A stretch of 32,853 nucleotides of DNA. Source: a bacterium (GTDB taxonomy: Bacteria; Acidobacteriota; Terriglobia; Terriglobales; Acidobacteriaceae). A program made the position numbers and the translations under genes. Below the pieces are notes generated by a model. That model saw only the letters and a program-made list of their open reading frames with translations, was not told the origin of the DNA and did not search any database. Of this stretch, positions 1 through 32,853 are shown in pieces. How positions within the stretch are numbered: the stretch's first letter is position 1; the number at the start of each line of letters is the position of its first letter. The stretch covers positions 1 through 32,853 of the forward strand of contig JAMFSC010000232.1 of NCBI GenBank assembly GCA_026225095.1. The letters run 5' to 3'.

Positions 1-177
1 CGAAATTTCCCAATGTTTCACCAGAAGTTTTTTGTGCGTCGAATGTGGGACTTTGCATGGAAAAACTGGACAGCGGGCGCTGATTCGAAAGTGGTCTGCC
101 AGTGTGCGTTTATCGCGCGGATGAAGTCCGTCGGGGAACCCCTTAGCCGGCACGCGGATCGGGGGCCGAGGCTGTTA
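1..177. other. Left-edge intergenic DNA, no gene recognised
   Basis: No open reading frame of convincing length or composition is present before the lipoprotein gene that ends at 307. The stretch carries one copy of a 17-bp word (57-73) that recurs at 17900-17916, and then runs into a 124-bp repeat element at 178. Nothing else was recognised. Confidence 0.5.
57..73 (+). repeat. 17-bp dispersed word, copy 1
   Basis: ATGGAAAAACTGGACAG here is identical to 17900-17916, in the parA-parB gap. Similarity continues: this copy is followed by CGGGCGCTG and the other by GCGCTAC, as if three bases were missing. Function unknown. Confidence 0.6.
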
Positions 178-301
178 GAACAGATTCGCTGAAGGGGTAG
201 GGTTGTGCGTTGGATGCCGTGGCGCTCCGCCCCACCTTAGCGACGATGAAGCGTGTCGCGAAGGTGGGGCACCCGACTTTGTGCCAATAGGCAATGCGTT
301 C
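178..301 (+). repeat. 124-bp palindromic MITE-like repeat, copy A
   Basis: The element starts GAACAGATT and ends AATGCGTTC, so its ends form an imperfect terminal inverted repeat. It holds a long central hairpin: CCCACCTTAGCGAC pairs with GTCGCGAAGGTGGG except for one A-G mismatch. The length is the same 124 bp as copies at 1391, 2568 and 20424. It ends five bases before the stop codon of the minus-strand lipoprotein gene, so it could also form part of that transcript's 3' end. Confidence 0.85.
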
Positions 302-306
302 AGTGG

Positions 307-1215
307 CTACTTCATGGTCTCCATGGTGACACCGGACGGGATCTGAAGCTCGAACTGATTGTCTTCCATCTCCTGATTGGGCGTCAGTTTCTGAACCGTG
401 ATCTTGACGGTGTACTCATCGATGGGCCGGTTGATGACGATCTCGGTGGGAAACTGAAGGTCTCCGAACTTCTGGTAGTTGGAATACTGGACGGTGGTGA
501 CCAGACGGCCCTGCGGGTCGTAGATGTCCTGCTGGTAAGGCTCCAGATCCACCCGGTTGAAGTGGATGACGCGCAGACGCTCGAGTATCTTGCCGGACTT
601 CTGTTTGAGTACGGTCACATCGTAATCGGGTTCGAGGATGGCGTCGCGGTGCTTGGTCTCCGGGGCCAGGGTTCGCGAGCTCTCGGTCAGGGCGACGAAC
701 TCTTCGGGATGAATGCCGCGCACGAGCAGGGCGTCGAAGAAGATGCCGGGACGGAGATTCTCAAGCGGATTGTTGGACGGCCTGGTGACGACGTCGGTTC
801 CGGTCATGGCGCGGGTCTTCGAGGGGGTGGCCATGAGGAGGGTAAACTTCTGGCCGTTGCTGACCATATCCATCATGCGGGTGCTGATGACCGGGGTGAG
901 GAGGATGACGCGGAGGTCCTCGGGTTTGCGCACCAGGATGTAGCCGCGGACGGTGGTGTAGTCCTTGACCTCGCCACCTGTGCGCGTTCCGCCGGTGCTG
1001 ACCGCCATCGTCACGGACGCGTTCAGGGTCTTGATAGTATCAAACTGCGAATCGACCCTCTGGACCAGATCGTCGAGCGTCGCGTTCTGAACCACGGGCG
1101 CGGTCCTGATGACCTGCACGTGGCGCGTTGTACTGATGCAGCCCGTCAATAGTGGGGTCGTCCCCAGCAGAGCCAGGGCCAAACATGTTCTTAAACCTTG
1201 AGACACAATACGCAA
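307..1215 (-). CDS. LolA/DUF4292-like outer-membrane lipoprotein
   Basis: The 302-residue product begins with a lipoprotein signal peptide: a hydrophobic stretch at residues 11-23 followed by the lipobox LLTGC, with the lipidated Cys at 26. The remainder is a beta-rich domain resembling the LolA/LolB or DUF4292 group of acidobacterial outer-membrane lipoproteins. It includes a conserved-looking segment near residues 75-125 (VRGYILVRKPEDLRV, then DMVSNGQKFTLL). The role is inferred to be envelope lipoprotein handling or binding of a hydrophobic ligand; no enzyme motif is visible. The start at 1215 is TTG with a weak AGGT upstream; a GTG at 1206 would keep the signal peptide. Upstream mltG is on the same strand, separated by about 300 bp and a repeat. 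Confidence 0.8.
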   Translation of the reverse strand: MRIVSQGLRTCLALALLGTTPLLTGCISTTRHVQVIRTAPVVQNATLDDLVQRVDSQFDTIKTLNASVTMAVSTGGTRTGGEVKDYTTVRGYILVRKPEDLRVILLTPVISTRMMDMVSNGQKFTLLMATPSKTRAMTGTDVVTRPSNNPLENLRPGIFFDALLVRGIHPEEFVALTESSRTLAPETKHRDAILEPDYDVTVLKQKSGKILERLRVIHFNRVDLEPYQQDIYDPQGRLVTTVQYSNYQKFGDLQFPTEIVINRPIDEYTVKITVQKLTPNQEMEDNQFELQIPSGVTMETMK

Positions 1216-1390
1216 GTATATCGACCTGTCCGAGCCCCGGCACTGCGAAAGTCACCTGCACCAGAACCAGCACCTTCTTGTTTGATAGCGATTAGACGAT
1301 ACCTGGACCGGCTACGCGTCAGAACTTTTATCCTAAACCCGCCGCCTGGTTGCACCTGGTCGATCCGACGTCCCAGCCCGCCTGGCCTTA

Positions 1391-1514
1391 GAGCAGATTC
1401 GCTGAAGGTGTAGGGATTTACGTTGGATGCCGTGGCGCTCCGGCCCACCTTAGCGACGATGAGACGTGTCGCGAAGGTGGGGCACCCAACTCTATACCAA
1501 CAGGCAATCCGCTC
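1391..1514 (+). repeat. 124-bp palindromic MITE-like repeat, copy B
   Basis: Ends are GAGCAGATT and AATCCGCTC; with the flanking TA/TA bases the terminal repeat is about 11 bp. The inner hairpin is CCCACCTTAGCGAC against GTCGCGAAGGTGGG. Relative to copy A, the outermost pair of words changed together (GAAC/GTTC to GAGC/GCTC), which supports pairing of the ends. The right edge coincides with the first base of the mltG stop codon. The remaining DNA between 1216 and 1390 shows no gene. Confidence 0.88.
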
Positions 1515-2497
1515 TAGTGTGCTCCGAGGCCTTTGCGATAGCTCTGCACGTTGGCGGTGTGTCCGGCGAGAGTGGCCGAAAAGCGACTTCGGCCTCCTGC
1601 ATCTGCAACAAAATAAAGGTAGTCCGTCTTGGTGGGGGACATGGCGGCTTTCATGGCCGCGACCCCGGGGTTGCAGATCGGCCCGGGGGGCAGGCCGGTG
1701 TGACGATAGGTGTTGTAGGGCGACTCCGATTGCAGGTCTGATTGATAGATGGTTCCGCGCCAGCGACCGTCGAGGATCGCCCCGTAGACGACTGAGGGAT
1801 CGGTCTGGAGCGGCATTCCAAGCGCCAGACGGTTGACGAAGACCCCCGCCACGAGGGGGCGTTCCTCGTCCATACGCACCTCCTTTTCGACCAGTGAGGC
1901 CATGGTGACCGTGGTGGCGACCTCCGCTCCGTTGTTGGTGAGACCGATCTGTGTGGCGACCTGGTGGAAACGCCTCACCATCGTCGCGAGCATCTGCTCC
2001 TCGGTCGCGTGGCGGGAGAAGCGGTAGGTGTCGGGGAAGAGATAGCCTTCGAGCGATGGCGCGTGGGGACTCCACTGCGCCACAAGTTCGACGTGCTGGC
2101 GGGCGGCGGCGAGGAATTGCTGGTCGGTGCCGAGTCCGGCCTCAGCCATGGCGGACGCGATATCGAAGAGATTGAAGCCCTCCTTGACGATGACCGTGCG
2201 GGTGTAGACGTCGCCCCGGACGAGGCGCGCGTAGACCTCGGTCATCGGTGCGGGATGATCGAAGCGGTACTCTCCCGCCTTGAGCAGTCCGCCCTTTGCG
2301 AGGCGGAGGAGAGCAAAGCCGTACCGGTTGCGGATGACGCCGGCACGCTGCAACTGGGCGCCCATGGCCATGCTGCCGGTTCCGCTCGGGATGTCGACGA
2401 ACGTCTCGGAGGATGGCCCTGCCGGAACCAGAACCCAGAACCCCACCACGGCTGCCGCGACGATCGCCAGAAGCAGCAGAAACTTGAAGAATCGCAA
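1514..2497 (-). CDS. mltG: Endolytic murein transglycosylase MltG (YceG-like)
   Basis: MltG cleaves nascent peptidoglycan glycan strands at the inner membrane and so helps set strand length. The 327-residue product has one N-terminal membrane helix (about residues 5-24), a LysM-like periplasmic region, and the YceG catalytic domain. Family signatures are visible: SLEGYLFPDTY (148-158), ASLVEKE (200-206, containing the catalytic Glu) and YNTYRHTGLPPGPI near the C-terminus. Family length is about 340. I chose the TTG at 2497 because it gives the usual short basic-hydrophobic start and is preceded by GAGGTG at good spacing; an ATG at 2557 would add 20 residues with no visible function. A 124-bp repeat lies on each side of the gene. 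Confidence 0.93.
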   Translation of the reverse strand: MRFFKFLLLLAIVAAAVVGFWVLVPAGPSSETFVDIPSGTGSMAMGAQLQRAGVIRNRYGFALLRLAKGGLLKAGEYRFDHPAPMTEVYARLVRGDVYTRTVIVKEGFNLFDIASAMAEAGLGTDQQFLAAARQHVELVAQWSPHAPSLEGYLFPDTYRFSRHATEEQMLATMVRRFHQVATQIGLTNNGAEVATTVTMASLVEKEVRMDEERPLVAGVFVNRLALGMPLQTDPSVVYGAILDGRWRGTIYQSDLQSESPYNTYRHTGLPPGPICNPGVAAMKAAMSPTKTDYLYFVADAGGRSRFSATLAGHTANVQSYRKGLGAH

Positions 2498-2567
2498 ATC
2501 CGCACCTCGCCGATCCCGCTCACCCGCCGATTGTGCAGCGAGGAGCGTCCAAGGCATTCTACGGCCA

Positions 2568-2691
2568 GAGCAGATTTGCTGAAGGTGCAGGGTTGTGGGC
2601 TGGATGCCGTGGCGCTCCGTCCCACCTTAGGGACGATGCGACGTGTCGCGAAGGTGGGGCACCCAACTCGATACCAACAGGCAATCCGCTT
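2568..2691 (+). repeat. 124-bp palindromic MITE-like repeat, copy C
   Basis: The element begins GAGCAGATT and ends AATCCGCTT. Its inner stem is CCCACCTTAGGGAC against GTCGCGAAGGTGGG and carries an extra mismatch compared with the other copies. It lies between the divergent mltG and greA genes, upstream of a likely greA promoter. Confidence 0.85.
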
Positions 2692-2757
2692 TCGAGGGCG
2701 CTGGAGTTCGAACCGACGGCTGGGAGTTGCCAGGTCATATCCGCGGACGCTAACACG

Positions 2758-2763
2758 TATAAT
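2758..2763 (+). promoter_or_regulatory. Probable greA promoter -10 box
   Basis: A perfect TATAAT lies 70 bp upstream of the greA start, in a locally AT-richer stretch. The hexamer 17 bp further upstream (TCATAT at 2735-2740) is a poor -35 match, so this is a -10 assignment only. It would give a 5' leader of about 60 nt. Confidence 0.45.
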
Positions 2764-2832
2764 CAAGTTTTCACCCTTGCGCGGCACGAAATAGCTCCAT
2801 CACGCGCCGCGCAACGACCTACGGAAGGCAGC

Positions 2833-3339
2833 ATGCCCGAAAAGATCAAAGCGAGACTTCAGGAAGAGATCAAACAGCTCGAATACGAGCTGACGACCGA
2901 ACTCCCTGCTGAAATCAAGAAAGCCGTCGCTCTCGGAGACCTCAGCGAGAACGCCGAATATCACATGGCCAAGCAACGCCAGGTGTTCGTCAACGCGCGC
3001 CTGGGCCAGTTGAAGAAGCGCATGGGCGAACTCGCCATGGTGAACCTGGCGAATATTCCCCACGACAAGAGCGGCTTCGGCTCCACGATCACCGTCTTCG
3101 ACACCAGCAAGAACGAAGAGATCCGCTACAAGCTGGTCACAAGCGAAGAGTCCGACGTTTCGATCGGACTGATCTCAACGACGTCGCCGATCGGACGAGC
3201 GCTTTTGAACAAGGAAGTCGGCGATACGGTCACGGTGGTGACTCCGAACGGCAAGCGAGAGCTCGAAATTTTGAAACTCTTCACCATCCATGACCTCGAT
3301 CCCGACGAACCTGTCGTGGTGCCTGAGTCCAATTCCTAG
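2833..3339 (+). CDS. greA: Transcription elongation factor GreA
   Basis: GreA enters the RNA polymerase secondary channel and stimulates cleavage of backtracked RNA, rescuing stalled complexes. The 168-residue product has the N-terminal antiparallel coiled coil (about residues 1-75) with the characteristic ALGDLSENAEYHMAK tip segment, whose acidic residues contact the active-site metal. The C-terminal FKBP-like domain follows, with ISTTSPIGRALLNKEVGDTV. The length is typical (about 158-168). The ATG at 2833 is preceded by GGAAGG at good spacing. The open frame continues upstream into the 124-bp repeat, but that part is not GreA-like and is excluded. Confidence 0.96.
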   Translation: MPEKIKARLQEEIKQLEYELTTELPAEIKKAVALGDLSENAEYHMAKQRQVFVNARLGQLKKRMGELAMVNLANIPHDKSGFGSTITVFDTSKNEEIRYKLVTSEESDVSIGLISTTSPIGRALLNKEVGDTVTVVTPNGKRELEILKLFTIHDLDPDEPVVVPESNS

Positions 3340-3423
3340 CGCCGGTTTTTCTCGCAGCTACACCTGCGCTTTGGCCGAATGCCAAGGGCTCACGGCTGAC
3401 AGCTTGTACCTTCGAACAAACTC

Positions 3424-4053
3424 ATGACCTGGACAAGTGCATTCGGTAGAGGCAGCGGCTGGCTGCTGGGAAAGATCGTCAACGGTCTCGCGCTGTCGCG
3501 TATCTCGCCGAATACGCTGACCTTTATTGGGCTGTTGATCAATATCGTCGCGGCCGTCTTCTTCGGGTATGCGCGGGCTGAGAATAAGGACCGCATGTTT
3601 CTGTATGCGGGCCTGGTGATCATCGCCGCTGGGCTGTTCGACATGGTGGATGGCCGGGTGGCGCGGCTGACCAACCAGGTGTCGCTGTTTGGGGCGTTCT
3701 TCGATTCGGTGCTCGACCGCTACTCGGATGTGGCGTTGTTCTTCGGGCTGCTGGTTTATTACGCGCGGGGCAATCGGTTCTTTTACGTGGTGCTGGTCGC
3801 TTTCTGCATGACCGCGAGCTTGATGGTGAGCTATACCAGGGCTCGTGCGGAAGCCCTGATTGGAAGCTGCAAGGTCGGTTTTATGGAGCGGCCGGAGCGG
3901 ATTGTGCTGGTTATTCTGGGGGCGCTTTTCAATCACTGGGGCTTGATGGCTCCGGCGCTTTGGGTGCTGGCGCTGTTCTCGACGATTACGGTGATTCACC
4001 GGATTCGCTATACTTACAACGAGACGGAGCGTCGGAAGTTGTTGGATCTTTAG
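3424..4053 (+). CDS. CDP-alcohol phosphatidyltransferase family protein
   Basis: This 209-residue integral membrane enzyme transfers a phosphatidyl or phospho-group from a CDP-linked donor to an alcohol, in phospholipid synthesis. The family signature D-x2-DG-x2-AR-x8-G-x3-D-x3-D is complete: D73, D76, G77, A80, R81, G90, D94, D98. Several hydrophobic segments (for example 32-50, 58-73, 102-130 and the C-terminal third) fit the usual six-helix fold. The acceptor cannot be read from the sequence; phosphatidylglycerophosphate or phosphatidylinositol-phosphate-type synthesis are both possible. No clear ribosome-binding site precedes the ATG. The downstream isoaspartyl peptidase frame begins within about 20 bp of its stop, so the two are probably co-transcribed. 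Confidence 0.88.
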   Translation: MTWTSAFGRGSGWLLGKIVNGLALSRISPNTLTFIGLLINIVAAVFFGYARAENKDRMFLYAGLVIIAAGLFDMVDGRVARLTNQVSLFGAFFDSVLDRYSDVALFFGLLVYYARGNRFFYVVLVAFCMTASLMVSYTRARAEALIGSCKVGFMERPERIVLVILGALFNHWGLMAPALWVLALFSTITVIHRIRYTYNETERRKLLDL

Positions 4054-4073
4054 ATCTTAGTAAGGGGTGCTTT

Positions 4074-5081
4074 ATCGCCGCCAAGCCGGTTCTGCTGATT
4101 CATGGGGGTGCGTGGGCCATGCCGGATGAGGCCATTGAGGCCCATCAACGGGGGATTTCGAACGCGCTTTCCGCAGGTTTCGCGCAGTTGGAGATGGGCC
4201 GTAGTGCGGTCGATGCGGTTCAGGCGGCGGTTTCCGTCATGGAGGATGATGACACCTTCGATGCTGGGCGGGGGTCCTTCTTGACTCGCGATGGGCGGGT
4301 GCAGCTCGATGCGCTGATGATGGATGGATCGAACCTGCGGGCGGGAGGCGTGGCTTGCGTGGAGCGGATTCGGAATCCGATCCGGGCGGCGCGTCTGGTG
4401 CTCGATCATAGTCCGCATGTTTATTTCGTCGGCGTGGGGGCGGAGCGGTTCGCTCGGCAGCATGGCATGATGCTTTGCGAGAATACGGATCTAATTGTGC
4501 CCAGGGAGCGGGAGCGGCTGATGGCTTTTCAGCGGGCGGAGCTTGCGGGGGAGCCGGATACTACCTTTTCCGGGGATATTGCGTCGGAGGAGGCCGCGGT
4601 GGAGCAGGAGGTGGGCCGCGTGGTCACGCCGGAGTTGCGGCCCCACGATGAGGCGGATCCTACGCTTCGCTCGCATGACACGGTGGGCGCGGTGGCGCTC
4701 GATCTTCATGGGCATATCGCGGCTGGGACGTCGACGGGTGGGACGCTGTCGAAGGCTCCGGGGCGAGTGGGGGACTCGAGCCTGATCGGCTGCGGGTGCT
4801 ATGCGGATGATGAGAGTGCGGCGGTCTCGCTGACGGGATGGGGCGAGCCGATTATGAAGCTGGTGCTGGGCAAGTGGGCGGTTGACCGGGTGGCTTCCGG
4901 GGCCTCGCCTCAGGATGCGGCGGAGGCGGCGATCGACTATCTGTACACGCGGCTCGGAGGCCATGGAGGGATCATTCTCCTGGCCCCCGATGGGCGGCTT
5001 GGGCTGGCTCACAACACGCCACGGATGGCCTGGGGGATTCAGGACGGCCAGGGTGCGCGGTATGGAATCACCCGTAATTAG
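4074..5081 (+). CDS. Isoaspartyl peptidase/L-asparaginase (Ntn hydrolase)
   Basis: This family removes isoaspartyl residues from peptides or hydrolyses asparagine after autocleavage into two subunits. The N-terminal strand PVLLIHGGAW is followed by the autocleavage site HDTVGAVA, whose Thr (about residue 203) becomes the N-terminal nucleophile. The substrate loop with GTSTGGT and the segment GRVGDSSLIGCGCYAD follow, and then GGHGGI. Length is about 335, normal for the family. The start is a problem: between a TTG at 3960, deep inside the preceding gene, and an ATG at 4119, which would delete the essential first strand, the frame has no ATG, GTG or TTG. I placed the start at the ATC at 4074, preceded by AAGGGG and giving a family-typical length. 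That position is uncertain; the protein identity is not. Confidence 0.85.
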   Translation: MAAKPVLLIHGGAWAMPDEAIEAHQRGISNALSAGFAQLEMGRSAVDAVQAAVSVMEDDDTFDAGRGSFLTRDGRVQLDALMMDGSNLRAGGVACVERIRNPIRAARLVLDHSPHVYFVGVGAERFARQHGMMLCENTDLIVPRERERLMAFQRAELAGEPDTTFSGDIASEEAAVEQEVGRVVTPELRPHDEADPTLRSHDTVGAVALDLHGHIAAGTSTGGTLSKAPGRVGDSSLIGCGCYADDESAAVSLTGWGEPIMKLVLGKWAVDRVASGASPQDAAEAAIDYLYTRLGGHGGIILLAPDGRLGLAHNTPRMAWGIQDGQGARYGITRN

Positions 5082-5084
5082 ATC

Positions 5085-5206
5085 GAATTGGATGTTGGTG
5101 TAGAGCCTGGACCTGGGTGCGGTGGCGATCCGACCCCACCTTAGGCGCGATGATGCGTTGCGCCGAAGGTGGGGCACCCTACGTCGTACCAACAGGCAAC
5201 CTATTC
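5085..5206 (+). repeat. Palindromic MITE-like repeat, diverged copy D
   Basis: This copy of about 122 bp is recognisable from GGTGTAG, GGTGGCGATCCG, the hairpin and ACCAACAGGCAA. Its central stem CCCCACCTTAGGCGC pairs with GCGCCGAAGGTGGGG. Compared with copies A, B and E the lower stem has changed on both sides (GCGAC/GTCGC to GGCGC/GCGCC), and the A-G mismatch is kept. Outer words GAAT and ATTC pair. It fills the gap between two convergent genes and could terminate both transcripts. Confidence 0.75.
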
Positions 5207-5222
5207 CAGATCACGCCTGAAG

Positions 5223-8200
5223 TTAGAACAGGAGCTTGCCTCCGAACTGGAACTTGCGTGCGTCCCAGGTGGAGGTGACCTGTCCGAAGTTGCTTGCGGT
5301 GAAGCTGTTTTGGAGGTTCTGGAACTGGGTGTGGTTGAAGGTGTTGAAGGACTCGGCGCGGAGTTGGAAGCGGAGTGCCTCGCCGTGGATCGGGAAGGAT
5401 TTGAAGACGGACAGGTTGGTGTTGAAGCGTCCGGGGCCGACGACCTTATCCTTGCCGGAGTTGCCGAAGCCCTGATTGACGCCTGTGGTGTCTCCGCCGG
5501 ACCAGGGAGCGAGCGGGGCGGCGAAGGCAGCGGTGTTGAAGAACTTTGAGTAGGTCTTGGATCCGACGGTGGAGACGCCGGGGACGATGTTGGCGCGGTT
5601 GGTGGTGCCGCCGCCGAGACCGATCGTATCGGTGCCGTAAGTTACGGATACGGGTGTTCCGGAGTTGGCGATGGTGATGCCGGAGATCTGCCAGCCACTC
5701 AGGAACTCGTGTTCGGCGAAGTTATTGGAGTGGCGGAAGAAGGGCAGGTTGTAGATGTAGTTGGTGCTGAAGATATGGCGACGGTCGTAGGAGCCGGAGC
5801 CGCGGTCGTAGCGCTGGTTGAAGGGGTTGGAGAGGGTGGCGAGATCGCCTCCGTTGCTGGCGAGATCGATCTGGTGAGACCAGGTGTAGGAGACCTGGAC
5901 AGTGAGGTCGTGCTTGTTCTCGACTCGAAGGCCGGTCTGGAGAGAGTTGTAGCTGGAGTTGGTGGTCTGCTCCTCCTGCGTGATGCCGGCGAATCCCTGG
6001 AACTGGCGCAGGGTGTTGGTATCGACCTTGCCATTGGCGACGCTTTGACGAACCGCTGGAGAGCTGTTGAGGGGAAGCGTGTTGATGGCGCGGTCATCAT
6101 TCTGATGCCAGCCCGATGTTCCGACGTACTGGAGTACACCGATGATGGAGGGAGCGACCTCGCGCTGGATGCCGAGGCTGTACATGGCCAGCCCTGGAAG
6201 CGGATAGCGATAGGCGAGATTGGTAAGACTTGCAGGCTTCGGGTTGGTGGATGCGGTGAGGCCGGTGCTGGCGCTCCGATTGGCGTTCGAGAAGTAGACG
6301 TTGGACGCGGAGGGCTGGTAAGAGAAGGGCGGATTGCTACCGGCGTTGTAGGAGTCGTTGCCCTGGATGCGTTCGAAGAAGAGACCTGCGCCTCCGCGGA
6401 GGACGGTTCTTCCGTCACCGAAGAGATCGTAGGCGAATCCGACGCGTGGCTGCGCGGACTTCCAGTCGTTCTGCACGCCTCCGCGGGGGAAGCCGTTGAC
6501 GCCCGCCAACTGGATGCCGTTGAGGTAGAAGGGCTGGGAGCCTCCGGGGGGTACGGCGAATCCGGGGCCGGTCGGGTTCAGGGTTCCGTTGACCGGGGTC
6601 TGCGCCTTGGTCGGATCGTAGTTGGCGGGAACGAAGTTGGCCAACTCGTTGAAGCGCTCGTAGTTGTGCGGGATCGCGTCGTAGCGGAAGCCAAGATTGA
6701 GGGTCAGTCTCTTGGTTACCTTCCAATTGTCTTCGGCATAGATGGAGTAGGTGTTATTGACCCAGTGGAGACCGTTGAGCGTCTGCAACTGCGTGAACGT
6801 GGCCGCGTCGCCGAGGAGGAAGTTGACATAGGGGTCGCCGGCGAAGGTGGAGTTATTGAAGACGTAGGTTCCCTGCGTGTTGGACTGGAGCTGCTGGTTC
6901 TTGATGAAGTGCATCCAGGAGACGCCGAACTTGAGACCGTGACGGCCCTTGTTCCAGGAGAGATCGTCGCGGTACTGGAAGTCCATGGCGGCGTTGTGCC
7001 ACGGATAGTAGGAGGAACTCCAGTTGGTGCTGTAGGGGGCACCGAGATCGACCTCGGGGAGGCGGTTGAGTGCGTTGTTGCCGGTGAAGAAGGTCTGGAT
7101 GCTGAAGCCGGTTGGCTGCGCGAAGTTTCCGACCGGGGTGATCGTCAGCTTGTTGCCGTTGAAGTTGAAGGCGGTCTCGTTGAGAAGGTTGGGAGAGAGG
7201 GTCTGGGTAAGCTTGACGACGGCTGCCCATGCGGGGTTCTTGATGGCGCTGCCTACGGATGGATAGTTGTCGTTGCTCCATAGGGGAGGGAACTTTGTCT
7301 GGGCGTTCTGGTCGTGGATGTAGTTGCCCATCAGTTGCAGCTTGTCGTTGATGGTGTGATCGATGCGGACGAGATCTTCGCGGACGAAGGTGGGCTGGCT
7401 GATGGAGGTCACGAACTGATTGGCACCACTCGACACGTTGGGCTTGGGGAAGATGCCGGTCGCGATCATGGCGACGGCGTTCGGATCGATCAGGTTCGCG
7501 GGGATGACGTTGCCCGGAAAGGGCTGGCCCGGAGTGAGGTTGTCCTGCGCATAGATGGCGAGCTTTGCGGGGTCAGTGGTGACGGGAACGATGGGAATGT
7601 TGCCGCCGCTGGGCGCGACGTAGCTCAAGGGCTGTCCGGCCACGGGGAAGTCAGCGGCGGGGATGGTGTTCGTGGTGCTGGGCGCGGTGCCGGCGATCTC
7701 GCGGCGATCTTCTTCGTTGAAGAAGAAGAAGGTGCGCTGGCGGCTGTTGTTGTAGAGGTGCGGGATGAAGAGGGGTCCGCCGATGTTGCCGCCGAAGATG
7801 TTGACGCGAAGCTTGGGGGTGGGCTGATGGTTGAGCTTGGAGATGTAGTTGTTGGCATCGAAGGCTTCGTTGCGGTTGAACTCCCAGAGGCCGCCGTGGA
7901 AGTTCCTGGTGCCGGATTTGAGGACCATGAGGACCTGGCCGCCGGAGCCGATTCCGTAGTCGGGGCTGTAGTTGCTGGTCAGGGTCTGGAACTGTGCGAT
8001 GGAATCCTGGGAGACGAGGATGCTGAAGCAGCCGCCGCAGCCGCGGTCGTAGATCTCGCCGCCATCGACGAGGTAGATGTTATGGCTGGGACGGGTGCCG
8101 TTGAAGCTGATGCCGTTGCCGGCGGTGAGCGCCATGACCCCGTTGTAGTCGGGGAGGGTGTTGGAGACGCCGGGTGCGAGAACCGCCAGTGCCGTGATGT

Positions 8201-8657
8201 TGCGGCCGTTGGTGGCGAGCTCTGAGACCTGCGCGCCGGAGATGAGGCTGTCGACCTGGCTGGTCTCGGTCTGGACCTGGAGGGCGTTGGCCTCGACCGA
8301 GACGGTCTGGGATTCGCTGCCGACCTGCAGGATGATGTTCTGTTCGACCGTCTGCGCCGCGTTGAGGACGATGTCGTTGGTGGCGGCGATCTTGAACCCT
8401 GGTGCGGTGATCGAGAGGTTGTAGTGGCCGATGGCGAGGCCGGTGAAGTTGAAGAGACCGGAACCGTTGGTGGTTGTGGTCCGGGTATCGCCGGTGGCGG
8501 GGTTGACGAGCTTGACGGCGGCGTTCGGAATCAAGGCGCCGGTCGAGTCATTGACGGTTCCGTTGATGGTTCCGTTTTCCTGCGCGTGGGCGAAGGGCGC
8601 GCCGGCGAGAAATGCGGTAACGATAAGCGCTACTGCGAGAAGTCTGTATTTGTGCAT
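5223..8657 (-). CDS. TonB-dependent receptor-like outer-membrane protein with carboxypeptidase-regulatory-like domain
   Basis: The 1144-residue product has a signal peptide with predicted cleavage after AHA (residue 25). A carboxypeptidase-regulatory-like Ig-type domain (about 28-110) contains NGTINGTVNDSTGALIPNA. A plug-like region follows (about 115-230) and then a long beta-barrel ending in an aromatic residue (GGKLLF), as outer-membrane proteins do. This is the Oar/TonB-receptor type greatly expanded in Acidobacteria. The substrate is unknown; the neighbouring glycosidase and LacI repressor suggest an oligosaccharide, which is inference. The ATG at 8657 follows GGAGGAG at ideal spacing; a TTG 15 bases upstream is less likely. 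A candidate promoter with an internal operator lies at 8929-8957. Confidence 0.93.
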   Translation of the reverse strand: MHKYRLLAVALIVTAFLAGAPFAHAQENGTINGTVNDSTGALIPNAAVKLVNPATGDTRTTTTNGSGLFNFTGLAIGHYNLSITAPGFKIAATNDIVLNAAQTVEQNIILQVGSESQTVSVEANALQVQTETSQVDSLISGAQVSELATNGRNITALAVLAPGVSNTLPDYNGVMALTAGNGISFNGTRPSHNIYLVDGGEIYDRGCGGCFSILVSQDSIAQFQTLTSNYSPDYGIGSGGQVLMVLKSGTRNFHGGLWEFNRNEAFDANNYISKLNHQPTPKLRVNIFGGNIGGPLFIPHLYNNSRQRTFFFFNEEDRREIAGTAPSTTNTIPAADFPVAGQPLSYVAPSGGNIPIVPVTTDPAKLAIYAQDNLTPGQPFPGNVIPANLIDPNAVAMIATGIFPKPNVSSGANQFVTSISQPTFVREDLVRIDHTINDKLQLMGNYIHDQNAQTKFPPLWSNDNYPSVGSAIKNPAWAAVVKLTQTLSPNLLNETAFNFNGNKLTITPVGNFAQPTGFSIQTFFTGNNALNRLPEVDLGAPYSTNWSSSYYPWHNAAMDFQYRDDLSWNKGRHGLKFGVSWMHFIKNQQLQSNTQGTYVFNNSTFAGDPYVNFLLGDAATFTQLQTLNGLHWVNNTYSIYAEDNWKVTKRLTLNLGFRYDAIPHNYERFNELANFVPANYDPTKAQTPVNGTLNPTGPGFAVPPGGSQPFYLNGIQLAGVNGFPRGGVQNDWKSAQPRVGFAYDLFGDGRTVLRGGAGLFFERIQGNDSYNAGSNPPFSYQPSASNVYFSNANRSASTGLTASTNPKPASLTNLAYRYPLPGLAMYSLGIQREVAPSIIGVLQYVGTSGWHQNDDRAINTLPLNSSPAVRQSVANGKVDTNTLRQFQGFAGITQEEQTTNSSYNSLQTGLRVENKHDLTVQVSYTWSHQIDLASNGGDLATLSNPFNQRYDRGSGSYDRRHIFSTNYIYNLPFFRHSNNFAEHEFLSGWQISGITIANSGTPVSVTYGTDTIGLGGGTTNRANIVPGVSTVGSKTYSKFFNTAAFAAPLAPWSGGDTTGVNQGFGNSGKDKVVGPGRFNTNLSVFKSFPIHGEALRFQLRAESFNTFNHTQFQNLQNSFTASNFGQVTSTWDARKFQFGGKLLF

Positions 8658-8858
8658 CTGTATCTCCTCCAAAAAGTACGATCTGTCTTACCAGCGTGGA
8701 ACGGTGCAGCGAGGGCGTGATCTGTGGCGATTCGTGGTTCGCCTGGGTGTTGCTACCGCTTCCGGAAAACCTTTACTGGAGCGGTTCGATTCAGGATCAA
8801 GAGGACTGCAATCGACTGTGAGCCTGCTTGCGGTGAGGTCTGCGTACGGGAGCGCATC

Positions 8859-8903
8859 GGACGATCTGGACTATCCGGACTATCCAGACTGTCCGGACGA
8901 TGC
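8859..8903. repeat. Five-unit 9-bp tandem repeat
   Basis: Consecutive units are GGACGATCT, GGACTATCC, GGACTATCC, AGACTGTCC and GGACGATGC. The two central units are identical and the others differ at one to four positions. The array lies in the long leader of the TonB-receptor gene. It could bind a regulator, affect the leader RNA, or be a slippage product. Confidence 0.75.
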
Positions 8904-8928
8904 GAAGGGTTTGGTCGACAGCCGAATC

Positions 8929-8957
8929 TATTGATTTCGCAACGTTGCCATACTCAA
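8929..8957 (-). promoter_or_regulatory. Candidate promoter with LacI-type operator for the TonB-receptor gene
   Basis: On the minus strand TTGAGT (8952-8957) and TCAATA (8929-8934) are separated by exactly 17 bp. The spacer contains the perfect 10-bp palindrome GCAACGTTGC (8939-8948), whose central CG step is typical of LacI/GalR-family operators. This is a classic place for repression, and a LacI-family gene lies 150 bp away. The rest of the 8658-9105 gap holds the 9-bp array and no gene. Confidence 0.45.
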
Positions 8958-9105
8958 ACGGTGGATAAACTTCGGTGCAACAAATAAATCGAATCTGGAG
9001 CGACGCGAATAGTATTCGGCACGCGAAGGAGTGTCAAGCCTTTTGTCGAGAGGTGTTTTTTGGGTCCGGGAGCAACGTCCGGTGGTCAGTCCAGAGAGTG
9101 TCGGT

Positions 9106-10107
9106 TCAGACGCAGCCGCAGGAGTTCCGCCGGATCAGCATGGCCCCGAGCTCGATGCGCTGGACCGGGAAGGGGTCGCTGGAGCCGACACGCTTGAAGA
9201 GGAGGCGGACCGACTCGCGCGCCATGAGGTCCGTTGGTTGGACCATGACGGTCATGGGCGGTTGTACCAGGGTCGCGAGATCGACATCGTCGAAGCCGAT
9301 GAACGCGATCTCGCTTGGATTGTCTGGCTGAACATTACGGATGGCCTGCATCGCGGAGACGGTCGCCATGCTGCTGAGGGCGAAGAGAGCGCGGGGGGGG
9401 TGCTTGCTTCGGAGGGCGTTCGCTATCTCGGTCTGGAGTGAGATGTAGTCGCTGGCCGCGATGACGCGACTCTTGAGCCCGGCTTCCTGCATGGCCTGCT
9501 GGTAGCCGTGGATGCGCTGCTGAAAGGAGTAGATGCTGGGGTTGGCGGTGACGCAGGCGATCTGCTGGATACCGTGCTGGACGAGGTGAAGGGTGGCTTG
9601 GCGGGCCGCGTGGCGGTGGTCGAGCATGACGACGTCCGCGTCGTCCCACAGGGGGCGGTCGAGGGCGACGATGGGCATGGTGCCGAGTTCGCGGCGAAGC
9701 TTTTCCATGTCGGAGTTGGGGGCGGCGGCGAGGATGACGCCGTCGGCGCGGGAGCGGCGCAGGACCGCAAGTTGTTTCGACTGGCGGTCGGGATCTTCCT
9801 GGTGGGTGAGCAGGATGACGGAGGAGCCCTGACGGGTGGCCTCGAGCTCGATCTCCTGCACGCAGCGACTGAAGTAGGGATTGGCGATCTGGGGGAAGAT
9901 GACGCCGATGGATCTGGACCGGCCACCGCGGAGGCTGCGGGCTACTTCGTCGGGCTCGTAGCCGAGGGAGTGGACGGCATCCATGATCCTCTGGCGGACC
10001 TCGGGGCTGACGTAGGGTCCGCCGCGGAGGCATCGCGAGACGGTTGAGGCACCGACCCGGGCTGCCTTGGCGACGTCGAGAACTGTTGGCCGGCGTGAGG
10101 GGACCAT
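9106..10107 (-). CDS. LacI-family transcriptional regulator
   Basis: The 333-residue protein has an N-terminal LacI helix-turn-helix: PTVLDVAKAARVGASTVSRC (residues 7-26), then VSPEVRQRIMDAVHSLGY and the hinge-helix segment PDEVARSLRGG. The remainder is a periplasmic-binding-protein-like sugar-sensing domain beginning SIGVIFPQIANPYFSR and including AFIGFDDVDLATLVQPPMTVM near the C-terminus. It probably represses the surrounding transport and glycosidase genes until a sugar ligand binds. The GH127-type gene lies 75 bp upstream on the same strand and the TonB-receptor gene lies downstream. Best candidate operator: the GCAACGTTGC palindrome at 8939. The effector sugar cannot be read from the sequence. 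Confidence 0.95.
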   Translation of the reverse strand: MVPSRRPTVLDVAKAARVGASTVSRCLRGGPYVSPEVRQRIMDAVHSLGYEPDEVARSLRGGRSRSIGVIFPQIANPYFSRCVQEIELEATRQGSSVILLTHQEDPDRQSKQLAVLRRSRADGVILAAAPNSDMEKLRRELGTMPIVALDRPLWDDADVVMLDHRHAARQATLHLVQHGIQQIACVTANPSIYSFQQRIHGYQQAMQEAGLKSRVIAASDYISLQTEIANALRSKHPPRALFALSSMATVSAMQAIRNVQPDNPSEIAFIGFDDVDLATLVQPPMTVMVQPTDLMARESVRLLFKRVGSSDPFPVQRIELGAMLIRRNSCGCV

Positions 10108-10182
10108 GAGGGGACGAGAGACTAGGTGAGTTTAGCCTGAGTGGCGGCCTCGGGGTCGAATGGCTAAGACAACCGGGGCTGG

Positions 10183-12024
10183 CTAGGTCGTCTGATGGTA
10201 CAGGCGGTAGGTCTCTTCGGTGATGGCGGGGTAGGGGATCATGCGGAGTTTGCCAGTGTCGGTCGTGACCTGCCAGACGGCGGAGTCGCCGATGCGCTGG
10301 GCGGCGAGTAGTCGGTTTTGGGTGATGGGCTGGGTGTTGGGGGCGATGCTCGGCTCGATGGCGAAGAGGGCGACGGGGCCGTGGAGGAGGGCGACGAGGT
10401 TGGGGTGGCGGTCGTCGATGGGGATGAGACGGAGGGGCAGGTCGAGGGAGAGTTCGATGCGGTCGCCGTCTTTCCAGGTGCGGTCGAGAGGGGCCCATGT
10501 TCCGGGGGTGAGTGCAGTATCGGCGGGTTTGCCGTTGATGGTGACTCTGGATTGGGTGCCGGCCCAGGCGGGGATGCGGAGGGCGATGGTGAAGCGCTCC
10601 GGATGGGAGAGGGTGAGGGCGAGCGTGGTGTCGCCGTGGTCCGGGTAGAGGGTTTGCTGGGTGAGGGTGGCGTGGGCGCTGCCCTGTTTCCAGGTGATGC
10701 GGGAGGGGACGTAGAGGTTGATGTGGATTCCGCTGGGGCTGCGGAGATAGGAGCTGATGCCGTAGTCGGCGGTGAGTTGGGGGAAGGTTCCGGAGCAGCA
10801 GGGCCACTTCTGCTCGTAATCGACCTTGCGGGCGCTCTGGTTGTAGTCGGCGTAGTAGAAGCTGGTGCCGTCGGGGCGGATGGGGCGCGCGCCGAGGATG
10901 GTGTTGTAGAGGACGGTCTCCATGCTGTCGCCGTAGCGGCTGTCGCCGGTAGTGCGGAGGAGGTAGCGGGTGATCTTGAAGTGGCCGTAGGCTCCGCAGG
11001 GGGTCTCGAAGCTGTTGTGGGTCTCGGTGAGCGAGTCGGCGAGGGCGTTGGAGGCTGGATTCTGGAAGCCTTCGTTGGGACCCCAGCCTCCGGTGGCGAA
11101 GCTCTGCTGCTGGACGAAGGCGAAGCCGTTGCGGGCGGCGTCGAGATGCTTGCGGCTGCCGTCCGTGAGGTAACACTGCATGGCGGAGCAGAGCGCGTTG
11201 AGGTGGCTGTAGGCGTGTTGGCCGGGGAGGACGTTTTTGTTCTCCGACAGAGGGTTGAAGAAGGTGTCGTCCTCAAGGAAACGCTGGGCGAGCTTGCGGT
11301 AGCGGGGGCCGGCTCCGCGCTGGTACGCGAGGTAGAAGTTTTCGGGGAGGGTGTAGGACTCGTCCCAGGTGAAGGAGACGTTCTTGTGAGGGCGGGCGGC
11401 GAGCTCTTCGCGGTTGAGCGCCTTGGGCGGGAGGAAAGGGAGGACGGCGTCGGTGGCGTGGTCGAGGACGGTGAAGGCGTGGGGGTCGCGGGCGAACTGG
11501 TGAGCGTCGATGAGGCCGCAGCTGGTCTTGTCGAAGGTGTAGGCGGGGAGGCAGTAGTCGGTGTAGAACTTCGGGCTGATGGTGGGCGCGAAGCCCGCGA
11601 CGAGGCGATGGACCTTGGCCTGGGTGGGCTGGTCGCCGGTGACGGCGTAGGCGCGGGCGAGGCCTGAGACGTACTGGCCGAAGGTGTGGCCGGGGATGTA
11701 CCCGGTCATGTTTTTGGGCGGGTCGAAGTCGGGCGAGGGCGAGTACCAGCCACCCATGTCTTCGCCTGGAGCCGGAAGGCCGGAGGCCTGGCGGAAGGGC
11801 TTGAGGAGGCTGTCTTCGTCGAGCGAGAGGAAGAGGCGGTGGTTGTGCTGGAACTGGACCAGCATGGGGCCGTCGAGGAGCTGGACGTCCGGATAGTCGA
11901 ACTGGGCGAGGGGGGTGGGGCTGACGGTCTCGCGGAGGGCGCGGGCGGGGGTGCCGCGGAGGACGGCGGAGGTGGCGAGGGCGGTTCCGGTCTTGAGGAA
12001 GGTACGGCGGGTTGTGGTGTTCAC
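10183..12024 (-). CDS. Tat-exported GH127/DUF1680-type glycoside hydrolase (putative beta-L-arabinofuranosidase)
   Basis: The 613-residue product starts with a twin-arginine signal, TTRRTFLKTG (residues 4-13), followed by a hydrophobic stretch and AxA-like cleavage context. The body matches the GH127/DUF1680 alpha/alpha-barrel: NMTGYIPGHTFGQYVSGLA, TGGWGPNEGF, ETPCGAYGHF and WPCCSGT. In characterised GH127 enzymes a Glu and three Cys coordinate zinc and one Cys is the nucleophile. The likely counterparts are E340, C343, C409 and C410, although the Glu and first Cys are separated by two residues here rather than one. Substrate specificity is therefore uncertain. The GTG at 12024 is preceded by GGAGAA; an ATG 45 bases upstream is less likely. 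Confidence 0.88.
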   Translation of the reverse strand: MNTTTRRTFLKTGTALATSAVLRGTPARALRETVSPTPLAQFDYPDVQLLDGPMLVQFQHNHRLFLSLDEDSLLKPFRQASGLPAPGEDMGGWYSPSPDFDPPKNMTGYIPGHTFGQYVSGLARAYAVTGDQPTQAKVHRLVAGFAPTISPKFYTDYCLPAYTFDKTSCGLIDAHQFARDPHAFTVLDHATDAVLPFLPPKALNREELAARPHKNVSFTWDESYTLPENFYLAYQRGAGPRYRKLAQRFLEDDTFFNPLSENKNVLPGQHAYSHLNALCSAMQCYLTDGSRKHLDAARNGFAFVQQQSFATGGWGPNEGFQNPASNALADSLTETHNSFETPCGAYGHFKITRYLLRTTGDSRYGDSMETVLYNTILGARPIRPDGTSFYYADYNQSARKVDYEQKWPCCSGTFPQLTADYGISSYLRSPSGIHINLYVPSRITWKQGSAHATLTQQTLYPDHGDTTLALTLSHPERFTIALRIPAWAGTQSRVTINGKPADTALTPGTWAPLDRTWKDGDRIELSLDLPLRLIPIDDRHPNLVALLHGPVALFAIEPSIAPNTQPITQNRLLAAQRIGDSAVWQVTTDTGKLRMIPYPAITEETYRLYHQTT

Positions 12025-12192
12025 GGTCTTCTCCGCGAGGTGGGATGGAGGCTGTGCTGCATGATCCATCTCCGCTCGTTTTCTCGGTACAAACTTACCT
12101 CATAGCGTGAACACGCGAGGAGAGCTCTCAGGAGCTACAACATGCTGTTCGTCGCGATTTGGTAGAGGCCGATCATCCGAAGGCGAGCCCCT

Positions 12193-13092
12193 TCAGGGCT
12201 TTCGGGGGATCGTGAGGGGGGCGGGGGCGTCGATGGTGTAGGTGGTGGAGAAGTTGCGCTGGTTGATGCCGAGGGAGAGGCGGCCGCGGGAGTCGATGTA
12301 GAAGAGGGGCTTGCCGACGGGGACGTCGGAGAAGGTTTTGACGAAGGGGAAGACAAAGTGCCTGGCGGCGAGGTCGATGGGGACCTGGTCGCCTAGCTTG
12401 TAGCCGAGTTGGGCGAAGGTCTCGGATGGGATGTTGAGGACGAGGTTGCCGAAGGGTCCGTCGGTGCCGATGACCTCGCCTTTGAGACCGGCGGGGGTGA
12501 GGGTGGCGGTGCGGAGGTCGAGACGGACGAGGGCGGATGGGTCTACTGGCGGACCGGCTTGCGTCCAGTCGTCGCCGCGGGCCAGGTGGGCGGCAGCGGG
12601 GGAGAAGATGTCGCGGCCGTGGAAGGTGGAGGACATCCTTGCGCCGATCATCCAGGCTGGGTTCTTGATCTCGCGAACGGCGTCGATGGTGTCGCGGTCC
12701 TGGATGAGGGTGAGGAGGCCGTTGTCCGGGAGGACGAAGAACTGGCCTGTCTTTGCGTGGGCAATGATGGCCTTGCGGGTGCTGCCGACGGTGGGGTCGA
12801 TGACGACGACGAAGACGGCGTCGTGGGGGAAGTAGGGGGCGGATCCGGCGAGAAAGCGCGCTCCCTCGGCGATGGCGTAGGGAGTGACCTGGTGGGTGAT
12901 GTCGAGGATCTGGACGCCGGGGGCGATACCGTTCATCACGGCTTTGCAGATGCCGACGGCGTCGTCGCGGACGTCGAAGTCGGTCATGAAGGCGATGGTC
13001 TTGAGGTTGGTCTGGGCAGGGGCCGGGGCGGGGCCGACTGCGGTTGCGAGGGTGAGGAGGGCGGAGAGGATGGTGCGGGTGAAGACGCTCAC
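12193..13092 (-). CDS. SAM hydroxide adenosyltransferase family protein (DUF62/fluorinase-like), with signal peptide
   Basis: Members of this family hydrolyse S-adenosylmethionine to adenosine and methionine, or halogenate it. The catalytic Asp-Arg-His set is visible: the first strand IAFMTDFD with D38, VIDPTVGSTRK with R106, and FHGRDIFSP with H158. The C-terminal domain follows, including a DGPFGNLVLNI segment. The 299-residue length fits. Unusually, residues 1-27 look like a Sec signal peptide (hydrophobic core, then PAPAPAQ), implying a periplasmic or lipid-anchored location although SAM is cytoplasmic. The natural substrate outside the cytoplasm is unclear. The start is GTG with AGGAG nine bases upstream. 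Confidence 0.88.
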   Translation of the reverse strand: MSVFTRTILSALLTLATAVGPAPAPAQTNLKTIAFMTDFDVRDDAVGICKAVMNGIAPGVQILDITHQVTPYAIAEGARFLAGSAPYFPHDAVFVVVIDPTVGSTRKAIIAHAKTGQFFVLPDNGLLTLIQDRDTIDAVREIKNPAWMIGARMSSTFHGRDIFSPAAAHLARGDDWTQAGPPVDPSALVRLDLRTATLTPAGLKGEVIGTDGPFGNLVLNIPSETFAQLGYKLGDQVPIDLAARHFVFPFVKTFSDVPVGKPLFYIDSRGRLSLGINQRNFSTTYTIDAPAPLTIPRKP

Positions 13093-13240
13093 GGTTCGGT
13101 GCTCCTGAAGGGCGCTTTGGGCGGGTCAGGATTCATGATACGCAGGGGGACTGCATAGGACATGGACGGACTATGAAGCCACGTGTTTATTGGGCGTATT
13201 CGACTTCAGCGGACGATAGTGGATGTCTCTGGAATCCACT

Positions 13241-14578
13241 TTACTTGCCGATGCAGAAGGTGGAGAAGATGAGATTGAGGATGTCGCCCGAGGTGGTGGC
13301 TCCGGTGAGCTCGTCGAGGGCCTGGAGGGCTGCGTAGAGGTTGATCATCAGGAGTTCGTGGGGGAGTCGATGATGGACGGCCTGGCGGGCTTCGGCGAGG
13401 GAGGCCAGGGACTGGGTGATGGCGTGGTGCTGACGACGGTTGGTCAGGAGGCCGGATTCGGCGGCTGAACCGGAGTGGATCTGGGCGGCGATGGCGTTGC
13501 GGAGGGCTTCGATGCCGGTTCCAGTCAGGGCGGACGTTGAGAGCCCCGGCTCGGTGCAGTGTGGGTGAAGATCGACTTTGTTGCGGATGAGGAGATGCGG
13601 GCGGGCGGCGAGAGACTCGAGGAGGGTGCGTTCGTCGGGGGAGAGGGGCTGGCCGGAGTCGGTGACGAGGAGGATGAGGTCGGCGGTTGCGAGGGCCTCA
13701 TGGCTGCGGGCGATGCCCAGGGACTCGGCTTCGTCGGTGGTTTGGCGGAGGCCCGCGGTGTCGATGAGCTGGACGGGGATTCCGCCGATCGCGGTGTGCT
13801 CGGTGATGAGGTCGCGCGTGGTTCCTGGGGTCGCGGTGACGATGGCTCGGTCGCGGTCGAGGAGACGGTTGAACAGGGAAGATTTGCCGGCGTTGGGGGC
13901 TCCGACGATGGCCAGGGTGAGGCCGGAGTGGAGGATGCGGCCGTAGGCAAAGGAGGCTTCGAGTGCCTGGAGGGGCCGGGTGATGCGCTCGAGGGAGGAC
14001 AGGATCTCGTGGTCGGGAAGGACGTCGATGTCGTCTTCGGCGAAGTCGATTCCCGCTTCGAGGGCGGCGATGAGATGGATGAGCGACTGTTTGATCGGGG
14101 CCAGGCGGCGGGAGAGGGCTCCGCCAAGCTGCTCGGCGGCGAGGCGGGCCTGGTGGAGGGTCTGGGCTTCGATGAGGTCGCGGACGGCTTCGGCCTGGGT
14201 GAGGTCGAGGCGCTGGTTGAGGAAGGCCCGCTGGGTAAACTCACCGGGACGCGCGAGCCGGGCGCCTGCTTCCAGAGCCGATTGGACGAGAAAATCCAGA
14301 ACGACCGGGGCGCCGTGGGAGGCGATCTCGAGGACATCTTCGCCGGTGTAGGAGTGGGGGGCGGGGAAGAAGGTAACGACTGCTTCGTCGATGAGGTGGC
14401 CGGTGGAGGGGTCTTTGATCCGGGTGAAGCGAGCTTCGCGGGGGGAGGGCGGCGAATCGAGCGTAAGGATGGGGAGGAGGAGCGGCAGGGCAGTGGTGCC
14501 GGAGAGGCGGACGATACCGATGCCACCGCGGCCGGGTGGTGTGGCGATGGCGACGATGGTGTCTTGATCGAGGGTCAC
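13241..14578 (-). CDS. mnmE: tRNA uridine-5-carboxymethylaminomethyl modification GTPase MnmE
   Basis: MnmE works with MnmG to modify the wobble uridine of several tRNAs. The 445-residue product has the N-terminal formyl-THF-binding domain starting DTIVAIATPPGRGGIGIVRLSG-like, a helical domain, and an inserted GTPase domain. The G1 loop is GAPNAGKSS (226-234), followed by ATPGTTRD (G2), DTAG (G3) and NKVD (G4). The C-terminus ends FCIGK with the conserved Cys. E. coli MnmE is 454 residues. The start is GTG at 14578 without a strong Shine-Dalgarno; the open frame extends further upstream but is not MnmE-like. No mnmG partner is in this window. The gene is divergent from the DUF2461 gene, with 55 bp between the starts. 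Confidence 0.96.
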   Translation of the reverse strand: MTLDQDTIVAIATPPGRGGIGIVRLSGTTALPLLLPILTLDSPPSPREARFTRIKDPSTGHLIDEAVVTFFPAPHSYTGEDVLEIASHGAPVVLDFLVQSALEAGARLARPGEFTQRAFLNQRLDLTQAEAVRDLIEAQTLHQARLAAEQLGGALSRRLAPIKQSLIHLIAALEAGIDFAEDDIDVLPDHEILSSLERITRPLQALEASFAYGRILHSGLTLAIVGAPNAGKSSLFNRLLDRDRAIVTATPGTTRDLITEHTAIGGIPVQLIDTAGLRQTTDEAESLGIARSHEALATADLILLVTDSGQPLSPDERTLLESLAARPHLLIRNKVDLHPHCTEPGLSTSALTGTGIEALRNAIAAQIHSGSAAESGLLTNRRQHHAITQSLASLAEARQAVHHRLPHELLMINLYAALQALDELTGATTSGDILNLIFSTFCIGK

Positions 14579-14633
14579 TGGTTTTATCTTACGGAGGCGT
14601 GCCCTGCTGGACGGGCCCACTTTAAGATGAGGT

Positions 14634-15329
14634 ATGGGGATTCGGTTTTCAGATGAAGGATTGAAGTTTCTGCGGGCGCTCGCGCGGCATAACGATCGGG
14701 AATGGTTCGGGGCCAGGAAGGAAGTCTTCGAGCGGGAGCTGAAGGCTCCGATGCTGGCCCTGATCGACGAGATCAACCATGCGCTGGAAGGGTTCGCGCC
14801 GGAGCATATTAGGCCTCCCCAGAAGGCGATGATGCGGATCTATCGGGATACACGGTTTTCGGCGGATAAGACGCCATACAAGACGCAGGTTTCGGCGTGG
14901 TGGTCGCGGGAGGGGCTGGAGAAGACCTCCGGGGCGGGGTTCTATCTGAGCTTCGGGGTGAAAGGATTGGTCGTCGCCGCGGGGTCCTATATGCCGGAGC
15001 GTGAGCAGTTGCTGGCGATGCGGCGGTACCTGGCGGAGCATGGGATGGAGTTTCGTAAAGTCATCGAAGGGAAGAGGCTGCGGGGGTTGCTGCCGGAGTT
15101 CGAGGGGGCGAGTTTGACGCGGCCTCCCAAGGGGTTTGTAGGGCTGGAGCCGGAGGTGATGGAGATGGTGATGTGCCGGCAGTGGGGCCTGTCGGTGACG
15201 CTGCCAGTGGAGGTTGGGTTGGCGGATGGTCTGAAGGGGGAGATCGTGAAGCGATTCAAAGCGGCGGCGCCGATGGTGGAGATGCTGAACGCTCCGCTGG
15301 TGAGGGTTGGACGGAAGGCGATGTTCTAG
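14634..15329 (+). CDS. DUF2461 family protein
   Basis: This 231-residue protein has the DUF2461/TIGR02453 pattern: an early FLRALARHNDREWFGARK, MMRIYRDTRFSADKTPYKTQ in the middle, and SFGVKGLVVAAGSYMPER. No catalytic function is established for the family, and no signal peptide or membrane segment is seen. A GAGG stands directly before the ATG. It is transcribed away from mnmE. Downstream is a palindrome-rich gap that contains a terminator-like hairpin at 15507-15535. Confidence 0.9.
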   Translation: MGIRFSDEGLKFLRALARHNDREWFGARKEVFERELKAPMLALIDEINHALEGFAPEHIRPPQKAMMRIYRDTRFSADKTPYKTQVSAWWSREGLEKTSGAGFYLSFGVKGLVVAAGSYMPEREQLLAMRRYLAEHGMEFRKVIEGKRLRGLLPEFEGASLTRPPKGFVGLEPEVMEMVMCRQWGLSVTLPVEVGLADGLKGEIVKRFKAAAPMVEMLNAPLVRVGRKAMF

Positions 15330-15357
15330 TCCTGCCGGATGGGCCCACTACGCGTGG

Positions 15358-15496
15358 AGCGGTCACGGGGCCTTCGGCAAGACCTTCGTGACTTTTATAC
15401 CGCTTCGCTGGGTGCTCCCGATGGTCGCCAGCTGAGCTTCATTCCGACCATTGGGAGGACCATGCGAAGCCCAACGCGTCTCGCGGAGTGACCGCT
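15358..15496. repeat. Nested inverted repeats upstream of the HU gene
   Basis: Three nested arms can be read. AGCGGTCAC (15358-15366) pairs with GTGACCGCT (15488-15496). GCTTCGC (15402-15408) pairs with GCGAAGC (15464-15470). CTCCCGATGGTCG (15415-15427) pairs with CGACCATTGGGAG (15445-15457) at 12 of 13 positions. The loop is 17 bases. Together they could fold the whole interval into one long hairpin. This could be a second type of dispersed acidobacterial repeat or a structured leader; only one copy is visible here. Confidence 0.7.
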
Positions 15497-15506
15497 GCCC
15501 GCGCTG

Positions 15507-15535
15507 GGCGCTTTGGGCCTGAAAGCGCCGTTTTC
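15507..15535 (+). terminator. Terminator-like hairpin after the DUF2461 gene
   Basis: A perfect 8-bp stem GGCGCTTT/AAAGCGCC (15507-15514 and 15522-15529) with a 7-base loop is followed by GTTTTCT on the plus strand. It lies 178 bp after the DUF2461 stop and could end that transcript, or one starting in the palindromic region. Confidence 0.5.
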
Positions 15536-15586
15536 TGAGGAAATCTGCCGGTTTTGGGCTGAAATGAAAAGATTTCCTAAGAAAAC
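15530..15586. repeat. 17-bp inverted repeat in the HU leader region
   Basis: GTTTTCTGAGGAAATCT (15530-15546) and AGATTTCCTAAGAAAAC (15570-15586) pair at 16 of 17 positions with a 23-base spacer. The stretch is AT-rich compared with its surroundings. A TTGACA hexamer follows at 15621-15626, but no good -10 box at standard spacing was found. The element may be an operator or cruciform controlling the HU gene. Confidence 0.6.
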
Positions 15587-15776
15587 CTCTAAAAACCAGT
15601 AAAAACCGAAGATACGCGGTTGACAAGTGACGCCGAAAGGTCGAAGGTGAATTGCGGTACGGTACTCCGCGCCCGCATAAACACTGGTGTTTTGCTACAT
15701 CGGTCGCGGGTATCGGCGGGCCGGTAAGGCCGAGATGCTGTATTCGGACAAAATACTTTTCTAGGAGCAAGAGACG

Positions 15777-16073
15777 ATGGCTAAGGGAATGACCAAGACC
15801 GCGCTGGTGCGGGCGATGGCAGAGAAGATGGAACTGACGAACAAGCAGACATCGAGCTTTCTGGAGCTGCTGGCCGAGACCGCAGTGAAGGAGACGAAGA
15901 AGAACGGGGAGTTCACGATTCCCGGAATCGGCAAACTGGTGAAGGCCGAACGGAAGGCTCGCCTTGGCCGTAATCCGCAGACGGGTGAGACGATCAAGAT
16001 CAAGGCGAAGACGGTGGTGAAGTTCCGTGTCGCGAAGGTTGCCAAGGACACGATCGCTCCGCCAAAGAAGTAG
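15777..16073 (+). CDS. HU/IHF-family DNA-binding protein
   Basis: This 98-residue basic protein bends and compacts DNA. It has the HU fold: helical N-terminus (MTKTALVRAMAEKMELTNKQ) and the strand-turn GEFTIPGIGKLVKAERKAR. The DNA-intercalating arm includes RNPQTGE, with the Pro that inserts between bases, followed by IKIKAKTVVKFRVAK. The lysine-rich tail ends KDTIAPPKK. A clear AGGAG (15763-15767) precedes the ATG. The gene stands alone behind a 447-bp gap full of inverted repeats, suggesting its own complex regulation, and a strong terminator follows. Confidence 0.95.
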   Translation: MAKGMTKTALVRAMAEKMELTNKQTSSFLELLAETAVKETKKNGEFTIPGIGKLVKAERKARLGRNPQTGETIKIKAKTVVKFRVAKVAKDTIAPPKK

Positions 16074-16079
16074 TTTCGT

Positions 16080-16116
16080 CGCCGCTCCGGGTGGGGCTCC
16101 CTGGCTGGGAGCGGCG
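16080..16116 (+). terminator. Hairpin just after the HU gene
   Basis: CGCCGCTCC (16080-16088) and GGAGCGGCG (16108-16116) form a perfect 9-bp stem directly after the HU stop codon. No T-run follows. It may protect the 3' end or work with the stronger terminator at 16149. Confidence 0.4.
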
Positions 16117-16148
16117 TCTGATTTGAAAGATGATTGTGCGGGAAGAAG

Positions 16149-16197
16149 CCTGCCGTGAGACCTGGTGCTAAGCGCCGGGGATCACGGCAGGTTTTTG
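16149..16197 (+). terminator. Rho-independent terminator of the HU gene, overlapping a convergent gene end
   Basis: CCTGCCGTGA (16149-16158) and TCACGGCAGG (16182-16191) form a perfect 10-bp GC-rich stem followed at once by TTTTTG. The stop codon of the minus-strand methyltransferase (16168-16170) lies in the loop, and its last codons are encoded in the stem. On the minus strand the stem is followed by CTTCTTCC, so it may act in both directions. Confidence 0.85.
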
Positions 16198-16935
16198 TGT
16201 TGCCGGGCTGGCTGGGGTGAGGGCGCGGAGGACGAGGGAGACTCCGAAGGCGATGAGGACGCACTTGGTGAGGAGGAAGGCGTTGTAGCGCCAGCCGAAG
16301 ACCAGGAAGGCCGCGGCGGCGAGGATCATGTAGCTCTCGGCCAGGATGGCCTGGAACCATTGGGGGCGGGCTCCGGCGGAGGCGATTCTGGGCGTGAACG
16401 AGGGCAGAATGCGGGGGACTGCGGCCTGGTAGGCGAGGTAGGCGGGGCCCTGGGTGGCGGCCAGGAAGGGCTCTTCGCCGGCGATGAGACGGGCCTGGAG
16501 GAGAGCGGTGGCCAGGATGGTGAAGATGGCTCCGGAGAGGGGCATCAGGAGGGACAGGCAGATGGAGTGGAGAAAGGTGCCGAGGTAGAGGGGGTTGCGG
16601 AGGTGGCGGTAGGGGCCGTCGGCCACGATCGCGGCACCCTGCAGGGTGGGGGCGGAGACGGTGGTGGCTCCGAGGTAGGCAGTGCCCCAGGTACGGAAGA
16701 GGGCTGCGGTGGTGGCGGGGAGAATTCCGAGGATGAGCACGGCGACGGTTGAGGCGGAGAACGAGAGCCAGCCTGTGCGGGCCGTGAGAGAGGCCAGGGC
16801 GAGCCAGGCGGACTGTCTTGAGGCCAGGATGTCACCCGGCGGGAGGAGACGCAGCCAGGGGGACCAGAAGCCCAGGGCGAAGACGATGACGTGGAGGAGG
16901 TATCGGAGACGGAATTCTATGGAGCTGGCGCGCAT
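16168..16935 (-). CDS. Isoprenylcysteine carboxyl methyltransferase (ICMT/PEMT)-like membrane protein
   Basis: This 255-residue multi-pass membrane protein resembles ICMT/PEMT-type methyltransferases. It has the signature GPYRHLRNPLYLGTFL (about residues 108-123) and, after a hydrophobic segment, GEEPFL, which matches the conserved Glu-rich cofactor region. Further predicted membrane segments lie near 12-28, 40-52, 60-80, 125-145 and in the last 60 residues. The acceptor is unknown; bacterial members methylate various lipids or small molecules. It follows parB by 23 bp on the same strand and may be co-transcribed. Its last codons lie in the terminator palindrome shared with the HU gene. Confidence 0.83.
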   Translation of the reverse strand: MRASSIEFRLRYLLHVIVFALGFWSPWLRLLPPGDILASRQSAWLALASLTARTGWLSFSASTVAVLILGILPATTAALFRTWGTAYLGATTVSAPTLQGAAIVADGPYRHLRNPLYLGTFLHSICLSLLMPLSGAIFTILATALLQARLIAGEEPFLAATQGPAYLAYQAAVPRILPSFTPRIASAGARPQWFQAILAESYMILAAAAFLVFGWRYNAFLLTKCVLIAFGVSLVLRALTPASPATQKPAVIPGA

Positions 16936-16958
16936 GGAGATGGTGGATTCCTTTGGAT

Positions 16959-17858
16959 TTAGCGGGAGCCGAGAGCGGCCAGGATGGCGTCGAAGTCTTC
17001 GACTCCGGAGTACTCGATGATGACTCGGCCTTTTCCGTTCTTGTCTTCGATTTTGACCTTGAGACCGAGGGTTCGCTGGAGGCTGTGCTGGGCTTCGCGG
17101 ACGTTGGGGTCGACCGGCTTGATGGCCTTATCGTCTTTTGATTGTTTGGTTTCCGGGCTCAGGAGGCCGTGGATATAGGTCTCTGTCTGGCGGACAGACA
17201 TGGAGAGGGCGATTACTTTTTGAGCTGCGGCGGCGATGGCTTCGGGGGTGTCGAGGGCCAGGAGGGTGCGGGCGTGGCCGAAGGAGAGTTCGCCGGCTTC
17301 TACCTTTTGCTGGATGGGCTCGGGGAGGCGGAGGAGGCGGAGGAAGTTCGCGACCGATGCGCGTTCCTTGCCGGTGCGGGTGGCCATCTGCTCCTGGGTC
17401 ATGTGGAAGTCGCGGGCGAGGCGCTGGTAGGCGCGGGCCTGTTCCATGGGGTTGAGATCGGCGCGCTGGAGGTTTTCGACGATCGTCATCTCCATGGCCT
17501 GCTCGTCGGAGACGACGCGGACGATGGCTGGGATGTGTGTTTTGTTGGCTTTACGGGAGGCGAGGAGGCGGCGTTCCCCGGTTATCAACTGGTAACGACC
17601 CTGTTCGATCGCACGGACTACGATGGGCTGGACGACCCCGGTGGCGGCGATCGAGTTGGCTAAGTCGTTTAGTTGGGCCTCGTCGAAGCGGGTGCGGGTC
17701 TGGAAAGGATTGCGTTCGATAAGGTCGAGGGGGATCTCGAGGGGTTGGCCGGTGGATGGGGTGGGGGGTGCGGGCGGAGGGGTGGCGGGGCGGCTGGGGA
17801 GGAGGGATTCGAGGCCTTTTCCGAGGGCGCGGCGCTTGGGGTCGGTTGTTGGAGGCAT
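16959..17858 (-). CDS. parB: Chromosome-partitioning protein ParB
   Basis: ParB binds parS, loads and slides as a CTP-dependent clamp, and recruits condensin and ParA. The 299-residue product begins with a basic segment containing RRALGKGLESLLP, typical of the ParA-interaction region. A Pro-rich linker follows, then the ParB/Srx nuclease-like CTP-binding domain with NPFQTRTRFDEAQL, TGERRLLASRKA and ENLQRADLNPMEQA. The helix-turn-helix DNA-binding domain contains MTQEQMATRTGKERASVANFLRLL. The C-terminal dimerisation domain ends near FDAILAALGSR. parA is upstream with a 61-bp gap and two parS sites lie beyond it. Confidence 0.97.
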   Translation of the reverse strand: MPPTTDPKRRALGKGLESLLPSRPATPPPAPPTPSTGQPLEIPLDLIERNPFQTRTRFDEAQLNDLANSIAATGVVQPIVVRAIEQGRYQLITGERRLLASRKANKTHIPAIVRVVSDEQAMEMTIVENLQRADLNPMEQARAYQRLARDFHMTQEQMATRTGKERASVANFLRLLRLPEPIQQKVEAGELSFGHARTLLALDTPEAIAAAAQKVIALSMSVRQTETYIHGLLSPETKQSKDDKAIKPVDPNVREAQHSLQRTLGLKVKIEDKNGKGRVIIEYSGVEDFDAILAALGSR

Positions 17859-17899
17859 GTTTTTCGGCTACTTTCGCTGGTTAGTTACTGGGCCGTTGT

Positions 17900-17916
17900 A
17901 TGGAAAAACTGGACAG
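17900..17916 (+). repeat. 17-bp dispersed word, copy 2
   Basis: ATGGAAAAACTGGACAG is identical to 57-73. Here it sits in the 61-bp gap between parA and parB, ending three bases from the parA stop codon. No function is recognised. Confidence 0.6.
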
Positions 17917-17919
17917 GCG

Positions 17920-18828
17920 CTACTTGTTGTAGGGCCAGAAGCGGACGGTTTTTGCGGCGGGCCTGGGGGCCTCGGCGCGGCGTTCGAGTTCTTTGGGACT
18001 GACGACCTGGTTGCGGGTGAGAAGCTCCTGGGCGAGGGACTGGTAGGCTTCGGCACCGCGGGAGCGCGGGTCGTAGAGCTGGACGGGTTTGCCGTGGCTT
18101 GGGGCTTCGGCGAGACGAATGTTGCGGGGGATGGTGGTGGCGAAGAGCTTCTCTCCGAAGAAGGCTTTGAGGTTTTCGGTGACCTGCTGGGATAGGTTGG
18201 TGCGGTCGTCGTACATGGTGAGGACGACGCCTTCGAGGGCGAGGCCGGGATTGAAGGCGGCGGCGACGCGGTCGAGGGTACTGATGAGCTCTGAGATGCC
18301 TTCGAGGGCGAAGTATTCGGCCTGCATTGGGACGAGGAGGCCGTCGGAGGCTACGAGGGCGTTGAGGGTGAGGAGATCGAGTGCGGGGGGGCAATCGAGG
18401 AGGATGAATGGGTATTTGGAGCGGATGGGGTCGAGGGCTTCGCGGAGGCGGAACTCGCGGCGTTCCTGGCTGACGAGCTCGAGGTTGGCTCCGATGAGGT
18501 TCTTGGAGCCTGGGATGAGCGATAGGTTGGGGATCTCGGTGGGGAGGATGGCTTCTTCGGCGGTGGCGTTGCCGACGAGGAGATCGTAGACGCTGGTGCG
18601 GGCTGGCTCTCCGGGGATGTCGCGCGGGACGCCGAGGCCTCCGGTGGTGTTGGCCTGGGGATCGCAGTCGATGAGGAGGGTGGGGAGGCCTTCGAGGGCG
18701 AGGGCGGCGGCGAGGGAGATGGCGGTGGTGGTTTTGCCGACTCCGCCTTTCTGGTTGACGATCGCGATGACTTTGGCGACGACGACTTGAGCGGATTTGG
18801 GGAGGGGGGTGGGTGGGGTCTTGATCAT
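17920..18828 (-). CDS. parA: Chromosome-partitioning ATPase ParA (Soj)
   Basis: ParA is a deviant Walker ATPase that binds nucleoid DNA and moves ParB-parS complexes. The deviant Walker A motif KGGVGKTTT (27-35) carries the signature Lys. It is followed by the A'-type [12 protein letters not shown] and the Walker [11 protein letters not shown]. The 302-residue length includes a Pro/Lys N-terminal extension of about 17 residues and a basic C-terminal tail. No clear Shine-Dalgarno precedes the ATG at 18828. The gene lies between rsmG and parB, the arrangement found near many bacterial origins. Confidence 0.97.
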
Positions 18829-18897
18829 CGCAGTAGGTTGAGGGTACCGGTAAGGAAGCGAAGAGGCAATGTAGAGATGATTTGCGGGGGAGATGGT

Positions 18898-18913
18898 TGT
18901 TCCACGTGGAACA
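18898..18913. promoter_or_regulatory. parS site 1
   Basis: TGTTCCACGTGGAACA is a perfect 16-bp palindrome matching the GC-type version of the bacterial parS consensus. It lies 70 bp upstream of parA, so ParB bound here could also affect parAB transcription. Confidence 0.93.
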
Positions 18914-18933
18914 TTGTGCGTTTGGGAGGCGAA

Positions 18934-18949
18934 TGTTCCACGTGGAACG
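18934..18949. promoter_or_regulatory. parS site 2
   Basis: TGTTCCACGTGGAACG differs from site 1 only in the last base. The two centres are 36 bp apart. It lies 18 bp from the rsmG stop codon. Confidence 0.9.
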
Positions 18950-18966
18950 TTCGCAGTGGGACGGTT

Positions 18967-19578
18967 CTAGATCCGGGAGAGGCAGAGGACTATTTTGTCC
19001 GCTGAACCGGGGATAGGGATAGGCGGGGCCTCTGAGAACGCGGGGAGCGATGGGATCTCGGCGCGGGCGGATGTGGTGGTGAGAAGGACCAAGGATTGGG
19101 AGGCGATGGTTTGGGCGGCGAGGATCGCGGGGCCCATTGCGTCGACAGCTCGCAGGGTCACGGAGTCGAAGAGCGTTCCCTGGGGCAGGTCCTCGGCTCG
19201 GCGGGACCAGACTTCGACTTTCAGCCCGACGGATCGGACGGCTTCGCGTAAAAACGAGGCCTTTTTGTTCTGGGATTCGGCGAGTGTGACGTGGATTTCG
19301 GGGCGGAGGAGGGCGATGGGAAGCCCGGGAAAGCCTGCTCCGGAGCCAAAGTCGAGGAGTGTCCGAGGGTTGCCAAGGTGTCGGGCGGCGAAGAGGCTTT
19401 CGCCGAAGTGGCGGGTGACGATCTCGTGGGGGGAGCGGATGGCGGTGAGATTGGTGCGGGCGTTCCACTTCACCAGGAGGTCGAGGTAGATCGAGAGGCG
19501 GTCGAGGAGGGGAGGCTCGGGGGATTGGATGTAGGGGGCCAGGAGATCCGCGATCTCCTGGGGGGTGAGGGTAGCCAT
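18967..19578 (-). CDS. rsmG: 16S rRNA (guanine-N7) methyltransferase RsmG (GidB)
   Basis: RsmG uses SAM to methylate N7 of G527 in 16S rRNA. The 203-residue product contains KWNARTNLTAIR (37-48), the SAM-binding glycine loop LLDFGSGAGFPGLPIAL (74-90), and the downstream ESQNKKASFLRE and SRRAEDLP segments typical of the family. The ATG at 19578 starts the conserved region; the open frame runs further upstream into the preceding gene and is not RsmG-like. It is 20 bp downstream of the amidotransferase-like gene and just upstream of parS and parA. Confidence 0.95.
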   Translation of the reverse strand: MATLTPQEIADLLAPYIQSPEPPLLDRLSIYLDLLVKWNARTNLTAIRSPHEIVTRHFGESLFAARHLGNPRTLLDFGSGAGFPGLPIALLRPEIHVTLAESQNKKASFLREAVRSVGLKVEVWSRRAEDLPQGTLFDSVTLRAVDAMGPAILAAQTIASQSLVLLTTTSARAEIPSLPAFSEAPPIPIPGSADKIVLCLSRI

Positions 19579-19598
19579 TGGGATGATGATACTTCGAT

Positions 19599-20366
19599 CT
19601 ACTGTGTAGAGCGGGGCCAGGCGGCGGCTTCCTGGACGAGGCGGCCGAAAAGGGCTTGCGAGGCCGGGCTCTCGGTGTAGCTGCGCTCCGGGTGCCACTG
19701 CACGCCGAGGACGAAGTGGCCGGGAGCGTCGGACTCAATGGCTTCGATGACTGCGTCGTGAGGGCAGCGGGCGGAGATGCGGAGGCCTTCTCCGGGGATT
19801 CCTACGGCTTGATGGTGGCTGGAGTTGATGGGGAGGCGGAGGAAGCCCTCCTGTTCGGGGGATTCGGTGTTTTCCGAGTTCGGGGAGACGACGGTGCCGA
19901 GGAGGGATTCGGGAGCGATGGAGGCGGAGTGGGCGATGGCTACGGAGCGGCCTGCTCCGTGGTTGACGGGCATGGGGGCGAGGTCCTGGATGAGGGTTCC
20001 TCCGCGCCAGACGTTCAGAATCTGGGTTCCGAAGCAGATGGCGAGGACGGGCTTGTGCTGCTGGTGGGCCTCTTCGAGGAGGAAGAGGTCGACGGTCTCG
20101 CGGGAGAGGTCGGCGGGGGCGCACTCGGGGATGGGTTCCTGGCCGTAGCGCTGGGGGTTGACGTCGGCGGGGCTTCCGGGGAGGACGACGCCCTGGCAGG
20201 TGGCGAAGAGGGAGATGAGCTCCTGACGGGTGGAGGTCAGGGGGATCTCGATGGGGTCACCACCGGATTGACGGACGGCCTCGGCGTAGTTGGGCCAGGA
20301 ACGCTGGTTGTACTCGAGGTCGGAGGTGGTGGGGATGGGGATGGCGATGCGGGGTGGGGTCGGCAT
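19599..20366 (-). CDS. Class-I glutamine-amidotransferase-like hydrolase (peptidase C26, PuuD-like)
   Basis: The 255-residue product matches the gamma-glutamyl-gamma-aminobutyrate hydrolase family. It has GVVLPGSPADVNP near residue 59, the nucleophile elbow LAICFGTQILNVWRGG with C111, SSHHQAV (182-188), and GVQWHPE with H225 and E227 of the triad. In most relatives the residue after the nucleophile is Arg (CRG); here it is Phe. Hydrolysis of a gamma-glutamyl compound is likely, but the substrate is unknown. The gene starts an apparent run with rsmG and parAB, although it is not a usual member of that cluster. Confidence 0.87.
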   Translation of the reverse strand: MPTPPRIAIPIPTTSDLEYNQRSWPNYAEAVRQSGGDPIEIPLTSTRQELISLFATCQGVVLPGSPADVNPQRYGQEPIPECAPADLSRETVDLFLLEEAHQQHKPVLAICFGTQILNVWRGGTLIQDLAPMPVNHGAGRSVAIAHSASIAPESLLGTVVSPNSENTESPEQEGFLRLPINSSHHQAVGIPGEGLRISARCPHDAVIEAIESDAPGHFVLGVQWHPERSYTESPASQALFGRLVQEAAAWPRSTQ

Positions 20367-20423
20367 ACTGGTGATTTGATGATAGCTGGAGGGGGTTCGA
20401 CAGAGGATTCGGTTTGCAGGTTA

Positions 20424-20547
20424 GCGCAGATTCGCTGAAGGTGTAGGGTTGTACGTTGGATGCCGTGGCGCTCCGGCCCACCTTAGCGACGATGAGACGT
20501 GTCGCGAAGGTGGGGCACCCGACTCTATACCAACAGGCAATCTGCTC
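20424..20547 (+). repeat. 124-bp palindromic MITE-like repeat, copy E
   Basis: The element starts GCGCAGATT and ends AATCTGCTC, with the same central hairpin as copies A and B and nearly identical internal sequence. It is about 18 kb from copies A-C yet has exactly the same length. It lies upstream of the PuuD-like gene. Confidence 0.88.
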
Positions 20548-20780
20548 CAGGAGGTCACGGAAAAAGCCCGGAATGGGAGGCTTCAGGAGGAGTTTGGAGG
20601 TAGTGGGGGTTCAGAATTGATTTGCAGGGGCGCCTGGGGCGTTTCTGTGCGATTTCGGCTGTGAGGGATGGCGAAGGAGGGGCGAAGACCGGGTCGGCGT
20701 CCTATTTTGCGGCACTCTGTCGTTCAGGTCCGCTCGTTGGACCGGTTCTCCTTGGAGATTGGTTCCGCTCCTTATAGGTC
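20548..20780. other. Intergenic DNA, no gene recognised
   Basis: Between the repeat element and the hairpin array there is no convincing gene, promoter or terminator. Short open frames on the plus strand have no family-like features. Confidence 0.4.
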
Positions 20781-20889
20781 GGGCCTTCAGCCCTCGGATT
20801 CCTCTCGATTCCGAATACCCAGGCCTTCAGCCTGGGCTGGCATAGAGCGGGCTTTCAGCCCTGAAGACCAGGCCCATTCAAGAATGGGC
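20781..20889. repeat. Array of four short hairpins with shared loop
   Basis: GGGC-CTTCA-GCCC (20781-20793), CCCAGGC-CTTCA-GCCTGGG (20818-20836) and GGGC-TTTCA-GCCC (20849-20861) share the loop YTTCA and the core GGCYTTCAGCC. A fourth, GCCCATTC-AA-GAATGGGC (20872-20889), has an 8-bp perfect stem. The array sits downstream of the phyH stop codon and could be that operon's 3' structure or a dispersed repeat. Confidence 0.7.
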
Positions 20890-20945
20890 TCGTCTGCAAT
20901 TGCTATCTACTCGGAGAACCATTGCAACGGAACGGGCAAATGGAT

Positions 20946-21617
20946 CTAAGCGAAGTCCAAGTGCACGACGCGGCGATGTGCAGGAACCCGTGACGGCGAC
21001 GACGCATGGAGGAGAAGAGGCCGCATGAGTAAAGCTCCGCCACGTCCAACGGTGCAGACAACGTCGGGGCCCGATCGCATCGCGGGGATATCCTCTTCGG
21101 GGATTCGACCATGAAGGTGGGACCCGGGAATGACACGGAGCGCACCGTTCTCCTCGCCACAGTCGTCGAGATGGAGTCGCACCGTGATCATGTGCTCAAG
21201 GACGGAGGCCGGCGGCTGGACGTGCAATACTCCAGCCTTGGTCGACCAGGGGCCGAACCCTTCGGCTTCGACCCTGTCCTTGACCGCGATGGTCAGGTCC
21301 TGATGCCATGGGACTGTCCAGTTTGCGTCTGGAATCTTGTCGAACAGAATGCCGCGCACGGGGAAGAACTCAACCCCCAAAATCGGTGCGACGAGTTCCC
21401 TGAGCGCATCCGAATTGGCAAGCTTCATCACCTCCGGTGACACGTCCAAGAGATTCCGAACAGCGAAGATGCCACCGCGCTTCCGGACTCCACCGTTGTC
21501 TCCCATCTGCTCCATCGCGGCCAGGAGTTCCGTGACAGTATTTTGCGAGAGAACATCTTCGACGACAGCGTAGCCGCTCGCTGCAATGGTCTCGCTAAGG
21601 CTGGCGCTGCCGATCAT
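20946..21617 (-). CDS. Phytanoyl-CoA dioxygenase (PhyH) family protein
   Basis: This 223-residue protein belongs to the non-haem Fe(II)/2-oxoglutarate oxygenases of the PhyH type. The iron-binding pair H105-x-D107 is in PWHQDL. The distal His is likely H204 (LLLHASSPS), and a downstream Arg (R215/R216 in HRRVVHLDFA) would bind 2-oxoglutarate. The segment ENGALRVIPGSHLHGRI is typical. The substrate is unknown. A GGAG precedes the ATG, which follows plsC by only 15 bp, so it is the last gene of a folC-plsC-phyH operon. Confidence 0.88.
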   Translation of the reverse strand: MIGSASLSETIAASGYAVVEDVLSQNTVTELLAAMEQMGDNGGVRKRGGIFAVRNLLDVSPEVMKLANSDALRELVAPILGVEFFPVRGILFDKIPDANWTVPWHQDLTIAVKDRVEAEGFGPWSTKAGVLHVQPPASVLEHMITVRLHLDDCGEENGALRVIPGSHLHGRIPEEDIPAMRSGPDVVCTVGRGGALLMRPLLLHASSPSRVPAHRRVVHLDFA

Positions 21618-21632
21618 GGTTTGGCTCCGGCC

Positions 21633-22388
21633 TTACGGGGTGGCAAACGAACTGTGTTCGGCGTACATGGTGGAGATGGCTGCGTAGAGGCGTTGAGTGA
21701 GGGCTTCGGCCTCGCGGGTGGTGAGGCCGGAGGTGGGGATGGGTTCGCCGATGACGACCTTCAGGGGGCGCGGGGTGAGGTGGTAGGTGTGGATGGGGAG
21801 GAGCTCGTAGGTTCCGATCAGCGCCATGGGGACGAGGGGGACCTGGGCCTTGATGGCCATGAAGGCGGAGCCGGGGAGCATGGATTGGAGGACACCCCCT
21901 TCGGACCGGCCGCCTTCGGGGAAGAGGACGAGGGGGAGGCCGGATTTGAGGGTGGCTACACCGCGGAGGAGGCCGGCGATGGCGGAGCGGCCGGATTTCT
22001 GGTCGATGGGGACCTGGCCGGAGCGGTCGAGGTACCAGCCGATGAAGGGGATCTTCCAGAGGGACTGCTTGGCCATGATGCGGAACTGGAAGGGGAGGGT
22101 GGCGAAGAGGACGGGGGTGTCCATGTAGCTGAGGTGGTTGGAGGCGTAGACAGCGGTGGGGTGGGCGCGGAGGTGGTGTGGATCGACAAGGGTGACCGGG
22201 GAGAGGCTGATGTGCAGGAGGGTGCGGGCCCAGATATGGGCGACGAAGTGCTGCTGACGTCCGGATTTGTCCCAGATGCCACAGACGAGGGAGATGCAGC
22301 CGAAGGTGGCGGTGGCGAGGGCTCCGAGGGGGATGAGGAAGAGATAGGTGAGGGCGCGGAGGGCGGGGGAAGGTTTGGTGGGGGTCAT
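21633..22388 (-). CDS. plsC: 1-acyl-sn-glycerol-3-phosphate acyltransferase (PlsC family)
   Basis: PlsC acylates lysophosphatidic acid to phosphatidic acid at the membrane. The 251-residue product has a hydrophobic N-terminus (about 11-38), the catalytic NHLSYMD (NHx4D motif, 84-90), and the substrate-binding FPEGGRS (156-162). VPLVPMALIGTYELLP further along matches the family's block IV. Its start overlaps the folC stop by four bases (ATGA), implying translational coupling, and phyH follows closely. Other acyl acceptors cannot be excluded. Confidence 0.92.
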   Translation of the reverse strand: MTPTKPSPALRALTYLFLIPLGALATATFGCISLVCGIWDKSGRQQHFVAHIWARTLLHISLSPVTLVDPHHLRAHPTAVYASNHLSYMDTPVLFATLPFQFRIMAKQSLWKIPFIGWYLDRSGQVPIDQKSGRSAIAGLLRGVATLKSGLPLVLFPEGGRSEGGVLQSMLPGSAFMAIKAQVPLVPMALIGTYELLPIHTYHLTPRPLKVVIGEPIPTSGLTTREAEALTQRLYAAISTMYAEHSSFATP

Positions 22389-23815
22389 GCTTCCTTGGCC
22401 AGGTGGCGGATCTCGCCGATGAGGTAGACGGAGCCGGTGGCGACGATGAGGCCTCCGGGGGGGGTGATGGCGTGGGCCTGGGCGAGGGCGGCGGCGAGAT
22501 GCGGGGCGGCGTGGGCGGGGACGTCGAGACGATGGGCGGCGGCGAGGAGGTCGTCGACGGATGCGGCGCGGGGGTTGGGGATGGGGGCGAGGACGATGTG
22601 GTCGTGGGCGCGGGCGGGGTCGCCGGAGGTGGAGTCGAAGAGGGGGAAGAGGACCTTGGCCATCTCGTCGAGGTCCTTGTCGCGGAGACAGCTGAAGAGG
22701 AGGGTGCGGGGCTGATCATCGGGGAGCTGGGTGAGGGCGGCGCGGAGGGTCCACGCACCGGCTGGATTGTGAGCTACGTCGAGGAGGAGATTGGGGGGGA
22801 TGAATTCGAGACGGCCAGGCCACTGGGTGTTTCGGATTCCCGCTGCGATGGAGGCGTTGGTTATGTAACTTTTTTTGTTTCTTTCTTCAGGGGACGCCGA
22901 GTGTATGTAACTTGTATCGTTGCTTGTTGGGTTTTTCAGCCATTTTGCGGCGGATATTGCCAGTGCGAGGTTGCGTTGCTGGTGGTGGCCGGGGAGGGGC
23001 GAGTCGACTTCGAGGGGCTCTCCGTCGAGGGTGAGGAGGTAATGATTGCGGGGGAGGGGGTGGGTGGGGTCGGTGCGGGGCTGGACGAAGGCTTCGGGAG
23101 TGGGGATGAAATCGGCGGCGCTGATGGCGTTGAGGTCGAGCCCGGAGGCGGCTTCGCCGATGGCCTGGTTGGCCTCGGGGTGCTGGGGGAGGGTGATGAG
23201 GGTTCCGTGGGGGCGGAGGATTCCGGCTTTTTCACGGGCGATCTCGGTGATGGTAGAGCCGAGGTAGTCCTGGTGGTCGAGGGCGATGTCGGTGAGGATG
23301 GAGAGGATGGGCTGGACGATGTTGGTGGCGTCGAGCCGGCCGCCGAGACCGACTTCGAGGACCGCGATGTCGACCTGCTGCTCGGCGAGGTAGAGGAAGG
23401 CGAGGGCGGTGAGGACTTCGAAGAAGCTGGGGGGATGGGGGAGTTGGGCGGAGGAGACGAGGGTGGTCGCGGTCGTGGAGACGAGGGCGTAGAGGCGGGC
23501 GAAGTCGGAGTCGGAGATGGGGTGGGAGTCGACCTGGATACGCTCGTTGACGTGGAAGAGGTGCGGGGAGGTATAGAGGGCGGTGCGGAGGCCGGAGGCG
23601 GAGAGGATGGAGGCGAGGGTGGCGGCGGTGGAGCCTTTGCCGTTGGTTCCGGCGATGAGGATGGAGGGGAAACGGAGTTGGGGGTCGCCGAGGGCGTGCA
23701 CGAGGATGCGCATGTGGTCGAGGTCGAACTTGCGGCGGGGGGTTCCGGCGGGGGGTGGGGCGAGCTCCTGGCCGAGGGCGTAGAGGTGATCGATGGCTTC
23801 GGCGTAGGTGAGCAT
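22385..23815 (-). CDS. folC: Bifunctional folylpolyglutamate/dihydrofolate synthase FolC
   Basis: FolC adds glutamate to dihydropteroate and to folates using ATP. The 476-residue product has the P-loop IAGTNGKGS (54-62), YTSPHLFHVNERIQV (80-94), the LEVGLGGRLDATN segment with the metal-binding region, ALDHQDYLG, and the Mur-ligase-type C-terminal domain containing LLDVAHNPAG. The length is slightly above the usual 420-440, with an extra low-complexity segment around residues 290-310. It is the first gene of an operon with plsC and phyH. The 570 bp upstream contains no obvious promoter. Confidence 0.95.
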   Translation of the reverse strand: MLTYAEAIDHLYALGQELAPPPAGTPRRKFDLDHMRILVHALGDPQLRFPSILIAGTNGKGSTAATLASILSASGLRTALYTSPHLFHVNERIQVDSHPISDSDFARLYALVSTTATTLVSSAQLPHPPSFFEVLTALAFLYLAEQQVDIAVLEVGLGGRLDATNIVQPILSILTDIALDHQDYLGSTITEIAREKAGILRPHGTLITLPQHPEANQAIGEAASGLDLNAISAADFIPTPEAFVQPRTDPTHPLPRNHYLLTLDGEPLEVDSPLPGHHQQRNLALAISAAKWLKNPTSNDTSYIHSASPEERNKKSYITNASIAAGIRNTQWPGRLEFIPPNLLLDVAHNPAGAWTLRAALTQLPDDQPRTLLFSCLRDKDLDEMAKVLFPLFDSTSGDPARAHDHIVLAPIPNPRAASVDDLLAAAHRLDVPAHAAPHLAAALAQAHAITPPGGLIVATGSVYLIGEIRHLAKEA

Positions 23816-24187
23816 GGGCTCATTCTACGATGCGTGACGGGATCGCAGTTCGAACGTCACCAAGGGGAAGGAGCCGCGGAAAGATCGGTTCACGGTCGAG
23901 GGGGGAGGGGCCGATGAAGGGGATGTGCGGCGGGGGCGATGAAGCCTGGCTGCGGGAGCGATTTCGATGGAGCTTGCGATGATGTGGGTGATGGGGATGA
24001 TGTGCGCGGCGCCATGGGTTGGAGCGCTGCTGGCCAGGACACGTGCGGAACAGCGTGGGATGCGGCTGCGGTAGACTGAAGCCCTCGATATCAGGCACGC
24101 GGGGATGGGGACCGGCCAAGGCTCCACCGGGTAGATCCAGACGCGGGGGTGTCGATCGCAATTCCGCGTGAGTAGACACAGACATTT
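23816..24187. other. Intergenic DNA with only a doubtful 35-codon frame
   Basis: No recognisable gene is present. On the plus strand an ATG at 23967, preceded by GGGAG, opens a 35-residue frame to 24074 with a hydrophobic Met-rich N-terminus and a basic tail. It could be a tiny membrane protein, but nothing beyond the start region supports it. Confidence 0.3.
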
Positions 24188-24337
24188 ATGACTCTTCTGG
24201 GATGTAGCTGCTCCAATCCGCGGATGGTACGATCCCGGCAACGGAATCCGTGGGAAGACTTCCTCGGGATACTGGGACTCTATCCTTGGACCTGCGAACG
24301 GTGCGCCTGGCGGCGGTTCCGGCGGGAGCGCGGCTAA
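24188..24337 (+). CDS. Small zinc-ribbon-like protein (49 residues)
   Basis: A 49-residue frame starts at ATG 24188. It contains GCSCSNPRMVRSRQRNPWED near the N-terminus, then FLGILGLYPWTCERC, and ends in a basic tail (WRRFRRERG). Two Cys pairs (CxC and CxxC), about 28 residues apart, flank a hydrophobic LGILGLYPW segment. This pattern is like the short CxxC...RSRRR...LGLYPFRC..C proteins common in Acidobacteria and other bacteria, where the function is unknown. No strong Shine-Dalgarno is visible. It converges on azoR with a 50-bp gap. Confidence 0.5.
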   Translation: MTLLGCSCSNPRMVRSRQRNPWEDFLGILGLYPWTCERCAWRRFRRERG

Positions 24338-24387
24338 GGCGGGGCCGATCTCGGGGTCCGATTGCGCTGGCAACAAGAGATTCCGGG

Positions 24388-25017
24388 CTAGCGAGCGGCG
24401 GTGGTGAGGACCTCCTGGGCGAAGAGGTGGACGAACTCGTCGATGGTCTTGGCGCCGTGGTTGAGGACGTAGGTTCCGCCTGCCTCGATGAAAGTGACTT
24501 CCGTAATTCCCATAAAGCCCAGAATATGGGTGAGGTAGGGCCTCTCGTAGTTGTAGGTGACCCCAGGAGTGGCGGGCTTGTAGGAACCGGCGCTGGCGAT
24601 GATTACTGTCGCCTTTTTGCCGGTGAGCAGGCCTGTGTAAGAGCCGTCAGGGTTCGCATTGAAGGTCTTGCCTGCGCGGACGACGTGGTCGATCCAGGCC
24701 TTGAGAATGGCGGGGACGGCGAAGTTATACATCGGCGTGGTGAGGAGGTACTGGTCGGCTGATTTGAGTTCGGCGATCATCTCGTCGCCGATCTGGAGGG
24801 CGTGCTTCTGCTCGGGGGTGTGGCCGGCGGGGTCGGAGTAGGCTCCACTGATCCAGGGGAGGGTGACGAAAGGCAGATCGGTCTTCGCAAGGTCGCGGGT
24901 GATGATTTTACCGTCCGGGTTGGTGGTCTTCCACTGGCCCTCGAACTGGGCTCCGAGCTTGCGGGAGACGGAAGAGTCCCCGCGGGGGCTGACATCAATT
25001 CTAAGTAAAGTTGGCAT
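24388..25017 (-). CDS. azoR: FMN-dependent NADH:quinone oxidoreductase/azoreductase
   Basis: AzoR is a flavodoxin-like cytoplasmic enzyme that reduces quinones and azo compounds with NAD(P)H. The 209-residue product begins MPTLLRIDVSPRGDSSVSRK, the phosphate-binding loop of the family. It contains TPMYNFAVPAILKAWIDHVVRAGKTF, the FMN-binding signature, and a C-terminal GITEVTFIEAGG segment. The ATG at 25017 follows AGGAG at good spacing; the frame continues upstream but is not family-like. It stands 100 bp downstream of a small CxxC protein on the same strand. Confidence 0.93.
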   Translation of the reverse strand: MPTLLRIDVSPRGDSSVSRKLGAQFEGQWKTTNPDGKIITRDLAKTDLPFVTLPWISGAYSDPAGHTPEQKHALQIGDEMIAELKSADQYLLTTPMYNFAVPAILKAWIDHVVRAGKTFNANPDGSYTGLLTGKKATVIIASAGSYKPATPGVTYNYERPYLTHILGFMGITEVTFIEAGGTYVLNHGAKTIDEFVHLFAQEVLTTAAR

Positions 25018-25118
25018 GTTTCTCCTGCTCCCCAGCCTCTGGCGAGGGCACGGCTTAATAGATTGGTCGAGGGCGCGGGAGGGTGCGCGTTTCGCCGCGA
25101 TTTTCAATAAAGCCGAGA

Positions 25119-25436
25119 TTACCGTGCCGGAGTGGGCCGGGCCGGACCGAAGACACCGATCTCGCGGACGGTAACGCCGGAGGTTTCGAAGTGGTGGACG
25201 CGATGGTTGTTGCCGTGGCCCATGAACACCGCCTTCTTGAGCAGGAGTAGGAGGGGGCGGGAGGACTCTGGGAAGAACCGGTCGCCCGCCTGCTCGAAGT
25301 CCGCGACGAGGTTATAGGTCGCGTCGCATTTGGGGCAGGTGATCTGGTCTTCGAGGGTGCGGTGGAAGGCTCCGGGGGGGAGGGGTCCGGCGGGGTCTGA
25401 ACCGGAGCGGATGGCGGCGATGGTGAGAGGCGGCAT
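25119..25436 (-). CDS. Hypothetical protein with a CPKC motif
   Basis: This 105-residue frame contains one zinc-ribbon-like CPKC (about residues 34-37) in EDQITCPKCDATYNLV. A predicted helix FFPESSRPLLLLLKKAVF follows, and then a strand-rich end (HHFETSGVTVREIGVF). With a single CxxC it might need a partner to bind metal. I do not recognise the family. No Shine-Dalgarno is evident before the ATG. Composition and placement between two real genes support coding. Confidence 0.6.
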   Translation of the reverse strand: MPPLTIAAIRSGSDPAGPLPPGAFHRTLEDQITCPKCDATYNLVADFEQAGDRFFPESSRPLLLLLKKAVFMGHGNNHRVHHFETSGVTVREIGVFGPARPTPAR

Positions 25437-25461
25437 GGCTTGGTCAAGCCTATACCAGCGG

Positions 25462-25833
25462 CTACTGGGCTACTACCTTGTTCGCGATGCGGTCGTACCC
25501 GGTGCGGGAGATGACGTGGCGATCGAGCATCTCGAGGGGGGAGGCGTAGGGGCGATGGGAGATGATCTTGCCGGCGGTGACGGGGTCGACGCCCGGGAGG
25601 GTCTCGAGGTCGGCCTCGGAGGCAGTGTTGATGTTGAGGGGCTTGACGGCGTGGAGGCCATCCTGGATTCCCTGGACGGCGGCTTTGGCGTCCTGGGCGG
25701 CGACCGCGGCGCCACGGGAGGCTGTGGCGGTGGCGTCGGCGGCGTCCTGGCGGATGGCTTCGGGGGTCTTGCTGTTGGGGGTGCAGCCACAGAGGGCGAG
25801 GAGAGTGATGGTGGTGAGGATCGTGCGTTTCAT
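25462..25833 (-). CDS. ComEA-like helix-hairpin-helix lipoprotein
   Basis: The 123-residue product has a lipoprotein signal (LLALCGC, lipid-linked Cys at about residue 17) and an Ala-rich, probably helical stalk (residues 25-60). It then has a helix-hairpin-helix domain: LNINTASEADLETLPGVDPVTAGKIISHR, the ComEA-type signature. ComEA-like proteins bind DNA non-specifically, in some species for uptake. A membrane-anchored DNA-binding role is inferred. The nearest neighbours show no competence gene. A copy of the palindrome repeat lies upstream. Confidence 0.82.
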   Translation of the reverse strand: MKRTILTTITLLALCGCTPNSKTPEAIRQDAADATATASRGAAVAAQDAKAAVQGIQDGLHAVKPLNINTASEADLETLPGVDPVTAGKIISHRPYASPLEMLDRHVISRTGYDRIANKVVAQ

Positions 25834-26018
25834 GATCGGTGAGATGCGGAAACGGGGTGAGGTAGTTTCCAGAGGAATTCTTGGGTGGGCTGGGCGATCA
25901 CAACCTCAGGCCGGGCCGGATGGGCTGCCGGCGTAGCGGTAGACAAACGCAGATTCCCTTCGGGAATGACAGACAAGAAAAGCAAAGGCAAAGGTCCGGT
26001 GCGCCGAGAGTTGCCGAC

Positions 26019-26057
26019 CCCCACCTTAGCCACGATAGGACTGTGGCGAAGGTGGGG
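26019..26057. repeat. Core hairpin of the palindromic repeat, copy F
   Basis: Only the central stem of the family is present. CCCCACCTTAGCCAC (26019-26033) pairs with GTGGCGAAGGTGGGG (26043-26057), again with one A-G mismatch. The lower stem GCCAC/GTGGC is a third variant beside GCGAC/GTCGC and GGCGC/GCGCC. It lies downstream of the minus-strand thrS stop (26074) and may serve as its terminator. The rest of the 240-bp gap holds a short hairpin ATTCCC-TTC-GGGAAT at 25953-25967. Confidence 0.7.
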
Positions 26058-26073
26058 CACCCTAACTCTGACC

Positions 26074-28170
26074 TCAGACTACATATAGCGTAGGGGCGTT
26101 GGTTTGGACGAGGGTGGTGGCGCGGGTGGTGAAGTCGGCAAGGGGGGTGAGGCCTTCGTCGCCTTTTCCGCGGGTACGGACGCTGACGGAGTCGGTAGTG
26201 GATTCCTTGTCGCCCATGATGAGGACAAAGGGGACCTTCTGGAGGGTGAACTCGCGGATCTTGGCGTTCATCTTCTCGTTGCGTGCATCGAGTTCCACGC
26301 GGAGGCCGACGGCTTCGAGCTTGCGTTTGACCTCCTGGGCGTAGTCGAGGTGCTTCTCGCTGATGGGGACGAGCCCAATCTGGACTGGGGCGAGCCACAT
26401 GGGAAAGGCTCCGGCGTAGTGCTCGATGAGGACTCCGAAGAAGCGCTCGACGGAGCCGAAGAGGGCGCGGTGAACCATGACGGGCTGGTGCTTCTCTCCG
26501 TCCTCGCCGGTGTACTCGAGATCGAAGCGGGCGGGGAGGTTCCAATCGAATTGGACGGTGGAGAGCTGCCACATGCGGCCGAGGACGTCGACGAGCTTGA
26601 TGTCGATCTTAGGGCCGTAGAAGGCGGCTTCTCCGGGGATGGTTTTGTAGGGGATTCCTTTGGCTTCGAGGACGCGGGTGAGGGAACTGACGGCTCCATG
26701 CCAGCGGTCCTTACTTCCAATGAATTTGGAGTCCGTCGGGTCCCAGGTGGAGAGCTCGATCTTGAACTCCAGGAAGCCGAAGGTCTTGAGGACGGACTCG
26801 GCGAAGTCGATGCAGGCTTCGATCTCGGACTCGATCTGGGAGGGGGTGCAGAAGATGTGGGCGTCGTCCTGGGTGAAGCCGCGGACACGGAGCAGGCCGT
26901 GCATGGTTCCGGAGCGCTCGTACCGGTAGACGTTGCCAAGTTCGGCGTAGCGGACGGGGAGGTCGCGGTAGCTCTTGGGGCTGTTCTTGTAGATGAGGAT
27001 GTGGCCGGGGCAGTTCATGGGTTTGAGGCGGTACTCCGCGTCGTCGAGTTCCATCGGCGGATACATGTTTTCGCCGTAGTTCTCTTCGTGTCCGCTGATC
27101 TTCCACATTTCGCGGCGCATGATGTGGGGAGTGAAGACCATATCGTAACCACGTTTGATACATTCTTCGCGCATCCAGTCTTCCATGGCGCGGCGGACGA
27201 TTCCGCCCTTGGGATGCCAGAAGATGAGGCCGGCTCCGGCGACCTCCTGGATGGAGAAGAGGTCGAGCTGCTTGCCGAGGACGCGGTGGTCGCGGGCCTT
27301 GATCTCTTCGAGTCGCTTGAAGTGGGCTTCGAGGTCCTTGGTGTTGAAGAAGGCGGTTCCGTAGATGCGTTGGAGCTGCTGGTTCTTCTCGTCTCCTAGC
27401 CAATAGGCTCCGGCGACGGAGGTGACCTTGAAGGCCTTGACGCGGCCGGTGGTGGGGACGTGGGGTCCGCGGCAGAAGTCGGTGAAGGCACCGTTGCGGT
27501 AGAGGGAGATCTGGTCGCCGGGCTGGGTGAAGCGCTCGATGAAGTGGACCTTCATGAACTCGCCGTGGGCGGCGTAGTCGTCCAGGCCCTGCTCGCGGGA
27601 CTCCTCTTCGCGGACGAAGGGCTCGTTGCGGGCCACGACCACAGCCATGCGGGCTTCAATGGCGGCGAGATCGTGTTCGGTGAAGGGGGTGGGGCGGTAG
27701 ACGTCGTAGAAGAAGCCCTGATCGGTGGCGGGGCCGTGGCCGAGTTTGGTCTCGGGGAAGAGCTCGAGGATGGCGGTGGCCATGATGTGGGCGGCGGAGT
27801 GGCGCACGACCTTGAGCGCGGCCTCGTCCTGCTCCTTGAGGAGCCAGAGGGCGGAGGATTCGGTGAGGGGGGTGGTGAGATCGACGAGGCGGGCTCCCTC
27901 GGGGTCGGTGGAGTCGCCGCTGTACATGGCCTCCTCCGACGCGGCGGGCGCGTCGGGATCGCTGTGCGTGGCCGCGGGCGCGAGGGGCCGGATGCGGGCG
28001 ACGACGACGGCCGCGGCGAGGCGTGGGGAGATGGCGTTCGCGATATCGAGGGGCGTGGTTCCCGAGGGGACGGTGCGGACGGAGCCGTCGGGGAGCTGAA
28101 TCTCGATTTGGGCTGGACTTCCGGGTTCTGAAATGGCTGACATTTGGGCTTCGCTCACAGGTACCAGCAT
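26074..28170 (-). CDS. thrS: Threonyl-tRNA synthetase
   Basis: ThrRS charges tRNA-Thr and edits mischarged serine. An N-terminal TGS domain (IQLPDGSVRTVPSGTTPLDIANAIS) is followed by the editing domain with HSAAHIMATAILELFP. The class II catalytic core has motif 2 (RYERSGTMHGLLRVRGFTQDDAHIFC) and motif 3 (VMVHRALFGSVERFFGVLIEHY), and a C-terminal anticodon-binding domain completes the protein. Length is 698 from the ATG at 28170 (GGAG four bases upstream) or 689 from an ATG at 28143 with weaker signal; both keep the TGS domain. An Ala/Asp-rich insertion of about 35 residues interrupts the TGS region (PLAPAATHSDPDAPAASEEA and following), which is unusual. Confidence 0.95.
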   Translation of the reverse strand: MLVPVSEAQMSAISEPGSPAQIEIQLPDGSVRTVPSGTTPLDIANAISPRLAAAVVVARIRPLAPAATHSDPDAPAASEEAMYSGDSTDPEGARLVDLTTPLTESSALWLLKEQDEAALKVVRHSAAHIMATAILELFPETKLGHGPATDQGFFYDVYRPTPFTEHDLAAIEARMAVVVARNEPFVREEESREQGLDDYAAHGEFMKVHFIERFTQPGDQISLYRNGAFTDFCRGPHVPTTGRVKAFKVTSVAGAYWLGDEKNQQLQRIYGTAFFNTKDLEAHFKRLEEIKARDHRVLGKQLDLFSIQEVAGAGLIFWHPKGGIVRRAMEDWMREECIKRGYDMVFTPHIMRREMWKISGHEENYGENMYPPMELDDAEYRLKPMNCPGHILIYKNSPKSYRDLPVRYAELGNVYRYERSGTMHGLLRVRGFTQDDAHIFCTPSQIESEIEACIDFAESVLKTFGFLEFKIELSTWDPTDSKFIGSKDRWHGAVSSLTRVLEAKGIPYKTIPGEAAFYGPKIDIKLVDVLGRMWQLSTVQFDWNLPARFDLEYTGEDGEKHQPVMVHRALFGSVERFFGVLIEHYAGAFPMWLAPVQIGLVPISEKHLDYAQEVKRKLEAVGLRVELDARNEKMNAKIREFTLQKVPFVLIMGDKESTTDSVSVRTRGKGDEGLTPLADFTTRATTLVQTNAPTLYVV

Positions 28171-28374
28171 AAAGCTCCGGTGAGATGGCGTCGATGTGAC
28201 GGGTATCAGGACACCGGACATGGTGCCGATGCGGGATGGTCCTCCGCGCAAAGATGCAGGGAAGCAGTTCCGAAGTGACATGGTGAAGGGCTGGTAAAGA
28301 CTCTGAATGGATGCATGACCGTGATTTCTTGCTCTGCGCTTCGAAATCTTGAATGAACCGACGGGGGTAGAACG

Positions 28375-28641
28375 ATGCAGGTATTGTGCGAACGATCGAA
28401 TACAGCCAGCGATGTGCGGTGCGGAGTGTGCGGGCAGGGATTCCTTGTGTATTGGGACAAGACCATGCGGGCGAAACGGGTGCAGGCCCGCAATGCGGTG
28501 ATGCGCGCGCTGAGCCGGCAGCATCAAGACGCAATGACCGGGCATGACGCGCATCCGGAGACTCAATTCGCGGTCGCGAGCCTGGATCCGGATCACTCAG
28601 AGGGAGTTTTGCTGCGCGAGGCCGGCGTTGTTTCGGCTTAG
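28375..28641 (+). CDS. Small hypothetical protein with CxxC motif
   Basis: This 88-residue frame begins MQVLCERSNTASDVRCGVCGQGFLVYWD, with CGVC resembling half of a zinc finger plus an upstream Cys. The remaining part is basic and helical (KTMRAKRVQARNAVMRALSRQH). A GGGGG is eight bases upstream of the ATG. It is divergent from thrS and 53 bp before the MDR oxidoreductase on the same strand. The family is not recognised, and it could be a chance frame. Confidence 0.5.
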   Translation: MQVLCERSNTASDVRCGVCGQGFLVYWDKTMRAKRVQARNAVMRALSRQHQDAMTGHDAHPETQFAVASLDPDHSEGVLLREAGVVSA

Positions 28642-28693
28642 GATAAGCGGCCAATGGAACTCTCCGCGCATCTGATGAGCGGAGGGATCAAAC

Positions 28694-29602
28694 ATGAAGG
28701 CTATCGTTTCGCATGAGTTCGGTGGACCGTCGAAGTTGAAGCTGGAAGACTACGCTGACCCAGTTGCAGGGGAAGGCGAGGTCCTGGTGCGGGTGGCGGC
28801 GACGAGCATCAATCCGATCGACTGGAAGATGCGGTCGGGCGACGCCAAGGAGATCTTCCCGGTGGAGTTCCCGTGGATCCCGGGGTGGGACGTGTCGGGG
28901 ATCGTCCGGGCGGTGGGACCCGGCGTGAGCGGATTCGAGCCGGGCGACCGCGTGATGGGCTTTGGTCCAAAGACCTATGCGGAGCTTGTCGTCATCAAGG
29001 CAAGCTCGTTGGCAAAGGTTCCCGACAGTCTGGACCTGGTGAAGGCTGGAGCGCTGCCGCTGGTGACGCAGACCGGGGAACAACTGATCTCGTTGGGGAC
29101 TCACATCCAGGCGGGGCAGACTGTACTGATCACAGGCGCCGTGGGAGCCGTGGGACGATCGGCGGTTCTGACGGCGAAGAAGGCCGGTGCGATCGTGATC
29201 GCAGGGGTGCGGAAGCGGCAGATCGACGAGGCCCGGACGATTGGGGCTGACCAGGTGATCGCGCTCGACGATGAGGATGCGATGAAGAAGCTTGGATTTG
29301 TCGATGCCGTGGCCGAGATTGTGGGGCATACGACGGGGGAAGAGTTGATGGGCAAGGTAAAGCAGGGCGGGGTGTTCGCGTCTGTGGTTGGGCCTCCAGC
29401 GAACGCCGCGATGCACCCCACGGTAAAGGTGGTGCCGGTGGGAGCGGTTCCGGATGCGGCCAAGCTGAGGGAGATGGCGGAGGACGTGGTGGCGGGACGG
29501 CTGGTGATACCGATCGATCGAATGCTGCCGCTCGAGGATGCGGGAGAGGGCCAGGCGGCGGCGGAAAAGGGCGGAATCGGGAAGATCCTGCTGCTGGCGT
29601 GA
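28694..29602 (+). CDS. NADP-dependent MDR-superfamily oxidoreductase (quinone-reductase-like)
   Basis: The 302-residue product has the medium-chain dehydrogenase/reductase layout: GroES-like N-terminal domain (INPIDWKMRSGD, PGWDVSGIVRAVGPGV, GDRVMGF) and a Rossmann domain with VLITGAVGAVGRSAVLTAK for NAD(P) binding. The zinc ligands of alcohol dehydrogenases are absent, as expected for the quinone-reductase branch. The substrate is unknown. A GGAGGG seven bases before the ATG makes a strong ribosome-binding site. It converges on the jag-like gene. Confidence 0.92.
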   Translation: MKAIVSHEFGGPSKLKLEDYADPVAGEGEVLVRVAATSINPIDWKMRSGDAKEIFPVEFPWIPGWDVSGIVRAVGPGVSGFEPGDRVMGFGPKTYAELVVIKASSLAKVPDSLDLVKAGALPLVTQTGEQLISLGTHIQAGQTVLITGAVGAVGRSAVLTAKKAGAIVIAGVRKRQIDEARTIGADQVIALDDEDAMKKLGFVDAVAEIVGHTTGEELMGKVKQGGVFASVVGPPANAAMHPTVKVVPVGAVPDAAKLREMAEDVVAGRLVIPIDRMLPLEDAGEGQAAAEKGGIGKILLLA

Positions 29603-29636
29603 GAATGCGAGTGCGTAGTCGAGGGATTCGGCGGCC

Positions 29637-29656
29637 GGCTGGATGAAGTGCCAGCC
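29637..29656. terminator. Weak hairpin between convergent genes
   Basis: GGCTGG (29637-29642) pairs with CCAGCC (29651-29656) in the short gap between the MDR gene and the jag-like gene. The stem is short and no T-run follows, so termination is only possible. Confidence 0.25.
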
Positions 29657-29669
29657 TGCCTCCGTGTTC

Positions 29670-30179
29670 TCAACAGATATGGTGCGCGGTTGTCATCGCG
29701 AGCCTGGGCATGACGGCGGGTGAACTATCGAGGTTGTAGGGTTCCAGCGCTGGCAGGCTTGTCTCGTCGGGACCATTGGCGAGCACCGACACCGGCTTAA
29801 GCTGGTCGTGGCGACGATCCCCGATGGGAAGGGAAACGGACAGAGATTGCATCGCGTGGAGCAGGGCGGCATATTCCCTGACGGTGTCCTGCGATAAGTC
29901 GTCCGTGCTGCGACGTCTCATGCCGGCGTCCATAGAGACAAGACCACGACGCTCCGGCTCGACGTGTCCAAGCTGAGCGGCGAGGTGCTCGATCGAGCGA
30001 AGCAAATCGCCGTTTACGGCTGTCAGCATTTCGCAGTCCGGACCGCTGAAGATGACGGTGAGCTCGGGGAGGGGATCGAGACGGGACTCGATCTCGAAGG
30101 TCAGGTCAAGCCGGGTCGCTTCAAGCACATGCTGAAGAAACTCTACAATCTGCAGCTCGGCGAAGGATAAATCGTTCAT
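29670..30179 (-). CDS. Divergent Jag/KhpB-like KH-R3H protein
   Basis: Placement after yidC and the N-terminal half suggest a Jag (KhpB)-type RNA-binding protein. The segment LDLTFEIESRLDPLPELTVIFSGPD, then DLLRSIEHLAAQLGHVEPERRGLVSMDA, has the shape of the KH domain and its helices. The second half should be an R3H domain with an Arg-x3-His motif; instead it reads SLPIGDRRHDQLKPVSVL, where the motif is scrambled, and the C-terminus is rich in Pro and polar residues. The 169-residue length is near that of short acidobacterial Jag proteins. It may be a divergent or decaying copy. The ATG follows AGGGGG with good spacing. Identification is by position and weak similarity only. Confidence 0.55.
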   Translation of the reverse strand: MNDLSFAELQIVEFLQHVLEATRLDLTFEIESRLDPLPELTVIFSGPDCEMLTAVNGDLLRSIEHLAAQLGHVEPERRGLVSMDAGMRRRSTDDLSQDTVREYAALLHAMQSLSVSLPIGDRRHDQLKPVSVLANGPDETSLPALEPYNLDSSPAVMPRLAMTTAHHIC

Positions 30180-30434
30180 GTTTTACCCCCTTTTAGAGTT
30201 CCCAGATTCTGTGAACGACACAATAACGTCACTAGAATTCTTTGAACATACGCCCCCGGCAGGGGACAGGGGAAGCTCATTACGAGATAGTCATCGACAA
30301 AATCGACGGATTCCCGACACACACAAAGGATGCGTTGATTTTGCTTGTGTCAAAGTGTTTTCGATGCTAACGGAAATCCAAATGCTGCACATCTGCGTTA
30401 AGCGGCGTGACCGCCGGCCCCGGGAAGCCAGTGG
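30180..30434. other. yidC-jag intergenic region, low GC
   Basis: This 255-bp gap is clearly richer in A and T than its surroundings, and yidC and jag are normally almost adjacent. A minus-strand TTGACA (30348-30353) could be a -35 box for the jag-like gene, but its spaced -10 match is poor. No gene is recognised. Confidence 0.4.
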
Positions 30435-32273
30435 CTAGCGCCTGCCGGTCTTTCCCTGGAGGGTGGCTGGCTGTCCGCCGTTCTTGCGACGGGCTCGCTT
30501 GGCGGCGAGCTCGCGGGCCTCGCGGCCGATGGAGGTCCGGTTGGTGATGGCCTGGGTGGCGATGCTGATGAGGTTGCCGACGGCCCAGTAGAGGGCGAGG
30601 CCGGAGGCGTAGTTCCAGGTGATGTAGCCGGAGAAGACGGGCATCATGAAGGCCATCATCTTCTGCTGCTGCGGGTCGACACCAGGGGACGGCGTATAGA
30701 ACTGCACAAGGAACTGGCTGACGATCATCAGGATCGGGAGGATGTGGTAGGGGTCGGCGGCGGAGAGGTCGGGGAGCCAGAACCAGTGGGCCTGGCGGAG
30801 CTCGACGACCTTGGGCAGCATGCCGAGGAAGGCAAAGAGCAGGGGGAGCTGGATGAGCGTCGGGATGCAGCCGCCAAACATGTTGACTCCGTTATCTTTC
30901 TGGAGCTGCATGATCTCGGCGTTCATCTCGTTGCGCTTGGGGTCTGTGACCTTGAGGCTCTTGTACTTGGCCTTGATGGCGTCCATCTGGGGCTGGATGC
31001 GCTGCATCTTGAGGCCAGACTTCATGGTCTGGACGCGCAGGGGAAGGATGATGAGGTTGATGACGATGGTGAGGATGACGATGGCCCAGCCCCAGTTGGA
31101 GGCGAGGTGATCGTGGACGAACTGGAGGGCGTAGAAGAGGAGCTTGCCGATGGGTCCGAAGAAACCGAAGTCGAGAAGCGGCTCGAGCGTGACGCTGGAG
31201 TCGGTGGCGTGGATGTTCTTCAGGATGTTGACGCGCTTGGGGCCGACGTAGAGGCGGGTCTCGGTGTGGTTGTCGAGATTGCCGACCGCGGCTCCGAGGA
31301 GTGGGACCTCGGCTGTGCCCTTGTCGCCTTCGCCGAGTTGGGTTGCCGGGGCTTCACCCTTCTTGCGGGCTTCCTTCTCCACGCGGATCTGGTTGTTAAG
31401 GGTGGCGACGGTCGCGTCGGATGGGACGTCGGGAAGGAAGATGGCGGCGAAGTACTGGTCGGAGAGGCCGGCCCAGTCGAAGGGGCCGGTGAGGGTGCCA
31501 CCGCCTGAGACCTTCTTGGCGGCGAGGTGCTCTTCTTTGCCGGAGCGGCTGACGTCGACGTTGGAATAGCCGTAGTCGAGCGCCTTGTCCATGTCTCCCA
31601 TGCCGCCGGGCCAGGCGAGGAGGGCGCGGACGGGGGTTCTGTTGTGGGTGACGACGACATCGGCGTGGAGGACGTAGGTCTCGTTGAAGGAGAAGGTCTT
31701 GGTGGCGGTGTACTCGCCGTTTGAGAACTTGAAGGTCAGGGTCGCGGGGCTGGCGAGGGCTCCTGTGGCGGAGGGGACGAACATCGCCTGATTGAGGTTG
31801 GCGGTGAGGGCTGCGTCGTAGGTGTAAAGGGAGAGAGGGTAGCCGAACTTCTGCGCGGCCTGGCCATGCACGAGGTCGAGAGGCTTGCCGTAGTTGTCCT
31901 TGATTCCCTTGAGGATCCAGCTGGTCGCCTGGGCTCCGCGATTGGAGAAGGTGATGCGATAGAGCTCGTTTTCGACGACGGTCGTGGTCTCGGCGGAGGC
32001 CTGGACGGCGGGCTGGACGGTCGCGGGGGTGGCGGGGGTTCCGGGCTGGGGCGCGGAGGCTGGCTGGGCGAAGCCGGCGGGGGAGGGGGTGTTCTGAGTG
32101 GCGGGGCTGGGGCTCGCGGTCTGGACGATCGCAGGTGGAACGATCGGGGGGGTGTGCTTGGCCTTCCAGTACTGGGCTGCGAAGAAGACGGTGACCAGGA
32201 CGACCATCATGACGAGGAGGGATTGGTTACCCTGCGGGGCGCCGGGCTGGTTTGGATTCTTGAACTCTGCCAC
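30435..32273 (-). CDS. yidC: Membrane protein insertase YidC
   Basis: YidC inserts proteins into the inner membrane, alone or with Sec. The 612-residue product has an N-terminal membrane helix (about 18-36), a Pro/Ala-rich linker, and a large periplasmic beta domain (ELYRITFSNRGAQATSWILKG onward). The conserved insertase core includes NLIILPLRVQTMKSGLKMQRIQP and YITWNYASGLALYWAVGNL. The C-terminal tail is basic (RRARRKNGG). Length and the large periplasmic domain fit the Gram-negative type. The start is GTG at 32273, preceded by AGGAAG at good spacing; the open frame extends upstream across yidD but is not YidC-like. It follows yidD by 11 bp. Confidence 0.97.
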   Translation of the reverse strand: MAEFKNPNQPGAPQGNQSLLVMMVVLVTVFFAAQYWKAKHTPPIVPPAIVQTASPSPATQNTPSPAGFAQPASAPQPGTPATPATVQPAVQASAETTTVVENELYRITFSNRGAQATSWILKGIKDNYGKPLDLVHGQAAQKFGYPLSLYTYDAALTANLNQAMFVPSATGALASPATLTFKFSNGEYTATKTFSFNETYVLHADVVVTHNRTPVRALLAWPGGMGDMDKALDYGYSNVDVSRSGKEEHLAAKKVSGGGTLTGPFDWAGLSDQYFAAIFLPDVPSDATVATLNNQIRVEKEARKKGEAPATQLGEGDKGTAEVPLLGAAVGNLDNHTETRLYVGPKRVNILKNIHATDSSVTLEPLLDFGFFGPIGKLLFYALQFVHDHLASNWGWAIVILTIVINLIILPLRVQTMKSGLKMQRIQPQMDAIKAKYKSLKVTDPKRNEMNAEIMQLQKDNGVNMFGGCIPTLIQLPLLFAFLGMLPKVVELRQAHWFWLPDLSAADPYHILPILMIVSQFLVQFYTPSPGVDPQQQKMMAFMMPVFSGYITWNYASGLALYWAVGNLISIATQAITNRTSIGREARELAAKRARRKNGGQPATLQGKTGRR

Positions 32274-32284
32274 TGTAGAACTTC

Positions 32285-32641
32285 CTATCTGTCGATCTGA
32301 TTGGGGGCTGGGGTGGGACCTGCGGGCGCGACGGCTTGCGAACTGGCGCACGTCCCATGATAAATGCTGGGGTTTGGTTTCGGGGATGGGGATATGGGCT
32401 CTTTGAGCCCTGGTACCGGGTCGAGGCCGCCGGCGGCGAAGGGATGGCAGCGGGCGATGCGGCGGGCGGCGAGGAGCGATCCGCGCAGGACGCCGTGTCG
32501 GGCGAGCGCGATGTAGGCGTACTCCGAACAGGTGGGGAGGAACTTGCACTGGGTCGGACTAAGGGCGTGGAGGATAGGGGAAACGAGCGTCTTGTAGGCG
32601 CGGAAGGCCAGGCGGATGGGGAGGCTGGGCTGAGAGCTCAT
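32285..32641 (-). CDS. yidD: Membrane protein insertion efficiency factor YidD
   Basis: YidD is a small membrane-associated protein that aids YidC-dependent insertion. The family signature is complete in the first 75 residues: [40 protein letters not shown], and [17 protein letters not shown], including the conserved Cys residues. Family members are often about 70-90 residues; this one has a Pro/Ser-rich C-terminal tail to 118. It overlaps rnpA by four bases and sits 11 bp before yidC, so the three are one transcription unit. Confidence 0.95.
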
Positions 32642-32853
32642 GGTGTTGGTGGGACGTGGCGGGTGGCCTGCTTGCGGATGTCGCGCTCCACCTGGCGGAA
32701 GACCTGGGCGACCTCGCGCTTGAGGGCACCAAACTCGAGATCGATGACCGAACGGCGGGGATGCAGGATCAGGTCGACCGGAGCGGTGAGCAGGGGCAGG
32801 TTCTGCCGGACGGCCTCGCGCATGCGGCGCTTGATGCGGTTGCGATCGACGGC
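32638..32853 (-). CDS. rnpA: Ribonuclease P protein component RnpA (partial, 5' end outside the window)
   Basis: RnpA is the protein subunit of RNase P, which matures tRNA 5' ends. The visible 71 codons start inside the RNR motif ([20 protein letters not shown]), continue with [23 protein letters not shown], and end [10 protein letters not shown]. About 50-60 N-terminal residues, including the first part of the central cleft, lie beyond position 32853. The order rnpA-yidD-yidC is the standard origin-proximal arrangement; rpmH and possibly dnaA would be expected next to the right. Confidence 0.95.

Follow-up and report, generated by a model that had tools for sequence, protein, structure and literature searches.

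The 32,853-nt stretch of DNA analysed here (the window) carries a block of nested inverted repeats upstream of an HU gene, and the question that this locus raises is whether the block regulates HU or is there for another reason. An earlier note had offered three readings: a regulatory RNA leader, a small RNA, or a second class of dispersed repeat beside a 124-bp family. The host is a member of the Edaphobacter/Granulicella/Tunturiibacter group (Acidobacteriota), and the block is part of one copy of a palindromic repeat that is dispersed through genomes of this genus. We consider it probable that this copy, at 15329-15512, is a REP/BIME-like element that is maintained as DNA and has a role at the 3' ends of genes, rather than a regulator of HU.

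The nested block is part of an inverted pair of multi-hairpin units

The three nested arm pairs that had been described over 139 bp (15358-15496) can be read directly from the sequence. The outer arms, AGCGGTCAC at 15358-15366 and GTGACCGCT at 15488-15496, pair at nine of nine positions, the middle arms, GCTTCGC (15402-15408) and GCGAAGC (15464-15470), at seven of seven, and the inner arms (15415-15427 and 15445-15457) at 12 of 13, the odd pair being G-T. A repeat search merges these arms into 26-nt arms that are 85% complementary and 16-nt arms that are 88% complementary. The RNA fold of 15340-15520 reached -93 kcal/mol compared to -73.8 ± 4.6 for 200 shuffled sequences (z -4.16), none of which folded as well, in agreement with the claim of more structure than chance would give. 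The block is also unrelated to the 124-bp family, as had been proposed; the best blastn match between the two is 11 nt long (E 0.45).

The element exceeds this block, running from 15329 to about 15512, or to 15523 by the covariance model, and its first base is the G, the last base, of the TAG stop codon of the DUF2461 gene (Table 1). The terminator-like hairpin that overlaps the end of unit 2 is no more than expected by chance.

Table 1. Coordinates of the repeat copy and its surroundings in the window
Feature	Position	Strand	Basis or remark
DUF2461 gene, upstream; the G of its TAG stop is also base 1 of the element	14634..15329	+	PF09365, E 1.4e-52
Whole repeat, head-to-head dimer of two units	15329..15512	+	Profile matches 15329-15427 (+) and 15445-15512 (-); covariance model 15329-15427 and 15445-15523; copies elsewhere
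Unit 1, with 18-nt hairpin III extension	15329..15427	+	Profile search, alignments
Hairpin I (GTCC-TGCC-GGAT)	15329..15340	+	Family pairs kept in 100% of cells, hardly varying
Hairpin II (CCAC/GTGG)	15345..15357	+	Three family pairs changed on both sides
Nested block of the earlier note	15358..15496	+	Outer long-range arms without covariation in the family
Hairpin III (GTCAC/GTGAC), 18-nt loop extension	15362..15392	+	Alignments, paired changes
Hairpin IV (GC-TTC-GC)	15402..15408	+	Both bases exchanged, G-C to C-G, in 18 of 55 units
Central 13-bp stem (15415-15427 with 15445-15457), 17-nt loop; the inner arms of the nested block	15415..15457	+	In 51 dimers, 95.6% of cells are paired; mostly invariant
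Unit 2, lacking hairpin I and more decayed	15445..15512	-	Profile search, alignments
Unit 2 hairpin II (GCCC/GGGC)	15497..15509	+	Four of five family pairs changed on both sides
Terminator-like hairpin, then GTTTTC; overlaps unit 2 end	15507..15529	+	1 found compared to 0.8 ± 0.9 in shuffles
TTGACA within the conserved promoter-like block of HU; the element lies upstream	15620..15625	+	Common to nine relatives
HU gene	15777..16073	+	PF00216, E 1.2e-23

Profile search and alignments define a family unit of about 81 nt, which consists of four hairpins (I-IV) followed by one strand of a 13-bp stem. Hairpin I is GTCC-TGCC-GGAC, hairpin II is a variable 4-bp stem around a TNCGC loop with eight fully complementary four-pair versions, hairpin III is usually GTCAC-TTC-GTGAC and hairpin IV is a short stem around TTC. 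Two inverted units joined at the 13-bp stem form a dimer; there were 87 distinct head-to-head dimers, with a central loop of 14-22 nt (15-17 nt in 79 of them). Single units also occur. The pieces of the host genome, picked around known copies, held 46 elements (35 single units and 11 dimers), and 400 kb of a second genome, G024, held 37 (18 single units and 19 dimers). The unit consensus ends are GTCCTG and GGTCG, and two kinds of outer end occur: the first carries hairpin I, the second reads roughly TAAAGGCGCCC. Variants of modules were seen as well, namely the 18-nt extension of hairpin III that the window copy carries and a different, GGCG-type hairpin III. When G024 and M8UP22 are aligned, orthologous copies differ in whether they carry an insert of about 43 nt, which forms a hairpin of its own close to hairpin II; this looks as if hairpin modules were exchanged.

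The repeat is abundant in some genomes of one genus

The genome-wide search suggested earlier returned many copies, and the proposal of a second dispersed repeat class was borne out by both blastn and a covariance model. With 15340-15520 as query, blastn returned 58 match rows at E <= 1 from the host genome (5.1 Mb in 288 contigs); some rows are one palindromic place counted on both strands. The covariance model of the unit gave at least 126 unit matches in this genome among 150 scored candidates (3,891 at first look). Extrapolation from 37 elements per 400 kb to about 440 elements in the G024 genome may be too high, as contig C4 was chosen after matches had been seen there.

At E <= 0.001 the covariance model matched 25 of the 61 genomes searched. 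All of these are among the 37 genomes of the genus, the host included, and there was no match in the 24 genomes outside it. Within the genus, 13 genomes have at least 18 matches (no more than 76 were counted in any one genome), 12 have one to four and 12 have none. Blastn found matches in 23 of the 61 genomes, five of them outside the genus, where the matches were short and weak (25-31 nt, E 5e-4 to 4e-3) and where the covariance model, with stricter filters than blastn, had none. A core pattern was found in 56 stretches of named genomes, which belong only to strains of Edaphobacter lichenicola (Tunturiibacter lichenicola in the NCBI taxonomy), Granulicella aggregans M8UP14 and Granulicella sp. 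L60. A stricter pattern, made from a host-genome monomer with the 18-nt insert, had no match in the named genomes.

The palindromic element and the 124-bp family share landing places. For seven of the 46 host-genome elements (for example on contigs C71, C200 and C26), a member of the 124-bp family is found no more than 300 bp away, in one case at 2 bp.

Local hairpins, not the long-range arms, are kept by paired changes

Covariation was counted in alignments of 51 of the 87 dimers (length 150-190, clear loop orientation) and of 55 of the 164 units; some rows are orthologues, so that changed cells are not independent events. In the 51 dimers, 96.1% of the cells of the local hairpins and central stem were paired, and 105 cells were changed on both sides compared to 31.5 ± 3.9 in shuffles and 5-8 with slid partners. 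In the 55 units, the local hairpins had 81 such cells compared to 23.9 ± 3.1. Pair 16-30 of hairpin II, which is unpaired in 15 of the 55 units, is not claimed as kept, and hairpin IV was counted in the 55-unit alignment since it is misplaced in that of 164 units.

The exact outer arms of the nested block had three cells changed on both sides compared to 3.5 ± 1.5 in shuffles, with 80.0% of cells paired compared to 80.4%. A neighbouring outer long-range helix, taken together with the central stem, had 16 such cells compared to 21.1, and 480 of 500 shuffles were as high. The long-range nested fold was therefore rejected as a conserved structure. Independent divergence of the arms, which the earlier note had named as counter-evidence, is thus seen in the outer long-range arms, with no paired changes beyond shuffles, but not in the local hairpins, which covary. 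We conclude that a chain of small hairpins with a central stem is what is kept, and that the single long nested hairpin arises from the inverted symmetry of the dimer. Dimers can nonetheless fold as such a hairpin (z -11.3; the window copy, z -4.16).

For six single-unit stretches the fold did not surpass that of shuffled sequences (z -1.69 to 0.52). At four hairpin II pairs in the 164 units, G-T and A-C cells were equally few (8 and 8). Among 23 tandem monomers, the outer end points toward the stop codon in 11 and toward the start in 12. Though the numbers are small, the weak folds of single units, the lack of orientation and the equality of G-T and A-C together fit a structure that is maintained in DNA, or in both strands alike, better than one maintained in a single RNA strand. 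Replication-based correction of palindromes could likewise yield paired changes.

Most elements lie close behind stop codons

Placement relative to genes was judged with a purpose-written gene caller, and expectations were taken from 401 random placements. In G024, 36 of the 37 elements lie between genes, 18 of them between tandem, 15 between convergent and three between divergent pairs. The median distance to the nearest stop codon is 10 nt, with 24 of 33 elements within 20 nt of a stop compared to 2.3 ± 1.5 expected (maximum 9). The host genome, in which 10 of the 46 elements could not be assigned to a gap between called genes, gave a median of 4.5 nt, with 25 of 30 elements within 20 nt compared to 2.4 ± 1.5 expected. 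The enrichment of convergent pairs in G024 (15 compared to 9.9 ± 2.7) is only modest, since the random maximum of 17 exceeds it.

The stop codon is TAG at 15 of 26 hairpin I ends and TAA at 12 of 18 ends of the other kind, while the called genes have 208 TAG, 164 TAA and 153 TGA stops. With this bias, the ends of the element seem to supply stop codons, as the ends of GTAG REPs often do according to excerpts of PMC3733652. An intrinsic terminator was considered as a general rule and rejected, because the T-tracts at element ends are weak: TTT was found at 9 of 36 ends called as kind B, some of which are diverged A ends missed by the pattern, compared to 13.5% of random intergenic stretches.

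The element is not the HU leader

DUF2461 is present in 20 of 36 relatives searched, and in nine of these 20 an HU gene lies on the same strand 238-507 nt downstream. At 15560-15690, upstream of HU, the window has an A-rich tract, TTGACA and GAAGGTGAAT-like and CCCGCATAAACA-like stretches, all conserved in the nine relatives. TTGACA lies 157 nt before the HU start in the window and 144-197 nt before it in the relatives. This conserved region is likely the HU promoter and leader. The nine loci contain no element by the unit profile or by blastn. Since the HU block lies downstream of the element and the element is absent at nine HU loci, the element is not an HU leader, which would lie between the HU promoter and the HU start and be conserved in orthologues. 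A promoter scan of 15200-15800 found nothing and says little, because it missed the HU block too.

Two of the 20 relatives, G013 and G018, carry the element behind a DUF2461 gene that has no adjacent HU gene. The common feature is thus the 3' end of the gene, not HU. The small RNA found no support either: Rfam gave no match in the window (the best sub-threshold match scored 20.7 bits compared to a gathering threshold of 83), and copies stand behind unrelated genes. What remains of the earlier interpretation is the dispersed repeat, without the HU leader and without the small RNA. In one relative (locus L106), a different, repeat-like sequence lies between the DUF2461 stop and HU, where the window has the element.

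Many copies are old and Y1 transposases are not linked to them

The element was present at the orthologous site in 14 of 16 pairs mapped from G024 to the sister species M8UP22 and in 14 of 18 mapped in reverse, some elements being counted twice as stretches under two names. Therefore, many copies are old. No target duplication was seen, but the available empty sites are too diverged and none is clean.

A PF01797 match is present in 9 of the 13 element-rich and 19 of the 24 element-poor genomes, and four rich genomes have none, so its presence is not correlated with the abundance of the element. Across the 13 rich genomes there are 20 Y1 matches, and not one has the element on both flanks; a single match, in G018, has an element to one side of it at a distance of about 2.4 kb. 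None of 23 further Y1 loci in other genomes is flanked by two inverted units. The only Y1 gene of the host genome encodes a 149-aa IS200-like protein. By eye, no gene was seen between two inverted units within 3 kb in the G024 element list.

The genomes G022 and G001 carry hardly any copies (one dimer in G022, one dimer and one single unit in G001), and in both the dimer immediately follows a gene whose product has a phage terminase domain and precedes one for a HipA-like kinase. At the corresponding site of the host genome and of M8UP22 there is likewise an element, and the gene before it again has the terminase domain (in M8UP22 at 22.3 bits, just below the 22.6 cut-off). A prophage is a plausible carrier of the element. 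In other low-copy genomes the element is mostly near ordinary genes, and searches of phage and plasmid collections by blastn and of IMG/VR with an exact pattern gave no match. On contig C89 of the host genome, a cluster with genes for a phage portal and a terminase contains three dimers (L206:3901-4068, 7737-7904 and 9686-9859); the terminase site in this cluster is the one common to G022, G001 and M8UP22. The remaining unit match in G001 (L222) follows a peptidase M3 gene and also adjoins a gene for a HipA-like kinase (PF20613).

Discussion

We propose that the element spreads and persists as DNA and that an enzyme probably recognises it in the form of a folded single strand. Selection would remove copies that land in genes or promoters, leaving the survivors behind stop codons. 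There, the RNA of either transcribed strand would form hairpins, by which the 3' end of the upstream message (here DUF2461) could be marked or protected and read-through into the following gene (here HU) could be lowered.

The hairpins could instead have been selected mainly as RNA, as a 3'-UTR element (a terminator, exonuclease barrier or translation brake) that spread by copying and was kept for its job. The placement just behind stop codons, the strong folds of dimers (z -11.3 and -4.16) and the paired changes in local hairpins are consistent with this, and REP roles of that kind are described in excerpts of PMC12306157. However, an RNA kept for such a job sits poorly with the lack of orientation relative to the gene (11 versus 12), the absence of a G-T excess over A-C (8 and 8), single units that fold no better than shuffles and the weak T-tracts, and we regard it as possible but not favoured. 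To an HU leader RNA or riboswitch, or a separate small RNA, we give almost no credence: the element is upstream of HU and folds well, but the conserved HU block lies downstream of it, nine HU loci lack it, Rfam has no match and copies stand behind many unrelated genes.

Inverted symmetry, many copies and the same outer end in many of them would also be expected of a MITE of an ordinary DDE-type insertion sequence, the inverted repeats being transposase sites. This is unlikely given the many single units (35 of 46 elements in the host genome, 18 of 37 in G024), the two kinds of outer end and the lack of a visible target duplication, although no clean empty site was available. We doubt even more that the element is a true REP that owes its mobility to a RAYT (Y1 transposase). 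Its placement and head-to-head dimers are as in the REPs described in excerpts of PMC3733652, but four of the 13 element-rich genomes have no PF01797 match while 9 of the 13 rich and 19 of the 24 poor genomes have one, and 0 of 20 Y1 matches in rich genomes are flanked on both sides; such a transposase may once have been present and since been lost. Our preferred explanation, a REP/BIME-like repeat maintained as DNA, could be extended to a genus-wide REP-like family of multi-hairpin elements that is independent of tyrosine transposases, has exchangeable modules, can fold on both strands, is multiplied by an enzyme new for such repeats and is carried between species by a prophage with a dimer behind its terminase gene. 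We offer this extension tentatively and find it rather doubtful as a whole.

These results remove a false lead, the HU regulator, and replace it with a bounded, genus-restricted family of REP-like repeats. As some genomes of the genus have many copies and others none, uncorrelated with the usual transposase, REP-like multiplication becomes testable by strain comparison. The family is also a warning that paired changes in intergenic hairpins need not imply a regulatory RNA.

Integron attC sites resemble the element in being imperfect palindromes behind stop codons in which structure is kept more than sequence. In contrast to attC sites, the element follows ordinary genes at scattered places and is not arranged in cassette arrays, and no core-site motif was noticed in it. 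In the literature searched, part of it available as excerpts, we found no published description of this palindromic family; excerpts of PMC12306157 note that RepRanger tabulates counts of palindromic elements for Granulicella aggregans. TIRtrons (TIRYT), tyrosine transposases flanked by terminal inverted repeats, occur in the same phylum, in Acidobacteria, and some of their terminal repeats form dispersed dimers, as excerpted from PMC3733652. Those repeats flank tyrosine transposase genes whereas the element flanks none, a distinction drawn from their description in these excerpts.

RAYT-associated REPs and REPINs share with the element small palindromic inverted pairs with stems kept by complementary changes (PMC2817692; PMC3116915, both in excerpt). 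According to excerpts of PMC2817692, rayt genes are always flanked by two inverted REPs and correlate strongly with REP abundance, whereas the element has neither a flanked Y1 gene nor a correlation with PF01797. The GTAG/CGTC REPs, as far as excerpts of PMC3733652 describe them, are palindromic, dispersed, intergenic repeats within about 20 nt of 3' ends that lie in convergent and tandem gene pairs and form head-to-head dimers with structured spacers. Their unit, 20-40 bp long, contains a single hairpin and carries a terminal GTAG or CGTC tag on one side; in contrast, the unit of the element is about 81 nt long with four hairpins and exchanged modules, and its ends (GTCCTG and GGTCG, compared by eye) carry no such tag. 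With REP/BIME elements in the general sense, the element shares its palindromic and dispersed state in many copies (at least 126 unit matches in the host genome; 37 elements per 400 kb in G024), its extragenic position near the 3' ends of genes and its inverted dimers, of which 87 distinct head-to-head examples were found.
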